A DNA stretch of 64,000 nt, taken from the NCBI RefSeq assembly GCF_041320665.1, contig NZ_CP166730.1:3968001-4032000 (forward strand), written 5' to 3'. This DNA comes from Comamonas sp. GB3 AK4-5 (GTDB taxonomy: Bacteria; Pseudomonadota; Gammaproteobacteria; Burkholderiales; Burkholderiaceae_C). Below are positions 1 to 64,000 of the stretch, one piece after another. The position numbers and the translations under genes were made by a program. The notes below the pieces were generated by a model. The model saw only the letters and a program-made list of their open reading frames with translations. It was not told where the DNA came from and did no database searches. Within the stretch, counting starts at the first letter, position 1. Each line of letters starts with the position of its first letter.

Positions 1-815
1 GCAAGGCGGGCGACGTGGGCGGCGTGGAGCTGCTGCAATCCCGCGTGGAACGCGACCAGTTCGCCGCCGACGTGACCTCTGCCCGGGCCGAGGCCCAGGC
101 CGCCATGCTGGCCCTGTCGGTACCGCTGAGCCGTCGCATGGCCGAGGTGCTGGGCGCCGGCCAGGGCGATGTGGCGCTGTCCTGCGAGTTCACGCCCTTT
201 GCCCAAGGCAATGATCTGCAGGCCCTGCTGCCCGAGGCCATGCGCGCCCGTGACGACATCCGCATCGCCGAAGCCACCCTGGCCAATGCCCGCGACAAGG
301 CCGATCTGGCCCAGGCCGAGCGCTGGGTCAACCCCACGGTCTCCGTGGGCGTGGGCCGCACCCCCGGCCACGCTGGCGGCGTGGGCAGTGACGGCGAACC
401 CTATGACGCTGCCATGCGTTCGCGCATGCTCAAGGTGGGCGTCAGCGTTCCGCTGCCGTTTTCACGCCTGAACAAGGGCACTTTGGTGCAGGCCGAGGCC
501 GAGGTCACCCAGGCCATCCTGGAGCTGGACCAGGCCCGCCACAAGACCGAGGCCGAGGTGCGTGCCGCGCAATTCCGCTTCCTGGCCGCACATGAGAATG
601 TGCAGCGCTATCGCAACGGCATGTTGGCCGATGCGCAAAAAGTGCTGGAGGGCATACGCTTGTCCTACCGCCATGGTGCAGCTTCGCTGCTGGAGTTGCT
701 GGCTGCCCAGCACTCGGCCGATGAGGCCTACCAAGACTATTTGCAGGCCCAGGCCGATCTGGCCACTGCCACCGTAGAGTTACAGCTGAGCGTGGGACTG
801 CGCCCAGCTCTTTGA
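1..815 (+). CDS. TolC/CzcC-family outer membrane efflux protein, C-terminal part
   Basis: The reading frame is open from the first bases, so the gene begins outside the window; about 270 C-terminal residues are visible. They are rich in Ala, Gln, Glu and Leu helices and end in the typical second half of a TolC-type channel: a beta-strand stretch with VSVPLPF, a long helix, then YRHGAASLLELLAAQ and a Y-x-x-x-L helix. Such proteins form the outer membrane duct of RND or other tripartite exporters; the CzcC branch serves heavy-metal pumps. The stop is 22 bp before mgtA, so co-transcription is likely, but the partner pump genes would lie to the left of the window. The substrate cannot be told from this fragment. 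Confidence 0.85.
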   Translation, partial: KAGDVGGVELLQSRVERDQFAADVTSARAEAQAAMLALSVPLSRRMAEVLGAGQGDVALSCEFTPFAQGNDLQALLPEAMRARDDIRIAEATLANARDKADLAQAERWVNPTVSVGVGRTPGHAGGVGSDGEPYDAAMRSRMLKVGVSVPLPFSRLNKGTLVQAEAEVTQAILELDQARHKTEAEVRAAQFRFLAAHENVQRYRNGMLADAQKVLEGIRLSYRHGAASLLELLAAQHSADEAYQDYLQAQADLATATVELQLSVGLRPAL

Positions 816-837
816 AAAGCCTTGCAAGGAGCGAGCC

Positions 838-3624
838 ATGCACTTCTTCACGTCCTGGTTTGGTGATTTTTTGCGCCGCCGCCACAACTTGCGGCTGTTT
901 CGCCGCAGTGCGCTGCCAGGCATGGAACGTGGCCCCGGCGGCAAGCCCATCGCCCCGGCGGCCGTACCCGAACAGCTGACCCGCGCCCTGTGGCGTGCGG
1001 CCTGCGACGACATTCCCGGCGCGCTGGTGCGCCTGCAGTCCCATGAAGATGGGCTGAGCGATACCGAGGCGGCCGAGCGCCTGCAGCGCATAGGCCCCAA
1101 CGAGGTGGACCACGAAAAGCCCCTGCCCTGGTGGCAACACCTGTGGCAGTGCTACCGCAACCCTTTCAACGTGTTGCTGACGCTGCTGGCCATCGTCTCC
1201 TGGGCCACCGAGGACATCCAGGCCACCGTGGTCATTGGCGCCATGGTGCTGCTGTCCACGGTGATCCGCTTTGTGCAGGAAGGGCGCTCGCAGCGCAGTG
1301 CCGAGCAGCTCAAGGCCATGGTGAGCAGCACCGCCACCGTGATCCGCCGCGACCTGGGCACCGAGGCCGCCGAAGTGGCCGAGCGCTACTTTGATGCCCG
1401 CATCAACTCCCGCCGCCCGGCAGCACGGCGTGAAGTGGCCATGCGCGAGCTGGTGCCTGGCGACCATATCTGGCTGTCCGCCGGCGACATGATTCCCGCC
1501 GACTGCCGCGTGCTGACGGCCAAGGACCTGTTTGTGGCACAAGCCGCCATGACGGGAGAGTCGCTGCCGGTGGAGAAATTCGCCGAACGCCAGCAGCTGT
1601 CCGACGGCATTCTGGAGCAGACCAATCTGCTGTTCATGGGCACCAATGTGGTGTCGGGCGTGGCCACGGCCGTGGTGGTGGCCACAGGCAACCAGACCTA
1701 TTTCGGCCAACTGGCCCACCGCGCCATCGCCACCGACCGTGCGCCCACCTCTTTTCAGGCCGGAGTCAACAGCGTCTCCTGGTTGCTGATCCGCTTCGCC
1801 CTGGTCATGGTCCCCCTGGTGCTGCTGCTCAACGGCTTCACCAAGGGCGACTGGATGGAGGCCTTTCTCTTCGCGCTGTCCGTGGCCGTGGGCCTGACAC
1901 CGGAGATGCTGCCCATGATCGTCACCTCCACTCTGGCCAAGGGTGCGGTGGTGCTCTCGCGCCAGAAAGTCATCGTCAAGCGGCTGGACGCCATCCAGAA
2001 CTTCGGCGCCATGGATGTGCTGTGCACCGACAAGACCGGCACGCTGACGCAGGACCGCATCGTGCTGGAGCGCCACACCGATGTGTTCGGCAACCCCTCG
2101 CGAGAGACCTTGCGCCTGGCCTGGCTCAACAGCTTCCACCAGACCGGTCTGAAGAACCTGCTGGACCGCGCCGTCATCGAGCACATGGACCTGAACCCCG
2201 ATGCCGCGCTCACGCAGAACTGGCAGAAGGTGGATGAGATCCCCTTTGACTTCGAGCGCCGGCGCATGTCGGTGCTGCTGCGCCCCGAGGACGCCCAGGG
2301 CGACACGCTGCTGGTGTGCAAGGGCGCGGTCGAGGAAATGCTGTCCGTGTGCACCCTGGTGCGCGACGGCGATGCCACCGTGGCCCTGGATGCCACCATG
2401 CTGGCACGCGTGCGCGCCGTGACCGAGGGGCTGAACACCCAGGGCCTGCGCGTGGTGGCCGTGGCCAGCCGCCAGCTGCCTGCCAGCCCCTTGTCCAGCT
2501 ACAACTACGGCGTGGCCGATGAGGCCGAGCTGACACTGGTGGGTTACATCGCCTTTCTGGACCCACCCAAGGAGTCCACCGCACCCGCGCTGCAGGCCCT
2601 GGCCGAGCATGGTGTGGACGTGAAGGTGCTGACCGGCGACAACGAGCTGGTCGCCGCCCGAGTCTGCGAGCAGGTGGGCCTGGCCGTAGGCCAGCCCGTG
2701 ACCGGCCCGCAGGTGGAGCGCATGAGCGACTCCGCACTGGCGGCTGCCGTGCAAAAACACCAGCTGTTCGCCCGCCTCACCCCGCTGCACAAGGAACGCA
2801 TCGTGCACGCCCTGCGTGCCCAGGGCCGGGTGGTGGGCTTCATGGGAGATGGCATCAACGATGCACCCGCCCTGCGCGCCGCCGACATCGGCATCAGCGT
2901 GGACGGCGCGGTGGACATCGCCAAGGAAGCAGCCGACATCATCTTGCTGGAAAAAAGCCTGATGGTGCTGGAGCAAGGCGTGGTCGAAGGCCGCCGCACC
3001 TTCTGCAATATGCTGAAGTACATCCGCATGACGGCCAGCTCCAATTTTGGCAACGTGTTCTCGGTGCTGGTGGCCTCGGTGTTTCTGCCGTTTTTGCCCA
3101 TGCTGCCACTGCAGCTGCTAGTGCAGAACCTGCTGTACGACATCTCGCAGATCGCCATCCCCTTCGACAAGGTGGACCCGGAATCGGTGCGCCAGCCCCT
3201 GCGCTGGAACCCCCAGGACATTGGCCGCTTCATGCTGTGTTTCGGGCCGCTGAGCTCGCTGTTCGACATTCTGTGCTTTGGCATGATGTGGTGGATCTTC
3301 CAGGCCAACACGCCCGAGCAGCAAACGCTGTTCCAGTCCGGCTGGTTTGTCGTCGGCCTGCTGACCCAGACCTTGATCGTGCACATGATCCGCACGCCAC
3401 GCCTGCCCTTTATTGAAAGCCATGCCGCCTGGCCGCTGCTGCTGGCCACCGTGGTCATCATGGCCATCGGCGTGTTCCTGCCCATGGGACCGCTGGCCGA
3501 CTACTTCAAGATGGAAGCGCTGCCGCCCCTGTACTGGCCCTTCCTGGTCGCCATCTTGCTGGGCTATGCCACGCTGACCACCGTGGTCAAGCGCCACTAC
3601 ATCCGCAAGTTTGGCTGGCAGTAA
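838..3624 (+). CDS. mgtA: magnesium-translocating P-type ATPase MgtA
   Basis: A 928-residue P-type ATPase that should import Mg2+ across the inner membrane at the cost of ATP. The phosphorylation motif DKTGTLT begins at about Asp398, the actuator loop carries TGES, and the hinge motif GDGINDAP lies near residue 675. TPEMLPMIVTSTLA before the phosphorylation site and the LVQNLLYDISQIAIPFD segment near the C-terminus are typical of MgtA/MgtB rather than Ca2+ or heavy-metal pumps. The length is normal for the family. The ATG is preceded by AAGGAG. It follows the efflux-channel gene by 22 bp and lies upstream of an mgtC-like gene, a common partner in Mg2+ homeostasis. No leader ORF or Mg2+ riboswitch can fit in the short gap in front of it. 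Confidence 0.95.
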   Translation: MHFFTSWFGDFLRRRHNLRLFRRSALPGMERGPGGKPIAPAAVPEQLTRALWRAACDDIPGALVRLQSHEDGLSDTEAAERLQRIGPNEVDHEKPLPWWQHLWQCYRNPFNVLLTLLAIVSWATEDIQATVVIGAMVLLSTVIRFVQEGRSQRSAEQLKAMVSSTATVIRRDLGTEAAEVAERYFDARINSRRPAARREVAMRELVPGDHIWLSAGDMIPADCRVLTAKDLFVAQAAMTGESLPVEKFAERQQLSDGILEQTNLLFMGTNVVSGVATAVVVATGNQTYFGQLAHRAIATDRAPTSFQAGVNSVSWLLIRFALVMVPLVLLLNGFTKGDWMEAFLFALSVAVGLTPEMLPMIVTSTLAKGAVVLSRQKVIVKRLDAIQNFGAMDVLCTDKTGTLTQDRIVLERHTDVFGNPSRETLRLAWLNSFHQTGLKNLLDRAVIEHMDLNPDAALTQNWQKVDEIPFDFERRRMSVLLRPEDAQGDTLLVCKGAVEEMLSVCTLVRDGDATVALDATMLARVRAVTEGLNTQGLRVVAVASRQLPASPLSSYNYGVADEAELTLVGYIAFLDPPKESTAPALQALAEHGVDVKVLTGDNELVAARVCEQVGLAVGQPVTGPQVERMSDSALAAAVQKHQLFARLTPLHKERIVHALRAQGRVVGFMGDGINDAPALRAADIGISVDGAVDIAKEAADIILLEKSLMVLEQGVVEGRRTFCNMLKYIRMTASSNFGNVFSVLVASVFLPFLPMLPLQLLVQNLLYDISQIAIPFDKVDPESVRQPLRWNPQDIGRFMLCFGPLSSLFDILCFGMMWWIFQANTPEQQTLFQSGWFVVGLLTQTLIVHMIRTPRLPFIESHAAWPLLLATVVIMAIGVFLPMGPLADYFKMEALPPLYWPFLVAILLGYATLTTVVKRHYIRKFGWQ

Positions 3625-3686
3625 GACCATCACGGATGGGGGAATGCATGGAGCAGGCGGCTTGCTAAAGCAGGCGCCTGTTCTTG

Positions 3687-3866
3687 CGAAGCCTGGGGCT
3701 TCGTAGCTGCCCCTTTGGAAGACGGCCATACAGTGCTTGATGCTTTGTTGCCTGCCCTTGCCGTACCAAAGTACTGTCTGCGGGCACGCGTCGCGCCTCA
3801 AGCACTGTCTGGCCGTTGGGTTGTTACTTAAGGGCCCGCTGTACTGCGCTGGCCCACTCCGGCTGG
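3687..3866 (+). repeat. R1 dispersed structured repeat, copy A
   Basis: About 180 bp shared with copies at 6904-7085 (opposite orientation) and 25672-25836. The core at 3722-3816 is 95 nt and folds into three nested stems: outer arms of 19 nt (ACGGCCATACAGTGCTTGA against 3798-3816, one mismatch), a middle stem (3750-3757 with 3782-3789) and an inner GTAC-CAAA-GTAC hairpin at 3763-3774. Flanking similarity includes GAAGCC/GGCTTC on the left and GGCCCACTCCGGC on the right. It contains no plausible gene. It lies in the 348-bp gap between mgtA and the mgtC-like gene. Confidence 0.85.
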
Positions 3867-3887
3867 CAAAAAACACCATGTTTTTTG
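3867..3887. other. AT-rich perfect palindrome
   Basis: CAAAAAACA-CCA-TGTTTTTTG is a perfect 9-bp inverted repeat directly after R1 copy A. It has an A-tract on one side and a T-tract on the other, but no GC stem, so it is a poor intrinsic terminator. Its role is unknown. Confidence 0.5.
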
Positions 3888-3915
3888 GTCCCCATAAAAA
3901 GTGCATAGTTCGTCT

Positions 3916-3931
3916 GTGACAAATATGTCAC
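3916..3931. promoter_or_regulatory. possible operator upstream of mgtC-like gene
   Basis: GTGACA-AATA-TGTCAC is a perfect 6-bp inverted repeat with a 4-bp centre, 41 bp before the ATG of the mgtC-like gene. Its position suits a repressor or activator site. The half-sites resemble CRP half-sites but the spacing is wrong for CRP. No cognate regulator is evident. Confidence 0.4.
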
Positions 3932-3972
3932 GGCAAGGCGCTAGGCTTTGTCGTGCAACTCCCTGAACTCAC

Positions 3973-4701
3973 ATGCAACATTGGCCCGCCTTCGATCTTT
4001 CCGCCACGCTCAGCACGCTGGCCAGCCTGGCCTTGGCTTTCTGCCTGGGCGCATTGATTGGCTTTGAGCGCCAGATCCGCCAGCGCACGGCCGGCCTGCG
4101 CACCAACACCCTGGTGGCCGTGGGCGCAGCGGTGTTCGTCGATCTGGCGGTGCGCTTTTATGTCCTGTATGGCGGCTCCCCCAGCCCCATGCAGGTCATT
4201 GCCTATGTGGTGTCGGGCATCGGCTTTCTGGGCGCCGGCGCCATCATGAAGGAAGGCGCCAATGTCTCCGGCCTCAACACCGCCGCCACGCTGTGGGGCT
4301 CGGCCGCCGTGGGCTGCTGCGCCGGCGCCAAGCTGCTGCCCGAAGCCATTCTTGCCGCCCTGTTCGTGCTGGCGGCCAACACTTTGCTGCGCCCGGTGGT
4401 CAACCGCATCAACCGCCAGCCCATGCAGGAGGAGTTCAGCGAAGCCACCTATGCCGTCTATGTGATTTGCCGCCACCCCCACCAGTCCGAGATCCGCGAA
4501 AAACTGGTGGAGTGGATGGACCAGGCCAGCTACCCCGTGCGTGACATCGACCACCATGCCTTCGGCCAGGGCAACACCGAAATCGAGGCCACGCTGTACG
4601 CCACCGCCGTGGAGGGCGACGAGCTGGACAAGATCATGACGCGGCTGGAAGCCGAAGAAGGCGTGCTGCAGGCCTTCTGGAGTTCGCGGGCGGAGGATTG
4701 A
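3973..4701 (+). CDS. mgtC: MgtC/SapB-family membrane protein
   Basis: 242 residues. The N-terminal half holds four to five membrane segments with the family signatures LGALIGFERQ (about residues 24-33) and GFLGAGAIMKEG (about residues 81-92). The C-terminal 90 residues form a soluble ACT-like domain. MgtC proteins of pathogens modulate the F1Fo ATPase and adaptation to low Mg2+; family members in environmental bacteria are mostly uncharacterised. Position downstream of mgtA on the same strand supports a role in Mg2+ or membrane-potential homeostasis, but the 348-bp gap and the palindrome before it suggest its own promoter. The C-terminal domain argues for the MgtC rather than the short SapB form. 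Confidence 0.88.
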   Translation: MQHWPAFDLSATLSTLASLALAFCLGALIGFERQIRQRTAGLRTNTLVAVGAAVFVDLAVRFYVLYGGSPSPMQVIAYVVSGIGFLGAGAIMKEGANVSGLNTAATLWGSAAVGCCAGAKLLPEAILAALFVLAANTLLRPVVNRINRQPMQEEFSEATYAVYVICRHPHQSEIREKLVEWMDQASYPVRDIDHHAFGQGNTEIEATLYATAVEGDELDKIMTRLEAEEGVLQAFWSSRAED

Positions 4702-4770
4702 CCCCCTGAGCCGCCTGTGGCGCCTTCCTCCCCAGGGGGACGACACCGACGCGGCGGGGCGGCCCTTGCG
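4702..4770 (-). repeat. R2 gene-end repeat
   Basis: Starts with CCCCCTGAG immediately after the mgtC stop codon and runs through a GGCGCC/GGGGGA block to GGGGCGGCCCTTGCG. It matches, in the opposite sense, the copies at 8866, 29846, 31601, 34931 and 37091. The rest of the 301-bp gap up to 5003 holds nothing recognisable. Confidence 0.75.
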
Positions 4771-5002
4771 TGCTGTCCTCGCATGGACAGTGTCTGTTTT
4801 ATAGATGGTGGGACATGCCAATACCATGGGCGGCGAAAGCAAAACGCCCCCTGGCCCACCTTCGTGGTCCTGGCATAGGCTTCAGAGGATATGCAGTGTC
4901 TTGGATAGCTGATATGCCAGCGCTTGTTTGCACCCAAGTACCTGGCAGGCCCTCTACCATGTGCACAGCGTCCACGCTTTTTTGCCTACCTACCTTGCCG
5001 TG

Positions 5003-6085
5003 ATGATTTCCAGCCTGCTCTCCTCCGCCCGACTGCGCCGCAGCCTGATCGCCATGGTGTTGGGCCTGGCCATGGCCGCCATCTTTGTGGCCGACACCAT
5101 GACGGAATACGCGGTGGCAGCGGCGGTGTTCCACACGGCAGTCATTCTGGTTGCGGTGCGCTGGTTCAGCCCGCGTACCGTGGTGGCACTGACGGTGCTG
5201 TGCATTGTGCTGACGGTGGTGAGCTTTGCCCTCACGCCCGGCGGGCTGTACCGCGTGGGCCTGGTCAACACCGGCATCAGCATTCTGGCCATCGCCATCA
5301 CCGCCTACCTGGGTCTAAAGATGGTGGCCGCCCAGACCGCCGCCCATGAGGCGCAAGCACAGCTGCTGCACATCGCACGGGCAACCAGCCTCGGCGAGTT
5401 GACGGCCTCCATCGCGCATGAAGTCAACCAGCCGCTGGCAGCCATCGTCACCAGCAGCCAGGCCGGCCAGCGCTGGCTCAACCACCAGCCGCCCCAGCTG
5501 GAAAAGGCCCACCAGGCATTGCAGCGCATCCTGGCCGATGCCGAGCGCGCCAGCAACGTCATCACCCGCATCCGTGGCATGGCGCGCGGCGAAGCCCCGC
5601 AGCGCCAGTCCTTTGTGCTTGAAGATGCAGCGCGTGAAATGGTGGCGCTGTCGCATGGTGCGCTGGAGCAACGCGGCATTGCCGTGCGCTGGGATTTCGC
5701 CCCCAATCTGCCTGCGGCCTGGGCCGATCGCATCCAGATACAGCAGGTGGTGGGTAATTTGCTGCTCAATGCCATTGACGCCATGGATGCCGACCATTTG
5801 CAGCCCGAGATCACCATCACTGCACGCCGCCTGGGCGAAGACCAGCTGCAGCTGACGCTGGCCGACTGCGGCAGCGGCCTGTCTCCCGCCGTCCAGTCCC
5901 ATTTGTTCGATGCCTTCTGGACCACCAAATCGCACGGCATGGGTCTGGGCCTGACCATCAGCCGCAGCATGGTGGAAGCCCACGGCGGCCGCATCTGGGC
6001 CGAGCCGCGCGGCGAGGGCCTGCCCGGCACGCAGTTTCACATCAGCCTGCCGGCAGCACCAGCTGCCAAGGACGCCCACCCATGA
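5003..6085 (+). CDS. membrane-bound sensor histidine kinase (FixL/DctB-like)
   Basis: 360 residues from the ATG at 5003; an upstream TTG at 4928 in the same frame is less likely because the ATG begins the first membrane segment. Four hydrophobic segments lie in residues 12-105. A dimerisation/phosphotransfer helix follows, with SIAHEVNQP and the phosphoacceptor His139. The ATP-binding domain has an N box (NLLLNAIDAMD), a G1 box (DCGSGL) and a G2 box (GMGLGLTISRS). No separate periplasmic sensor or PAS domain is seen, so the signal is probably sensed in or near the membrane. The gene overlaps the next one by 4 bp (ATGA), so the two are translationally coupled as a two-component system. The stimulus is not evident. 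Confidence 0.9.
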   Translation: MISSLLSSARLRRSLIAMVLGLAMAAIFVADTMTEYAVAAAVFHTAVILVAVRWFSPRTVVALTVLCIVLTVVSFALTPGGLYRVGLVNTGISILAIAITAYLGLKMVAAQTAAHEAQAQLLHIARATSLGELTASIAHEVNQPLAAIVTSSQAGQRWLNHQPPQLEKAHQALQRILADAERASNVITRIRGMARGEAPQRQSFVLEDAAREMVALSHGALEQRGIAVRWDFAPNLPAAWADRIQIQQVVGNLLLNAIDAMDADHLQPEITITARRLGEDQLQLTLADCGSGLSPAVQSHLFDAFWTTKSHGMGLGLTISRSMVEAHGGRIWAEPRGEGLPGTQFHISLPAAPAAKDAHP

Positions 6086-6720
6086 ACAGCCCAGCCTCCT
6101 CCTCACCCACCGCCATGGTCTATGTGGTGGACGACGACAGCTCGGTACGCGCCGCCATCGAAGACCTGCTGGCCTCCGTCGGGCTGGCCGTGCAGGGCTT
6201 TGGCTCCACCGGTGAATTCACCGAACACTGGCGCAGCACGGCCCGCGAGCTGCCTTCCTGCCTGGTGCTGGATATCCGCATGCCGGGCCAAAGCGGCCTG
6301 GAATTCCAGCGCCAGATGCAGGAGCTGGGTGTGGATCTGCCCGTGATCTTCGTCACCGGCCATGGCGACATCCCCATGAGCGTGCAGGCCATGAAGGGCG
6401 GTGCCATCGAGTTTCTGACCAAGCCCTTTCGCGAACAAGAGCTGCTGGACGCCATCCAGCAAGGCATTGAACTGGACCGCTCACGCCATGCCCAGGCCCA
6501 GACCGAGCAGTCACTGCAGGCCCAGTGGGACAGTCTGTCTGCCGGCGAAAAAGACGTGGTGCGGGGCGTGACGGCAGGGCTGCTGAACAAGCAGGTCGCG
6601 GCCGAGCTGGGTGTCAGCGAAATCACCGTCAAGGTGCGCCGCGCCCAGGCCATGCGCAAGCTGGAGATCAAGACCCTGGCTGAGTTGGTGCGCGTGGTGG
6701 ACCGGCTGACCCCCCCCTGA
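6082..6720 (+). CDS. FixJ-family two-component response regulator
   Basis: 212 residues. A receiver domain (about residues 12-127) has the acidic pocket Asp17-Asp19, phosphoacceptor Asp64 in LDIRMPG, Thr92 and Lys114 in LTKPF. A LuxR/FixJ-type DNA-binding domain with GVSEITVKVRRAQAMRKL occupies the last 60 residues. It should be phosphorylated by the kinase encoded just upstream and then activate transcription. The start overlaps the kinase stop by 4 bp. The C-terminus ends in Pro-Pro because the final codons and the TGA lie in the first bases of an R2 repeat. The target genes are unknown. Confidence 0.92.
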   Translation: MNSPASSSPTAMVYVVDDDSSVRAAIEDLLASVGLAVQGFGSTGEFTEHWRSTARELPSCLVLDIRMPGQSGLEFQRQMQELGVDLPVIFVTGHGDIPMSVQAMKGGAIEFLTKPFREQELLDAIQQGIELDRSRHAQAQTEQSLQAQWDSLSAGEKDVVRGVTAGLLNKQVAAELGVSEITVKVRRAQAMRKLEIKTLAELVRVVDRLTPP

Positions 6721-6812
6721 GTCGCCTTCGGCGCCTTCCCCCCGCTCTCGCATCGCTACGCGCTGCGGGCAGGGGGACGCTGCCAGCGCTGCGGGGCGGC
6801 CCTTGCGCGGCA
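6712..6812 (-). repeat. R2 gene-end repeat supplying a stop codon
   Basis: Begins with the C-run and TGA that end the response-regulator gene, continues through CTTCCCCCCGCTC and CAGGGGGACG and ends GGGGCGGCCCTTGCGCGGC. Same family as the copies at 8866 and 34931, in reverse orientation. Confidence 0.8.
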
Positions 6813-6857
6813 GCCCTGGTTCTAGGGCACGCCAGTTTTGTGAGCAGTGCCCTGGCT

Positions 6858-6899
6858 TCACCCCCTCGCCCCTTCGGGGAGAGGGCGGGGATGAGGGGC
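6858..6899. repeat. R3 short CCCTC/GAGGG hairpin repeat
   Basis: CCCCTCGCCCC-TTC-GGGGAGAGGG followed by CGGGGATGAGGGG. Near-identical copies lie at 12307-12346 and 31501-31538. This kind of hairpin repeat is common in intergenic DNA of beta- and gammaproteobacteria. Confidence 0.7.
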
Positions 6900-6903
6900 A
6901 GCC

Positions 6904-7085
6904 TGCCGGAGCGGGCCTGAGACGCGCAGCGGGCATTGAATCCCACCCCACAACGGCCAGACCGCACTTCAGGCGCGACGCGCGTCCGCGGACAGTACTG
7001 GGGTACGGCAAGGACGCGCAACAAAGCATGAAGCGCGGTATGGCCGCCACCAAATGGATCACCACGAAGCCGCCAGGCTTCGCTA
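6904..7085 (-). repeat. R1 dispersed structured repeat, copy C
   Basis: Inverted relative to copies A and B. The 95-nt core is at 6953-7047, with outer arms at 6953-6971 and 7029-7047. Read on the minus strand, the outer stem differs from copy A at two paired sites where both arms changed (A-T to C-G, G-C to C-G); the middle stem is GCGCGTCC/GGACGCGC with all eight pairs intact; the inner hairpin is GTAC-CCCA-GTAC. It lies just beyond the terminator of the tRNA-Gln gene. Confidence 0.85.
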
Positions 7086-7110
7086 CCCATTCCGATAGAA
7101 ATTCAAAAAC

Positions 7111-7140
7111 GAAAAAACCGGCTGTTTGCACAGCCGGGTT
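7111..7140 (-). terminator. rho-independent terminator of tRNA-Gln
   Basis: On the minus strand, CCCGGCTGT and ACAGCCGG form a GC-rich hairpin followed by six T residues, starting 9 nt beyond the tRNA CCA end. Confidence 0.85.
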
Positions 7141-7148
7141 TCGTATTT

Positions 7149-7225
7149 TGGCAGGGGAGGAAGGACTCGAACCCTCGCATGCCGGAATCAAAATCCGGTG
7201 CCTTGACCAACTTGGCGACTCCCCT
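7149..7225 (-). tRNA. tRNA-Gln (anticodon UUG)
   Basis: 77 nt on the minus strand with the CCA encoded. The acceptor stem is AGGGGAG/CTCCCCT with discriminator G. The anticodon stem CCGGA/TCCGG encloses the loop TTTTGAT, giving anticodon TTG. The T arm has GAGGG-TTCGAGT-CCTTC. A terminator follows directly and an extended -10 promoter precedes it, so it is a single-gene unit. Confidence 0.95.
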
Positions 7226-7237
7226 AGCGAAGCCAAG

Positions 7238-7269
7238 ATTCTAGCACGCATTTTTTGCGCACTTTTCAA
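7238..7269 (-). promoter_or_regulatory. probable promoter of tRNA-Gln
   Basis: On the minus strand, TTGAAA at 7264-7269 and TGC-TAGAAT at 7238-7246. The spacing of 20 bp is long, but the TGn motif makes an extended -10. Transcription would start a few bases before the tRNA 5' end. Confidence 0.45.
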
Positions 7270-7349
7270 ACCTCGTTAAATTTTCGCAGCAAGCTGCCAT
7301 TTTGCAGCCACCCCACTTTCCATAGCAGCCATTGCTGCCCCTGCCAGCC

Positions 7350-8804
7350 TCAGTGCGCCCCGCTCTTCACCGGCGTCTTGCGCAGCACGCTGAAGCAGCC
7401 GGCCAACACCGCAAAGCAGCCGGACAGCGCCAGCGCATATTGCTCGGCCTGGCCGGGCTCCTGGTTCCACAGCAGAAACGCCATGGCCAGCAGTACCGCA
7501 CCCAGGCCCTGGCCCACATGGCGGGCCGAGCCCAGCATGCCGCTGGCAGCGCCGCTGCGGTGCAAGGGGGCCGAGGTGAGGATGGTGAAATTATTGGGCG
7601 ACTGGAAAAGGGCAAAACCCATGCCGCACAAGGCCATGCGCCACACCACATCCCAGTTCGCCGCGTTCTGCGGCAGCAGGGCCAGGGCCCACAGGCCCAG
7701 CGCGAACAAGCCCATGCCTGCGGCACCCAGGCGGCCGGCCGGCCAGCGACCAATCATGCGCCCCACCCACGGCGCGGAAATGGCCAGGGCCAGCGGCCAG
7801 GCACTGATCAGCAGGCCCGCCTGCCCGGTAGGCAGGCCACGCACTTCGATCAGCAGGAACGGCAGTGCCAGAAACGCCATGGTCTGGGCACAGAAAGCGC
7901 TGATGGAGGCACACATGGACAGCGCAAACACCCGAATGCGCAGCAGGTCCACCGGGAACATGGGCGCACTCAGGGCACGCTGGCGCTGCACATACCAACT
8001 ACCCACTCCCACGCCCAGCGACAACCACAGCACCGCAGGCCACGGGCTGTCACCGGGTTGCCAGTGGCTGATGCGGTCCACGCCCAGGAACAGGCTGGCG
8101 AACATCACCATGTTCAGCCCCCCATCCAGCCAGGACAGCGGCTGCCGCTGCACATCCTCGGCCGCTTCGGGTTGCGGCAGCGAACGCAGGCCCAGCCAGC
8201 TCACAGCCAGGGCCAGCGGCAAATGCAGAGCGAACAGCCAGCGCCAGTCCCCCAGGGAAATCACCGCCGCCGCCACAGCCGGCCCGGCCACAAAGGCCAG
8301 TGCCACCGTCAGCGAGTTCATTGCAATACCCTTGCCCAGCAGGGCACGCGGGTAGATCAGTCGCACCAGCGAGGCATTGACGCTCAGCACCCCGGCCGCC
8401 CCCAAGCCCTGCAACGCCCGCGCCACGATCAACCAATGCAGCGACGGCGCCAGCAAGGCCACCACACTGGCCAGGCCAAAAATCACCATGCCCCACAGAT
8501 ACACGCGGCGGTAGCCCATGCGGTCGCCCAGCGCCGCCAGCGGCAGCAGCAGCACCAATGTTGCAATTTGGTTGGCATTCACCACCCACAGCGTCTGTGC
8601 CGGCGCCACCTGCCACTGGCGCGCCACCTGGGGCAGGGCCATGTTCAGCATGGTGCTGTCCATCACGCACAGCACCAGGCCCAGCAAAATCACCGCCATG
8701 GCCACATGGCGCTGCGGCGGCGGCAGGCCGTCGCTCTGCTGCTGGCCGGCCTGCTTTGGCAAGGAAGGGGAAGTTTCAATCTGACGCACGCACTGCTCTT
8801 TCAT
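7350..8804 (-). CDS. MFS transporter, DHA2 (14-TMS) drug-export type
   Basis: 484 residues with about 14 membrane segments, starting after a 35-residue cytoplasmic tail. Helix 1 contains LCVMDSTMLNMALP, matching motif D1 of the EmrB/QacA group. Loop 2-3 has GDRMGYRRVYLWG (motif A). Helix 5 region has AGPAVAAAV (motif C-like), typical of antiporters. These proteins expel drugs or metabolites from the inner membrane in exchange for protons. The substrate cannot be assigned. No MarR or TetR regulator or HlyD-type partner is adjacent. It is followed across an R2 repeat by an EamA transporter gene on the same strand. Confidence 0.88.
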   Translation of the reverse strand: MKEQCVRQIETSPSLPKQAGQQQSDGLPPPQRHVAMAVILLGLVLCVMDSTMLNMALPQVARQWQVAPAQTLWVVNANQIATLVLLLPLAALGDRMGYRRVYLWGMVIFGLASVVALLAPSLHWLIVARALQGLGAAGVLSVNASLVRLIYPRALLGKGIAMNSLTVALAFVAGPAVAAAVISLGDWRWLFALHLPLALAVSWLGLRSLPQPEAAEDVQRQPLSWLDGGLNMVMFASLFLGVDRISHWQPGDSPWPAVLWLSLGVGVGSWYVQRQRALSAPMFPVDLLRIRVFALSMCASISAFCAQTMAFLALPFLLIEVRGLPTGQAGLLISAWPLALAISAPWVGRMIGRWPAGRLGAAGMGLFALGLWALALLPQNAANWDVVWRMALCGMGFALFQSPNNFTILTSAPLHRSGAASGMLGSARHVGQGLGAVLLAMAFLLWNQEPGQAEQYALALSGCFAVLAGCFSVLRKTPVKSGAH

Positions 8805-8865
8805 TCAACTCTTCAAAAAGACCTAACCATCGCACAGCCTATAAAACTGGCACAGACCCTGGCCA

Positions 8866-8971
8866 GGGACAGCGAGCAAGGGCCGCCCCGCAGCGAGGCT
8901 GTCGTCCCCCTGCCCGCGAGCGCAGCGAGCGAAGAGCGGGGGGAAGGCGCCGCAGGCGACGCAGGGGGGTG
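8866..8971 (+). repeat. R2 gene-end repeat, full length
   Basis: Reads GGGACAGCGAGCAAGGGCC, then CCCGCAGCGAGG, then a palindromic CCCGCGAGCG/CGAAGAGCGGG block and CAGGGGGG at its end. It sits in the gap between the MFS and EamA genes and ends 6 bp before the EamA stop codon. Nearly identical to 29846-29950. Confidence 0.85.
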
Positions 8972-8976
8972 TTGCT

Positions 8977-9897
8977 TCATCTCCCTCTCACACTCAACCA
9001 CATGCTCAGCACACCGCACAACACCACACCGGCCATGCCCAGCAGGGACTGGGCATCCGGCACCTGACCAAACAGCAGCCAACCCACGGCCATGGCAAAG
9101 CCGATCTGGCTGTAGAGAAACGGCGAGATCACCGAGGGCGTGGCATGCGTGTAGGCCTGCAGCAGGATCAAATGCCCCACGCCGCTGCACAGCCCCATGG
9201 CGACCACTGCCAACCACAGCTGCCAGCCCTGCACGCTCTGCCAAAACCAGGGCAGCAAGGGCGTGGTCAACAACAGCGGCAACCAGGTGGAATACAGCTG
9301 CGTGGTGTGGGGCGCATCCAGCCTGGCCAGCCGGCTTCCCAGCAGCAAATAGCCGCTGCCGCTGAGCAGCAGCCCCACGGGCAGCAAGGCCTGCCAGCCC
9401 AGGGCCTGGTCGCTGCGCTCGGGCCGCACGATGACGATCACACAAACCAGCCCTAGCCCCAACAGCAACCAGCGCAGCGGACTGACCCGCTCCTGGTACA
9501 GCCAGGCCGAAGCCACCACCACCAACAAGGGACAGGCCGACCAGATGGCCGTGAAATTGCCCAAGGGCATGCTCTGTATACAAAAAAAGGCGCAAACCGA
9601 GGTGGTGATGCCAAACAGCGCGCGGCCTGCCTGAAACTGGGCATGACCCGTGCGCAGCGCCGCCAGGCCATGCCGGGGCAGCACCAGGGCCGTGGTGACC
9701 AAGGCCTGGGCCAGAAAACGCAGCCACAACACCAGCAACATGGGCAGCAGCTGGCCGGCGAATTTGGTGGCACTGTCCAGCAAGGCGAACAGCGCACAGG
9801 CCGACAGCGTGAGCGCAATACCCAGCAATGCCGAGCGCGAAACGGGGATGGACTCCCCTGGTGAAGCGAGGGCAGTCCCCCCGGGCAAGGAGGACAT
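8977..9897 (-). CDS. EamA/DMT-family transporter
   Basis: 306 residues with ten hydrophobic segments arranged as two EamA repeats (about residues 22-155 and 168-300). Helix 3 to 4 contains SMPLGNFTAIWSACPLLVV and helix 9 contains PFLYSQIGFAMAVGWLLFGQ, both characteristic of the drug/metabolite transporter family. Members export amino acids, purines or other small solutes. The ATG at 9897 has GAGAGGG upstream. No neighbouring gene gives a clue to the substrate. Confidence 0.85.
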   Translation of the reverse strand: MSSLPGGTALASPGESIPVSRSALLGIALTLSACALFALLDSATKFAGQLLPMLLVLWLRFLAQALVTTALVLPRHGLAALRTGHAQFQAGRALFGITTSVCAFFCIQSMPLGNFTAIWSACPLLVVVASAWLYQERVSPLRWLLLGLGLVCVIVIVRPERSDQALGWQALLPVGLLLSGSGYLLLGSRLARLDAPHTTQLYSTWLPLLLTTPLLPWFWQSVQGWQLWLAVVAMGLCSGVGHLILLQAYTHATPSVISPFLYSQIGFAMAVGWLLFGQVPDAQSLLGMAGVVLCGVLSMWLSVRGR

Positions 9898-10163
9898 GGG
9901 TGTCCACCCTCTCTACAAAAAAAAGCCGGCACACTGTTGCACAGGCAACTTGCATTTTAGGAGCGGTATAAGGCCGCCGCATATGCCTGTTGCCCAGCCC
10001 CAGCGCCGCAAGTGGCGATGGCCTCCGTCGCTGGCGACCACGGCAGGCATACAGCTTGCGGCCGCGCCCAAGTCCCCGCCGCTGCAGCCCTGCCCCCATG
10101 CTGGGACAATATGGGCCTGCACCGGGCGCTGCCCCGCCCCGCACCACCTCCCCTTTTGCACCC

Positions 10164-12080
10164 ATGACCACGCCCGCACCTGTCCGTGTGCTGTCGCTCA
10201 TCCCGCCGATGACGCAGCTGAACACGCCCTATCCCTCGACCGCCTACCTCACGGGCTTTTTGCGCTCGCGCGGCGTGGACGCGGTACAGGAAGACCTGGC
10301 CCTGGCCCTGGTGCTCAAGCTGCTGTCCAAAGACGGGTTGCAGCAAATCATGGAACTGGTGCAGGCCCAGTACGACGAAGACCCTGATCGCGCCTTCAGC
10401 CCGGCCGTGCAAAGCTTTATGGCCCAGCGCGATCAGTACCTGGCCACCATAGACAAGGTCATTGCCTATCTGCAGGGCAAGGACAGCACGCTCAGCCACC
10501 GCATCGTGGGCCGCAACTGGCTGCCCGAAGGCCCGCGCTTTGCCGCGCTGGAGCATTACCTCGACGACGGCAGCGGCGACCCGCTGGGCTGGGCCTTTGG
10601 CGCCCTGGGCCAGGCCGACCGCGCCAAGCACCTGGCCACGCTGTATTTGAATGACCTGGCCGATGTGCTGCGCGACGCCGCAGACGAGCGCTTTGAGTTT
10701 GTGCGCTATGCCGAATCCCTGGCCGGCAGCCAGCCCACCTTCGAGCCACTGGCCGAAGCCCTGGCCGCGCCGCTGACGCTGGTGGACGAGGCCCTGGCCG
10801 AGCTGACGCGCAAAGCCATCTGGCGCCAGCGGCCCACAGTGGTGCTGCTGTCCGTGCCCTTTCCCGGCTCGGTGTATGCGGCGTTTCGCATTGCCCAGAC
10901 CATCAAGGCCGAGTTCCCCCAGATCCAGACCGTGTTGGGCGGCGGCTTTGTCAACACCGAGCTGCGCGAGCTGACCGAGCCGCGCGTGTTCGACTATTTC
11001 GACTTTGTCACCCTGGACGCGGGCGAGCGCCCGCTGCTGGCCCTGATGGAGCATTTGCGCGGCGAGCGCGGCCGCTCCCGCCTGGTGCGCAGCTATGTGC
11101 GCAACGAACAAGGTGCGGTGCAGTACATCAACATGATGGAAGCCGATATCGCCTTTGCCGAAGTGGGCACGCCCACCTGGGACGGCCTGCCGATTCACGA
11201 CTATCTGTCGCTGCTGGACATGCTCAACCCCATGCACCGGCTGTGGAGCGACGGGCGCTGGAACAAGCTGACCATCGCGCACGGCTGCTACTGGAAGAAA
11301 TGCAGCTTTTGCGACGTCAGCCTGGACTACATAGGCCGCTACGAAGGCGCCAGCGCCGTGGAGCTGGCCAACCGCATCGAGGCCATCGTGCAGGAAACCG
11401 GGCAGACCGGCTTTCACTTTGTCGACGAGGCCGCACCGCCCAAGGCCTTGAAAGCCCTGGCCACCGAGCTGATTGAACGCGGCAGCGACATCAGCTGGTG
11501 GGGCAATATCCGCTTTGAAAAAACCTTCAGCCCCGAGCTGTGCCAGCTGCTGGCTGACAGCGGCTGCATTGCGGTCTCGGGCGGGCTGGAAGTGGCCTCA
11601 GACCGGCTGCTGGCGCTGATGAAAAAAGGCGTTTCTGTGGAGCAGGTGGCCCGCGTGACCAAGGCCTTCAGCGAGGCCGGCATTCTGGTCCACGCCTATT
11701 TGATGTATGGCTTTCCCACGCAGACCGTGCAGGACACGGTAGACGCGCTGGAATATGTGCGCCAGCTGTTCGAGAACGGCTGCATCCAAAGCGGTTTCTT
11801 CCACCGCTTTGCCTGCACCGTGCATTCACCCGTGGGCCAAAACCCCGAGGAATACGGCGTACAACTGGTGCCCCTGCCCGAGGTGACGTTTGCCAAGAAC
11901 GACATCGCCTTCATCGACCCCACGGGCGTGGACCACGACGCCCTGGGCGCGGTGCTGAAAAAAGCCATCTACAACTTCATGCACGGCATTGGCGTGGAAG
12001 AAGATGTGCGCAACTGGTTCCCCTTCAAGGTGCCCAAGCCCACGGTGCCGCGTAACAAGATCGCGAAAGCGCTCCGATAA
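10164..12080 (+). CDS. B12-binding-domain type radical SAM protein
   Basis: 638 residues. The first 370 residues include a Rossmann-like region (about residues 225-310, VVLLSVPFPGSVY and VLGGGFVNTEL) that resembles the cobalamin-binding domain of class B radical SAM enzymes, although the usual DxHxxG histidine motif is not seen. The cluster-binding motif is HGCYWKKCSFCD with Cys375, Cys380 and Cys383, i.e. CX4CX2C instead of the usual CX3CX2C. It is followed by a radical SAM barrel with GGLEVAS and YLMYGFPTQT. The reaction is unknown; related enzymes perform methylations or ring rearrangements. It stands alone with no biosynthetic neighbours. The ATG at 10164 is preferred over in-frame upstream codons because the protein begins with VRVLSLIPP, a usual first strand. 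Confidence 0.82.
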   Translation: MTTPAPVRVLSLIPPMTQLNTPYPSTAYLTGFLRSRGVDAVQEDLALALVLKLLSKDGLQQIMELVQAQYDEDPDRAFSPAVQSFMAQRDQYLATIDKVIAYLQGKDSTLSHRIVGRNWLPEGPRFAALEHYLDDGSGDPLGWAFGALGQADRAKHLATLYLNDLADVLRDAADERFEFVRYAESLAGSQPTFEPLAEALAAPLTLVDEALAELTRKAIWRQRPTVVLLSVPFPGSVYAAFRIAQTIKAEFPQIQTVLGGGFVNTELRELTEPRVFDYFDFVTLDAGERPLLALMEHLRGERGRSRLVRSYVRNEQGAVQYINMMEADIAFAEVGTPTWDGLPIHDYLSLLDMLNPMHRLWSDGRWNKLTIAHGCYWKKCSFCDVSLDYIGRYEGASAVELANRIEAIVQETGQTGFHFVDEAAPPKALKALATELIERGSDISWWGNIRFEKTFSPELCQLLADSGCIAVSGGLEVASDRLLALMKKGVSVEQVARVTKAFSEAGILVHAYLMYGFPTQTVQDTVDALEYVRQLFENGCIQSGFFHRFACTVHSPVGQNPEEYGVQLVPLPEVTFAKNDIAFIDPTGVDHDALGAVLKKAIYNFMHGIGVEEDVRNWFPFKVPKPTVPRNKIAKALR

Positions 12081-12182
12081 CTCCCCCTGAGCGGCTACGC
12101 CGCTTCCCCCTCTCTGGCGCTTTGCGCCGGAGGGGGACGGCACCAGCGCCTGTCGGGGAGACAAGGCGGCCCTTGCGCGGCG
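12081..12182 (-). repeat. R2 gene-end repeat
   Basis: Starts immediately after the radical SAM stop codon with CTCCCCCTGAGCGGC and ends in AAGGCGGCCCTTGCGCGGC. Reverse orientation of the copy at 31601. Confidence 0.75.
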
Positions 12183-12306
12183 CCCTGCGGTGGGCAGCGC
12201 CGGTTTTATACGGCGGCAAATCAAGCCACCTCCGTGGCCACGACATGCCTATTCCTTTTCTGGCGCCATGTGCCGAAGGGGACGCAGCGCCCTGACTTGG
12301 ATCGGC

Positions 12307-12346
12307 TCCCTCGCCCCTTCGGGGAGAGGGCGGGGGTGAGGGGCTG
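12307..12346. repeat. R3 short CCCTC/GAGGG hairpin repeat
   Basis: CCCTCGCCCC-TTC-GGGGAGAGGG then CGGGGGTGAGGGG. Second copy of the hairpin at 6858. With the R2 copy and the terminator at 12437 it accounts for most of the 409-bp gap. Confidence 0.7.
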
Positions 12347-12436
12347 CCAACCCCAACACAAGAAGCAAAAGGGTGACACAAACTCCAACACAATCACCCT
12401 GAAACGCTTATATATCAAGCAGTAACAGCTATCAAA

Positions 12437-12470
12437 ACAAAGCCCCTGGGTTCACACTCAGGGGCTTTGT
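12437..12470 (-). terminator. rho-independent terminator of the EF-hand protein gene
   Basis: ACAAAGCCCCTG and CAGGGGCTTTGT form a perfect 12-bp stem with a 10-nt loop, 20 bp beyond the stop codon. The T-rich flank is GTTTTGAT on the minus strand. Confidence 0.8.
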
Positions 12471-12489
12471 GACTATGCAGCGCGCTGGC

Positions 12490-14781
12490 TTATTGGGCCG
12501 GGGCCGGCGCTGCAGGCGCTGCAGGCGCTGCAGGCGCTGCAGGCGCTGCAGGCGCTTCTGCAGCAGGCGCTGGCGCTTCGGCAGGGGCCGGCACCACGGC
12601 AGCGGGGACGGCGGCGCGCTGGAGCTTGGCGGGCAGCAGCTTGTCCAGCCACTGCAGCTGCCAGGCGCCGGCCAGGGCCAGCACCGCCACCAACACGCCA
12701 ATCGTGATCCAGCGACCACGGTGGCCGTCGGCATAGGGGTCGTTGGCGCTGAGCTTGGCCGAGGCCGGGACCTTGGCCGTCTGCGACAGGGCATCGCCCA
12801 GGCGCAGATTGATGATCATGCGTCCGTTGATGGCCCAGCCGCTGGCATCCAGGATGGGACCCAGGCTGCGCTGGCGCAGCTTGAGCCAGGCAATCAGCAT
12901 GCTGGGGCAGGAAATGGCCAGCACAATGCCCAGCAGGCCCACGGGAATCCAGGGGCCCATCTCGATGAATTTGCCAAAGATGCCCACCATGACCGCGCTG
13001 ATCGAGCCCAGAGCCACGCCAATGGCGGCCACGGTGCCCACATCGGTCTTGCGCGCAGCAGGAGCGGCAGGTGCTGCAGCGGGCGCCGCTTCCGTATTGG
13101 CGGCATCTGCCAGCTTGTTGGCCGAGGTGTCCAGCCTGACGGTCACGGCGTCTTGCTTGGCCGAGGCGCGCTTGGCCACCTGCTCTTCCACCATGCGCAG
13201 AAACTTCTTGTACGGCGAGAAGAAGGCCTGGGCAATGCTGGTGGGGTTCTCGATGATCTTGGTGATGGTGGCATCCCAGTCCTGGCCATCGCGGTCGTAG
13301 AACACGCCGTTGCGGCCCACCATCAAATAGTCCACATCACCGGCCGTGAAGGCGGCCACGATGTGGCGTTTGACGCCGTCACGGCGGCATTCGCAATAGG
13401 CCAGATAGACCTTGGCCAGCCCGGCCAGCCCGGCGTGGGCATTGGGGTCGGTCACATCCACGGTCAGGTCGCAGCTGCGACCATCCATGAACAGCGTGCC
13501 GGCCTGGAAGGCGGCGGCTTCGCTGCGGCTGTAGAAGTCGGCAAACGAGACAAAGTTGTTCAGCAGGCGCAGCAGGTCACGCTGCAGGCGGATGAGCTTT
13601 TCCAGATCCCTGGCCTGGGCACCATGGTCTTTTTCCTGGGTGTCACGCGCTATCAGTGCCTGCAGCGTGGCTTCGGCGCCGCCATCGAGCAAGTCCTGAA
13701 CTTCGGCCTGGGTCAGCTGACCCAAGGGGCTGCTGGGGTGGTCGGCCAGCCACTGCTGGCAAGGGGCCAGCTGCGTCTTCAACGCCTGCCACTGCGCCGC
13801 ATCCAGCGTGCGCTGCGCGCCCAGCAACGGGGCCACGGCATGGGTGGCCAGGGCCTGCAGCGCAGCCGCCCAGGCCGGGTTCACGCCCTCGGTCAGCGGC
13901 AGCACGCCTTCAGGGGTGATGGTGGCCAGCGGCAAGGCGGCAATCGCCTCCGAGGCCGAGGTCAGCTGCTCCGCACCCAGAAGGGCATAGCCTTCCACGC
14001 TGGGGCTCAGCGGGGCCTGGGCCTTGGCGTCAAAGGCAGCCAAGCGGCAGCGTGCAAAAAAGTCTTCCACTTTGGCATCCACGGCCGTCAGTGCCTGAGC
14101 AGCCGCCACGGCCTGCTCCTGCTCCTGCTCCAGCGTGCAGTGGTGCTCCTGCACCTTCACATGCCAGGCATGGATGGCGCGCACATCGGCAAAGAAGGCA
14201 TCCAGCTGGGCCTGGCCCATGCCAGGTGCATCATCCACACCGGTTTCGCTGCCATACAGATCCATGATGCGTTGCACCAGGGCCTGCTGGCCGCTTTCCT
14301 CCGGCAGCGTGACCGGGTTCAGCAAGCCATCGCCATTGAATGGCAGGGCATTGAGCATGACCAGACGCTCACGCACATCGGCCAGGCTGACGCTGTCCGC
14401 GCCTTCGCGGCCCAGCAGATTCAGCACGCGCTGCGCTTCGGCATGCAGGGCGGCGCCGCCAGGCTGGGCAATGTCCAGGCTGGCCAGTTGCAGCACATCG
14501 CTGCCGGAGGCCAGCACCTCGGGGTCGCGCACCTGGGCCACCGCCCACTGGCAGGCAGCAATCAGCTCTGGCGCACGGATGCGGCCGTCATGGTCCAGGT
14601 CAATCAGGTCCAGGGTTTCGGTATCGAACTCGATGCCCCGGGTCGGGCAGGCCAGGGCCACCCACAGTTTCTTGTCCAGCGAAGCGATGTTCGCAATATC
14701 TTGCCCCGTACGGATGGCCACCTGCTCCACGCCACCTGCGCGGAAGAACTGCCATGCGTACCCTGTCTGTTGCTGCTGCAT
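12490..14781 (-). CDS. large membrane protein with an EF-hand calcium loop, function unknown
   Basis: 763 residues from the ATG at 14781. Near the N-terminus lies a textbook EF-hand loop, DLDHDGRIRAPE at residues 61-72, with Asp or Glu at positions 1, 3, 5 and 12 and Gly at 6. A weaker NGDGLLN stretch occurs near residue 157. The middle 400 residues are helical and soluble. Two or three hydrophobic segments follow after an Ala/Pro linker (about residues 585-655 and 705-725), and the tail is an Ala-Pro repeat. No signal peptide is visible, so the loop probably faces the cytoplasm unless topology is unusual. Its function is not recognised. The C-terminal tail is encoded by a 9-bp tandem repeat that could vary in length. 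Confidence 0.8.
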   Translation of the reverse strand: MQQQQTGYAWQFFRAGGVEQVAIRTGQDIANIASLDKKLWVALACPTRGIEFDTETLDLIDLDHDGRIRAPELIAACQWAVAQVRDPEVLASGSDVLQLASLDIAQPGGAALHAEAQRVLNLLGREGADSVSLADVRERLVMLNALPFNGDGLLNPVTLPEESGQQALVQRIMDLYGSETGVDDAPGMGQAQLDAFFADVRAIHAWHVKVQEHHCTLEQEQEQAVAAAQALTAVDAKVEDFFARCRLAAFDAKAQAPLSPSVEGYALLGAEQLTSASEAIAALPLATITPEGVLPLTEGVNPAWAAALQALATHAVAPLLGAQRTLDAAQWQALKTQLAPCQQWLADHPSSPLGQLTQAEVQDLLDGGAEATLQALIARDTQEKDHGAQARDLEKLIRLQRDLLRLLNNFVSFADFYSRSEAAAFQAGTLFMDGRSCDLTVDVTDPNAHAGLAGLAKVYLAYCECRRDGVKRHIVAAFTAGDVDYLMVGRNGVFYDRDGQDWDATITKIIENPTSIAQAFFSPYKKFLRMVEEQVAKRASAKQDAVTVRLDTSANKLADAANTEAAPAAAPAAPAARKTDVGTVAAIGVALGSISAVMVGIFGKFIEMGPWIPVGLLGIVLAISCPSMLIAWLKLRQRSLGPILDASGWAINGRMIINLRLGDALSQTAKVPASAKLSANDPYADGHRGRWITIGVLVAVLALAGAWQLQWLDKLLPAKLQRAAVPAAVVPAPAEAPAPAAEAPAAPAAPAAPAAPAAPAPAQ
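12508..12556. repeat. 9-bp tandem repeat in the EF-hand protein gene
   Basis: The unit GCAGGCGCT is repeated head to tail about five times, encoding Ala-Ala-Pro units near the C-terminus. A near-perfect tandem repeat of a multiple of three can expand or contract without frameshift. Confidence 0.8.
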
Positions 14782-15166
14782 GAAGATGATCTGACTTGAG
14801 GGATTCCAGGCCCGTAGGCCTGCGACGGCACGCAAGGTTGATGGCGTTCAGCGCCCATCCCTGCGCAAGAAGCGCCAGTGTAGGCATGCAAAACCGGTCC
14901 CAAAGAAAATAATTTTTATCGTCTTGGGCAATATGGCTGGGCTTTTATTGCTCCGCAATGGATAGCAGCGCCGCATAATGAAACACCGCATGCACTGCAG
15001 GCCGCGCCCTTTCTTGCCCGACAGCGAAGCAACCACCCGCATCCCATATTGCGAGCCCTCATGAGCGCGCCCGGTTTTTTTCCCAGACCGCTGGCGGCGA
15101 TGCAGCCATGCCACGCTCCTGCCGGGCTGCGCGGGAAACACCGCTGTACATGACACAATTCGACGC
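14782..15166. other. 385-bp divergent intergenic region
   Basis: Lies between the divergently transcribed EF-hand and SPOR-domain genes and must hold both promoters. An AT-rich patch at about 14906-14925 (AAATAATTTTTATC) stands out from the GC-rich context. No clear operator, repeat or small gene was found. Confidence 0.5.
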
Positions 15167-16480
15167 ATGTCCGCCCCCACCCCGCTTTCTGCCGACAACC
15201 CTTTGATGCCCCGCCTCTACCAGGCGGCTATTGGCCCGTTGCAGACCTCTTACTACCAGCAGCAGTTCGAGCGCTTTGACGTACTGGGCCGCCCGCTTCC
15301 CAGTTGGAACTGGGCAGCCGGCTGCTGCACCCTGGGCTGGATGGGCCTGCGCGGGCTGTGGAAGCCTGCCGCCGGCTATGCCGCCGTGCTGGCCTTGCTG
15401 ATTGCCCTGTGGTGGGCGCTGGACTTGCACCATCTGCTGCCGGCCCCGGCCGCCTGGGCCCTGGCCCTGCTGCTGTTGCTGCTGTGCGTGGTTGTGCCCG
15501 GGCTGTGGGGCAATGCCCTCTACCACCACCATGTGCGCCAGCGCACCATGCAGGCGCTGACGCAGTCGCGCACGCTGGGCGAAGCCATGACCCTGCTGCA
15601 AGCCCAGGCCCCGACCCCGGCCCGCCTGCAGTGGGCCACCACCGGCCATGCCTTGGCCGCACTGCTGACCGCCGGCCTGGCATGGGCTGCCAGCACCAGC
15701 CTGACAACCTCGCCCACCCATTCGCCCGCACTCGCCCAGGCCCCTGCGGACCCTGGCGGCACCCACACCCAGCAGGACATGGCCCGCGCCCTGGCAGCGC
15801 TGCAGCCTGCTGCGCCTGCCGATGCAGACGGCACCCCGGCAGAGCCACCCGCCACAGCGCCCGAGCCTGTCGCATCTGCACCCGCCGCCGTAGAAACCCC
15901 GGCCGCCACGGCAGCAGACACCAGCGCCGCGACCACCGCAAGCACCACAGCCCCCGCGCTGGCAACCGCCACGACTGCAGCCGCTGCCGCCTTGAGCGCA
16001 GCGCCCGCAGCGTCCGGCGACGCCCCCAAGGAGGCGGCAACTCCTCCAGTTCCCCAGGCCGCGGTGGCGAGCAGCAAGGCCACGGACAAGACAGCCTCTG
16101 CGGACAAACCTGCCAAGGCCGAGAAGCCCGGCAAGAGTGCCCCTGCGGCCAAGGTCGAAAAAACCGAGAAAGCGACCAAGACCTCCAAGGCGGGCAAGAC
16201 CGAAGCCAAGGCCGATGTTGCACAGAAAACGGCACTGCAACCGGGCAAGTACTATCTGAACAGCGGCCTCTATGCCCAGCCCGAGAACGCCCGCCGCGTG
16301 GCCCGCCAGCTGCGCGAGGCCGGCCAACCGGTGTTCACACAAGCAATCGCATCGCGCAAGGGCGAGGCCACCCGCGTGCGTGTGGGCCCGTTTGAGCAAC
16401 GCGCCCAGGCCGAAGCGGCGGCCCGCAAGATTCAGGAACTGCAACTGGAAGCACAGCTGTTCCGCCACGCATCGGACTGA
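15167..16480 (+). CDS. DUF2628-like membrane protein with C-terminal SPOR domain
   Basis: 437 residues. The N-terminal part (about 1-125) resembles DUF2628: a short soluble start with FSWNWAAG-like WNWAAGCCTL, two to three membrane segments and a charged loop. Another hydrophobic segment is at about 158-172. A long Ala/Pro/Thr/Lys-rich linker of some 190 residues leads to a SPOR domain (about 362-437, GKYYLNSGLYA to VRVGPFEQRAQAE). SPOR domains bind denuded peptidoglycan at the division site, so the tail is expected in the periplasm with the long linker spanning the cell-wall gap. Known SPOR proteins such as FtsN and DamX share this layout. The function of the membrane part is unknown. Confidence 0.78.
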   Translation: MSAPTPLSADNPLMPRLYQAAIGPLQTSYYQQQFERFDVLGRPLPSWNWAAGCCTLGWMGLRGLWKPAAGYAAVLALLIALWWALDLHHLLPAPAAWALALLLLLLCVVVPGLWGNALYHHHVRQRTMQALTQSRTLGEAMTLLQAQAPTPARLQWATTGHALAALLTAGLAWAASTSLTTSPTHSPALAQAPADPGGTHTQQDMARALAALQPAAPADADGTPAEPPATAPEPVASAPAAVETPAATAADTSAATTASTTAPALATATTAAAAALSAAPAASGDAPKEAATPPVPQAAVASSKATDKTASADKPAKAEKPGKSAPAAKVEKTEKATKTSKAGKTEAKADVAQKTALQPGKYYLNSGLYAQPENARRVARQLREAGQPVFTQAIASRKGEATRVRVGPFEQRAQAEAAARKIQELQLEAQLFRHASD

Positions 16481-16611
16481 AACGCCTGAGCCGGCAGCCT
16501 TTCAAGCCTGGATGGCCGGCGGCCGTCGAGACATTTGCTTGCAACTCTATCCCCCGAAACAAGGGTCTGAACTGCTAAGGTCAGCGCTATAGTTTTGAGA
16601 GAGGAATCCGT

Positions 16612-16923
16612 ATGCGTACTGCGCTCTGGACCTGGATGGCCATCACGACCGTACTGGCCGGCTGCGCCAGCGGACCGCGCCCCAAACCCGCTGCCCCGGC
16701 CCCGCTGCAGCGCTGCAACGCCGCTGCCGCGCAATGGGCGGTAGGCAAGACCAATACCAGCCAGCATGTGGATGAAGCCCGTCGCCGCTCGGGCGCACTG
16801 ATGGCCCGTGTGCTGCGCGCCGACCAGCCCGGCAACCCGGCGGTCCCTCAGGTCGTCGATGTCGAGCGACTGAACCTGCAAGTCGATGCCACCGGCCGCA
16901 TCATTGCGGCCACCTGCGGCTAA
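16612..16923 (+). CDS. lipoprotein with I78-type peptidase-inhibitor domain
   Basis: 103 residues. The first 18 form a lipoprotein signal with lipobox LAGC and Cys18. The mature part has AAAQWAVGKT, ARRRSGALMARVL and VDVERLNLQVDATGRI ending in CG, the conserved pattern of the I78 (elastase-inhibitor-like) family: a C..A..VG start, an RR.SGA turn and a final D..G.I...CG. Members are thought to inhibit serine proteases, often reversibly. It would sit on a membrane facing the periplasm. The ATG is preceded by GAGAGAGGAA, a good ribosome-binding site. Neighbours give no further hint. Confidence 0.78.
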   Translation: MRTALWTWMAITTVLAGCASGPRPKPAAPAPLQRCNAAAAQWAVGKTNTSQHVDEARRRSGALMARVLRADQPGNPAVPQVVDVERLNLQVDATGRIIAATCG

Positions 16924-17032
16924 GCGCGTGTTGACGATCTCTACGCAACACCCTGCAAGCTGGAACCCCAGCCGTCACTGAAGAAGACCTGCTTCGGCAA
17001 TAGACGCGCAGCCAACCCCGCTGCGGACGGGC

Positions 17033-18286
17033 TCAGTTATCCGCAAGAAAAAGTTCTTGCAGATCACTCAAAAAATCAAAGCCACGCTCGGTAGGCTGCA
17101 CCCGGGCCATGTCCCGCTGAATCAAGCCCTTTCGCTCGGCCTCTTCCAAAGCGGTACGGATGGAGCTGATGGGCAGGCCCGTGCGGTCCAGATAGTCCTG
17201 GATGGCAAAGCCGCCGCGCAAACGCAGGGCATTGAGCATGTACTCAAACGGCAGGTCCTTGCGGCGCACATCCTCATCGCTGGCCAGGGCGTGACCGGCC
17301 AGGGCCGCATCCATATAGCGCTGGGGGTCGCGGATTTTCGCCTGGCGCACGATGCGGTGGGCAAAGCTCAGCTTGCCGTGGGCACCGGCACCAATGCCCA
17401 GGTAATCACCAAACTGCCAGTAGTTGGTGTTGTGAAAACACTGGTGGCCTTCTTTGGCGTAGGCCGAGATTTCATAGCGCTGCATGCCCGCCGCACCGGT
17501 CATGGCGGTGATGCGGTCCAACATGTCGTAGGCCTGATCGTCCTCGGGCACCAGGGGAGGGTACTTGGCGAAGTAGGTATTGGGCTCGATGGTGAGGTGG
17601 TAGATGGAGATATGCGGCGGCGCAAAGGACAGCGCGGTCTCCAGATCGCGCACCAGGTCCTGCTCGGTCTGGCCGGGCAGGGCATACATGATGTCCAGAT
17701 TGAAGGTCTCGAAGGCGCTGGCCGCCTCTTCCACAGCCGCACGCGCTTGGTCGCCGCTGTGCACCCGGCCTATGGCGGTCAAAAAGCGGTCGTCAAAGCT
17801 CTGCACACCAATGGACAACCGGCTCACCCCGGCCTGGCGGAAGGCGCGAAAACGGTCCTTCTCGAAGGTGCCGGGGTTGGCTTCCAGCGTGATCTCGCAG
17901 TCCGGCTCCATGCGCAAACGTGCACGCAGGCCACCAATCAACTGGTCTATGGCCTCGGGGCTGAACAGACTGGGCGTGCCACCACCGATGAAGACACTGT
18001 GCACGGTGCGGCCCCAAATCAGCGGCAGGCTGGCCTCCAGATCGGCCATCAGCGCATCCAGATAGCGCTGCTCGGGAAAGCCGCGCGCACCGCCCTGGCC
18101 CTGGAATTCATGCGAGTTGAAGTCGCAATACGGGCATTTCTTGAGGCACCAGGGCAGGTGGATGTACAGCGACAGCGGTGGCAGCGCAGGCAGGCCCAGC
18201 AGGCCGGCGCGCATATAGTGCTGCACGTCCTTGGGCGCCTGGCCCAGCTGGGGCTCGCTGCCCACGGGGTGAAGAGGAATGCTCAT
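17033..18286 (-). CDS. hemW: radical SAM family heme chaperone HemW
   Basis: 417 residues. The motif PWCLKKCPYCDFNSH contains the cluster cysteines Cys47, Cys51 and Cys54; GGGTPSL, LEANPGT, SIGVQSFD and DIMYALPGQT follow in the order expected for HemW, and a HemN C-terminal winged domain ends the protein. HemW was long annotated as coproporphyrinogen III oxidase; characterised members instead bind heme and deliver it to respiratory enzymes. The start at 18286 leaves about 35 residues ahead of the barrel. rdgB lies immediately upstream with a 20-bp gap, the same pairing seen in many proteobacteria, so the two are probably co-transcribed. Confidence 0.92.
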   Translation of the reverse strand: MSIPLHPVGSEPQLGQAPKDVQHYMRAGLLGLPALPPLSLYIHLPWCLKKCPYCDFNSHEFQGQGGARGFPEQRYLDALMADLEASLPLIWGRTVHSVFIGGGTPSLFSPEAIDQLIGGLRARLRMEPDCEITLEANPGTFEKDRFRAFRQAGVSRLSIGVQSFDDRFLTAIGRVHSGDQARAAVEEAASAFETFNLDIMYALPGQTEQDLVRDLETALSFAPPHISIYHLTIEPNTYFAKYPPLVPEDDQAYDMLDRITAMTGAAGMQRYEISAYAKEGHQCFHNTNYWQFGDYLGIGAGAHGKLSFAHRIVRQAKIRDPQRYMDAALAGHALASDEDVRRKDLPFEYMLNALRLRGGFAIQDYLDRTGLPISSIRTALEEAERKGLIQRDMARVQPTERGFDFLSDLQELFLADN

Positions 18287-18306
18287 GGAAGTGCGCCGCG
18301 CTCTGG

Positions 18307-18912
18307 TCAGGCTGCCAACCAGCTGTTTTTCAGCAACTCCATCATGGCCTTGGTGCTGCGGCCACGGTGGCTGTGGTCGTTCTTGAAGGCCGGGTCCATT
18401 TCGGCAAAGGTCTTGCCCTGCTCGGGAATGAGCAGCACCGGGTCGAAACCAAAGCCGTTGCTGCCTCGGCGCTCGGTGGCGATTTCCACGCGCACCCGGC
18501 CCACGGCAATCAGGGGCTCGGGGTCTTTGGGCGAACGCACGCCCACCAGGGTGCTGACCATGGCGGCGCGGCGGTTGGTCTCGCTGGCCATGTTCTGCAG
18601 CAGCGCCGTCACATTGTTGGCATCGCTTTTTTCCATGCCGAACTGGGTGCAGTAATACGCCGTGTCCACGCCAGGCAGGCCGCCAAAGGCGTCTACGCAC
18701 AGACCTGCGTCGTCGGCAATGGCCGGCAGGCCGCTTTTCTCGGCGGCAAAGCGGGCCTTGGACAAGGCGTTTTCCACAAAGGTGCCAAAGGGCTCGGGGG
18801 CTTCGCCTTCAAACAGGTCGCCCTGGCAGATCAGCTCCACGCCCAGGGGCGCGAACATGGATTGCAACTCGGCCAGCTTGCCGCGGTTGTTGGAGGCGAG
18901 AACGATTTTCAT
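18307..18912 (-). CDS. rdgB: RdgB/HAM1 non-canonical purine NTP pyrophosphatase
   Basis: 201 residues from the ATG at 18912, which yields the usual MKIVLASNN start; an in-frame ATG 18 bp upstream is less typical. Family motifs are SNNRGKLAEL, FVENALSKAR, AIADDAGLCVDA and GFGFDPVL near the C-terminal third, with HRG before the last helix. The enzyme hydrolyses dITP, dXTP and ITP to monophosphates, keeping deaminated purines out of DNA and RNA. It is cytoplasmic and works as a dimer. It precedes hemW by 20 bp. Confidence 0.94.
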   Translation of the reverse strand: MKIVLASNNRGKLAELQSMFAPLGVELICQGDLFEGEAPEPFGTFVENALSKARFAAEKSGLPAIADDAGLCVDAFGGLPGVDTAYYCTQFGMEKSDANNVTALLQNMASETNRRAAMVSTLVGVRSPKDPEPLIAVGRVRVEIATERRGSNGFGFDPVLLIPEQGKTFAEMDPAFKNDHSHRGRSTKAMMELLKNSWLAA

Positions 18913-19275
18913 GGTCAAAAGTGCGCTCAAGCACAGCAGATGTGCGCGAGAAGCTATGAATCAAGGAGTCTGAAACACCTGGCACCACGCTGCGTGGCCA
19001 CCCGGCACAGCCCGCCAGTGTCGCCCATTGCACAAGGCCTTGCAGGCTGCCACGGCACCACAGAGCACAGGCCTTGGCACCCATGGGCGCAGGCTGCCCA
19101 GAGCGCGTAAAGACAGGGTCGGGCGGGGTGGCAGCTTGCCGGCAGGCTCTGCCAAGACAGGGCTTGCAGAGGCGTCTATAGGCCCCATCCAGTAGACATT
19201 TGTGCAGCTACTTATCAGGGATAGGACTAAAGCCGGATAATTGCAGATATTCGCAAGCAACCAATGAAAAGTCCG
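18913..19275. other. 363-bp divergent intergenic region
   Basis: Separates rdgB (minus) from yicC (plus). A GATAAT hexamer at about 19236 could be a -10 box for yicC, but no convincing -35 pairs with it. No repeat or small gene is seen. Confidence 0.4.
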
Positions 19276-20184
19276 ATGGCAGTTTACAGCATGACCGGTT
19301 ACGCCAGCGCCCAGCACGCCAGCGGTGCGGACGCAGGGGAAACGTCCTCGCACAACATCCGTTTGGGACTGGAGATTCGTTCGGTCAACAGCCGGTTTCT
19401 GGACCTCACCTTCCGCCTTCCCGACGAGCTGCGGGCCCAAGAACCTGCCCTGCGCGCCCTGCTGACGGCCAAGCTCAAGCGCGGCAAGGTGGAAGTGCGC
19501 GCCGCCATCGACCAAGATGCTGCATCCAGCCTGCCCCAGCCTTCGCCCGCGCTGCTGCAGCGTCTGGTGTCGCTGCAGGATCAGGTGCAAGCCTGGCTGC
19601 CCAAAGCCAATGGCCTGTCGGTCTCCGACGCCTTGCGCCTGTGCGGCCAAGGCCCCAGCAGTGCCGCCAACTGGTCCGAGATTGCCCCGGCCCTGGCCGA
19701 ACAGGCCCTGACCGAGCTGCTGGCCGCACGTGAACGCGAAGGCAAGCGCCTGGCCCAGATGCTGCGCGATCGCATCCAGCAGCTGCGCGCCCTGGCTACG
19801 CAAGCCGGCCCTCTGGTGCCCCAACTGGTAGAACAGCAGCGCCAGCGCTTTCTGGAGCGCTGGCAGGAAGCCATGGGTCTGGCCGAAGGCCAGGTAACGC
19901 CCGAAGCCGCCCAGGACCGCGCCCTGACCGAAGCCACGGCCTTTGCCATCCGCATTGACGTGGCCGAAGAGATCACCCGCCTGGACTCGCACCTGGATGA
20001 GGTCGAGCGCCTGCTGAAAAAGGGTGGCGACATCGGCAAGCGCCTGGATTTCCTGATCCAGGAAATGCACCGCGAAGCCAACACCCTGGGCTCCAAATCC
20101 GCCGCGATGGAGCTGACCCGCATCAGCGTGGACATGAAGGTCCTGATCGAGCAAATGCGCGAGCAGGTCCAGAACATCGAATAA
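19276..20184 (+). CDS. yicC: YicC-family endoribonuclease
   Basis: About 302 residues. It begins MAVYSMTGYASAQ, the near-universal start of YicC proteins, so the ATG at 19276 is chosen over the ATG 12 bp upstream; neither has a strong ribosome-binding site. The C-terminal DUF1732 part has VAEEITRLDSHLDEVERLL and GKRLDFLIQEMHREANTLGSK. E. coli YicC is a ring-shaped endoribonuclease that affects small RNA turnover. Linkage to gmk and rpoZ is typical of proteobacteria. A terminator lies between this gene and gmk. Confidence 0.92.
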   Translation: MAVYSMTGYASAQHASGADAGETSSHNIRLGLEIRSVNSRFLDLTFRLPDELRAQEPALRALLTAKLKRGKVEVRAAIDQDAASSLPQPSPALLQRLVSLQDQVQAWLPKANGLSVSDALRLCGQGPSSAANWSEIAPALAEQALTELLAAREREGKRLAQMLRDRIQQLRALATQAGPLVPQLVEQQRQRFLERWQEAMGLAEGQVTPEAAQDRALTEATAFAIRIDVAEEITRLDSHLDEVERLLKKGGDIGKRLDFLIQEMHREANTLGSKSAAMELTRISVDMKVLIEQMREQVQNIE

Positions 20185-20197
20185 ACCGATACCACCA

Positions 20198-20218
20198 GGG
20201 CGCGCAAGCGCCCTTTTT
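20198..20218 (+). terminator. rho-independent terminator after yicC
   Basis: GGGCGC-GCAA-GCGCCC followed by TTTTT, 13 bp after the yicC stop codon. Confidence 0.85.
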
Positions 20219-20268
20219 GTAAGCCCTTTTTTTCAAAGCCTTACCAGGCAACCCAACTCCGTAGAGCC

Positions 20269-20889
20269 ATGGAAACCCCAGGAAACCTCTTCGTCGTAGC
20301 AGCGCCCAGCGGCGCCGGCAAATCCAGTCTTGTCAAAGCCCTGCGCTCCTTCGATGCGCGCGTCTACCCCTCGGTCTCGCACACCACGCGTGCACCCCGC
20401 GGCCAGGAAAAACACGGGCGCGAGTACTACTTCGCCTCTGAATCCGAATTCGATGCCATGGTGGCCAACAACGCCTTCGTGGAATGGGCCAATGTGCACA
20501 GCAAGCGCTATGGCACCTCCAAGAAAGGCATCCAAGACCGCCTGGCCAAGGGCGAGGATGTGTTGCTGGAAATCGACTACCAGGGCGCCTTGCAGGTGCG
20601 TGCCGCCTTTTCGCAGGCCGTGCTGATCTTCATCCTCCCTCCCAGCTGGGAAGAGCTGCGTTCACGCCTGGAAAACCGGGGCGAAGATGCGCCCGAGGTG
20701 ATCGAGCTGCGCATGAAAAACGCCGAAAAAGAGATGGCCCAGGTGGAAAAGTTCGACTTCGTTATAATCAACGAATTGTTCGAGAGTGCGCTTTTTGACC
20801 TGAAAGCGATCATCCACTCCCAGCGCCTGAAGTACGCCTCCCAGCGCCGCCTGCGGGCCGACGTCTTCGAGTCGCTCAATCTTTCCTGA
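20269..20889 (+). CDS. gmk: guanylate kinase
   Basis: 206 residues. The P-loop APSGAGKSS is at about residues 10-18. [19 protein letters not shown] forms the GMP-binding region, followed by [11 protein letters not shown] and the lid with [13 protein letters not shown]. The enzyme converts GMP and ATP to GDP and ADP in guanine nucleotide synthesis. It is followed after 23 bp by rpoZ and then spoT, a functional link in (p)ppGpp metabolism since GDP and GTP are the precursors of the alarmone. Confidence 0.96.
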
Positions 20890-20912
20890 ATTGCATCCCC
20901 TGGAGAAACCCG

Positions 20913-21116
20913 ATGGCACGCATCACCGTTGAAGACTGCCTGGAGCAGATCCCCAACCGCTTCCAGCTCGTGCTGGCAGCCACCTACCGCGCCCGCATGC
21001 TCAGCCAAGGCCACACCCCCAAGGTGGAGTGCCAGAACAAGCCTGCCGTGACCGCCCTGCGCGAAATCGCCGAAGGCAAGGTGGGCCTGGAAATGCTCAA
21101 AAAAGTACCAGGCTGA
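20913..21116 (+). CDS. rpoZ: RNA polymerase omega subunit
   Basis: 67 residues with the family start [20 protein letters not shown], then [19 protein letters not shown]. Omega helps assemble RNA polymerase and forms part of the ppGpp-binding site. The ATG has GGAGAAA upstream. It lies between gmk and spoT, with a terminator after it. Confidence 0.96.
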
Positions 21117-21162
21117 AATCTGGGCTGATATTTTGCAGCACAGCGTTTCCGCTGGACAATAG

Positions 21163-21187
21163 AAGCACCGTATCCCGGTGCTTTTTT
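21163..21187 (+). terminator. rho-independent terminator after rpoZ
   Basis: AAGCACCG-TATC-CCGGTGCTT followed by a run of T residues interrupted by one C. It would separate gmk-rpoZ from spoT at least in part. Confidence 0.8.
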
Positions 21188-21229
21188 CTTTCTCTCCGCG
21201 GAATATGCTGACCGCGCTACATTTGAGAC

Positions 21230-23497
21230 ATGAACGCGGCCCTACCTTCGTCACACGCTACTGATTCTGCCACTGCCCTCCCCTCAGAGACGGGCAGCGG
21301 CAAACCCACGGCCTTGGAGGTTTCGACCGCGCATTTCGCGCAGCTGCTAGAGCGCTTGCAGTACATGGACGCCGCCAGCATTGCCCAGGTCACGGAGGCA
21401 TGGCGCTATGCAGACCAGGCCCACACAGACCAGTGGCGCAGCAGCGGTGACCCCTACATCACCCACCCGATTGCCGTCACCGCCATCTGTGCCAACTGGA
21501 AGCTCGATGCCCCGGCCCTGATGGCGGCACTGCTGCACGACTCCATGGAAGACTGCGGCATCACCAAGGATGATCTGCAGGAACGCTTTGGCGAAGCCGT
21601 GGCCGAGCTGGTGGATGGCTTGACCAAGCTGGACAAGCTGCAGTTCAACACCCGCGAAGAAAACCAGGCCGAGTCCTTCCGCAAGATGCTGCTGGCCATG
21701 GCGCGCGATGTGCGCGTCATCCTCATCAAGCTGGCGGACCGCACCCACAATATGCGCACCATGGGCGATATGCCGCGCAGCAAATGGGGGCGCATCTCGT
21801 CCGAGACGCTGGAAATCTACGCCCCCATTGCCCATCGCCTGGGGCTGAACCAGACCTACCGCGAACTGCAGGACCTGGCCTTCCGCCACCTGTATCCCTG
21901 GCGCTACAACACACTGGACAAGGCCATTGCCAAGTCCCGCGCACGCCGTCGTGACCTGGTCCAGCGCGTGCAGAGCGACATCGACGCCGCCTTTGCCCGC
22001 ACCGGCATGCAGGTGCGGCTGATGGGGCGTGAAAGCACGCTGTATTCGCTCTATCAAAAGATGATCCGCCACGACCTGACCTTTGCCCAGGTCACGGACA
22101 TCTATGGCTTTCGCGTGGTCGTGCCCAGCGTCATCGACTGCTACACGGCACTGGGCGTGCTGCACCAGCTCTACAAGCCGGTGCCCAACAAGTTCAAAGA
22201 CCATATCGCCATTGCCAAGAACAACGGCTACCAGTCGCTGCACACCACCCTGGTCGGCCCCTCGGGCGTGAGCGTGGAATTCCAGATCCGCACCGAGCAG
22301 ATGCACATCGTGGCCGAGGCCGGTGTGGCCGCGCACTGGCTGTACAAGGCCCAGGCCGGCGCAGATGCCAACCTGAACACCAAGTGGCTGCAGTCGCTGC
22401 TGGACATCCAGAACGAGAACAGCGACGCCACCGAGTTCTGGGACCATGTCAAGGTCGACCTGTTCCCCGACTCCATCTATGTGTTCACGCCCAAGAGCAA
22501 GATCTTGGCCATGCCGCGTGGCGCCACCGTGGTGGACTTTGCCTACGCCATCCACAGCAACATCGGCAACCATGTCACGGCCGCCCTGGTGAATGGCGAA
22601 TATGTGGCGCTGCGTACCGAGCTCAAGAGCGGCGATGTGGTGGAGGTCATCACCTCCGAAGAAGCCAACCCCAATCCAGCATGGCTGGGCTTTGTCAAAA
22701 CCGGGCGGGCGCGCTCCAAGATCCGCCACCACCTGAAGAACATTGCCCAAACCGAGTCCATCGAGCTGGGCGAGAAGCTGCTGACCCAGTCGCTGCGCCA
22801 GGAAGGCATTGCCGCCCTGCCCGATCTCTCGGAAAGCAACCAGGCGCTGTGGGACGAGGTGCTGCACAAGACCGGCAACCGCAGCCATGCCGAGCTGCTG
22901 GCCGACATTGGCATGGGCCGGCGCATTGCCAGCCTGGTGGCCAGCCAGATCATGGCCCAGCTCTCCACCCACGGACAGCGGCCCGATGCCCTGCTGCTGA
23001 CCCAGGAGCGCTTTGCCGCCAAGGACAAGCTCAGCCAGGGCACGGTGATGCTGGACAACCCCAACACTGCCTCCATCCGTTATGCGCATTGCTGCAGGCC
23101 AGTGCCGGGCGACCCGATTCTGGGCTATCTGGGCCGCGGCGAAGGCCTGATGGTGCACCACGCCCTGTGCGCTACTGCCAAACGCCTGCAGGCCAAGGAC
23201 CCTGACCGCTTCATCTCTGTGGAGTGGAGCGACGAAAGCCGCCAGCACCTGTTTGAGAGCGGCATTGTGCTCACCATCAAGAACAGCAAGGGCGTGCTGG
23301 CACGCGTGGCTGGCGAACTGGCCTCGCTGAACGTGGACATCCGCCATGTGGACATGGACGACGAGGCCGCCATGGAGACCACCGACCTGCGCTTCATCAT
23401 CTCGGTACACCACCTGGAGCAACTGGAAGCGTCGCTGCGCAATCTGCGCCGCATTCCCACCGTGGTGCGTGCCACGCGCATTCTGGCGCAAGACTAG
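21230..23497 (+). CDS. spoT: bifunctional (p)ppGpp synthetase/hydrolase SpoT
   Basis: 755 residues with the long Rel/SpoT layout. The HD hydrolase domain (about 65-220) carries YITHPIAV and LLHDSMED. The synthetase domain follows, with TDIYGFRVVVPS near residue 290 and the KNNGYQSLHTT loop. A TGS domain starts near DSIYVFTPKSKI (about 413) and an ACT domain ends the protein (about 680-755). The intact HD motif supports a bifunctional SpoT rather than a synthetase-only RelA. The enzyme sets the alarmone level in response to starvation. The visible Shine-Dalgarno sequence is weak. The position after rpoZ is standard. Confidence 0.95.
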   Translation: MNAALPSSHATDSATALPSETGSGKPTALEVSTAHFAQLLERLQYMDAASIAQVTEAWRYADQAHTDQWRSSGDPYITHPIAVTAICANWKLDAPALMAALLHDSMEDCGITKDDLQERFGEAVAELVDGLTKLDKLQFNTREENQAESFRKMLLAMARDVRVILIKLADRTHNMRTMGDMPRSKWGRISSETLEIYAPIAHRLGLNQTYRELQDLAFRHLYPWRYNTLDKAIAKSRARRRDLVQRVQSDIDAAFARTGMQVRLMGRESTLYSLYQKMIRHDLTFAQVTDIYGFRVVVPSVIDCYTALGVLHQLYKPVPNKFKDHIAIAKNNGYQSLHTTLVGPSGVSVEFQIRTEQMHIVAEAGVAAHWLYKAQAGADANLNTKWLQSLLDIQNENSDATEFWDHVKVDLFPDSIYVFTPKSKILAMPRGATVVDFAYAIHSNIGNHVTAALVNGEYVALRTELKSGDVVEVITSEEANPNPAWLGFVKTGRARSKIRHHLKNIAQTESIELGEKLLTQSLRQEGIAALPDLSESNQALWDEVLHKTGNRSHAELLADIGMGRRIASLVASQIMAQLSTHGQRPDALLLTQERFAAKDKLSQGTVMLDNPNTASIRYAHCCRPVPGDPILGYLGRGEGLMVHHALCATAKRLQAKDPDRFISVEWSDESRQHLFESGIVLTIKNSKGVLARVAGELASLNVDIRHVDMDDEAAMETTDLRFIISVHHLEQLEASLRNLRRIPTVVRATRILAQD

Positions 23498-23765
23498 CCA
23501 CCTCCTTCTCCCACCAGGGAGACGACAGCAGCGAGCAGTGCGGCCGGCGCAGGTTCTTGTGCGCGGCCCCTGGCCTGGGCTGCACCGGTTTGGTGTGCCT
23601 GGCCCTCACGCACTTGGGGGAGAAAAGCACAGCCTTTGCGGGCTGCCCCTGGCTTGGGCCGGCGCGACAAGATACAGCGCTGATTTTCCGCTTCTGCAGC
23701 TCCAGCAGGGCATCCAGGCCTCTGTCCGGCAAGCACACCGCTGCCAGTGCTGGTATACCTAGCGC
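23498..23765. other. 268-bp intergenic region with a degenerate R2 trace
   Basis: At about 23503-23560 a run CACCAGGGAGACGACAGCAG resembles a decayed edge of R2. Otherwise nothing recognisable is present before the phospholipase D gene. Confidence 0.3.
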
Positions 23766-25649
23766 ATGCTGCAATCAGCCTCCATGCTCCAGCCCCTGCC
23801 CCAACCGCCTCTTTGCGCACGCACCGGCCACCCCACAGTCTCTCTCTTTTTTGCAGCGCACTGGCGGCGCTGGCTGGCCTCGTTGGCCTTGCTGTGTACC
23901 AGCCTGTGGCTGGCGGGCTGTGCGGGTCTGCCCGCCCATGTCCAGCGCACACCCTCCACGGCCTTGTCTCAGCCGGAGCAGACCGCCTTGGGCAAGATGG
24001 TGGCCGCACAGCGCATCCAGGCCAAAACGCCCTACCACTCTGGCTTTGTGCTGCTGGGCGGAGCCGAAGCTGCCTATACCGGTCGCCTCGCACTGATCCA
24101 GGCCGCACAAAAGACGCTGGACATCCAGTACTACGCCATCCATGCCGACGCCAGCACGGCCAAGCTGCTGCAGGAGATCGCACGGGCCGCAGGGCGCGGG
24201 GTACGCGTGCGCATTCTGCTGGATGACTTTCACAGCGCAGGCAAGGATGCGCAGGTCATGCGCATGGCCTTTGTCCCCGGTGTGGAAATGCGCATGTTCA
24301 ACCCGGTGATGGGGGCACGCAGCTCACCGCCGCTGCGTGCACTGAGCACGCTGACCGACTTCTCCCGCGCCCAGCAGCGCATGCACAACAAGCAGCTGAT
24401 TGCCGACAACATGGTGGGCATTGCCGGCGGCCGCAATCTGGGCGATGCCTATTTCGATGCGCTGGACAGCGACAACTTCATTGACCTGGACATCCTGGCC
24501 GCCGGCGCCGTGGTGCGCCAGCTCTCACGCAGCTTCGACAGCTATTGGAACAATGCGCGTGCCTACCCTGTGGAGTCCCTGCTCAGCCTGTCCGAGCTGG
24601 ATGCCATGCTCAGCCCCGAGCAACAGGCTCGCATGCAGGCCCACCATAGCCGGAGCGAGCCCAATCCCCGCCAGGCCGAACAGGCCGCCACCCAACAGGC
24701 ATTGCTGGCCTTGCCCCCCATGGTGCTGGAAAGCGCGCCCTGGATCTGGGCACCCGGCCTGGTGCTGGCCGACCAGCCCGCCAAGATCGCCCTGCCCTCA
24801 GACAACGAAGCCCCTGCGGCCGATGCCCTGGCCGAAGCCGAAGCCGAAGCCGCAGCCGCAGCCGCAGCCGCAGCCGCAGCCGAGCCTGCCCCGCTGATAC
24901 AGACCAGTCCCGCCAGCCGCCGCCAGGCTGCATCTACCAACGCCGGCACAGGCAGCCAGCAGGCCTTGCGCCGGGTGCTGGCCCCCATGGATGCGCAAAG
25001 CAATGTGGTCGACGGGCTGTTGACCCTGGTCGACCTGGCACGCAGCAAGCTGCTCATCGTTTCGCCCTATTTCGTACCGGGCGCCGACATGAAGGCGGCC
25101 TTCGCCCGCGCCCTCGCCCGCGGTGTGCAGGTCCGCATCCTGACCAACTCCCTGGCCTCCAACGATGCGCCGCTGGCCCATGCCGGCTACGCCCGCCACC
25201 GCAAGGAGCTGCTGGCCATGGGGGTGCAGCTGTATGAGCTGCGCAGCCTGCAAACAGGTGATCAGCACTCCACCCTGCGCGGGGCCGCCAGCCAGGTCAA
25301 TGGTGCCAGCGGTGCCTCCCGCGCCATGCTGCATAGCAAGCTGATGGTGGTGGACGAGCAACTCACCATCGTGGGCTCCATGAATCTGGACATGCGCTCC
25401 CAGCTGCAGAACACCGAAATCGCCCTGCTGGTGGCATCGCGCAAGCTGTCCGGGCAGGCGCAGCGCCACATCAGCGCCACCCTGGCCGAAAGCGCCTGGC
25501 ATGTCACGCTGGGGGCCAACGGCAAGCTGCTGTGGCAGGCCCCGCCCGAGCGCGACTGGGGGGATCAGACCACCGAGCCCGATGCTAGCTTGCCGCTGCG
25601 CATGATGATTCACCTCATTGGCCCGTTAGCCCCCGACCACCTGCTGTAA
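23766..25649 (+). CDS. phospholipase D / cardiolipin synthase C-type lipoprotein
   Basis: Up to 627 residues. Two HKD motifs are present: HNKQLIADN in the first half, with GGRNLGDAYF after it, and HSKLMVVDE in the second half, with GSMNLDMRSQ. This two-domain layout fits ClsC/YmdC cardiolipin synthases. WRRWLASLALLCTSLWLAGC forms a lipoprotein signal with a lipobox Cys at residue 52, which is late, so the real start may be further in. Between the catalytic halves lies an insert with an Ala/Glu tract encoded by hexanucleotide repeats (24826-24882). The enzyme should transfer phosphatidyl groups between membrane lipids. No ymdB-like partner is adjacent. Confidence 0.85.
   Translation: MLQSASMLQPLPQPPLCARTGHPTVSLFFAAHWRRWLASLALLCTSLWLAGCAGLPAHVQRTPSTALSQPEQTALGKMVAAQRIQAKTPYHSGFVLLGGAEAAYTGRLALIQAAQKTLDIQYYAIHADASTAKLLQEIARAAGRGVRVRILLDDFHSAGKDAQVMRMAFVPGVEMRMFNPVMGARSSPPLRALSTLTDFSRAQQRMHNKQLIADNMVGIAGGRNLGDAYFDALDSDNFIDLDILAAGAVVRQLSRSFDSYWNNARAYPVESLLSLSELDAMLSPEQQARMQAHHSRSEPNPRQAEQAATQQALLALPPMVLESAPWIWAPGLVLADQPAKIALPSDNEAPAADALAEAEAEAAAAAAAAAAAEPAPLIQTSPASRRQAASTNAGTGSQQALRRVLAPMDAQSNVVDGLLTLVDLARSKLLIVSPYFVPGADMKAAFARALARGVQVRILTNSLASNDAPLAHAGYARHRKELLAMGVQLYELRSLQTGDQHSTLRGAASQVNGASGASRAMLHSKLMVVDEQLTIVGSMNLDMRSQLQNTEIALLVASRKLSGQAQRHISATLAESAWHVTLGANGKLLWQAPPERDWGDQTTEPDASLPLRMMIHLIGPLAPDHLL
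24826..24882. repeat. tandem GCCGAA/GCCGCA hexanucleotide repeat
   Basis: About nine head-to-tail hexamers in the phospholipase D gene: three to four GCCGAA units followed by about five GCCGCA units, encoding Ala-Glu then poly-Ala. It lies in the linker between the two catalytic domains. Length changes by one unit would keep the frame. Confidence 0.85.
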
Positions 25650-25671
25650 ACACATTGTCCAGACGGCTTGG

Positions 25672-25836
25672 TGGTGCCTCTTTTGGAGGCGGCCATACAG
25701 CGCTTGATGCTTTGTTGCACGCCCTGGCCGTATGGAAATACTGTCTGCGGGCGCGCGTCGCGCCTCAAGCGCTGTCTGGCCGTTGTGGGGCGAAGGCAAA
25801 CGCCTTGCTATTTTTTCAGGCCCACTCCGGCCGGCG
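25672..25836 (+). repeat. R1 dispersed structured repeat, copy B
   Basis: The 95-nt core is at 25689-25783, with outer arms at 25689-25707 and 25765-25783. Relative to copy A one outer pair is C-G instead of T-A, one middle-stem pair is C-G instead of T-A, and the inner hairpin is GTAT-GGAA-ATAC instead of GTAC-CAAA-GTAC, so both sides of each stem changed together. It lies between the convergent phospholipase D and dusC genes and ends 18 bp before the dusC stop codon. Confidence 0.85.
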
Positions 25837-25854
25837 AACAACCGGGCTGCTGCT

Positions 25855-26898
25855 CTATAAAACCCGGGGCAGACTGTCCGGGTCGCTGGGGGCCCAGTCC
25901 AGTCCGTACTGTTGATGCTGGGCGCGAATCCAGTCGCCCACATCCTGCTGCACCGTCATCACGCGCACCGTCTGAAAAGCGGTTTCCGCTTCCGGATAGC
26001 GGCGGCGCATCAGGTTCAGCCATTGCTTGAGCCGGCCGGCGCGCTGGCCGGGGTTGAGGTCGCGGCAGACCATGTCCCAAAAGCGCTGCAAATGGGGCAG
26101 CATCTGCGCCCAGGGCACCACCGGAGGCTGCTCGGCGGGCACGGCATCGGCCAGGGGAAAGCCTTCAGCCACAGCGGCACGCAGCGCCAGCGCCAGGCCG
26201 GGGTCGGCCACGCTGCCACGGCCCAGCATCAGGTCCTCGCAGCCCGAACGCTCGCGGCAGCGCAGCGCATCCTGCACGTTCCAGATCTCGCCATTGGCAA
26301 TCACCGGCACGCGCACCGCCGCTTTGATCGCGGGAATCAGCTCCCAATAGGCCGGCGGCCGATAGCCATCGGCCTTGGTCCGGGCATGGACCACGATTTC
26401 GCAGGCCCCGCTCTCGGCCATGGCCTGGGCGCACTCGCGCATCAGACCGGTGTCGTGAAAACCCAGGCGCATCTTGGCCGACACCGGTAATTCCGCCGGC
26501 ACGGCGCGGCGCACGGCCGCCACCAGCCGGGCAATGGATTCCGGGTCTTGCAGCATGGACGCCCCGCCGCCATGGCGGTTCACCACCTTGGCCGGGCAGC
26601 CAAAGTTCAAATCTATCCCCTCAGGCCCCAGTCGGCACAGATTGGCCGCGTTTTCGGCCATGCTCACCGGGTCCGAGCCCAGCAGTTGGGCGCGCACCGG
26701 CACACCTGCCAGCGTGCGACTGCCGTGGTGCAGCTCGGGCATATAGCGCTGGAACACCCGGTCGGGCAGCAGCGAGCCGCTGACGCGGATGAATTCGGAC
26801 ACGCAGCGGTCCACACCACCCACCTGGGTCAGCACATCGCGCAAGACAAAGTCCAGCAGCCCTTCCATGGGAGCCAGCAATATTTTCATGGTGCTCAT
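25855..26898 (-). CDS. dusC: tRNA-dihydrouridine synthase DusC
   Basis: 347 residues. The N-terminus has LLAPMEGLLD, the FMN-binding start of Dus proteins. The catalytic Cys101 lies in LNFGCPAK, followed by GGGASMLQ, VSAKMRLG and VHARTKADGY. The enzyme reduces a specific uridine of tRNA with FMN and NADPH; the DusC branch in E. coli acts on U16. The C-terminal helical domain ends near residue 335. GAGG lies before the ATG at 26898; an ATG 9 bp downstream is also possible. The gene faces the phospholipase D gene across R1 copy B. Confidence 0.92.
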   Translation of the reverse strand: MSTMKILLAPMEGLLDFVLRDVLTQVGGVDRCVSEFIRVSGSLLPDRVFQRYMPELHHGSRTLAGVPVRAQLLGSDPVSMAENAANLCRLGPEGIDLNFGCPAKVVNRHGGGASMLQDPESIARLVAAVRRAVPAELPVSAKMRLGFHDTGLMRECAQAMAESGACEIVVHARTKADGYRPPAYWELIPAIKAAVRVPVIANGEIWNVQDALRCRERSGCEDLMLGRGSVADPGLALALRAAVAEGFPLADAVPAEQPPVVPWAQMLPHLQRFWDMVCRDLNPGQRAGRLKQWLNLMRRRYPEAETAFQTVRVMTVQQDVGDWIRAQHQQYGLDWAPSDPDSLPRVL

Positions 26899-27108
26899 GC
26901 CGGCCCTCGCCGGGTCGACCCAAAATACAAGACAAAAAACGGTTTTACGCAGACCCCATCAGCACAGAATGCTCTGTTTTCAAGAGCAATCGCTGCACCC
27001 GCTGGCGCACGGCCACGTGGATGCAAGGCGCTGGAGCGCTATTGTCGCCATCTCCCCTGCTGGCTGCAGGGTTCATGGATTTGTCACCCAACGGTGCTGC
27101 AATAAGGC

Positions 27109-27672
27109 ATGGTTGCTTCCGACCAGGCCCAGCTCTCCTGCCTCCCTTCTCCCCAAGCCCTCTTGCTGCGCACCCCGCTGGCGGCCCAGGCTTTGGCTGG
27201 CCGTACGGCCTTCACGCTGCGCCAGCGCTCCGTGCTGCTGATGGCGGAAGGCATTCCACGCCGCCTGCTGGAGGCCCTGTTCCACGGACAGGGCGCCGTC
27301 CTGGTGCAAGAGCTGCTGGACGCCGGCTACCTCATGCTGCTGCACCCGACCTATATGGATGCCCTTCACGCAGCCGACCTGCACCTGGCACGCCTGCGCG
27401 CCCAGTTGCAGGAGCTGTGCGAGCGCCTGCTGCATGAGCAAGAGGATGAGCTGGCCCCCCTGCTGCGTCGGTTGCTGTCCGATGCGCCAGACCTTCCCAG
27501 CCTGCGCGCTGCCTGCTCCCGCTGGATGCAGGCCCTGATTCACCAGGGCGGCAGCCGCCGCATCCACTGTCTGCGCACCCAGTTGCAGCTGCTGCTGGCG
27601 CCCCCAGTCGAGCTGGACGACATGGAAAGCGCCGACGATATGCCACCACCCTCACCGCCCCACACCCGCTGA
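27109..27672 (+). CDS. conserved-looking hypothetical protein
   Basis: 187 residues, probably cytoplasmic, almost wholly helical and rich in Leu, Ala and Gln. Visible landmarks are GRTAFTLRQRSVLLMAEG near residues 31-48, GYLMLLHP (73-80) and an acidic Pro-rich tail. No known domain is recognised. GGTGCTGCAATAAGGC precedes the ATG with an AAGG-like site. Coding support comes from the uninterrupted frame and regular third-position GC in the gap between dusC and the methyltransferase gene; homologue comparison would be needed to confirm it. Confidence 0.55.
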   Translation: MVASDQAQLSCLPSPQALLLRTPLAAQALAGRTAFTLRQRSVLLMAEGIPRRLLEALFHGQGAVLVQELLDAGYLMLLHPTYMDALHAADLHLARLRAQLQELCERLLHEQEDELAPLLRRLLSDAPDLPSLRAACSRWMQALIHQGGSRRIHCLRTQLQLLLAPPVELDDMESADDMPPPSPPHTR

Positions 27673-27691
27673 CGCCCTCGCCAGACAGCAA

Positions 27692-27715
27692 AAAGCCCGC
27701 ACAGAGACGGGCTTT
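27692..27715 (-). terminator. rho-independent terminator of the methyltransferase gene
   Basis: AAAGCCCG and CGGGCTTT form an 8-bp stem; on the minus strand it is followed by TTTTTG, so it serves the methyltransferase gene ending at 27736. It may also stop the facing gene. Confidence 0.75.
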
Positions 27716-27735
27716 CAGGTGGAGGCAAACAGGGC

Positions 27736-28914
27736 TCAGCTTTGCGCTGCAAGGCGCCACAGCGAGGTGACTTCCTGCGCGCGGGCACTGTGCAGCGGGT
27801 CGCTGGCATCCTGGGCTTTGCCATGGGTAGGACGGGTGTCCCGCCGCTCCAGCACCTTCAGGCCGGCTTCTGCAATCCAGGTTTCCAACTGGGCACGGCT
27901 GCGCAGGCCCAGGTGCTCGGCCAGGTCGGACAGAATCAGCCAACCCTCACCCTGCGGCGCCAGATGGGCGCGCAGGCCTTGCAAAAAGCCGCGCAGCATG
28001 CGGCTGTCCGGGTCATACACCGACTGCTCCAGCGTGGTGTTGGCCTTGCCCGGCAACCATGGTGGGTTGCAGACGATCAGACCGGCCTGTCCTTCCGGGA
28101 ACAGGTCACAGGCTTGCAAATCCACCTGATCGCTCAGCCCCATGCGCTTGAAATTGTCTTTGGCACAAGAGATGGCACGGGGCGAAAGATCGGTGGCCAC
28201 CACGCGCTCCACGCCACGCTGCAGCAGCAGCGCCGACAGCACGCCGGTACCTACGCCAATATCAAAAGCCAGGGCTTCGCCAGCTGCCGGCAACGGCGCT
28301 TCAGCCACCAGATCCAGATATTCACCCCGCACCGGAGAGAACACGCCGTAGTGCGCATGGATGTGGACATCGTCACCCAGCAAAGGCATGGGCACGCCTT
28401 TTTTGCGCCATTCGTGCGCGGCAACCACGCCCAGCAATTCACGCAAGGCCACCACACGGGGGCCTTTGGTGACGGCCGCAGCCCCCCAGGCTTCGTTGAA
28501 AGCCAGCTTCCAATCGGGCGCACGGCGCAGCGAAATGACATAGTCAGGCTGCACCACCACCAACAGGCTGTTCAGCACGCGAGCGCGCTGGGCCTGGGAC
28601 TGGCGATAGAGGTGAAAAGCATGGGGGAAGGTGGGCGCATCGGCCTTGGCGCCCACCTGGCGCCGCTGGTGCCTGGCCTTGGCAGACTCGGCGCGCACCG
28701 GCTTGTCCAGACGGCGCTTGAGCGCATCCAGCAAATGGCGGGCGTTCTGGAAATCGCCCTGCCACAGCAGGGCCGTGCCTTCACAGGCGAGGCGGTAGGC
28801 GGTGTCGGCAGACAGGCTGTCGTCCACCACTTGCAGGCGGCGCGGCGCGGCAGCAGCGCTTTCGCTGTGCCATGCTGCCTGGAAATCCTTGCCCTGGTGT
28901 TGCCATTGCAGCAT
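27736..28914 (-). CDS. class I SAM-dependent methyltransferase (NPPW type)
   Basis: 392 residues. SAM motif I is DIGVGTGVLS at about 218-227 and VVATDLSPRAI follows. The catalytic NPPW is at 283-286, the signature of enzymes that methylate an exocyclic nitrogen of nucleic acid bases or an amide nitrogen of proteins (the PrmC, RsmC, RlmG group). The N-terminal 200 residues have no recognised motif and may bind substrate. The substrate is unknown; a ribosomal target is plausible but not shown. A terminator follows. Confidence 0.8.
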   Translation of the reverse strand: MLQWQHQGKDFQAAWHSESAAAAPRRLQVVDDSLSADTAYRLACEGTALLWQGDFQNARHLLDALKRRLDKPVRAESAKARHQRRQVGAKADAPTFPHAFHLYRQSQAQRARVLNSLLVVVQPDYVISLRRAPDWKLAFNEAWGAAAVTKGPRVVALRELLGVVAAHEWRKKGVPMPLLGDDVHIHAHYGVFSPVRGEYLDLVAEAPLPAAGEALAFDIGVGTGVLSALLLQRGVERVVATDLSPRAISCAKDNFKRMGLSDQVDLQACDLFPEGQAGLIVCNPPWLPGKANTTLEQSVYDPDSRMLRGFLQGLRAHLAPQGEGWLILSDLAEHLGLRSRAQLETWIAEAGLKVLERRDTRPTHGKAQDASDPLHSARAQEVTSLWRLAAQS

Positions 28915-28958
28915 GGGGGGTGCACTTTCTGGGCCTCACGGCCCGCAGGAAAAAAAGA

Positions 28959-29480
28959 TCAGTTCAAGGGGCGCTTGAGGCGCACTTCCTCGATCTTGAC
29001 GCCGCCAATGACATTGGTCTTGGCCGTGGTCATCTCGCGCTTGAAGCCTGCGGATTCGTGAAAGCGCAGCGCGCGTTCATTGCGCAGCGGCACCCAGCAG
29101 GTGACATTGGTACAGCCTTCTTCGGCCAGACCGTCGCGTGCGGCATCCCACAGGGCCACGCCCACGCCTTGGTCCCAATGGGTCGGGGCCGCGTAAATGG
29201 CCCAGATCTCACCGGTAGTCTGGCGCGACTTCTCGTCGCGGGAACGGTCAAAACCGACAAAGCCCACAATCTTGTCGCCATCAATGGCGACTTGCACTTG
29301 GGGCTCACTATATTCAATGGCCTCGCGCCAATAAGCCTGGCGCTTTTCAACAGACGACATGGCCTTCAATTGGTCGTCTGGCACGATACCTCGGTAGGCC
29401 TCCAAGGCGGACGAAGTGTGAATCTGTGCGATGGCCTTCGCATCGCGAAGCGTAGCGGGACGGACCTGGTAACTGGACAT
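28959..29480 (-). CDS. GNAT-family N-acetyltransferase
   Basis: 173 residues starting MSSYQVRPATLRDAKAIAQI, a typical first strand and helix of a GNAT fold. VAIDGDKIVGFVGFDR and the acetyl-CoA pyrophosphate loop QGVGVAL (about residue 112) follow, then NERALRFHESAGFKRE as motif B. These enzymes move an acetyl group from acetyl-CoA to an amine. The substrate is unknown. The ATG at 29480 is chosen because the upstream extension has no family similarity. It lies 44 bp upstream of the methyltransferase gene on the same strand. Confidence 0.86.
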   Translation of the reverse strand: MSSYQVRPATLRDAKAIAQIHTSSALEAYRGIVPDDQLKAMSSVEKRQAYWREAIEYSEPQVQVAIDGDKIVGFVGFDRSRDEKSRQTTGEIWAIYAAPTHWDQGVGVALWDAARDGLAEEGCTNVTCWVPLRNERALRFHESAGFKREMTTAKTNVIGGVKIEEVRLKRPLN

Positions 29481-29694
29481 GGAAAACGAAACGAAAACAG
29501 CGGTTGAAAAACGAAAGCTGGCAATTGTCTGTGAAACGCTGCCGGGACGCACGTCCTATTGCTGTAGCCATTTGCACCAGTACGGCTGTCAGCAGCGCCT
29601 TGCCGTGGTATAGCGGATGTGATAGCAGGCGCTTTCACGCCGCGCCGCGCTGCAGGCACATCCATACAGCAGCGTGAAAGCGGGTGACTTCGCC

Positions 29695-29743
29695 AGAGAC
29701 AGCGAGCAAGGGCCGCCCCGCCGCGAGGCTGTCGTCCCCCTGC
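29695..29743 (+). repeat. R2 gene-end repeat, left half only
   Basis: GAGACAGCGAGCAAGGGCCG through GTCGTCCCCCTGC, then the similarity stops. It is a direct repeat, 151 bp upstream, of the full copy at 29846. The 478-bp gap 29481-29958 holds these two copies and nothing else recognised. Confidence 0.8.
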
Positions 29744-29845
29744 TGCAAAAGTGGGGAGCGCGATCACGATGTCCCCATGGAGGTGGTTGGCCTCTCGCCC
29801 AACTCCCAAGCAACCCATACCGTGTGAGCCCGCACGACCCAACAC

Positions 29846-29950
29846 AGAGACAGCGAGCAAGGGCCGCCCCGCCGCGAGGCTGTCGTCCCCCTGCCCGCGA
29901 GCGCAGCGAGCGAAGAGCGGGGGGAAGCCGCGTAGCGGCTCAGGGGGGTG
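29846..29950 (+). repeat. R2 gene-end repeat, full length
   Basis: Complete copy ending in CAGGGGGGTG, 8 bp before the stop codon of the aldehyde dehydrogenase gene. The left half duplicates 29695-29743. Confidence 0.85.
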
Positions 29951-29958
29951 TCGTGTGT

Positions 29959-31395
29959 TTATCCCCAGCGCTTCAACAGCGCCAAAATCTGGTCAAAGCG
30001 CACCCCATAGGGCGGGTACAGCCATTGCATGGCGCTCCAGGGCCCTTGCAGGCACACCGCCTTCTGGTGGCTGAAGCGCAAAAAACCATGCTCGCCATGG
30101 TAGGCACCCCAGCCGCTGTCGCCCACGCCACCAAAGGGCAAACTCTCATGGGCCACATGCAGCAGCGTGTCGTTGACGGTAACGCCGCCGCTGACCGTGC
30201 GCTGCAGCACCGCGTCCCGCGCTTTTTCGTCCTTGCCAAACCAGTACAGCGCCAAGGGACGTGGCCCGGCATTGATGGCGGCAATGGCGTCGTCCAGCCG
30301 GTCATAGGGCACCACGGGCAGGATGGGGCCAAAGATTTCTTCCTGCATCAACGCCATATCGGGCTGCACATTCCACACCAGGGTGGGCAGCATCTGGCGC
30401 TGGCTGGCATCGCCCCAGCCGGTGCTGGCTTCCTCCCCCTTGCCGGCAGCGGGGTCCAGGGTCTGCACCTGGGCGCCCTGAGCCTGGGCCTGCTGCAGCA
30501 GCTGGCGCAGACGCAGTGCATGGCGCTGGTTGATGATGGCCGCATAGTCCGGATTGCCCACCACCTTGGGATAGAGCTGGGCCACGGCCTGGCGATAGGC
30601 CTGCTCAAAGGCCAGCTCCTGGCCACGTGGCAGCAGCAGGTAGTCGGGTGCGATGCAGGTCTGCCCGGCGTTGAGCAACTTGCCATGGGCCACGCGCAAC
30701 GCCGCCTGCTGCATATCGCAGTCGTTGGACAAAATGCAGGGTGATTTGCCCCCCAGCTCCAGCGTGGTGGGCGTCAGGTGCACGGCCGCGGCCTGGGCCA
30801 CACGCCGGCCCACTGCCGTGGAGCCGGTGAACATCAGATGATCAAAAGGCAAACCGGCAAACTGGCTGGACAGATAGCTGTCCCCCTGCACCACACAAAA
30901 CTCTTCAGGTGCAAAAAACTGCGCCACCACGGCAGCCAGCTGCGCGGCCGTATGGGGAGCCAATTCGCTGGGCTTGAGCATGACGCGGTTGCCCGCGGCC
31001 AAAGCCGCAATGGCCGGGCCCAATGCCATCTGCAGCGGGTAATTCCAGGGGGCGATGATGCCCACCACCCCCAGAGGCTGGCGCTCGATGCGCGCCCGTG
31101 CCGGCCACAGCTGCAACGGTGTCCAGACATGGCGCGGCCGCATCCAGCGCTCCAGTTTGCGCAGGGCCTGCTTGAGCTGGGTGCGCAGCATCAACAGATC
31201 GACAAACTCCGTGAGACGCACGGAGCGCACGCCAAAGTCGGCCTGCACCGCCGCCGTGAGCACCGCGCCATGCTCGTCGAGCATGCGCTGCACCCGCAGC
31301 AGCCGCTCCTTGCGCAGCATGGCGGGCACCGCCACCTGCTGGCGGCTGGCCTGGTATTGCAGCTCGAAAGCCTGTTGCAAAGCGGGAGAAGTCAT
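29959..31395 (-). CDS. aldehyde dehydrogenase, coniferyl-aldehyde-dehydrogenase type
   Basis: 478 residues of the ALDH superfamily. IIAPWNYPLQMALGP and MLKPSELAP form the NAD(P) site, FTGSTAVGRRV follows, Glu213 in ELGGKSPC is the general base and Cys247 in NAGQTCIAPDY the nucleophile. NPDYAAIINQRH and NDTLLHVAHESLPFGGVGDSG match the class-3/coniferyl aldehyde dehydrogenase branch, which oxidises aromatic or long-chain aldehydes to acids. No hydrophobic C-terminal anchor is seen. No aromatic-degradation genes are adjacent, so the physiological substrate is open. Confidence 0.86.
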   Translation of the reverse strand: MTSPALQQAFELQYQASRQQVAVPAMLRKERLLRVQRMLDEHGAVLTAAVQADFGVRSVRLTEFVDLLMLRTQLKQALRKLERWMRPRHVWTPLQLWPARARIERQPLGVVGIIAPWNYPLQMALGPAIAALAAGNRVMLKPSELAPHTAAQLAAVVAQFFAPEEFCVVQGDSYLSSQFAGLPFDHLMFTGSTAVGRRVAQAAAVHLTPTTLELGGKSPCILSNDCDMQQAALRVAHGKLLNAGQTCIAPDYLLLPRGQELAFEQAYRQAVAQLYPKVVGNPDYAAIINQRHALRLRQLLQQAQAQGAQVQTLDPAAGKGEEASTGWGDASQRQMLPTLVWNVQPDMALMQEEIFGPILPVVPYDRLDDAIAAINAGPRPLALYWFGKDEKARDAVLQRTVSGGVTVNDTLLHVAHESLPFGGVGDSGWGAYHGEHGFLRFSHQKAVCLQGPWSAMQWLYPPYGVRFDQILALLKRWG

Positions 31396-31500
31396 GCGCC
31401 AGATATCCCTGCAAGAAAAGCATTACCGGGCGCCCAGGCCCGAAACCACAACGCGCTCAGTCAGCGCGCGTGAAAAAGGCTATAGACGCCATGCCGAAAG

Positions 31501-31538
31501 CCCCCTCACCCCAGCCCTCTCCCCGAAGGGCGAGGGAG
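31501..31538. repeat. R3 short CCCTC/GAGGG hairpin repeat
   Basis: CCCCTCACCCCAGCCCTCTC followed by CCCGAAGGGCGAGGG; third copy in the window, in the opposite sense to 6858. Confidence 0.7.
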
Positions 31539-31600
31539 TCAAACCAAGGGCACGAGGCAGAGAACTGACGTTGTCGCATGCAGCGGCCCTTTCGCCAGGG

Positions 31601-31698
31601 CACCGCGCAAGGGCCGCCCCGCAGCGACGGTGCCGTCCCCCTCCCGCATTGCGCAGCAAAGCGAGAGAGGGGGAAGCCGCAAAGCGGCTCAGGGGGTG
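31601..31698 (+). repeat. R2 gene-end repeat
   Basis: CACCGCGCAAGGGCCGCCCC to GGCTCAGGGGGTG, ending 2 bp before the stop of the small membrane-protein gene. With the R3 copy it fills most of the 305-bp gap 31396-31700. Confidence 0.8.
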
Positions 31699-31700
31699 CT

Positions 31701-32072
31701 TCACTTTATTTCACGCGGCTGCACATCGGTGATATCGCGGGCCACGCTGGCCAGCACACCGCTGCGCTTGCTGCCGGGAGCACTGGCATCGCTTTCAGAA
31801 GCTGCGGCTTCCGCTGCACCACCAGCGCTGCCGGCACCCATGGCACCGGCCCAGCTGTTCGGACTGTAGAAGGACCAGGCTGCGCCGGGGCGCATGGGCA
31901 TGACCCAAGGCGTCACGGGCCGGCCCGTGAGCTTGGCCCAGAGGGCGCGAGCCCCCCAGACCAGGGCCAGCAGGCTGGCCACCGCCAGCAGGGACACCAG
32001 AAATACTGCGCCCGCTAGCAGCAGGAAGATGCGGGTGGCCCAACGTATGGCCGTGTGAGCGAAATTGTTCAA
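31701..32072 (-). CDS. small membrane protein, function unknown
   Basis: 123 residues. One long or two short hydrophobic segments occupy about residues 9-45 (IFLLLAGAVFLVSLLAVASL), followed by a conserved-looking amphipathic PGAAWSFYSPNSW stretch and an Ala/Ser-rich, partly charged tail. No lipobox is present. The start lies 44 bp after the clpB stop, so it is likely read through from clpB and may be induced with it by heat. No function is recognised. Confidence 0.65.
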   Translation of the reverse strand: MNNFAHTAIRWATRIFLLLAGAVFLVSLLAVASLLALVWGARALWAKLTGRPVTPWVMPMRPGAAWSFYSPNSWAGAMGAGSAGGAAEAAASESDASAPGSKRSGVLASVARDITDVQPREIK

Positions 32073-32116
32073 AACATCACCTTTCTTGCATGCCAGGCGT
32101 GCGGTTCATGCAGCGC

Positions 32117-34723
<2,607 letters not shown>

Positions 34724-34764
34724 GATGAAGGGCTCTCTCAACAGCAAAAATGGAACTGCTAGAC

Positions 34765-34792
34765 AGGTGGGGACATCTCGGCCACCTTCAAG
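34765..34792 (-). promoter_or_regulatory. sigma-32 (RpoH)-type promoter of clpB
   Basis: On the minus strand CTTGAAG (34786-34792), 13-bp spacer, CCCCACCT (34765-34772). This matches the heat-shock consensus CTTGAAA-N(13-15)-CCCCATnT at 13 of 15 positions or close to it and lies upstream of clpB. Confidence 0.8.
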
Positions 34793-34930
34793 ATATTGCC
34801 CCATGCAGCCGCCCTTGTGCACCTGATCTGCATCAAGTGTCGCGTAGGAGAACCTGCCTTGTGCTCGCAATGCTGCGCCCCAGAGAAAGAAGCGCGGAGG
34901 CGCAAAACTGACAAGGCCCACGCCAGGGCT

Positions 34931-35032
34931 GCCGCGCAAGGGCCGCCCCGCCGCGCTGGTAGCGTCCCCCTGCCCGCGAGCGCAGCGAGCGAAGAGCGGG
35001 GGGAAGGCGCCACAGGCGACTCAGGGGGGTGC
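34931..35032 (+). repeat. R2 gene-end repeat supplying a stop codon
   Basis: TGCCGCGCAAGGGCCGCCCC to CTCAGGGGGGTG. Its last bases encode the final Ala-Pro-Pro and TGA of the AraC-family gene on the other strand. Confidence 0.82.
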
Positions 35033-35938
35033 CCCACCACCCCAACGCACAAACTGCGCCGGCGTCACCCCCCAATGGGCCTTGAAACAACGTACCAAAT
35101 GGCTGGCGCTGGAAAAGCCGCTGTCCATGGCCAAAGCCTGCAGCGTCGTGGCTTGGCCGGCCGCTGCCAAGGCCTGTCTTGCCCATGCCAGACGCCGCTG
35201 CATCACCCAGGCATGGGGTGTGCAGCCCATGCTCTGGTGGAACATGCGGGCAAAGTGGTACTCCGACAAGCAGGCCACACCGGCAAGCGCGGGCAGGCTG
35301 AGCGCCCTGCTGTGCGCCAGATGGGCCTCCACATGCTCCAGCACCCGGCGCCGCGCCACGGTGGACAGGCCACCCTGCGGACGCTCTGCGGCCTGGCGCT
35401 GGTGCGGCGTGGCCGAGCGCAGCACCAACTGGTCCAGCACCTGCTGGCTCAATTGGTCGGCCCGCAGGGCGTCACCGGGCTGGCTCCAGTCCAGCGACTG
35501 CAGCTGCTGGGCCCATTGTTGGTAGAGCGGCTCCTGCATGTAGATTTGCGGCGCCAGCGTGCGGGCGCGCGGCTCTGCATCCAGCAGGCGCACCACGCGC
35601 TCCGCCCAGGCCAGATCGGAGACATAAAGGTGCAGAAACTGCACTGCCTCGCCCACCACCCAGTGGGACTCATGGGCCACCGGCAGCACGCAGCTGCGCC
35701 CCGGCGCCCCCAGGGCCTGGGGCTGCAGCTTGAGGCGCGAGCCATGGCCGCCCGCCAGATAGACCGACAGCGTGTGGTGGCCTTGCTGGGCATAGCGCAC
35801 CTCATCGTTCTGGTTGGTCCAGACCGCCAGCTCCAGCCCATCACCCAGGCGTGCACGCCGCTGCAGCTGCGCCTTGGAGCGCCCCAGCACCTGGCTCAGG
35901 TGGCAAGCGGGCAAGGAGGACTGCGGCATGGGCGTCAT
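35021..35938 (-). CDS. AraC-family transcriptional regulator
   Basis: 305 residues. The last 100 carry two helix-turn-helix motifs: LPALAGVACLSEYHFARMFHQ and MDSGFSSASHLVRCFKAHWG, then TPAQFVR. The first 190 residues form a cupin-like AraC ligand domain with YAQQGHHTLSVYLAGG. The gene is divergent from an EamA transporter gene 141 bp away, so it probably controls that exporter in response to its substrate. An inverted repeat lies between the two genes. The extreme C-terminus (GGGAPP) is encoded by an R2 repeat. Confidence 0.88.
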   Translation of the reverse strand: MTPMPQSSLPACHLSQVLGRSKAQLQRRARLGDGLELAVWTNQNDEVRYAQQGHHTLSVYLAGGHGSRLKLQPQALGAPGRSCVLPVAHESHWVVGEAVQFLHLYVSDLAWAERVVRLLDAEPRARTLAPQIYMQEPLYQQWAQQLQSLDWSQPGDALRADQLSQQVLDQLVLRSATPHQRQAAERPQGGLSTVARRRVLEHVEAHLAHSRALSLPALAGVACLSEYHFARMFHQSMGCTPHAWVMQRRLAWARQALAAAGQATTLQALAMDSGFSSASHLVRCFKAHWGVTPAQFVRWGGGAPP

Positions 35939-35998
35939 GGCGATATTTTCGCGCCAAGCCCTCGCTCCCCTTGGCGGCGCCCCACAAAACCGCAGGAA

Positions 35999-36023
35999 TC
36001 TGCCATGGGCTACGGCTGGCAGA
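35999..36023. promoter_or_regulatory. possible operator between AraC regulator and EamA gene
   Basis: TCTGCCA-N11-TGGCAGA, perfect 7-bp arms, in the 141-bp gap between the divergent regulator and transporter genes. AraC proteins more often bind direct repeats, so the assignment is tentative. Confidence 0.35.
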
Positions 36024-36079
36024 GCGCATCATCACCCCCGCTTTTTCGCAGCTTTGGCTGCCCCACTTGGTTTTTTTGA

Positions 36080-36976
36080 ATGATGACGATGCCTTTGTAC
36101 GCCCTGGTCGTATTGATCTGGGGCTCCACCTGGTTGGCTTTGAAGCTGCAGCTCGGCGCTGTGCCGGTCGAGGTCTCGATTGCCTACCGCTTTGCCTTGG
36201 CCACGCTGGTGATGTTTGCCTGGCTGCTGCTCTCGCGCCAATGGCGCACGCCGCGCGGCGCGGCCATTCCCCGCGTGCTGGGCCAGGGCCTGTGCCTGTT
36301 CAGCCTGAACTTTGTCTGCTTTATGTACGCCAGCGAGACCCTGGCCAGCGGCCTGGCTGCCGTGGTGTTCTCCACCGCCAGCATCTGGAATGCCCTGCTG
36401 GCCCGCCTGGTCTACGGTCGCCGCCTGGCACCCCATGTGCTGGCCGGCAGCCTGCTGGGCCTGGGCGGCCTGGTACTGCTGTTCTGGCCCGAGCTGCAGC
36501 ATGGCGCCCATGCCAGCTGGAGCGGGCTGCTGTGGGCCCTGGCAGGCACCTTGTGCTTTTCCTGCGGCAATATGCTGTCGGCCTCGCTGCAGCAACTGGG
36601 CTTTCGCCCGCTGCAGACCAATGCCTGGGGCATGCTGGCCGGCACGCTGCTGCTCACGGCCTATGCCTTGATCGCCGGCCTGCCCTGGACTTTCGATGCC
36701 CGCCCGGAATATGCAATGGGCCTGCTGTACCTGGCGATTCCCGGCTCGGTGATTGCCTTTACTGCCTACCTGACCCTGGTGGGCCGGCTGGGCCCGGAAA
36801 AAGCCGCCTATGCCACGGTGCTGTTCCCCATCGTGGCGCTGAATGTCTCGGCCATCTGGGAAGGCTATGTCTGGACCCCGCTGGCCGTGTTGGGCCTGTT
36901 GCTGACCTTGGCCGGCAATGTGCTGGTGTTCAAGCCGCCGCGCTGGCTGCAATATCAGCAAGCTCAAAAAGCATAG
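36080..36976 (+). CDS. EamA/DMT-family exporter
   Basis: 298 residues, ten membrane helices in two EamA repeats. Helix 1 has LYALVVLIWGSTWLALK, a hallmark of RhaT/EamA carriers; helices 3-4 have YASETLASGLAAVVFSTASI, and helix 9 has PEKAAYATVLFPIVAL. It differs in sequence from the EamA protein at 8977. It should export a small metabolite or amino acid. Divergent arrangement with an AraC regulator suggests substrate-induced expression. The stop codon lies inside the terminator hairpin. Confidence 0.87.
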   Translation: MMTMPLYALVVLIWGSTWLALKLQLGAVPVEVSIAYRFALATLVMFAWLLLSRQWRTPRGAAIPRVLGQGLCLFSLNFVCFMYASETLASGLAAVVFSTASIWNALLARLVYGRRLAPHVLAGSLLGLGGLVLLFWPELQHGAHASWSGLLWALAGTLCFSCGNMLSASLQQLGFRPLQTNAWGMLAGTLLLTAYALIAGLPWTFDARPEYAMGLLYLAIPGSVIAFTAYLTLVGRLGPEKAAYATVLFPIVALNVSAIWEGYVWTPLAVLGLLLTLAGNVLVFKPPRWLQYQQAQKA

Positions 36977-36991
36977 CTACCCATGCTTTTT
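36966..36991 (+). terminator. terminator overlapping the EamA stop codon
   Basis: AAAAAGCAT and ATGCTTTTT form a 9-bp stem around an 8-nt loop, with the TAG stop in the left part of the hairpin. The stem is AT-rich, so strength is uncertain. Confidence 0.55.
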
Positions 36992-37090
36992 ACATAAGGC
37001 ATGCAAGGCCATCACAACAAGAATTCCCACACGACTTGAGGAAAAATGTTGCGCCCCCAACCGCATAAAACTGGCGCGCTCCAGGCCAGC

Positions 37091-37168
37091 AGACAGCGAG
37101 CAAGGGCCGCCCCGCAGCGAGGCTGTCGTCCCCCAGGGGGAAGCGGCGCAGCCGCTCAGGGGGGGGCC
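37091..37168 (+). repeat. R2 gene-end repeat, short form, supplying the moaE stop codon
   Basis: CAGACAGCGAGCAAGGGCC to CGCTCAGGGGGGGCC. The central CCCGCGAGCG block of long copies is missing. On the minus strand its end encodes the final Ala-Pro-Pro and TGA of moaE. Confidence 0.8.
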
Positions 37169-37728
37169 TGTAGCCAGCGTGCCAGGGCCTGCTCATCGCT
37201 GACGCGCGCATCCACCCAGCGTGCGCCCTGCGCGGTCTGCTCTTTTTTCCAGAACGGGGCTTCGGACTTGAGATAGTCCATGATGAATTCGCAGGCCTGA
37301 AAGCTGCTGCCGCGGTGGGCCGAGGTCACGGCCACCAGCACAATCTGGTCCATGGGCTGCAAGGGCCCGACCCGGTGGATGACGCGGGCGCCATGAATGC
37401 CAAAGCGGGCCACGGCGCGATCGATGATGGCCTCTATGCTTTTTTCCGTCATGCCAGGGTAATGCTCCAGCTCCATGCAGCTGATGACATCGCCCTCTTG
37501 CGCCGCACGGCCGCCCATAGGCGCAAGGGCCCCCTCGGGGGGCAGCGAGGACACGCCAGTGCCGAGCGTGGGGGCTGCAGTCCGGTCACGTACCGTGCCC
37601 ACAAAGCTGCAGACCGCGCCCACGCCAGCGTCGCCCGCACGCAGGGCTTGGACTTCGGTGCTCAGATCGAAGTCCTGGGTCTGTATGACCACGCGTGCGG
37701 TGGCGGGTGAAGTGGCAGCAATCGACAT
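37156..37728 (-). CDS. moaE: molybdopterin synthase catalytic subunit MoaE with an inserted loop
   Basis: 190 residues, against about 150 for the family. FVGTVRDR (about 42-49), MELEHYPGMTEK (85-96), HRVGPLQPMDQIVLVAV, SAHRGSSFQACEF and FWKKEQT (with the catalytic Lys) are all intact. Between VRDR and MELEHYPG some 25 extra residues are present, encoded by a repeat-like sequence with GCCCCCTCGGGGGGC at its centre. MoaE transfers sulfur from MoaD to precursor Z to make molybdopterin in the cytoplasm. Its partner moaD is 4.3 kb away. The start at 37728 is the first ATG giving the family N-terminus. Confidence 0.92.
   Translation of the reverse strand: MSIAATSPATARVVIQTQDFDLSTEVQALRAGDAGVGAVCSFVGTVRDRTAAPTLGTGVSSLPPEGALAPMGGRAAQEGDVISCMELEHYPGMTEKSIEAIIDRAVARFGIHGARVIHRVGPLQPMDQIVLVAVTSAHRGSSFQACEFIMDYLKSEAPFWKKEQTAQGARWVDARVSDEQALARWLQAPP
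37520..37576 (-). repeat. repeat-like insertion inside moaE
   Basis: Contains the near-palindrome GCCCCCTCGGGGGGC (37529-37543) and GCGTGGGGGC, a pattern that recurs in intergenic repeats of Comamonadaceae. It is in frame within moaE and fills the loop between strands where the protein normally has about nine residues. The exact edges cannot be fixed from one copy. Confidence 0.65.
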
Positions 37729-37829
37729 GCACCGCATTGTGGCAGCAGCCGGCCTGGGCAAAACCCGTCCGTGCCCATGCCCCGGCGGCTCGCGGTAGCA
37801 TTGCCGCCCCGCCCGCACCCTTGATTCGC

Positions 37830-38084
37830 ATGGCCACCGAAACCATACACACCCTGGAGTACATGCTCTACCCCTCGCCACGCAACGAGCACCGCGTGAT
37901 CTTCGAGCACCAGAGCTTTGTGCCCCATATGTACACCCTGATCCACCTGCCCGACTACGGCTTTCGCGGCAAGGCCACGCTGTTTTCTGCCCAGCGCAAA
38001 AGCGATGGCAAGCAGGGCCAGTTGGTGACCTGCGAGCTGGCCGAAGACCAGGCCCGCTTCGAGCGCCTGTTCGAGGCCGATTGA
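37830..38084 (+). CDS. small hypothetical protein
   Basis: 84 residues from the ATG at 37830: a mix of short strands with HRVIFEHQSFVPHMYTLIHLPDYGF and a charged C-terminal helix ending FERLFEAD. Soluble, no signal or membrane segment. No domain is recognised. The next gene starts 23 bp after its stop codon and may be co-transcribed. It is divergent from moaE. Confidence 0.6.
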   Translation: MATETIHTLEYMLYPSPRNEHRVIFEHQSFVPHMYTLIHLPDYGFRGKATLFSAQRKSDGKQGQLVTCELAEDQARFERLFEAD

Positions 38085-38107
38085 GCCGGACTGCAGCGGA
38101 TACGCCC

Positions 38108-38434
38108 ATGGACGACACCAGCCAGATCCAGCCCCCAGACAGTTTTGCCGCGCTGTTCCGCGACCGCGCCGGCCGCATCCGCACGCCGCTGGCCGAGGTG
38201 GTGGAGCGCTACGAGCTGTGCGAAGACCTGGCCTGCCACCTGGTGGAGCAGGCGCAGACCCTCTACTACAGCGGCAACTCCAGCGAAGAAGGCGTGCTGC
38301 TGGGCTTTCACGCCGGCCTGGCGGCCGAGGGCTCGGTGGTCAGCACGCCGGAAGCCGGCTGGGTGATTCAGCGCCTGGCCGAGCTGCTGGAATGGCGCGC
38401 ACCGCAGCTGCCACGGGGCGAACAAGCCAGCTGA
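38108..38434 (+). CDS. small hypothetical protein
   Basis: 108 residues from the ATG at 38108; a TTG overlapping the previous stop codon (38081) is an alternative coupled start. The protein is acidic and helical, with RTPLAEVVERYELCEDLACHL and YYSGNSSEEGVLLGFHAGL. Soluble, no known domain recognised. It likely forms a two-gene unit with the preceding small gene. Confidence 0.6.
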   Translation: MDDTSQIQPPDSFAALFRDRAGRIRTPLAEVVERYELCEDLACHLVEQAQTLYYSGNSSEEGVLLGFHAGLAAEGSVVSTPEAGWVIQRLAELLEWRAPQLPRGEQAS

Positions 38435-38488
38435 TCGCAGCACCAGCCGACTTACCCCCTTCCCCCAAGGGGCCGCAGAAAAAGCCCT

Positions 38489-38992
38489 TCAAGCACCACG
38501 CTGCAGCGCACGCAGACGTTGCCAGCTGAGGACTCGCCAAGCTTCAGAGCCATAGCCCGCCACCAAATCATGGTCTATGGCGGCCCATGCCGCATCCTGC
38601 GGGTCCAGCCCCAAAGCTTCAATGAATGGGGCCTGCACCATAAAACATTGGCGCCGGTAGGGCAGCAGAAAACCGCCGGGATCGTTGGCTACCACTGCCC
38701 TGCCCTCTTCGTGGCTGGCAAACCAGATGTGCAGCAAGATGCCTGTGCCTGCCGCATGCCAGAAGCTGCCCAGATCTTCACCAGGAGCCGCCAGACCGGA
38801 CAGCACGCGGCGCGCATGCTCCCAGTCGGCAAAGCCTGACTCACGGGCCACTTCGTGCAGGGCATCGCGCAAACGGGTCGCGCCGGCCTGGCCTTCGCGC
38901 CGGGCCCGGTTCAGCTGCACGCGGGCACGCACCTTGAGCTCGTCAACCAGGGCCTCAGGCCGCAGCGCCCGGGGAGCGGCCATGGCCCTCAT
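38489..38992 (-). CDS. hypothetical protein, third gene of a coupled trio
   Basis: 167 residues. The start ATG overlaps the TGA of the MarR-like gene (ATGA). Residues 30-55 contain RLRDALHEVARESGFADWEHAR, a helical motif (A..xGF..W...) found in several uncharacterised cytoplasmic proteins. The middle has ILLHIWFASHEEGRAVV and FLLPYRRQCFMVQAPFIE. No catalytic motif is recognised. Overlap with the upstream gene implies coupled translation and related function. Confidence 0.68.
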   Translation of the reverse strand: MRAMAAPRALRPEALVDELKVRARVQLNRARREGQAGATRLRDALHEVARESGFADWEHARRVLSGLAAPGEDLGSFWHAAGTGILLHIWFASHEEGRAVVANDPGGFLLPYRRQCFMVQAPFIEALGLDPQDAAWAAIDHDLVAGYGSEAWRVLSWQRLRALQRGA

Positions 38993-39423
38993 AGCCTGCC
39001 TCCCACGGGGGTGGCCAGCCGCTCCAGCAACCGCTGGCAGTTGGCCAGCGCGGGGGCATCCACCCCCAGCGCGCCCAAGACCTGGTCGTAGACGGCTTGC
39101 GTGGTGCGCTGCGCCTCCACCAGCAGTTGTCGGCCGACCGGGCGCAAGCGCACCAGGCCAGCCACACGCTCCAGCCAACCGGTTTTCTCCATGGGTTGCA
39201 GCTGGCGCAAGGTGGCCGCAGGTTTTTGCAGCAGCGCCTTGGCCAGGGCTGGCAAGGCCAGCCCGTCCCGGTCATGTTCCAGCGCCTGCAGCAACTGGTA
39301 GTCGGCCAGATTCAGCCCATGCCAGTCGCCCAGGCGCTCATCCAGGCGCTGCTGCAACACGGCCTGGGCGCGCTGCAAGCAGGTGCCAAAGTGCAGGGCA
39401 TCGACCGCGGTATCGGCGCTCAT
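38989..39423 (-). CDS. MarR-like winged-helix regulator
   Basis: 144 residues. The central part LNLADYQLLQALEHDRDGLALPALAKALLQKPAATLRQL and the wing WLERVAGLVRLRPVGRQLL follow the MarR pattern of recognition helix and wing. MarR proteins bind palindromic operators as dimers and respond to small ligands. Both ends overlap neighbouring genes by 4 bp (ATGA), so it is the middle member of a three-gene unit. Sequence similarity to classic MarR proteins is moderate. Confidence 0.75.
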   Translation of the reverse strand: MSADTAVDALHFGTCLQRAQAVLQQRLDERLGDWHGLNLADYQLLQALEHDRDGLALPALAKALLQKPAATLRQLQPMEKTGWLERVAGLVRLRPVGRQLLVEAQRTTQAVYDQVLGALGVDAPALANCQRLLERLATPVGGRL

Positions 39424-39806
39424 GGCTGGCCTCCTGGTGCAGAGGGCGTGGGTTGCAATTCAGGCTGCAACTCTGACTGCCATAGCACCAGCAAGGTCTG
39501 CAGCTCGGCCTCGTAGTCGAAATCAGGATCGGCGCGTTCCTTGACGCGGTCCAGCACCTCAAAGCGAAAGGCCGCCGCACCATGGCGGACCCAGGCCTGG
39601 CGCAGTTCCACATCGCGGGGCAGGCCGGTGCTGAGCTCAAACCGTATGCGATTGAGCATGCCATCCACATTGCGGCTGGCGCCCAGACGCAACAGGCCCG
39701 CGGCCTCGCAGCGCACGGCATAAATACCCAAAGGGGGAAAGGATTGCTTGTAGTCCCGCACCAAGGCGCGGCGCGCCTGGGAGGAAAGCAGAAGAGAACT
39801 TGTCAT
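39420..39806 (-). CDS. GIY-YIG nuclease-family protein, first gene of a coupled trio
   Basis: 128 residues from the ATG at 39806. GIYAVRC (about residues 27-33) begins the GIY-YIG fold; LLRLGAS follows at the YIG position and NRIRFELSTGLP supplies the conserved Arg region. The later FRFEVLDRVKERADPDFDY matches a common short GIY-YIG subfamily. The second catalytic Tyr appears to be replaced (LRLG in place of YxG), so nuclease activity is doubtful. The stop overlaps the MarR-like gene by 4 bp. Confidence 0.7.
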   Translation of the reverse strand: MTSSLLLSSQARRALVRDYKQSFPPLGIYAVRCEAAGLLRLGASRNVDGMLNRIRFELSTGLPRDVELRQAWVRHGAAAFRFEVLDRVKERADPDFDYEAELQTLLVLWQSELQPELQPTPSAPGGQP

Positions 39807-40076
39807 GACAGTGCTCCGGGTTGCGTGCACAGCCCCCCGCGTTGGGCCCGTACGGCAACCATGGTCTGTCAAGAACATGTGTGATCGTGAAACAGGGGTG
39901 AGAGCCTCTTGTGCGGGCAGGCGCCCCCTTGGCACCTGAAGCGCTCATTGTAGAGGCACATGAAAAAGGCTGCCGAAGCAGCCTTGTTGGTTGTGAAAAT
40001 CCGAGAAAAATCTGGCTGCAGCGCAATCAGCATCTGCGTATACAGCTATCAAACCCGGAGTTTCTGAACGCCGGCA
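39807..40076. other. 270-bp intergenic region
   Basis: Lies upstream of the GIY-YIG gene. A short hairpin around 39966-39984 (AAAGGCTGC-CGAA-GCAGCCTT) is the stem of a terminator-like structure that probably serves the recombinase-tail gene on the minus strand. Nothing else is recognised. Confidence 0.45.
39966..39986 (-). terminator. terminator-like hairpin after the recombinase-tail gene
   Basis: AAGGCTGC-CGAA-GCAGCCTT with TTTTTCATG on the minus-strand 3' side. About 90 bp beyond the stop codon of the gene at 40077. Confidence 0.7.
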
Positions 40077-40427
40077 TTACTCCGCGGCCTGATCCGCTGC
40101 CGCCCAGTCCGCATAGCGGTTCAAGATGCGCTGCACCTGGCCATGGGTCCAGGGTCCGCCCTTGGCGGCGGCGATACCACGTGCGTTCAGCAGCTCGGCC
40201 ATTTTGCGGTGGGTCAGGCCCTGGGCCGTGAACTCGGCAAACAGCGCAGCATGTTGGCGCGCAAAGGCGTCGGCCGCGCTTTTGCGCTTTTCCACGGTGG
40301 CGCGGATGTTCTGGGCCCCCGCCTTGCCCAGTTGCACGCCGCGGGCCTTGGCCTCGGACAAGGCCTGGCGCGTGCGGGCGCTGATGGCAGCATCAACCAC
40401 TGGGGTGTCGGGGGTCTTGGAACTCAT
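40077..40427 (-). CDS. serine-recombinase C-terminal-like protein lacking the catalytic domain
   Basis: 116 residues. RTRQALSEAKARGVQLGKAG resembles the linker after the catalytic domain of resolvases and invertases, and FTAQGLTHRKMAELLNARGI with GPWTHGQVQRILNRY matches the helix-turn-helix DNA-binding tail of serine recombinases. The N-terminal domain with the nucleophilic Ser is absent, and no remnant of it lies upstream because the start overlaps the stop of the AtoE-type gene by 4 bp (ATGA). It could be a decayed recombinase or a small DNA-binding protein recruited for another role. Confidence 0.7.
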   Translation of the reverse strand: MSSKTPDTPVVDAAISARTRQALSEAKARGVQLGKAGAQNIRATVEKRKSAADAFARQHAALFAEFTAQGLTHRKMAELLNARGIAAAKGGPWTHGQVQRILNRYADWAAADQAAE

Positions 40428-41848
40428 GGCATGACGGGTGGAATGTAGGCCAGCGATTGTCCCAGGAACCACAGCAGGAACAGCACCAGTGGGATATGCA
40501 CCAGCAGCTGCACAAAGGTGAAGCCCACCAGGTCACGCGCCTTCAGGCCCAGCACGCCCAAAAGCGGCAGCATGTAGAAGGGGTTGATCAGATTGGGCAG
40601 TGCTTCGGCCGCGTTGTAGATCTGCACGGCCCAGCCCAGGTGGTATTGCAGGTCGTTGGCCACTTGCATCACATAGGGGGCTTCGATGATCCACTTGCCG
40701 CCACCCGAGGGCAGGAAGAAGCCCAGCACGGCCGAGTACACGCCCATCAGCAGCGCATAGGTGTCGTGCGTGGCGATCTGCGTGAAGAAGGTGGAGATAT
40801 GGTGGGCAATCGTGGCCCCGTCCACACCCTTGACCTCGGTCATGATGGCGGCAATGGCGCCATACAGCGGGAACTGGATCAGCACACCGGTGGTGGTGGG
40901 CACGGCACGGGCCACGGCATCCAGAAAGCTGCGTGGGCGCCAGTGCAGCAGCGCACCCACCATCAAAAAGATCAGGTTGTAGGTGTTCAGACCCGAGATG
41001 GCCTGGATGAAGGGCTTGCTGCGGAATTCCTCCACCATCCAGCCCACCGACAGCAGCACCAGGAAGATGATCAGCAGCGGGCTGTATTCCAGCCACTCAC
41101 CGGGGCGCGTGGGCTTGGCGATGGCATGCACTTCCACCGTGGTGTCCACCTGGCAGCTGGCAGCGTCGCGTGCGGTCTTGTCGCCGGGCGCGGTGATGTA
41201 GGCCACGATGACGGAGGCCACCATCAGCACGGCCAGCATGACGCCGGACTGCCACAGGAAAATGGTCTCGGTGAACGGGATCACACCAGTGATGTTCAGA
41301 ATACCTGCGGGCAGGCTGGCCGGGTTGGCCTGGATCTGCGCGGCCGAGGACGAGATGCCCAGGGCCCACACGGCGCCCAGACCCAGATAGGCTGCGGCGC
41401 CAGCGGCGCGGTAGTCCAGCTTCAGGTCGGTGCGGCGGGCCAGGGCCTTGACCAGCAGGCCGCCAAACACCAGGCTCAGGCCCCAGTTCAGCAGCGATGC
41501 CGTCATGGACACCATGGCCACCCAGGCCACGGCGCTGCGGCCGTTCTTGGGCACACGTGCCAGGGCTTCAATCAGCTTGGAGGCCGGCTTGGAGCTGGCC
41601 ACCACATAGCCCCCGATGACCACAAAGGCCATTTGCATGGTGAAGGGGATCAGGCTCCAGAAGCCCTTGCCAAAGGCCTTGCTGGTTTCCTGGGCCGGCA
41701 CGCCGATGGCAAAGGCCGCCAGCACCACCAGGAAGATGCCGACCACGGCGAACACCCAGGAATCCGGGAACCACTTTTCCGCCCAGCTGGCGCAGCGCAT
41801 GGCAAAGCGCGCAGAGCGGGTCTCCTCGATATGGACGTGAGTTGTCAT
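40424..41848 (-). CDS. short-chain fatty acid transporter, AtoE family
   Basis: 474 residues with 10 to 12 membrane segments. EKWFPDSWVFAVVGIFLVV at the start, GISSSAAQIQANPASLP, and SGGGKWIIEAPYVMQVA near residue 390 are typical of AtoE/TtcA-type carriers of acetoacetate, butyrate and similar acids. The family is thought to be inner-membrane importers. No acyl-CoA transferase or thiolase genes are adjacent, which is unusual for atoE. It is translationally coupled to the recombinase-tail gene. It lies between moaD and the genes leading to moaE. Confidence 0.87.
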   Translation of the reverse strand: MTTHVHIEETRSARFAMRCASWAEKWFPDSWVFAVVGIFLVVLAAFAIGVPAQETSKAFGKGFWSLIPFTMQMAFVVIGGYVVASSKPASKLIEALARVPKNGRSAVAWVAMVSMTASLLNWGLSLVFGGLLVKALARRTDLKLDYRAAGAAAYLGLGAVWALGISSSAAQIQANPASLPAGILNITGVIPFTETIFLWQSGVMLAVLMVASVIVAYITAPGDKTARDAASCQVDTTVEVHAIAKPTRPGEWLEYSPLLIIFLVLLSVGWMVEEFRSKPFIQAISGLNTYNLIFLMVGALLHWRPRSFLDAVARAVPTTTGVLIQFPLYGAIAAIMTEVKGVDGATIAHHISTFFTQIATHDTYALLMGVYSAVLGFFLPSGGGKWIIEAPYVMQVANDLQYHLGWAVQIYNAAEALPNLINPFYMLPLLGVLGLKARDLVGFTFVQLLVHIPLVLFLLWFLGQSLAYIPPVMP

Positions 41849-41984
41849 GCGTTGAATACTTCTTCTGTAAAGAAGCGCTGCATTCTCTGCATGAACGAGG
41901 ATGGCAATAAGGAAAACCCCAAAGGGATTTCCCTAGTAGGTAGTCACACGTTTGATGCGAATCAAGCCCTTGGCGCGGTGGGTT

Positions 41985-42236
41985 TCAGCCCCCGGTCACC
42001 GGCGGGAAAAATGCCACCTCGTCGCCCTCTTTCAGCAAGGCGTCGGCGCTGCACATGTCCTGATTCAGTGCCATGCGCACCGGCTTTTCCGGTGCCAGCG
42101 CCTGCTGCGCCGTGGCATGGCGCGCGCGCAGTTCCTCGCGCAGCGCGCCCACGGTGGCGGCCTGGGTATGTAACTCCTCGCTGCCCGTGTTCATGGCCTC
42201 ACGCAGCGATGCAAAGTAACGCACGGTAATCTGCAT
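41985..42236 (-). CDS. moaD: molybdopterin synthase sulfur carrier MoaD
   Basis: 83 residues from the ATG at 42236 (MQITVRYFASLREA). The beta-grasp fold ends in VAFFPPVTGG, with the C-terminal Gly-Gly that is adenylated by MoeB and converted to a thiocarboxylate. It supplies sulfur to MoaE. It follows moeA by 11 bp in the mobB-moeA-moaD unit. The usual moaD-moaE adjacency is broken here. Confidence 0.93.
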   Translation of the reverse strand: MQITVRYFASLREAMNTGSEELHTQAATVGALREELRARHATAQQALAPEKPVRMALNQDMCSADALLKEGDEVAFFPPVTGG

Positions 42237-42247
42237 GACGGGGCTCC

Positions 42248-43501
42248 TCACAGCAGTTCCGAGAATGGAATAAAACGCACGCGGTCGCCGCGTGCAATCG
42301 AGGTCTGGGCCGGGTTGTCCACCACACCATCGCCCCAGACGGCCGAGGTCAGCACGCCCGAGCTCTGGTTGCTGAAGATCTCCAATCCGCCCTGCGCGTT
42401 GTGGCGCACACGCAGGAATTCGCGGCGCGCATCGGGCTTGGGCAGGTCAAAATGGGCCACGGCCTCCACGGTACGCGGCGCCACGTCCTGCATGCCTTGC
42501 AGGCGCAGCACAAAGGGGCGCACCAGCACCAAAAAGGTCATGAAGCTGGAAACCGGGTTGCCCGGCAGGCCCATGAAATGGGCAAAACCGCCGCCTTCTT
42601 TGCGCAGCTTGCCATAGGCAAAAGGCTTGCCGGGCTTCATGGCGATCTTCCACAGGCCCAGCTCGCCCAGCTGTTCCACAGCGGGTTTGACATGGTCTTC
42701 CTCGCCCACTGACACGCCGGCGCTGGTCAGGATCAGATCGCAGTCCTGGGCCGCAGCACGCAGGGCTTGCACCGTCTGCGCACGGTGGTCGGGCAGGATG
42801 CCTCCATCCACCACTTCGCAGCCCAGACGCTGCAGCAGCGCGCGCAGAAAGTAGCGGTTGCTGTTGTAGATGGCGCCGGGCCGCATGTCCTGCGATGCCA
42901 CGGTGCCGGGCAGCACCAGCTCATCGCCGGTGGAAAACAAGGCCACACGCGGCTTGCGCGACACGGGCAGCTGGGCCAGGCCTATGCTGGCGGCCAGGCC
43001 CAGGGCGGCCGGCGTCAAGCGTGTGCCGGCGGCCAGCACGCGGCTGCCCAGGGCAATGTCTTCACCCGCACGGCGGATATGCTGACCCGGTTTGGGCAGG
43101 GCGTTGATGCGTACGCTGCCATAGCCTTGGCTGCTTTCCACGGCCTCGCAGTCTTCCTGCATCAGCACCACATCGGCACCGGAGGGCACGGGCGCTCCTG
43201 TAAAGATGCGTGCCGCCGTGCCGGGGGCCAGCTCATGGCCTACCTGGCCGGCGGGAATGCGTTGGCTCACAGGCAGCACGGTGCCGGGCACGGCCACATC
43301 GGCCAGGCGCAACGCATAGCCATCCATGGCCGAGTTGTCCAGCGGCGGCACCTGCAGCGGCGAGATGCAATCTGCCCACAGCACGCGGCCATCGGCCTGG
43401 AACAGGTCCACGGCTTCGGGGGCATCGAGGCGCTGGGCCTGGGCCTGGGCCAGCACGGTGCTCAGGGCCTCGTCCAGCGAGATCAGAGGGGAAGGTTTCA
43501 C
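42248..43501 (-). CDS. moeA: molybdopterin molybdenumtransferase MoeA
   Basis: 417 residues. DNSAMDGYALR, RIFTGAPVPSGADVVLMQED and SAGVSVGEEDHVKPAVEQLG with KPGKPFAYG and GLPGNPVSSF are the conserved MoeA blocks. The enzyme inserts molybdate into adenylylated molybdopterin. The start is a GTG (43501) that overlaps the mobB stop (GTGA), so the two are translationally coupled. Confidence 0.94.
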   Translation of the reverse strand: MKPSPLISLDEALSTVLAQAQAQRLDAPEAVDLFQADGRVLWADCISPLQVPPLDNSAMDGYALRLADVAVPGTVLPVSQRIPAGQVGHELAPGTAARIFTGAPVPSGADVVLMQEDCEAVESSQGYGSVRINALPKPGQHIRRAGEDIALGSRVLAAGTRLTPAALGLAASIGLAQLPVSRKPRVALFSTGDELVLPGTVASQDMRPGAIYNSNRYFLRALLQRLGCEVVDGGILPDHRAQTVQALRAAAQDCDLILTSAGVSVGEEDHVKPAVEQLGELGLWKIAMKPGKPFAYGKLRKEGGGFAHFMGLPGNPVSSFMTFLVLVRPFVLRLQGMQDVAPRTVEAVAHFDLPKPDARREFLRVRHNAQGGLEIFSNQSSGVLTSAVWGDGVVDNPAQTSIARGDRVRFIPFSELL

Positions 43502-44064
43502 GCAATTGCTCCTTGCAGGCCTGCCGGGCCTCGGTATTCAAAACAGCTGGCATGGGCCAGCATCCAGTCCACGATGGCAGCGGGCTGGTTCAGGTCCAGC
43601 AGCGCCACCGTGGCGGGCGGTTGCTGGGGCAAAGAGGCCGGGTCGTCGGTGGCCAGCGCCAGCACCTGGGGGTCATGGGGAAAGCGCAAGGCGCGTGGCT
43701 TGACTCCGGGCTCGGGCTGGCGCCACAGCTCCAGCTTGGGCAGCTCGCCCTGTTTGAAGCCCTCCACCAGCACCCAGTCCACCGCAGGGTTCAGCTCGGC
43801 CAGCATGGCGTGCACGTCCAGGTCGCGCTCCTCGCCAAACTCGCGCACCAAGGCCAGGCGCCGGTCGCAGACCAGCAGCACCTCTTGCGCGCCGGCCTTG
43901 CGGTGGCGCCAGCTGTCCTTGCCGGGGATGTCAATGTCCACATCATGGTGGGCATGCTTGACGGTGGACACGGTCTGCCCCCGCGCACGCAGCTCGGCAA
44001 TGATCTGTTCCAGCAGCGTGGTCTTGCCCGCGCCGGAGTAGGCAGCAAAGCCCATGGCCTTCAT
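43498..44064 (-). CDS. mobB: molybdopterin-guanine dinucleotide biosynthesis protein MobB
   Basis: 188 residues from the ATG at 44064. The P-loop is AAYSGAGKTTL at about residues 6-16, close to the N-terminus as in all MobB proteins. HHDVDIDIPGKDSWRHRKAGA and WVLVEGFKQ follow. MobB is a GTP-binding partner of MobA in attaching GMP to molybdopterin. No mobA is seen nearby. A strong hairpin separates it from thrC upstream. Confidence 0.92.
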   Translation of the reverse strand: MKAMGFAAYSGAGKTTLLEQIIAELRARGQTVSTVKHAHHDVDIDIPGKDSWRHRKAGAQEVLLVCDRRLALVREFGEERDLDVHAMLAELNPAVDWVLVEGFKQGELPKLELWRQPEPGVKPRALRFPHDPQVLALATDDPASLPQQPPATVALLDLNQPAAIVDWMLAHASCFEYRGPAGLQGAIA

Positions 44065-44091
44065 ATGCGTTTGCTCTCTTCCAAATAGCAA

Positions 44092-44116
44092 CCGGCGCTT
44101 GGTAGCCAAGCGCCGG
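44092..44116 (-). terminator. perfect hairpin between thrC and mobB
   Basis: CCGGCGCTTGG-TAG-CCAAGCGCCGG, an 11-bp perfect stem with a 3-nt loop. It lies 31 bp after the thrC stop. On the minus strand only TTGCTATTT follows, so termination may be partial. Confidence 0.6.
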
Positions 44117-44147
44117 CATGCATTTTGACCTCAACAGAAGAACCGTA

Positions 44148-45572
44148 TCAATCGCAATGCTGGGCAATGAATGCCTTGACTTGCTCCACGTCTGCAGCCA
44201 TGACGGTGACGCGCTTGGGCAGGGCTTCGATGCCGTCGAACTTGGCCGGGCGATCGGGCGATCGGCCCAGGGCCTCTTCGATGGTGGCGGCAAACTTGAT
44301 GGGCAACGCTGTTTCCAGCACCAGCATGGGCTCGGCCCCCAAATGCTCGCGCGCCACCTTCACGCCGTCGGCGGTGTGGGTGTCGATCATCTGGCCAAAA
44401 CGCTGGAACGTGTCCTTGATGGTGGCCAGGCGATCGGCATGGGTGCTCTTGCCGCTGACAAAACCATACTTCGCCGCCGCATTCTTGAACACGGGGTCGG
44501 CGCTCAGATCGAACTGGCCGGCCTTGGCCACGCCATCGACAAACAAAGCCTTGGTACGCGCGCCGTCGCGGCCCACCAGGTCAAAGACAAAGCGCTCGAA
44601 ATTGCTGGCCTTGCTGATGTCCATCGAAGGGCTGGAAGTCTCATAGGTGTTGGCCGCGCCACGCACCTGGTAGACGCCGGTGCGGAAGAACTCGTCCAGC
44701 ACATCGTTTTCATTGGTGGCGACCACCAGCTTGGCAATCGGCAGACCCATTTGCCGCGCCACATGGCCGGCGCAGATATTACCGAAGTTGCCGCTGGGCA
44801 CGGTGAAGCTCACCTTGTCGGCATTCGACTTAGTGGCCTGCAGATAGCCCGCAAAGTAGTACACCACCTGGGCCAGCAGACGGGCCCAGTTGATGGAGTT
44901 GACGGTGCCGATCTTGTACTTGGCCTTGAAGGCGTGGTCGTTGCTGACGGCCTTGACGATATCCTGACAGTCGTCGAACACGCCTTCGATGGCGAGGTTG
45001 TGGATGTTGGCGTCCTGCAGGCTGAACATCTGCGCCTGCTGGAAGGGGCTCATACGGCCATGGGGGCTGGTCATGAAGACGCGCACGCCCTTTTTGCCGC
45101 GCATGGCGTATTCGGCCGCGCTGCCGGTGTCACCGCTGGTGGCGCCCAGAATGTTCAGCTCGGCATTGCGGCGGCCCAGCTCGTACTCGAACAGATTGCC
45201 CAGCAGCTGCATGGCCATGTCCTTGAAGGCCAGCGTGGGGCCGTTGGACAGGGCTTCGATGTGCAGCACGCCGTCCAGTTGGCGCACGGGGACGATGGCC
45301 TCGGTGCCAAAGACCTCCTGGGTATAGGTCTTGGCGCACAAGGCCTTCAGGTCGGCCGCGGGAATATCGTCGATGTACAGCGACAGAATCTCAAAGGCCA
45401 GGCCCGCATAGCCCTGCGTAGCCAGCGTGCTGCGCAGCTGGCTCAGCTTGGCGTCGTCGATCTGAGGGTAGGCAACCGGCAGGTAGAGGCCGCCATCGGG
45501 GGCCAGACCTTCGAGCAGGATGTCACAAAAACGCTTGCGGTCGGCGTGACCGCGGGTGGACAGATACAGCAT
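44148..45572 (-). CDS. thrC: threonine synthase
   Basis: 474 residues from the ATG at 45572. MLYLSTRG is the usual start; PLP-binding Lys117 lies in GPTLAFKDMAMQLL, LGATSGDTGSAAEYAMRG and VPSGNFGNICAG follow. This is the long type-2 threonine synthase that turns O-phosphohomoserine into threonine. hom lies upstream on the same strand, separated by an unrelated gene, so this is part of a threonine cluster without thrB in view. Confidence 0.95.
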   Translation of the reverse strand: MLYLSTRGHADRKRFCDILLEGLAPDGGLYLPVAYPQIDDAKLSQLRSTLATQGYAGLAFEILSLYIDDIPAADLKALCAKTYTQEVFGTEAIVPVRQLDGVLHIEALSNGPTLAFKDMAMQLLGNLFEYELGRRNAELNILGATSGDTGSAAEYAMRGKKGVRVFMTSPHGRMSPFQQAQMFSLQDANIHNLAIEGVFDDCQDIVKAVSNDHAFKAKYKIGTVNSINWARLLAQVVYYFAGYLQATKSNADKVSFTVPSGNFGNICAGHVARQMGLPIAKLVVATNENDVLDEFFRTGVYQVRGAANTYETSSPSMDISKASNFERFVFDLVGRDGARTKALFVDGVAKAGQFDLSADPVFKNAAAKYGFVSGKSTHADRLATIKDTFQRFGQMIDTHTADGVKVAREHLGAEPMLVLETALPIKFAATIEEALGRSPDRPAKFDGIEALPKRVTVMAADVEQVKAFIAQHCD

Positions 45573-45651
45573 CAGGGACTCGTCAAAAAAACAGTCTGCA
45601 GAACGGGCAGCATCTGTGCCGCCAAGCCTGCCATTATCGGTCAGCCGTGGC

Positions 45652-46947
45652 TCAAGGCTGGAAATAGCGCTCTGCACCAGGCTTGGTATAGGGCTTCAGT
45701 TTCTGGAATGGAATCTGAATGCCACTGCCCAGACACACACCCAGGGCATGGCCTATGCCGGAGACCACAAAGCCCATCTTGCCCGGCTCTCGGAACATCA
45801 GCGCCATATACGCATCGGGCAGCAGGTCGGTGCATTCTGTTTCGTCTCTGGGCTCGGGCTGCGCCGCAATGCTGCTGCGGATGAACTCCTGCATGCGGGG
45901 GCTGAGCTCCAGCTTGTACTCACCGTATTTCGCACCCTTGAACAGCCGGGTGAAGTCCAGATAACCGCCATGCCTCAAATCCAGCGTGAATGGATCGAGA
46001 TGGTTGTGGGGATGCGCCCCTCCACAATCGGTGGAGCCAGCCTCGACCACGCCCATCACGGCTTTGCTGAGGTAGGTGACATTGATTACTTCCGCGTCAT
46101 AGCCCCCCAGCGATCCCGCTGCCGGGCCATCGTTGAGATAGATCGAGGCTTTGCAGGCCAAAGCCTCCAGACTCATACCCCAGTGACGCTGCTCCAGGAT
46201 GGCATTGGTCTGGGCCAGAATCTTGGCGTCGGGATGACGGGTGAGGCGCGGATACCAGAGCTTGGTGCGTGCATCGCGCACGGGTCGCCAGGCCAGGTCG
46301 GGGGCCACCACCACTTCCTTGCCCAACTCCAGCCGCTGCTGGGCCAGGCGCAGATAGTCATAAGGCGTGACTTGCTCGCTGATGGCCACGCCTTGCGAAA
46401 GCCCGCCGCCAGCACCCCACACAATCGCCTTGCTCACAGCTTCCACGCCCCTGGGCTCCAGCACCTCGGGGTCGTAATGTGCAATGCGTCTGAGGCTGAG
46501 CGGCAGCTTTTTGCCATGGATGCCATCCACCCATTCGCCGCTCAGACTGTCGCCTTGCTGCTGCAGACGCCAGACCACGGCACGCCCGCTGGCATCGGTG
46601 AACAGCGGCCCCTGATGGCCCAGCGCTTCCGTCAGCTCCGGCCGCAGTGGCTGGCCCTCGGCCAGTGCATGCAACGGCCCCCCGAGTGGAATGTCCACGC
46701 CGTGGCGGCGATAGAAATAGCGGCCTTGGCGCGAACCATCGGCCTGGGGCTTGCCCAGCTCCATCACCACCTCGGAGCCGCCCAGCGTGCCGCGATACAC
46801 ATCCACAGGAGCGGCAAAAGCCACAGCAGCGGCGCCCACAGAAAAGGAAAAGGCCAGCGCCATCAGGCGCCAGCCTTTGCAAAAAAAGCCGGTGCGCCGA
46901 TCGCACTGGCCAGGGATGAATCCGGGTTGCGTGCGATCGTGCATCAA
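45652..46947 (-). CDS. exported protein of unknown function
   Basis: 431 residues. A signal peptide is seen as RLMALAFSFSVGAAAVAFAAPVDVY, with charges just before residue 29; the start may therefore lie between 46947 and 46863. The mature protein has a beta-rich N-terminal part (YRGTLGGSEVVMELG, GRYFYRRHG) and a C-terminal part with STDCGGAHPHNH and TLDLRHGGYLDF, resembling the DUF3298-type domain of periplasmic proteins. It is inserted between hom and thrC, 7 bp after the hom stop codon, so co-transcription is likely, but a role in threonine synthesis is not evident. Confidence 0.7.
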   Translation of the reverse strand: MMHDRTQPGFIPGQCDRRTGFFCKGWRLMALAFSFSVGAAAVAFAAPVDVYRGTLGGSEVVMELGKPQADGSRQGRYFYRRHGVDIPLGGPLHALAEGQPLRPELTEALGHQGPLFTDASGRAVVWRLQQQGDSLSGEWVDGIHGKKLPLSLRRIAHYDPEVLEPRGVEAVSKAIVWGAGGGLSQGVAISEQVTPYDYLRLAQQRLELGKEVVVAPDLAWRPVRDARTKLWYPRLTRHPDAKILAQTNAILEQRHWGMSLEALACKASIYLNDGPAAGSLGGYDAEVINVTYLSKAVMGVVEAGSTDCGGAHPHNHLDPFTLDLRHGGYLDFTRLFKGAKYGEYKLELSPRMQEFIRSSIAAQPEPRDETECTDLLPDAYMALMFREPGKMGFVVSGIGHALGVCLGSGIQIPFQKLKPYTKPGAERYFQP

Positions 46948-46954
46948 GGCTTTC

Positions 46955-48289
46955 TTAGTTCAGCTCTTCCTTGCGGATGCGGGTGATGGGTGCCAGCACC
47001 GTGGGCAGGGCTTGGATCTCGGCCAGGGCCTGGTCCATATCGCCTTCGCGCGTGTCGTGGGTGAGGATGATGAGGTCGGTCTGGGTCGAGCCCTCGCCGC
47101 CCACTTCATCGGCTTCACGCTGCAGCACGGCATCGATGCTGATGCCGGCATTGGCCAGGATGCCGGTGATCTTGGCCAGCACGCCGGCCTCGTCGGCCAC
47201 GCGGATGCGCAGGTAGTAGCTGGTGACCACCTCGGCCATGGGCAGCACAGGCAGCTCCTTGCCGGCAGCGCCCAGGGTGTTGCTCTGGAAGGCCAGCGGC
47301 GGCACGCTGTGGGCCAAGTCGGCGCCGTGCAGGCGGGCAATGTCCACCAGGTCGGCAATCACGGCCGAGGCGGTGGGCTCGGAGCCCGCGCCCTTGCCGT
47401 AGTACAGCGTGGTGCCCACGGCGTCGCCATGCACCACCACGGCGTTCATGGCGCCTTCCACATTGGCGATCAGGCGCTTGGCCGGCACCAGACTGGGGTG
47501 CACGCGCAGCTCGATGCCCTTGTCCGTGCGCTTGGTGATGCCCAAGAGCTTGATGCGGTAGCCCAGCTGCTCGGCGTAGCGGATGTCGGCGCCGGACAGC
47601 TTGGTGATGCCTTCCACATAGGCCTTGTCGAACTGCACGGGGATGCCAAAGGCAATGGCGCTCATCAGCGTGGCCTTGTGGGCGGCGTCCACACCTTCGA
47701 TATCGAAGGTGGGGTCGGCCTCGGCATAGCCCAGCGCTTGGGCTTCTTTCAGCACCACGTCGAAGTCCAGACCCTTGTCACGCATCTCGGACAGGATGAA
47801 GTTGGTCGTGCCGTTGATGATGCCGGCCACCCATTGGATGGAGTTGGCGGTCAGGCCTTCGCGCAGTGCCTTGATGATGGGAATGCCACCGGCCACGGCC
47901 GCTTCATAGGCCACGATCACCCCCTTCTCGGCCGCGGCCTGGAAGATTTCGGTGCCATGCACGGCCAGCAGCGCCTTGTTGGCCGTGACCACATGCTTGC
48001 CGGCGGCAATGGCTTCCAGCACCAGGGCCTTGGCAATGCCGTAGCCACCGATCAGCTCCACCACCACGTCGATGTCGGGGTTGGCAATGACTTCGCGTGC
48101 ATCGCCCACCACCTTGGCCGCATCACCGACCACCTGCTTGGCGCGTGTCATGTCCAAGTCGGCCACCATGGCAATCTCAATGCCACGACCCGCGCGGCGG
48201 CGAATCTCTTCTTGGTTGCGCTGCAGCACGTTGAAGGTGCCGCCGCCCACGGTGCCAATGCCCAACAGGCCTACTTGGATCGGTTTCAT
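46955..48289 (-). CDS. hom: homoserine dehydrogenase
   Basis: 444 residues. The NAD(P) site VGLLGIGTVGGGTF is at about residues 6-19. AAVAGGIPIIKALREGL, INGTTNFIL and EADPTFDIEGVDAAHKATL are the conserved catalytic blocks, and an ACT domain (about 350-435) probably allows feedback by threonine. The enzyme reduces aspartate semialdehyde to homoserine. It is monofunctional, not fused to aspartokinase. Order alaA-hom-thrC is common in betaproteobacteria. Confidence 0.96.
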   Translation of the reverse strand: MKPIQVGLLGIGTVGGGTFNVLQRNQEEIRRRAGRGIEIAMVADLDMTRAKQVVGDAAKVVGDAREVIANPDIDVVVELIGGYGIAKALVLEAIAAGKHVVTANKALLAVHGTEIFQAAAEKGVIVAYEAAVAGGIPIIKALREGLTANSIQWVAGIINGTTNFILSEMRDKGLDFDVVLKEAQALGYAEADPTFDIEGVDAAHKATLMSAIAFGIPVQFDKAYVEGITKLSGADIRYAEQLGYRIKLLGITKRTDKGIELRVHPSLVPAKRLIANVEGAMNAVVVHGDAVGTTLYYGKGAGSEPTASAVIADLVDIARLHGADLAHSVPPLAFQSNTLGAAGKELPVLPMAEVVTSYYLRIRVADEAGVLAKITGILANAGISIDAVLQREADEVGGEGSTQTDLIILTHDTREGDMDQALAEIQALPTVLAPITRIRKEELN

Positions 48290-48449
48290 AAGGTTTTAAA
48301 ATTACCAGTCAAAAGGGACTGCATCGCTTACTGGATATGCGTGTGCAGCTATCAAAATAGGCACGATTTACGCCAACCCGGCAGGGGCAAGTACTTTGCC
48401 CTGGGGCACAAGCCATGCGCCCTCCTTGCTGGCGTAAGTCCTCATCGGT

Positions 48450-49730
48450 TTAGGCCACCGCTTTGTCGGCCTTGACCTTGGCGGGCTTGAGCAGGCTCAG
48501 CTTGTCCGTGCCATGGCGCTGGCGGTATTTGGCCAGGAAGGTGGCCAGGCGGTTGATGGCCTCGCGCAAATCGGTTTCATGCGGCAGGAAGACGATACGG
48601 AAGTGGTCCGGCTCGGGCCAGTTAAAGCCCGTGCCCTGCACCAGCATGACCTTGGTTTCCTGCAGCACTTCGAGGAAGAACTCCTGGTCGTCCTGGATGG
48701 GATAGACCACGGGATCCAGGCGCGGGAACATGTACAGCGCAGCCTGGGGCTTGACGCAGCTCACACCGGGAATGGCATTGATCATCTCCCAGGCCAGGTC
48801 GCGCTGCACACGCAGGCGGCCGCCGGCCTGCACCAGCTCATCGATGCTCTGGTGGCCACCCAGCGCCGTCTGCACGGCCCATTGGCCGGGCACGTTGGCA
48901 CACAGGCGCATATTGGAGAGCATGTTCAGGCCCTCGATGTAATCCTTGGCGGGCTTTTTGTCGCCCGAGATCACCATCCAGCCGGCGCGGTAGCCGCAGC
49001 TGCGATAGGCCTTGGACAGGGAGTTGAAGGTGATGGTCAGCACATCGGTGGACAGGCTGCCCAGCGGGGTGTGCACCACATCGTCGTACAGCACCTTGTC
49101 ATAGACCTCATCGGCAAAGATCACCAGGCCATGCTCGCGGGCGATCTGCACGATCTCCTGCAGCAACTCCTTGGAGTACAGGGCGCCCGTGGGGTTGTTG
49201 GGGTTGATGACCACAATGGCCTTGGTGCGCGGCGTGATCTTGGCGCGGATGTCGTCCAGCTTGGGCATCCAGCCATTGGCCTCGTCGCACATATAGTGCA
49301 CCGGCGTGCCGCCGGACAGGCTGGTCACGGCCGTCCACAGGGGGTAGTCGGGTGCGGGCAGCAGCATCTCGTCGCCGTTGTCCAGCAAGGCGTTGGTGGC
49401 CAGGGCGATCAGCTCTGAGGCGCCATTGCCCAGATAGATGTCGTCCAGCGCCACACCCTTGATGCCCTGCTTTTGCGTCTCATGCATCACGGCCTTGCGC
49501 GCCCCAAAAATGCCCTTGCTGTCGGAGTAGCCAGCCGAGTTGGGCAGATTGCGGATCATGTCCTGCTGCACTTCCTCGGGCGCATCGAAGCCAAACACGG
49601 CCAGATTGCCGATGTTGAGCTTGATGATCTTCTGGCCGTCTTCTTCCATCTTCTTCGCCGCGTCCATGATCGGCCCGCGGATGTCATAGCAGACGTTGGC
49701 TAACTTGGCAGATTTCTGGACGGTCTTCAT
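48450..49730 (-). CDS. alaA: glutamate-pyruvate aminotransferase AlaA
   Basis: 426 residues, very similar along its length to E. coli AlaA: SAKLANVCYDIRGP, LPAPDYPLWTAVTSLSGG, VVINPNNPTGALYSKELL and SLSKAYRSCGYRAGWM, with the PLP Lys at residue 240. It transfers the amino group from glutamate to pyruvate to make alanine. The extra C-terminal tail of about 20 Lys/Ala-rich residues is not in E. coli. It precedes hom with a 160-bp gap. Confidence 0.93.
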   Translation of the reverse strand: MKTVQKSAKLANVCYDIRGPIMDAAKKMEEDGQKIIKLNIGNLAVFGFDAPEEVQQDMIRNLPNSAGYSDSKGIFGARKAVMHETQKQGIKGVALDDIYLGNGASELIALATNALLDNGDEMLLPAPDYPLWTAVTSLSGGTPVHYMCDEANGWMPKLDDIRAKITPRTKAIVVINPNNPTGALYSKELLQEIVQIAREHGLVIFADEVYDKVLYDDVVHTPLGSLSTDVLTITFNSLSKAYRSCGYRAGWMVISGDKKPAKDYIEGLNMLSNMRLCANVPGQWAVQTALGGHQSIDELVQAGGRLRVQRDLAWEMINAIPGVSCVKPQAALYMFPRLDPVVYPIQDDQEFFLEVLQETKVMLVQGTGFNWPEPDHFRIVFLPHETDLREAINRLATFLAKYRQRHGTDKLSLLKPAKVKADKAVA

Positions 49731-49893
49731 AAGAGGATTTCCGGTTTTTCAGAGGAGAGGCCAAGGCGCACCCGCGCCCCGGTGAAACCTATAATTTGAC
49801 CACAGTTCCGCGCGTACGCCTTGTGCAGGCGCGGATTGCGGCTGCGCCCGTTGGGACGGTGTGGCATCTTGATCCCAGAAGGAGCACCCGCCC

Positions 49894-50262
49894 ATGAAAT
49901 TCCAACCCGACCAATCCGACGCGCAAACCATTACCGGCTATGGCCCGGGCTGGCTGGCCGTGAACAAGACCCCGCACAGCCACAGCCTGCTGGTGGGCTC
50001 GGACGGCCTGCTGCAAGCCTGGAACTGCAGCCGCTTTGAAGACCTGACGGCCGAGCATTTCGCGCTATTGGCCGAGCAGTCGGTGGAAGTGGTGATTTTT
50101 GGCAGCGGCGACAAGTTGCGCTTTGTGCCGCCGGCCTGGCTGGCCCCGCTGATGGCCAAGCGCATTGGCGTGGAAACCATGGGCACATCGGCCGCCTGCC
50201 GCACATTTAACGTTTTGTCACAAGAAGGCCGCCCAGTGCTGGCAGCCCTACTTGTTGAGTAG
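49894..50262 (+). CDS. Mth938-like domain protein
   Basis: 122 residues of the Mth938/NDUFAF3 family (DUF498): ITGYGPGWLAVNKTPHSHSLLV, then EVVIFGSGDKLRFVPPAWLAPL and VETMGTSAACRTFNVLSQEGR. Bacterial members are uncharacterised; the mitochondrial relative NDUFAF3 helps assemble respiratory complex I. AAGGAG lies before the ATG. It is divergent from alaA and precedes bcp. Confidence 0.85.
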   Translation: MKFQPDQSDAQTITGYGPGWLAVNKTPHSHSLLVGSDGLLQAWNCSRFEDLTAEHFALLAEQSVEVVIFGSGDKLRFVPPAWLAPLMAKRIGVETMGTSAACRTFNVLSQEGRPVLAALLVE

Positions 50263-50394
50263 GCTCCTCAGCGGATTTCATTTTTAGGGGGATTCAGGGT
50301 AAAATCACAGGTTGCGGTCGGGGGCTTACAGAGTTTGATGCAGTACACCCATACCCTCGGCTTTTCGTAGTTTATATCCGAGAGATAGAAGCGC

Positions 50395-50883
50395 ATGGCG
50401 ATCGTTGTCAACAAACCCCTTCCTGAATTTGAAGCCAACGCTACCGGCGGGATCAAGGTGTCGAACACCTCCCATACAGGCCAGATCGTAATCCTGTATT
50501 TCTACCCTAAGGACAATACGCCTGGCTGCACCACAGAAGCCATGCAGTTCCGCGACAAATACAAGGATTTCGAAAAGGCAGGCGCCGCCGTGTTCGGCGT
50601 TTCGCGCGACAACATGAAGTCGCACGATGACTTCAAGACCAAGCTCGAACTCCCCTTCGAGCTGATTGCCGATACCGAAGAAAAAATGTGCCATATGTTC
50701 GGCGTGGTCAAGAACAAGATCATGTACGGCAAGAAGGTCAAGGGCATCGAGCGCTCCACCTTCCTGGTCGCACCCGACGGCACGCTGGCGCAAGAATGGC
50801 GCGGCTTGAAGGTCCCCGGCCATGTGGATGAAGTCCTCAAGGCCGTCAAGGGCCTGAAGGCAGCCATCAAGAAGGCGGCCTAA
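50395..50883 (+). CDS. bcp: thioredoxin-dependent peroxiredoxin Bcp, resolving Cys missing
   Basis: 162 residues. Peroxidatic Cys45 lies in YPKDNTPGCTTEAM. In E. coli Bcp a resolving Cys sits five residues later; here that place is Met50. Cys99 (KMCHMFG) is present. The enzyme reduces organic and hydrogen peroxides in the cytoplasm; with only these cysteines it may work as a 1-Cys enzyme or resolve through Cys99. A weak ribosome-binding site, AGAAGC, precedes the ATG. Two hairpins follow the gene. Confidence 0.93.
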   Translation: MAIVVNKPLPEFEANATGGIKVSNTSHTGQIVILYFYPKDNTPGCTTEAMQFRDKYKDFEKAGAAVFGVSRDNMKSHDDFKTKLELPFELIADTEEKMCHMFGVVKNKIMYGKKVKGIERSTFLVAPDGTLAQEWRGLKVPGHVDEVLKAVKGLKAAIKKAA

Positions 50884-50897
50884 TCCGACCTCCAGCA

Positions 50898-50925
50898 CTA
50901 GCGGCTCGGCCAGTTCGGCCGCTAG
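50898..50925. other. hairpin after bcp
   Basis: CTAGCGGC-N12-GCCGCTAG, 14 bp after the bcp stop. No T-run follows. The second hairpin at 50984 is the likelier terminator. Confidence 0.5.
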
Positions 50926-50983
50926 ATGTGCATAATGGGTCCATGCGTTTGTGCTTCGTGCCCTGCATTCCCTTCATCCGCTC

Positions 50984-51017
50984 CAAAGCCGCCTGGGTTC
51001 CTGACCCGGCGGCTTTG
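50984..51017 (+). terminator. terminator-like hairpin between bcp and phoH
   Basis: CAAAGCCGCC and GGCGGCTTTG with an inner GGGT/ACCC pairing; followed by TGCTTTTCC. The stem is perfect over 10 bp. Confidence 0.65.
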
Positions 51018-51052
51018 TGCTTTTCCAGCCCTGACATCAAGGCCTGAACACC

Positions 51053-52948
51053 ATGCCCCTGCCTCCCGCACCGACCCGCCGCGCCTCCCGGCTCGCCAAG
51101 GAAGCTTTTGACGCGCCCATGCGCGCCACCAAGCGCGCGGCCGCCTCCCTGGCTGAAGCGGTGGATGACGACGCCATCGCACCCAGCGCAAGCCTCCCTG
51201 TCGCAAGCAAGGCTCCCGCCGCTCCTGCGGCCGGACGCAAGACGGCGACCAGCAAAGCCCACAGCGCAAGCCCTGCCGCCAACGGGGACAAGACCAACCC
51301 CAGCCGCGCCACCACGGCAGCCGCCCAAAGCCTGGCCCGCCAACGCGCCGCCTTGCTGAGCCCCGCCCCCGCCATGCCTGCAGCGCCCGCTGTCGCTGCG
51401 GCCGCCCCCGCCAAACCCACGGTGACAGCGGCCGCCGCACCGGCAGCCAAGCCTGCAGCGCCCCGCAGCCGCCAGGCCGTCGAGCCCGCCGCCGCAGCGC
51501 CCGCCCCCGCTGGCAACACTGGCCGCGGCAAGACCCACAAGAAGCGCACGGGCACCACCACCTTGTTTGTGCTGGACACCAATGTGCTGCTGCACGACCC
51601 GACCAGCCTGTTCCGCTTCGAGGAACACGACATCTACCTCCCCATGGTGGTGCTGGAAGAGCTCGACGCCCACAAAAAGGGCATGACCGAAGTGGCGCGC
51701 AACGGCCGCCAGGTGAGCCGCACACTGGATGCCTTGGTCGCCGCACAGGAAGACACCGACCTGGGCGCCGGCCTGCGCCTGAATGCCACGGGCAACAAGA
51801 GCAGCACCGGCCGCCTGTACTTCCAGACCGAGCCGCTGGACTACCACCTGCCCACCAGCCTGCCGCAAGGCAAGGCCGACAACCAGATCCTGGGCGTGGT
51901 CGAAGCCCTGCGCAGCCACAAGCAAGGCCAACAGGAAGTGGTGCTGGTGTCCAAGGACATCAATATGCGCGTCAAGGCGCGCGCCCTGGGCCTGCCCGCC
52001 GAGGACTACCAGAACGACAAGGCCCTGGACGACGGCGACCTGCTGTACTCCGGCGCCCTGGCCCTGCCCCAGGATTTCTGGGACAAGGCCGGCAAAAAGG
52101 TGGAGAGCTGGCAGGAGTCCGGGCGCAGCTTCTACCGCATCACGGGCAGCTTTGCGCAGCAGCTGATGATCAACCAGTTCGTCTACTACGAAGCACCGGG
52201 CGCATCCAGCCTGTATGCGCGCGTGGTGGAGATCCGCGACAAGACCGCCGTGCTGGAGACACTCAAGGACTACGGCAGCAGCAAGCATGCCGTATGGGGC
52301 GTGGCCACGCGCAACCGCGAGCAGAACTTCGCCATGAACCTGCTGATGGACCCCGAGGTGGACTTTGTCACCCTCACCGGCACGGCCGGCACCGGCAAGA
52401 CACTGATGGCTCTGGCCGCCGGCCTGACCCAGGTGCTGGACGAGCGCCGCTACACCGAGATCATCATGACCCGCGCCACCGTCAGCGTGGGCGAGGACAT
52501 CGGTTTTCTGCCCGGCACCGAGGAAGAGAAGATGGGCCCCTGGATGGGCGCCCTCGACGACAACCTGGAGTTCCTGGCCAAGGGCGATGGCGGCAATCCC
52601 GGCGAATGGGGGCGCGCAGCCACCAATGAGCTGATCCGCAGCCGCATCAAGATCAAGAGCATGAACTTCATGCGGGGCCGCACCTTCCTGAACAAGTACG
52701 TCATCATCGACGAGGCGCAGAACCTGACGCCCAAGCAGATGAAGACCTTGATCACCCGTGCCGGCCCCGGCACCAAGATCATCTGCATGGGCAATCTGGC
52801 CCAGATAGACACCCCCTACCTGACCGAGGGCAGCTCGGGCCTGACCTTTGCGGTGGACCGCTTCAAGGGCTGGCCACACAGCGGCCATATCCAGCTGGCC
52901 CGCGGCGAGCGCTCGCGTCTGGCGGACTTCGCCAGCGAGGTGCTGTAA
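51053..52948 (+). CDS. PIN-PhoH fusion ATPase (PhoH2-like) with a disordered N-terminus
   Basis: 631 residues. The first 160 are low-complexity Ala/Pro/Lys sequence. A PIN domain follows (about 164-300: FVLDTNVLLHDP, then VVLEELDAHKKG and VLVSKDINMRVKA with the acidic residues). The PhoH ATPase domain has Walker A GTAGTGKT near residue 445 and Walker B YVIIDEAQN near 548, then MGNLAQIDTPYL. PIN-PhoH proteins are RNA helicase-nucleases of unclear role, some arranged as toxin-antitoxin pairs. No small antitoxin gene precedes it here. A small membrane-protein gene follows after 3 bp. Confidence 0.9.
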   Translation: MPLPPAPTRRASRLAKEAFDAPMRATKRAAASLAEAVDDDAIAPSASLPVASKAPAAPAAGRKTATSKAHSASPAANGDKTNPSRATTAAAQSLARQRAALLSPAPAMPAAPAVAAAAPAKPTVTAAAAPAAKPAAPRSRQAVEPAAAAPAPAGNTGRGKTHKKRTGTTTLFVLDTNVLLHDPTSLFRFEEHDIYLPMVVLEELDAHKKGMTEVARNGRQVSRTLDALVAAQEDTDLGAGLRLNATGNKSSTGRLYFQTEPLDYHLPTSLPQGKADNQILGVVEALRSHKQGQQEVVLVSKDINMRVKARALGLPAEDYQNDKALDDGDLLYSGALALPQDFWDKAGKKVESWQESGRSFYRITGSFAQQLMINQFVYYEAPGASSLYARVVEIRDKTAVLETLKDYGSSKHAVWGVATRNREQNFAMNLLMDPEVDFVTLTGTAGTGKTLMALAAGLTQVLDERRYTEIIMTRATVSVGEDIGFLPGTEEEKMGPWMGALDDNLEFLAKGDGGNPGEWGRAATNELIRSRIKIKSMNFMRGRTFLNKYVIIDEAQNLTPKQMKTLITRAGPGTKIICMGNLAQIDTPYLTEGSSGLTFAVDRFKGWPHSGHIQLARGERSRLADFASEVL

Positions 52949-52951
52949 GCC

Positions 52952-53356
52952 ATGGCCTTCTGGGTTAGCGCACTGAAAATGGTGCCATGGGGCGATGTCA
53001 TCCAGGCAGCGCCCCATGTACTCAAGGCAGCCAAGGGGCTGCTGAAAAAAACCGATGAGGCCGATGCAGCCGCAGCGGGCGAAGCAGCTGCCGCCATTGG
53101 CACGCCTTTGGTGGGCACACCCCACAACGCCGGCGAGCTGGCGCTGCAGCATGTCGTCCAACTGGAGGCCCGCGTGGCCCAGCTGGAGCAGGCGCAACGC
53201 GCCTCGGCCCAGCTCATCCAGCAAATGGCCGAGCAGCAGTCGCAAATCGTGCAGACCGTGGGCCTGCTGCGCACCGGCGCCACCCGCCTGGCCTGGGCCT
53301 GCGGGATACTGGGCATCGCCGTGGTGGGCTTGCTAATCCATCTCTGGCGTGGCTAA
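52952..53356 (+). CDS. small coiled-coil membrane protein, function unknown
   Basis: 134 residues. The N-terminal half is helical with VLKAAKGLLKKTDE; a heptad-like coiled coil covers about residues 65-105 (LALQHVVQLEARVAQLEQ), and one C-terminal membrane segment ends the protein (LAWACGILGIAVVGLLIHLW). It starts 3 bp after the phoH stop codon, so it is co-translated with it. Tail-anchored topology with the coiled coil in the cytoplasm is likely. No function is recognised. Confidence 0.7.
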   Translation: MAFWVSALKMVPWGDVIQAAPHVLKAAKGLLKKTDEADAAAAGEAAAAIGTPLVGTPHNAGELALQHVVQLEARVAQLEQAQRASAQLIQQMAEQQSQIVQTVGLLRTGATRLAWACGILGIAVVGLLIHLWRG

Positions 53357-53375
53357 ACGCAGCCCCAGCACAACG

Positions 53376-53405
53376 AAAAGGCCCTATCTGTGCATAGGGC
53401 CTTTT
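53376..53405 (+). terminator. rho-independent terminator after the phoH unit
   Basis: AAAAGGCCCTAT-CTGTGC-ATAGGGCCTTTT, a perfect 12-bp stem, 20 bp after the stop codon. It may act in both directions. Confidence 0.85.
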
Positions 53406-53608
53406 CACATCTGCAGCCAGCAGCATTAGCGCCCTCCACTTCACACCCCAGCTGCCATAGATATGCCACCCAGCCTAGGCCAAGGCATGGGTTTTGCCGC
53501 CCGCTTTTTGGACGATAGGCCACCGCGTTTGCGCTTAAGGTTGCGCCCTAAGAACGTGCTCACGATCTAAACCCTGGCTCCATTTCATTGCCGCTTCCGA
53601 CACCGACT

Positions 53609-54400
53609 ATGCAAGACTTCTTCCGCAACACCGATATGTACTCATGGATATTGCTGGTTTCCATTTTCAGCGGGCTGGGGCTTGCCGCCTTCCTGGGAAA
53701 GTACACCTGGGGCCGCAAATTCAAGCGTGATGCCGTGGCGGAAGATGAGCTGAAAATCGTGCTGGGTGCCACCCTCTCTCTTTTTGGCCTGTTGATCGGC
53801 TTCATCCTGTCATTCGCCATTGGCGGCTACAACACACGCGTGGCGGCAGAAGAGAACGAAGCCATTGCCGTGGGCAATGCATTCCAGCGCACCACCCTTT
53901 TGCAGGAAAGCCACCAGGGGCAAGCCAAGCAAATACTGCAGGACTACCTGACGCTGCGCATTCAGTTCTTTGACGCCGAGGACGATGCGCACCGTGCCCA
54001 GACCCGCATGGAATCCATTCGCATGCAAACCCGCATGTGGACGCTGATCAGCAAAATCGCCAAGAACGACCCCAACCCCGTCATCGCCACAGCGCTGAAT
54101 GCCTGCAATGAGCTGTACACGGCCCAGCAAAAAACCATGGCCAGCTGGCGGCACCAGATTCCCAGTGCAGCCTGGGCGATATTGATCTTCTTTGGCCTGT
54201 GCTCCAACTTCCTGATTGGCTACAACATCCGAGGCAGCAGCGGACGCAACACCCTGATCTTCGTCATCCCGGCCGTGACGGCCCTGGCCTTGTTCATGAT
54301 TGCCGAGATTGATGTGCCTGGCAAAGGCCTGATCCACGTCACCCCCGACAACCTCAAGGCCGTGCAGGTCACGGTTGCCAGTGGCGGCCTCATGCCCTGA
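53609..54400 (+). CDS. DUF4239-like (bestrophin-type) membrane protein
   Basis: 263 residues from the ATG at 53609; a TTG 21 bp upstream is an alternative. Two N-terminal membrane segments (about 10-30 and 52-75, with GATLSLFGLLIGFILSFAIG) are followed by RVAAEENEAIAVGNAFQRT and a helical cytoplasmic stretch, then two C-terminal segments (about 187-205 and 220-240). This is the pattern of DUF4239 proteins, distantly related to bestrophin channels. Function unknown. It faces dnaB and stands alone. Confidence 0.72.
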   Translation: MQDFFRNTDMYSWILLVSIFSGLGLAAFLGKYTWGRKFKRDAVAEDELKIVLGATLSLFGLLIGFILSFAIGGYNTRVAAEENEAIAVGNAFQRTTLLQESHQGQAKQILQDYLTLRIQFFDAEDDAHRAQTRMESIRMQTRMWTLISKIAKNDPNPVIATALNACNELYTAQQKTMASWRHQIPSAAWAILIFFGLCSNFLIGYNIRGSSGRNTLIFVIPAVTALALFMIAEIDVPGKGLIHVTPDNLKAVQVTVASGGLMP

Positions 54401-54457
54401 CGCGGTAAGTGCTGCGCGTCCGTGCAGCACATGTCCTGCTACTGGTGCGCTACGCGC

Positions 54458-55897
54458 TCAATACTCGCCACCGGTGTCATAGCCCATGGCCAGGTTTTCA
54501 AAGCGCGTCTGGTTCTTCTGGAAGAACAGCTTCACCGTGCCCGTGGGGCCGTTACGCTGCTTGCCGATGATGACTTCGGCAATGTTCGGCTCTTTCGAGT
54601 CCTTGTTGTAGTAGTCATCGCGGTAGATGAACATGATGATGTCCGCGTCCTGCTCGATGGCACCGGATTCACGCAGGTCGGACATCATGGGGCGCTTGTC
54701 GGTGCGCTGCTCCACCGATCGGTTCAGCTGGGACAGCGCAATCACCGGGCACTGCAACTCCTTGGCCAGCATCTTCAAGCCCCGGGAGATTTCACCCAGC
54801 TCGGTGGCACGGTTGTCGCTGCTGCCGGCGCCGGAGCCACTCATGAGCTGCAAATAGTCCACCACGATCAGACCCAGCTTGCCGCACTGGCGTGCCAGGC
54901 GCCGGGCATTGGCGCGCAACTCGGAAGGGGTCAGGCCTGGTGTTTCATCGATATGCAGGCTCACGGTGCGCAGGCGCTCGATGGCCTCGGTCAGGCGCGG
55001 CCATTCCTCATCGGTCAGCTTGCCGGTGCGCAGATTGCCCTGATTGACCTTGCCGATGGAGCCCACGATACGCACCGCCAACTGGGCGGCGCCCATTTCC
55101 ATAGAGAAGATGGCCACGGGCAGGCCTTCATTCAGCGCCACATGCTCGGCGATATTCACCGCAAACGAGGTCTTGCCCATGGAAGGGCGCGCGGCCAGCA
55201 CCACCATGTCACCGGCCTGCAGGCCCGAGGTCATGCGGTCCAGATCGGCAAAGCCCGTGGGCACGCCAGTGACGTCCATGGGGTTATCCGCCATGTCCTG
55301 CACGCGGTCCAGCAGGTCCACCACCAGGGTGTCCAGGGACTGAAAGCCCTGCTTCATGCGCGAGCCTTCTTCGCCAATGGCAAAGATCTTCTGCTCGGCC
55401 TCATCCAACACACGCTCCACCGGCTTGCCCTGGGGATTGAAGGCATTGGTGGCGATCTCGTCGCTGGCCGTCACCAGCTTGCGCAAGATCCCGCGCTCGC
55501 GCACGATTTCCGCATAGCGGCGGATGTTGGTGGCGCTGGGCACATACTGGGCCAGCTGGTTCAGATACAGCAGGCCGCCGATTTCCTCGGCCTTGCCCAT
55601 GCCCTGCAGATGCTCATACACCGTGATCACGTCCGCCGGCTTGGAGGCGTTGATCATCTTGCTGATGGCTTCAAAGATCAGCTGGTGCTCGTGGCGGTAG
55701 AAGTCCCCCTCCTTGAGCAGGTCGCCCACACGGTCCCAGGCGCTGTTGTCCAGCAGCAGCCCTCCCAGCACACTGGATTCCGACTCCAGCGAATGCGGCG
55801 GCACGCGCAGCTGCGCCACCTGCAAGTCGCCCGCACCTGCCGCAGCAGAGGCGCCAAAAACATCATCGGTATCCAAAGGAGGCATCACGGAAGACAT
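54458..55897 (-). CDS. dnaB: replicative DNA helicase DnaB
   Basis: 479 residues. The N-terminal DnaG-interaction domain starts near residue 33 (VPPHSLESESSVLGG), and the RecA-type ATPase has Walker A ARPSMGKTS at about 236-244 and Walker B LIVVDYLQLMSG. RETVSHSLHIDE-type blocks and the arginine finger region follow. It unwinds DNA at the replication fork as a hexamer. It has no intein. It lies downstream of the rplI operon, separated by a terminator, a standard arrangement. Confidence 0.96.
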   Translation of the reverse strand: MSSVMPPLDTDDVFGASAAAGAGDLQVAQLRVPPHSLESESSVLGGLLLDNSAWDRVGDLLKEGDFYRHEHQLIFEAISKMINASKPADVITVYEHLQGMGKAEEIGGLLYLNQLAQYVPSATNIRRYAEIVRERGILRKLVTASDEIATNAFNPQGKPVERVLDEAEQKIFAIGEEGSRMKQGFQSLDTLVVDLLDRVQDMADNPMDVTGVPTGFADLDRMTSGLQAGDMVVLAARPSMGKTSFAVNIAEHVALNEGLPVAIFSMEMGAAQLAVRIVGSIGKVNQGNLRTGKLTDEEWPRLTEAIERLRTVSLHIDETPGLTPSELRANARRLARQCGKLGLIVVDYLQLMSGSGAGSSDNRATELGEISRGLKMLAKELQCPVIALSQLNRSVEQRTDKRPMMSDLRESGAIEQDADIIMFIYRDDYYNKDSKEPNIAEVIIGKQRNGPTGTVKLFFQKNQTRFENLAMGYDTGGEY

Positions 55898-56091
55898 GGG
55901 GTTCCCAAACGAATCAAGCCTTGATCGTAGCGCCGCCGGCGCACTCCGTCATCCGGCAAGGCCATGCCAGCGCCATTGGCCGGCAACGGGAGCATCAGGC
56001 CGATGTAAAACTCCCGAAAAATGAGCAAGTACCGCGCTCTCCAACTGCTTTACAGGCCTGTTTGGCATGCAAAGCGGTGCTGCGCGCAAAA

Positions 56092-56117
56092 CAAAAGCCG
56101 CCCAAGGGCGGCTTTTG
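56092..56117 (-). terminator. rho-independent terminator after rplI
   Basis: CAAAAGCCGCCC-AA-GGGCGGCTTTTG, a perfect stem 28 bp after the rplI stop, with T-rich DNA on the minus-strand 3' side (TTTTGTTTTG). Confidence 0.85.
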
Positions 56118-56145
56118 TGACGGACCGAAAAGATCGGTGCGAAGC

Positions 56146-56598
56146 TTAGGCGTGATCGCCGGCCACTTCCACGTTCACTTCCACGATCACGTCGGTGTGC
56201 AGCGCCACTTCCACGGTGGAAGCGGACACGGTCTTGATAGGACCGTTGGGCATGCGCACTTGCGACTTGTGCACTTCGAAACCGGCCTTGACCAGCTCAG
56301 CAGCCAGGTCGTGGTTGGTGACGGAGCCGAACAGACGGCCATCCACACCAGCCTTTTGGCTCATGGCGATGGTGAAGCCGTTCAGCTTCTCGCCCACGGC
56401 TTGTGCAGCCACCAGCTTCTCAGCAGCAGCCTTTTCCAGTTCAGCGCGCTTGGCTTCGAACTCGGCCTTGGCGGCTTCGGTCGCACGGCGGGCCTTGCCA
56501 GTGGGGATCAGGAAGTTGCGAGCGAAGCCGTCCTTGACTTTGACGATCTCACCCAGGTTACCCAGGTTCACAACCTTGTCGAGCAGAATGATTTGCAT
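56146..56598 (-). CDS. rplI: 50S ribosomal protein L9
   Basis: 150 residues beginning [19 protein letters not shown], with [15 protein letters not shown], a long central helix and a C-terminal domain. L9 sits on the stalk side of the large subunit and helps keep the reading frame. Last gene of rpsF-priB-rpsR-rplI. Confidence 0.97.
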
Positions 56599-56610
56599 GG
56601 TTGTGGCTCC

Positions 56611-56892
56611 TTAGATCTTGTGCTGGTCGGTGTAGGGCAGCATAGCCAGGAAGCGAGCGCGCTTGATGGCGGTGTTCAGCTGACGCTGGTAGATGGCGCG
56701 CGTGCCGGTCAGGCGTGCGGGGATGATCTTGCCGTTTTCAGCGATGAAGTCACGCAGGGTGTCGACATCCTTGTAATCGATCTCAACCACACCGGCCACG
56801 GTGAAGCGGCAGAAACGCTTGCGCTTGAACAGCAGCGACTGGTTGTTGCGCTTGGGGCGCTTGTCTTTGTTGAATTTCTTGAACGTGGCCAT
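56611..56892 (-). CDS. rpsR: 30S ribosomal protein S18
   Basis: 93 residues. [21 protein letters not shown] and ISEN-like [16 protein letters not shown] match S18, which pairs with S6 on the platform of the small subunit. The N-terminus is extended by about 15 basic residues compared with E. coli, as usual in betaproteobacteria. It is followed after 12 bp by rplI. Confidence 0.97.
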
Positions 56893-56910
56893 TGCTGGAC
56901 CTCTTGAAAA

Positions 56911-57201
56911 TTAATTTTGTTGAATGTCTTGGATGTGGAGCACCACAGACTTGCTGTTGCGCGGCGTGGCCAGAAAGCCCTGGAACTTCCAGCTGCTTCC
57001 CGGAGCCTGGCGAGCGAGTCGCTCTGCCAGAGCACCGAAGGCCACCGCCTTCACCGTTGCCACCACCTTGCGGGCCGTACCGGCTTCTTGCTGCTGCGAT
57101 TCGTGATCGAGTCGCAGGTCCAAAGCGGGCAATCCGGCGGGCGTGTAGCGCAAAGGCTGAACCTCGGCGATACAGGCAGTCAAGGCAACGTGGTTTTCCA
57201 C
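56911..57201 (-). CDS. priB: primosomal replication protein PriB
   Basis: 96 residues from a GTG start at 57201; a TTG at 57207 adds two residues. The OB fold shows ALTACIAEVQPLRYTPAGLPALDLRL and ends WKFQGFLATPRNSKSVVLHI. PriB binds single-stranded DNA and assists PriA in restarting stalled replication forks. It lies between rpsF and rpsR, as in other beta- and gammaproteobacteria. Neither start has a clean ribosome-binding site. Confidence 0.92.
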   Translation of the reverse strand: MENHVALTACIAEVQPLRYTPAGLPALDLRLDHESQQQEAGTARKVVATVKAVAFGALAERLARQAPGSSWKFQGFLATPRNSKSVVLHIQDIQQN

Positions 57202-57230
57202 TCCCAAGGGATCAGGGACTACCGATCAGC

Positions 57231-57593
57231 TCAGGCCTGTTCGGCTTGGCTGGCCTTGCGGGCTTCTTCACGCTCGACGGTCTTCATCATCGAAGAGGCG
57301 GTCGTATCGGCCTTCTTCTTTTGAACCGTCAGGTGACGCAGCACAGCGTCGTTGAACTTGAAGGCATGCTCCAGTTCAGCCATCACAGCCTGGTCGGCTT
57401 CGATGTTCAGGCACAGGTAGTGAGCCTTGGCGAGCTTGTTGATCATGTAGGCCAGCTGACGACGGCCCCAGTCTTCTTCGCGGTGCACTTGACCGCCGCC
57501 GGCGGTGATCATGCCCTTGTAGCGCTCCAGCATGGCCGGAACTTGCTCGCTTTGATCCGGGTGGATCAACAAAATGATTTCGTAATGACGCAT
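57231..57593 (-). CDS. rpsF: 30S ribosomal protein S6
   Basis: 120 residues starting [19 protein letters not shown], with [21 protein letters not shown]6 forms a dimer with S18. The C-terminal tail is charged and Ala-rich. AAGGGAG lies before the ATG. The promoter and a possible S6:S18-binding leader hairpin lie upstream. Confidence 0.97.
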
Positions 57594-57619
57594 GAAAACT
57601 CCCTTTTGGGTTAGGCCCC

Positions 57620-57637
57620 CCGCTGCGCCTGTAGCGG
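57620..57637 (-). promoter_or_regulatory. possible S6:S18-binding leader hairpin
   Basis: CCGCT-ACAGGCGC-AGCGG in the rpsF leader on the minus strand. Ribosomal leader motifs for S6:S18 have a CCG element in a stem-loop upstream of rpsF; this hairpin has CCG at the stem base. The match was not tested against the known model. Confidence 0.35.
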
Positions 57638-57658
57638 TGTGGCAAGGTAAAACGATCG

Positions 57659-57688
57659 ATTATAGACTCAGGCAGGTTTCGCTGTACA
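57659..57688 (-). promoter_or_regulatory. probable sigma-70 promoter of the rpsF operon
   Basis: On the minus strand TGTACA (57683-57688), 18-bp spacer, perfect TATAAT (57659-57664). The leader from here to the rpsF ATG is about 60 nt. Confidence 0.6.
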
Positions 57689-57774
57689 GTTGCCCACCAC
57701 AAAATCCCCTGCGACTCCCCGGTCCATAGGCCGGATACCGCTCTGTCCCTTGTGGCTGTGCATCGCCTGGCGCC

Positions 57775-57803
57775 CTTGAAATCACCCGGCCTTGCCCCCA
57801 CGG
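57775..57803 (+). promoter_or_regulatory. sigma-32 (RpoH)-type promoter of grpE
   Basis: CTTGAAA (57775-57781, perfect), 14-bp spacer, CCCCACGG (57796-57803). It lies 45 bp before the grpE ATG. Confidence 0.8.
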
Positions 57804-57848
57804 TAATAGGCATCTTTCCTTTTTCTTTCACCCTTAGACACTGCATCC

Positions 57849-58397
57849 ATGTCCGATCAGAACACCAACCCCACCCCGGCTGACGCCTCCACCGAAGAAG
57901 TGGAGGCCGCCATGGCTGCCCATGCCACCGGCGAAATGGAACGTCTGCAGGCGGAGCTGGCCGAGCTGAAAGCCAAGAGTGCAGAGCTGGCTGACCAGTT
58001 CCTGCGTGCCAAGGCCGAGGCCGAAAACGCCCGCCGCCGCGCCGAGGAAGACGTGACCAAGGCCCGCAAGTTCGGCATCGAAAGCTTTGCCGAAAGCCTG
58101 CTGCCCGTCATTGACAGCCTAGACGCCGCACTCGCCATTCAGAACGCCACCCCCGAGCAACTGCGCGAAGGCTCTGACGCCACGCTGCGCCAACTGACCT
58201 CGGCGCTGGAGCGCAACAAGGTGGTGGCCATCAACCCCGCCGCCAGCGACAAGTTCGACCCCCACCACCACCAGGCCATCTCCATGGTGCCTGCAGAGCA
58301 GGAAGCCAACACCGTGGTCACCGTGCTGCAAAAGGGCTACCTGATCGCCGACCGCGTGCTGCGCCCGGCCCTGGTCACTGTGGCCGCCCCCAAGTAA
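57849..58397 (+). CDS. grpE: nucleotide exchange factor GrpE
   Basis: 182 residues. An acidic disordered N-terminus and a long coiled-coil helix (about 30-85, with [21 protein letters not shown]) are followed by the beta-wing domain [14 protein letters not shown] and the C-terminal [23 protein letters not shown]. It releases ADP from DnaK. First gene of grpE-dnaK-dnaJ. No hrcA gene precedes it within the visible DNA. Confidence 0.96.
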
Positions 58398-58419
58398 GCA
58401 AAAAAATTAACCCTACTGG

Positions 58420-58447
58420 CTTGAAGCCCGGGGAAGTACCCCGACTT
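58420..58447 (+). promoter_or_regulatory. sigma-32-type promoter of dnaK, inside the operon
   Basis: CTTGAAG (58420-58426), 12-bp spacer, CCCCGACT (58439-58446). It sits in the 93-bp grpE-dnaK gap and would allow dnaK-dnaJ to be transcribed without grpE. Confidence 0.7.
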
Positions 58448-58490
58448 AAGGGCCAATCCAGTAAATATTTCACCAATTCGGAGCCTCAAA

Positions 58491-60431
58491 ATGGGAAAAA
58501 TCATCGGTATTGACCTGGGCACGACCAATAGCTGCGTCGCCATCTTGGAAGGCAACACCACCAAGGTCATCGAAAACAGCGAAGGTGCGCGCACCACGCC
58601 GTCCATCATTGCTTACCAGGAAGACGGCGAAATCCTGGTGGGTGCCTCCGCCAAGCGCCAGGCCGTCACCAACCCTCGCAACACCATCTACGCCGCCAAG
58701 CGCCTGATCGGTCGCAAGTTCGACGAGAAGGAAGTGCAAAAAGACATCAACCTGATGCCTTTTGAAATCGTCAAGGCCGACAACGGCGACGCCTGGGTGC
58801 AAGTGCGCGACCAGAAGCTGGCCCCGCCCCAGATCAGCGCCGAAGTGCTGCGCAAGATGAAGAAGACCGCCGAGGACTACCTGGGCGAGGCCGTGACCGA
58901 GGCCGTCATCACCGTGCCGGCCTACTTCAACGACGCACAGCGCCAGGCCACCAAGGACGCAGGCCGCATTGCCGGCCTGGAAGTCAAGCGCATCATCAAC
59001 GAGCCCACCGCTGCAGCCCTGGCCTTTGGCCTGGACAAGAGCGGCAAGGAAGACCGCAAGATCGCCGTGTACGACCTGGGCGGCGGCACGTTTGACGTGT
59101 CCATCATCGAAATCGCTGACGTCGACGGCGAAAAGCAGTTCGAAGTGCTGTCCACCAATGGCGACACCTTCCTGGGCGGCGAAGACTTCGACCAGCGCAT
59201 CATCGACTACATCATCGGCGAGTTCAAAAAGGAACAAGGCGTTGACCTGTCCAAGGACGTGCTGGCCCTGCAGCGCCTGAAGGAAGCCGCAGAAAAGGCC
59301 AAGATCGAGCTGTCCAGCTCGGCCGCCACCGACATCAACCTGCCCTACATCACCGCCGACGCTTCGGGCCCCAAGCACCTGAGCCTCAAGCTGACCCGCG
59401 CCAAGCTGGAGTCGCTGGTGGACGAGCTGGTCGAGCGCACCATTGCGCCCTGCCGCACCGCCATCAAGGATGCTGGCATCTCGGTGTCCGACATCGACGA
59501 CGTGATCCTGGTCGGCGGCATGAGCCGCATGCCCAAGGTGCAGGAAAAGGTCAAGGAATTCTTCGGCAAGGATCCCCGCAAGGACGTGAACCCTGACGAA
59601 GCCGTGGCCGTGGGCGCTGCCGTGCAAGGCCAGGTGCTGGGTGGCGAGCGTTCCGACGTACTGCTGCTGGACGTGACCCCGCTGTCCCTGGGTATCGAAA
59701 CCCTGGGTGGTGTCATGACCAAGATGATCACCAAGAACACCACCATCCCGACCAAGTTTGCCCAGACCTTCTCCACCGCCGACGACAACCAGCCGGCCGT
59801 GACCATCAAGGTCTACCAAGGCGAGCGCGAGATGGCATCCGGCAACAAGATGCTGGGCGAGTTCAACCTGGAAGGCATCCCGCCCGCAGCCCGTGGCGTG
59901 CCCCAGATTGAAGTGGCCTTCGACATCGACGCCAACGGCATCTTGAACGTCTCTGCCAAGGACAAGGCGTCCGGCAAGGAAAACAAGATCACCATCAAGG
60001 CCAACTCCGGTCTGTCCGAAGATGAGATCCAGCAAATGGTCAAGGATGCGGAACTGAACGCAGCCGAAGACAAGAAGAAGCTGGAAATCATCCAGGCCCG
60101 CAACCAGGGCGAAGCCGCCGTGCACAGCGTCAAGAAGAGCATGGGCGAGCATGGCGACCAGCTGGACGCCGGCGAGAAGGAAAAGATCGAAGCGGCGATC
60201 AAGGACCTGGAAGAAGCCCTGAAGGGTGAAGACAAGGCCGCCATCGACGAAAAGACCACAGCCCTGATGACCGCCAGCCAAAAGCTGGGCGAGAAGATGT
60301 ACGCTGACGCGCAAGCTGCCGCCGGTGGCGCAGCAGGTGCCGAGGCTGCAGCCGGTGGCCAGCAACAAGCTGCTTCCAGCACCGGTGACGACGACATCGT
60401 CGACGCCGAAGTCAAGGAAGTGAAAAAGTAA
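58491..60431 (+). CDS. dnaK: chaperone protein DnaK (Hsp70)
   Basis: 646 residues. The N-terminal ATPase has [14 protein letters not shown] at the start, with [13 protein letters not shown] and [11 protein letters not shown]. The linker [12 protein letters not shown] leads to the substrate-binding domain and a C-terminal lid ending in a Gly/Ala/Gln tail and the acidic [14 protein letters not shown]. It binds unfolded peptides in an ATP cycle run by DnaJ and GrpE. The length is normal. Confidence 0.98.
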
Positions 60432-60466
60432 TTTGTCATTGACGCAGCGGCCGCATGGACCGCCTG

Positions 60467-60508
60467 CCGCCGCGCCCCATCCCCCGTTTCGGGGGTGTGC
60501 GCGGCTTT
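60467..60508 (+). promoter_or_regulatory. hairpin between dnaK and dnaJ
   Basis: CCCCC-GTTTC-GGGGG core (60481-60495) with extended but imperfect GC pairing outside, followed by a T-rich stretch (CTTTGTTGTTCTT). It may act as a partial terminator or an RNA stabiliser that lowers dnaJ relative to dnaK. An RNA fold or transcript 3' ends would decide. Confidence 0.45.
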
Positions 60509-60533
60509 GTTGTTCTTGAGAGACTCACCGAAT

Positions 60534-61673
60534 ATGTCCAAACGCGACTACTACGAAGTGCTGGGCGTTGCCAAAAGCGCTTCGGACGATGAAATCAAAA
60601 AGGCCTACCGCAAGCTGGCCATGAAGCACCACCCTGACCGCAACCAGGGTGAGAAGGCCAAGCAAGCCGAGGAGCAGTTCAAGGAGGTCAAAGAGGCCTA
60701 CGAGATGCTGTCCGACGCCCAGAAGCGCGCGGCCTATGACCAGTACGGCCATGCCGGCGTGGACCCCAACCGCGGCATGGGCGCAGGTGCGGAAGGCTTT
60801 GGCGGTTTCGCCGAGGCATTTGGCGACATTTTTGGCGACATGTTCGGCCAAAGCCGTGGGGGGGCCCAGGGCCGTGGAGGCCGCCAGGTCTACCGTGGCA
60901 ACGACCTGAGCTACGCCATGGAAATCACGCTGGAAGAAGCGGCCAAGGGCAAGGACGCCCAGATCCGCATCCCCAGCTGGGAAAACTGCGACACCTGCCA
61001 CGGCAGCGGCGCCAAGCCCGGCACCCAGCCCAAGACCTGCACCACCTGCGGTGGCCAGGGCTCGGTGCAGATGCGCCAGGGCTTTTTCAGCGTGCAGCAA
61101 ACCTGCCCGCATTGCCGCGGCACGGGCAAGATCATTCCCGAGCCCTGCTCCAGCTGCCATGGCCAGGGCAAGCTGAAAAAGCAAAAGACGCTGGAAGTGA
61201 AGATCCCCGCCGGCATCGACGACGGCATGCGCATCCGCAGCATGGGCAACGGCGAGCCGGGCACCAATGGCGGCCCTGCAGGCGATCTCTACATCGAGAT
61301 CCGCATCAAAAAGCACGACATCCTGGAGCGCGACGGCGACGATCTGCACTGCCAGGTGCCAGTGAGCTTCATCACCGCCGCCCTGGGTGGCGAGATCGAA
61401 GTGCCCACCCTGCAAGGCAAGGCCGCCATCGACATCCCCGAAGGCACCCAAGCCGGCAAGCAGTTCCGCCTGCGCGGCAAGGGCATCAAGGGCGTGCGCT
61501 CCAGCTACCCCGGCGATCTGTACTGCCACATCGTGGTGGAAACCCCGGTCAAGCTCACCGAGCACCAGCGCAAGCTGCTGCGCGAGCTGGAAGACTCGCT
61601 CAAAAAGGGCGGCCCCCGCCATTCCCCCAGCGGCGCCAGCTGGACCGACAAGCTCAAGAGCTTTTTCAGCTGA
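60534..61673 (+). CDS. dnaJ: chaperone protein DnaJ
   Basis: 379 residues from the ATG at 60534. The J domain has HPD at 33-35, then a Gly/Phe-rich linker ([15 protein letters not shown]). The zinc domain has four CxxCxGxG motifs: [24 protein letters not shown] and CSSCHGQG. The C-terminal substrate-binding domain follows. It delivers clients to DnaK and stimulates its ATPase. A 103-bp gap with a hairpin separates it from dnaK. Confidence 0.97.
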
Positions 61674-61730
61674 TAGTCCCAGGACGCAGGCCTGTGCACC
61701 ATGCACCGCGCCTGCCCTCACCCCCAGAAA

Positions 61731-61755
61731 ACGCAGCCCCAGGGCTGCGTTTTTT
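61731..61755 (+). terminator. rho-independent terminator of the dnaK operon
   Basis: ACGCAGCCC-CA-GGGCTGCGT followed by TTTTT, 57 bp after the dnaJ stop codon. Confidence 0.85.
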
Positions 61756-61816
61756 CATAGCAGCCATCGCTGACGGGCTCTACATCTTCGACTAAAAATA
61801 ACCGGAGATAAAAGCC

Positions 61817-61844
61817 ACAAAAGCGATAGCCGCTTCGCTTTTGT
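61817..61844. other. perfect inverted repeat after the dnaJ terminator
   Basis: ACAAAAGCGA-TAGCCGCT-TCGCTTTTGT, a 10-bp perfect arm. It is not a typical terminator and lies 70-90 bp beyond the dnaJ terminator. Its role is unknown. Confidence 0.5.
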
Positions 61845-61931
61845 GAGCAGCCATGCGGCAAGCCCGCGCCAGCCGCGATGCCCTCCCCCACCGCCGGCCA
61901 CACAAGACATCGCGTTTGACGATGACGACAA

Positions 61932-61955
61932 GGTGATTTACCATGGAAAATCACC
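61932..61955. promoter_or_regulatory. inverted repeat upstream of the LysR gene
   Basis: GGTGATTT-ACCATGGA-AAATCACC, perfect 8-bp arms around a centre that is itself near-palindromic (CCATGG). It lies 44 bp before the LysR ATG, where an autoregulatory site is expected. Confidence 0.45.
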
Positions 61956-61959
61956 AACA

Positions 61960-61976
61960 CTTCTCCAAACGAGAAG
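61960..61976. promoter_or_regulatory. second inverted repeat upstream of the LysR gene
   Basis: CTTCTC-CAAAC-GAGAAG, perfect 6-bp arms, 5 bp after the previous repeat and 22 bp before the LysR ATG. Confidence 0.4.
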
Positions 61977-61998
61977 ATAACAACGCACTCCCCCCGCC

Positions 61999-62934
61999 AT
62001 GAGAAATTCCGAGCGCAGTTTTGCGCGCCGCATCGACCTGACTTCGCTGCAGCTGTTTGTCGCTGTGTGCGAGCTGGGCAGCATTGGCCGTGCTGCCGAG
62101 CGCGAATACATTGCCGCCTCCGCCGTCAGCAAGCGCCTGTCCGACCTCGAAGCCGCCGTCGACACGGCCCTGCTCTACCGCCACAGCCGTGGCGTCACCC
62201 TGACCCCCGCCGGCGAAAGCCTGCTGCACCATGCGCGCAATGTGCTGTATGGGCTGGAGCGCATGCAGGGCGAGCTGAGCGAGTACGCCGAAGGCGTGCG
62301 CGGCCATGTGCGCATGCACGCCAATATCTCGGCCATCGTGCAGTTTCTGCCCGAAGACCTGGGCGAATTTGCCCGCATGCACAGCCAGATCAAGATTGAC
62401 CTGCAAGAGCACTTAAGCCCCGACGTGATCAGCGCCGTGGCCGAGGGCACGGCCGACATCGGTATCTGCTCCATGAGCGCCGGCAGCGACAGCGGCCTGC
62501 AAAGCAAGCCCTACCGCAGCGACCGCCTGATGCTGGTCTGCCCCGAGAACCACCCGCTGGCCGAGCGCGAAAGCCTGGCCTTCAGCGAGGTGCTGGATTG
62601 GGACGTGGTGGGCCTGCATGGCGGCAGCTCCATCAGCCTGGCCATGCGCGGCGCGGCCGCCCGCTCCGGCCAGCCTCTGCACCAGCGCATTCAGGTGACC
62701 AGCCTGGACGCCATGTGCCGCATGATCGACAACGGCCTGGGCGTGGGCCTGGTGCCGGACCGCGCCTTCGAGCTCATGCACGGCGTGGGCCAGCTGCGCG
62801 CCGTGCCCCTGACCGATGCCTGGGCGCAGCGCATGCTCAGCCTGGTGGCCCGCGACTTTGACACCCTGCCCGTCACGGCACGGCTGTTGGTGGAGCATCT
62901 CAGCCGCTCTGCTCCCGCCGCCGCTGCGCAGTAG
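61999..62934 (+). CDS. LysR-family transcriptional regulator
   Basis: 311 residues. The winged helix covers about residues 13-72 (LTSLQLFVAVCELGSIGRAAE, AASAVSKRLSDLE). The effector domain has ISAIVQFLPEDLGEF and a final helix near DAMCRMIDNGLGVGLVPD. It lies 48 bp ahead of leuC on the same strand, so it may belong to the leu cluster or regulate an unrelated target; in this family control of the neighbour is common but usually divergent. Two palindromes precede it. The ligand is unknown. Confidence 0.88.
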   Translation: MRNSERSFARRIDLTSLQLFVAVCELGSIGRAAEREYIAASAVSKRLSDLEAAVDTALLYRHSRGVTLTPAGESLLHHARNVLYGLERMQGELSEYAEGVRGHVRMHANISAIVQFLPEDLGEFARMHSQIKIDLQEHLSPDVISAVAEGTADIGICSMSAGSDSGLQSKPYRSDRLMLVCPENHPLAERESLAFSEVLDWDVVGLHGGSSISLAMRGAAARSGQPLHQRIQVTSLDAMCRMIDNGLGVGLVPDRAFELMHGVGQLRAVPLTDAWAQRMLSLVARDFDTLPVTARLLVEHLSRSAPAAAAQ

Positions 62935-62982
62935 CAAGTTAGCATTCACATATTCACAAAAACCAGTAACCACGAGCACACC

Positions 62983-64000
62983 ATGGGACGCACCCTCTAC
63001 GACAAGATCTTTGATGAGCATGTCATCCACACCGAGGAAGACGGCACCGCCATCCTGTATATCGACCGCCACCTGGTGCACGAAGTCACCAGCCCCCAGG
63101 CCTTTGAAGGCCTGCGTGAGGCCGGCCGCAAGCTGTGGCGCATCAGCTCCGTGGTGGCCACGGCCGACCACAACACGCCCACCACCGGCTGGGAGCGCGG
63201 CTATGACGGCATCGAAGATCCGATCAGCAAGGAACAGATCACCACGCTGAACAGCAACATCACCGAGTTCGGCGCGGCCGCCTTCTTCCCCTTCATGGAC
63301 AAGGGCCAGGGCATCGTGCACGTCATGGGCCCCGAGCAAGGCGCCACCCTGCCCGGCATGACCGTGGTCTGCGGCGACAGCCACACCTCCACCCATGGCG
63401 CCTTTGGCGCGCTGGCCCACGGCATCGGCACCTCCGAGGTCGAGCATGTGATGGCCACCCAGACCCTGCTGGCCAAAAAGGCCAAGAACATGCTCATCAA
63501 GGTCAATGGCAAGGTCGCCCCCGGCGTGACGGCCAAGGACATTGTGCTGGCCATCATCGGCAAGATCGGCACGGCCGGCGGCACGGGCTACACCATTGAA
63601 TTTGCCGGCGAAGCGATTCGCGACCTCTCCATCGAAGGCCGCATGACGGTGTGCAACATGGCCATCGAAGGCGGCGCCCGCGCCGGCCTGGTGGCCGTGG
63701 ACGAAAAAACCATTGCCTATGTGAAGAACCGCCCGCTGGCCCCCAAGGGCGTGGAGTGGGATGCGGCCGTGGCCTATTGGAAGACGCTGCACTCCGACGT
63801 CGATGCCAAGTTCGACAGCGTGGTGGAACTGAACGCCGCCGACATCGTGCCCCAAGTCACCTGGGGCACCAACCCCGAGATGGTGCTGGGCATAGACGCG
63901 CGCGTGCCCGATCCCGACAAGGAAAAAGACGCCAACAAGCGCGGCGCCATCGAGCGCGCCCTGAGCTATATGGCCCTGGAGCCGGGCAAGCCGCTGAACG
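62983..64000 (+). CDS. leuC: 3-isopropylmalate dehydratase large subunit LeuC, N-terminal part
   Basis: The first 339 residues are visible; the gene runs out of the window. [15 protein letters not shown] is the usual start, [16 protein letters not shown] and [20 protein letters not shown] follow. The three iron-sulfur cysteines of LeuC lie beyond about residue 345 and are not visible. The enzyme isomerises isopropylmalate in leucine synthesis with LeuD, whose gene is expected to follow. Confidence 0.95.

Follow-up and report, generated by a model that had tools for sequence, protein, structure and literature searches.

The Correia element (CREE/NEMIS) is called unique to Neisseria in a passage of PMC5039591, and the Correia repeat is likewise said to be found only in Neisseria in a passage of PMC2649163. 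The length of CREE is 104–108 or 153–157 bp. Binding and cleavage of the transcript by RNase III has been reported for the Neisseria elements (PMC2649163). The passages on the Correia element in these two papers (PMC2649163, PMC5039591) name no transposase. A second described repeat, the Beta-proteobacterial repeat element (BRE, Hot et al. 2011), is about 90 bp long (75–91 bp) and is present in Acidovorax, Delftia, Polaromonas and Bordetella with 1–29 copies per genome (PMC3110155). BRE is usually intergenic; some copies overlap ORF ends by a few bases and some are arranged in tandem (PMC3110155). The account of BRE, in the passages concerned (PMC3110155), gives no core and no link to the Correia element beyond citing NEMIS as another repeat. 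ERIC and RUP are MITE-like repeats of about 100–130 bp with inverted ends, the transcripts of which fold (PMC2229807, PMC2759123).

A repeat element of Comamonas sp. GB3 AK4-5 was compared with these systems. The genome consists of a single contig of 5.05 Mb, and the window, i.e. the whole stretch of DNA that was analysed, comprises 64,000 nt (contig positions 3,968,001–4,032,000). Two covariance models were used: R1, built from 42 copies of the element in this genome (44 nhmmer matches minus two, one partial and one antisense), and R2, a broader model built from 73 sequences. The initial annotation had reported three dispersed copies of a 95-nt element in the window, one of them on the reverse strand. 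All three are confirmed, and they are listed here together with their neighbours.

838..3624, + strand: P-type cation ATPase gene, upstream of copy A (Pfam E1-E2_ATPase, 1.1e-40)
3697..3867, + strand: approximate full conserved unit around copy A (column conservation over 42 copies; ends approximate)
3722..3816, + strand: copy A, 95-nt three-stem hairpin core (R1 match 3719–3820, 113.3 bits)
3973..4701, + strand: MgtC family gene, downstream of copy A (Pfam MgtC, 2e-35)
6082..6720, + strand: response regulator gene, convergent with the 6953–7047 copy (Pfam Response_reg, 4e-26)
6901..7072, − strand: approximate full conserved unit around the 6953–7047 copy (column conservation over 42 copies; ends approximate)
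6953..7047, − strand: second copy, 95-nt hairpin core (R1 match 6949–7050, 113 bits; downstream of a same-strand tRNA gene)
7152..7225, − strand: tRNA gene, upstream of the 6953–7047 copy (Rfam RF00005)
23766..25649, + strand: PLD-like domain protein gene, upstream of the 25689–25783 copy (Pfam PLDc_2, 1.3e-37)
25664..25835, + strand: approximate full conserved unit around the 25689–25783 copy (column conservation over 42 copies; ends approximate)
25689..25783, + strand: third copy, 95-nt hairpin core (R1 match 25686–25787, 117.3 bits; 39 nt past the stop codon ending at 25649)
25855..26898, − strand: dihydrouridine synthase (Dus) gene, convergent with the 25689–25783 copy (Pfam Dus, 3.7e-61)

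The conserved unit is longer than 95 nt. Column conservation over the 42 copies extends it to about 170 nt, with about 25 nt extra upstream and about 55 nt extra downstream of the core. The core folds as the annotation had described: an outer stem of about 18–19 bp, which always contains a T·C mismatch, is followed inwards by a middle helix and then by a 4-bp GTAN/N'TAC hairpin. In the alignment of the copies from this genome, the outer arms of the window copies read GGCGGCCATACAG.... The folding z-scores of the three window copies are −6.4, −7.2 and −5.4, and for each of them none of 200 shuffled sequences folds as well. The paired base changes that had been listed between the copies are correct, provided that the copy labelled B is the one at 25689–25783 and copy C the one at 6953–7047; the outer stem of the latter contains one G·T wobble.

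Over the 42 copies, RNAalifold predicts 36 base pairs, and at 12 of these both bases vary while the pairing is retained. The loop-closing pair is C-G in 22 copies, U-A in 17 and G-C in three, and is broken in none. The covariation score of this alignment is 0.176, as against 0.084 in shuffled controls (0/500 shuffles reach 0.176) and 0.043 or less when the partner is slid. For the 73 sequences across lineages the score is 0.773, as against 0.188 (shuffled) and 0.091 or less (partner slid), in an alignment that was fitted to the structure, which favours its score. Thus the pairing covaries far above shuffled controls, both within this genome and among diverse sequences. The earlier inference of selection on the fold, or of a mechanism acting on it, is well supported across copies, lineages and orthologous sites (see below), and gene conversion may contribute at the orthologous sites.

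The three copies in the window are three of at least 72 close copies in the 5.05-Mb genome. Of 112 BLAST candidates 40 were scored, and all 40 match, so the repeat is no product of chance. R1 gave 115 matches at E ≤ 1e-3, a number that includes antisense matches at copies already counted. For R2, 150 candidates were scored and 139 of them match at E ≤ 1e-3; of these 139, 72 reach at least 79 bits. The mean difference between paralogs in this genome, with the tip of the hairpin left out, is 10.4%. A replication-strand bias was considered and rejected: with the contig assumed to start at the origin, 44 of the 72 copies lie in the would-be leading direction of replication. No copies were found in phages, and the plasmid matches amount to one of 73%, in a 761-kb Diaphorobacter record.

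The same genome also contains other elements of this kind. A second family has GCCAGTGNCTTTGCGGG arms and a CCC-NNN-GGG linker preceded by another small hairpin (L187–L191 and L045:661–767; six copies read), and about 35 of the R2 matches in this genome, at 33–46 bits, may belong to it. In a third family (loci L183, L184, L192, L193 and L194), the core is on a short arm beside a small hairpin, and both are inside outer repeats like GACCCGCTCACAC. This GACCCGCTCACAC-type family starts mostly at stop codons.

The construction of a covariance model and a search of related genomes with it, a check that had been proposed at the outset, yielded matches in the genus, the family, the order, the class and the phylum. 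At E ≤ 1e-3, R1 has matches in 42 of the 53 congeneric genomes (two of these have 76 and 74, the other 40 have 1–22) and in 81 of the 399 order-level genomes; at E ≤ 1e-6, it has matches in 28 of the 250 family-level genomes. With R2, they are present in 64 of 369 genomes of the class and in 51 of 398 of the phylum, both at E ≤ 1e-5, and 18 of these 51 are from other classes. The genome of the window is counted in each of these numbers. In the multi-genome searches the best 10–76 candidates per genome were scored, and the best 10 in the widest searches; because of this, copy counts are lower bounds and absence is weak evidence. Most of the listed matches cover the whole model. Because its E-values are approximate, an isolated weak match may have arisen by chance. 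Among named genomes, the exact consensus pattern is found in 31 stretches of an Acidovorax metagenome-assembled genome (MAG) and in one stretch of a Delftia MAG.

The fixed core of the family reads GTTGC-helix-CTTGCCGTA-N4-TACTGTCTGCG-helix-GCGCC. Among diverse elements its parts GTTGC..CTTGCCGT..ACTGTCTGCG..GCC stay the same, while the outer stem varies: when the 87 elements of at least 95 nt were grouped into 53 clusters, 17 outer-stem pairs were found each to take three or more Watson-Crick types, and 14 of the 17 to take all four. Mean complementarity of the outer arms over 87 elements is 0.86–0.95 at positions 3–10 and 0.59–0.67 at positions 1–2; outside the arms it is mostly about 0.4, with 0.61 at position −1 (87 of 89 alignment rows were used, a few antisense and partial matches among them). 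Throughout the family the core is constant and the overall length is about 100 nt; the arms differ by subfamily but remain complementary, and they stop at almost the same position. The arm ends behave as terminal inverted repeats would. Of the features of a generic MITE (terminal inverted repeats, no coding capacity, shortness, many copies), the arms and the copy number agree. It is one hairpin family that the covariance models follow through Burkholderiales into other Pseudomonadota. No description of the wide family was found in open-licence papers, and it is apparently undescribed. Tandem copies with spacings of about 120 and 222–228 nt are seen in congeneric genomes (L087:1501–1963, L088:1501–1722, L090:1279–1603 and L093:1501–1831).

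Two loci from the order search (L154 and L156, family f45) show the relationship with the Correia element. Both carry the Correia repeat as printed in PMC2649163, with the 3′ end exact and one mismatch at the 5′ end. The L156 element is found at 40 or more places in each of two N. gonorrhoeae records (2.17 Mb each), the best place having about 93% identity. R1, which contains only copies from the genome of the window, aligns the Neisseria-type loci L154, L156 and L151 over their full length with 47–49 bits. The CREE/NEMIS core, GTTGC..CTTGCCGTA..TACTGTCTGCG..GCC, is the core of the copies studied here. The match to the model is 104 nt long in L154 and L156 and 102 nt in the window copies, and long paired ends and a high copy number are common to both. 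The Correia element is thus one branch of the wide hairpin family.

There are also differences. The 26-bp Correia repeat that defines CREE (TATAG[CT]GGATTAA...) is absent from the window arms (GGCGGCCATACAG...), which are entirely different. The copies in this genome are therefore relatives of CREE, not CREE. Their core is flanked by conserved segments of 25 and 55 nt, unlike CREE. In length they lie near the CREE values of 104–108 or 153–157 bp without falling into either range, at 102 nt for the model match and about 170 nt for the repeated unit. The copies in the window are located after gene 3′ ends; in one gonococcal strain, according to a passage of PMC2649163, 76 CREE are located 5′ of a gene.

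Like BRE, the present family has matches in Acidovorax and Delftia and includes tandem partial copies; the length here is 95–102 nt, and that of BRE 75–91 bp. Likened through its published description only, BRE may be another branch of the wide family. The likeness to ERIC and RUP (100–130 bp or so, inverted ends, folding transcripts) is also one of description only. A search of Rfam over the whole window at the gathering threshold gave tRNA only. At a permissive threshold the best E-value was 0.023, for a microRNA family below its cut-off, and no match reached 0.01 in five loci. The statement in the initial annotation that no named family was known for the element thus holds as far as Rfam is concerned, but not in full, as the core and the approximate length match those of the Correia element and the described BRE may be related.

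The position of the copies relative to genes was analysed with genes called by a custom script for the genome of the window. A same-strand gene is upstream of 38 of the 42 copies. None of the 42 lies between divergent genes, as against 17 divergent gaps among 68 gaps of at least 150 nt. For the 26 copies between convergent genes, a same-strand gene upstream is uninformative on orientation because it is true either way round, and the 16 codirectional contexts give a sense excess of 12 to 4 only. The core starts mostly 20–60 nt past the stop codon.

In many other subfamilies the element is placed right at the stop codon. The 70 diverse elements, i.e. the alignment rows from outside the window, were found by the model regardless of genes. 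In 28 of the 70, a frame of at least 150 codons ends at positions −6 to +7 of the element start; when the test is repeated at 21 other offsets, each of them yields 0–3 of 68, with a sum of 23 (about 1 of 68 per offset). The other 42 of the 70, Neisseria-type elements included, have no long frame ending at the element start. A same-strand gene is upstream of 48 of 66 diverse elements and six of the 66 are between divergent ORFs, according to a rougher ORF call (66 of the 70 were classified, one incomplete element and three in short loci being left out). Ten of the 28 ORFs that end at an element start were scanned, and nine have Pfam domains. These include IF-2 (in two genera), a Cpn60-type chaperonin (groEL) and an amidohydrolase, the ORF end of which we take to be UreC. 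Other subfamilies of the window's genome likewise begin at stop codons: in a further set of 20 loci, a stop codon is present at −1 to +6 of the element in eight, and in four more (L183, L184, L185 and L192) once the partial match is extended to model position 1. The elements are thus found preferentially at gene 3′ ends. Elements with different arms are located directly after infB in two genera (L106 and L121).

A two-armed form of the element is found in the class-level loci. In 14 of the 18 loci two model matches are head to head, 2–6 nt apart. The CCC-NNN-GGG linker is exact in 15 of the 18, and one more has a 4-nt spacer. Outer inverted repeats with 20–34 matching bases are present in 13 of the 18, each taken as the best of many offsets and with no shuffled control. 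The predicted fold of L167 and of L119 is one outer stem with two arms. In at least four of the 18 composite loci (L162, L166, L167 and L173) a long frame ends at the outer repeat. The composites are about 275 nt long (L158–L175, e.g. L167:1365–1636 and L160:1365–1630), and their outer inverted repeats, often CTAGTG..., enclose two Correia-like arms.

The Acidovorax MAG permits a comparison of orthologous sites. Where both flanks of a copy could be matched in the MAG, 23 of 24 sites have an element at the corresponding position and in the same orientation. Identity in the larger flanking matches, which are mostly genes, is 81–95%. The single exception is the copy at L010:2338–2441, which is absent from the MAG site L063; the empty site gives no clean ends. 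In the 23 ortholog pairs, differences were found at 90 of 1,656 stem positions (about 5%), at 35 of 595 unpaired core positions, and at 46 of 92 tetraloop positions (50%). The flanks, 60–90 nt on each side, are 25–36% different, a value that includes gaps and some misalignment. Copies are thus at the same places in the two genomes, with stems several times less diverged than the adjacent intergenic sequence. At the base pairs, 18 double changes are seen, all paired in both genomes, and single changes keep the pairing in 23 cases and lose it in 31.

The tip has changed in 17 of the 23 ortholog pairs (one pair was missed by the pattern and read from the alignment). Eight of the changed tips are present among the 42 copies of the window's genome, with chance at 5% for random tips and 21% for composition-matched tips. 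Copies with a common tip are no more alike elsewhere. Inversion of the loop was considered as a source of the changes and rejected: by reading, the orthologous tips are reverse complements of each other in one of the 17 changed pairs. A hypervariable tip that changes with its closing pair, and often takes the tips of other copies, suggests gene conversion. Taken together, the changes at orthologous sites point to exchange of tips between copies plus a constraint on the fold, and conversion alone could also account for them. The low divergence of the core could be the result of concerted evolution.

With moderate confidence, the window element is interpreted as a high-copy subfamily of a wide, non-autonomous, Correia-type hairpin family, which settles at gene ends and is kept, probably, as a 3′-UTR hairpin. 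The copies would have spread in an old burst, with a putative transposase working on either the arms or the extruded hairpin. Because a gene stays intact when the insertion is at its stop codon or beyond, such sites may have been tolerated, or targeted. An inserted copy would be transcribed as part of the 3′ UTR, where the hairpin may be kept as a double-stranded barrier of possible benefit to the host, either because RNase III acts on it, as it is reported to do on the Neisseria elements, or because it blocks exonucleases or read-through. Counting against this reading are the lead of A·C over G·T among mismatches (see below), the 42 of 70 diverse elements not directly preceded by a long frame, the six of 66 between divergent ORFs, the small sense excess in codirectional contexts (12 to 4), and the lack of an effect on intrinsic terminators. 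With the Correia element as part of a family that spans an order and beyond, many independent lineages become available in which the mover and the function can be sought. A repeat with frequent starts at stop codons would connect mobile DNA with the ends of translation and with 3′ UTRs, and the orthologous copies, with their paired changes, slow stems and very fast loop, offer a ready test of selection versus gene conversion.

A more general proposal is put forward tentatively. A single hairpin module of ancient origin, whose core is fixed and whose arms can be freely exchanged but always match, may home to stop codons across Pseudomonadota. It would occur either single-armed, as in Acidovorax and Neisseria, or two-armed, with the arms head to head, a CCC-NNN-GGG linker between them and outer inverted repeats around them, and Correia would be one of its lineages. 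A common recognition of the folded single strand, and not of the arm sequence, would move or maintain all of these forms.

Less probable, yet to be taken seriously, is that the element is a purely selfish MITE of no benefit to the host, the arms being terminal inverted repeats read in DNA by a transposase and the covariation arising from transposition only. The nearly constant length of arms whose sequence differs from subfamily to subfamily is in accord with this, as are the several subfamilies in one genome, the composite loci with outer inverted repeats, and the one presence/absence difference between two genomes. The mismatches are also relevant. Among imperfect outer pairs 3–19, counted at the level of the 53 clusters, A·C occurs 39 times and G·T 11 times. 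A cruder count, which covers the 74 elements in which 10 or more of 14 pairs are Watson-Crick and includes the two end pairs, gives 44 of each, and the copies of the window's genome without the two end pairs give seven A·C and six G·T. Each of the two end pairs is G·U in 40 of these 42 copies. Selection on a sense RNA predicts more G·U than A·C; the lead of A·C therefore argues against a simple sense-RNA role and points to the complementary strand, to DNA, or to biased mutation. A selfish MITE, which would leave no sense-RNA signature, agrees with A·C mismatches that equal or exceed G·T. Against it is the divergence at orthologous sites, 5–6% in stems and core compared with 25–36% in nearby intergenic sequence, since a dead MITE should drift like its surroundings unless gene conversion homogenises it.

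Target duplication, which accompanies insertion of the Correia element, was analysed in the 40 elements with a clear stem end. Three-base identity is present in 4 of the 40 (shuffled mean 0.6, maximum 3), but two-base identity shows no rise, with 2 as against 3.4. By eye, TGA or TAA is found on both sides of the element in L112, L115, L116, L122 and L141.

An immobile, functional structured RNA of the 3′ UTR is an unlikely explanation. Here the conserved loops would bind a protein, the arms would be a free closing helix, and copies would arise by slow duplication. Structured RNAs usually combine an unpaired core that is conserved and helices that change freely, as is seen here. Hairpins that begin at the stop codons of conserved genes, e.g. 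infB in two genera, and same-strand genes upstream (38/42 and 48/66, as given above) are likewise what this explanation would lead one to expect. It does not, however, account well for a number of matches per genome that ranges from 0 to more than 70 within one genus, for tandem and head-to-head arrays, for the absence of a copy at one site, or for a mismatch asymmetry that points to the other strand or to none. A role of the hairpin as an intrinsic terminator was considered separately and rejected, there being no difference between genes with and without a copy: terminators were found in 1/16 and 13/74 of codirectional cases, respectively, and in 12/50 and 9/30 of convergent cases (not significant). 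In a simple terminator scan of the 38 same-strand cases, 4 had a terminator between the gene and the copy and 5 had one after the copy.

REP, BIME and REPIN elements are also dispersed palindromes downstream of genes, and the absence of copies between divergent genes (0/42) recalls them. A REP/REPIN element consists of two short tagged hairpins. Here a single long hairpin (about 100 nt) makes up the unit; it has three nested stems, and its internal loops are conserved. No association with RAYT was found. The initial annotation had raised a possible co-occurrence with a RAYT-like transposase gene. The genome does contain a PF01797 gene; however, no copy is present in the 3.3-kb locus of this gene, and PF01797 is found in 47 of the 53 congeneric genomes, including 10 of the 11 without an R1 match. 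Mobilisation of a REP/REPIN element by a RAYT (Y1) transposase is thus very improbable. Least probable of all is that the core inserts into existing palindromes, the arms belonging to the target, for although the arms differ even between neighbours in one locus (L119, L137 and L148), the same arm is common to many copies of the window's genome, and the reading is disfavoured because mean arm length is constant, with complementarity dropping at the same model position over 87 diverse elements.

The window contains other repeats as well. A dispersed repeat of about 110–118 nt, AGCGAGCAAGGGCCGCCCCGC...GTCCCCC, is located at 8841–8971, 29671–29952, 31572–31702, 34901–35031 and 37065–37134, and is present also in many related MAG loci. 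Short tandem repeats within open frames are found at 12503–12565 and 24817–24892 (GCAGGCGCT units; GCAGCC/GAAGCC units).
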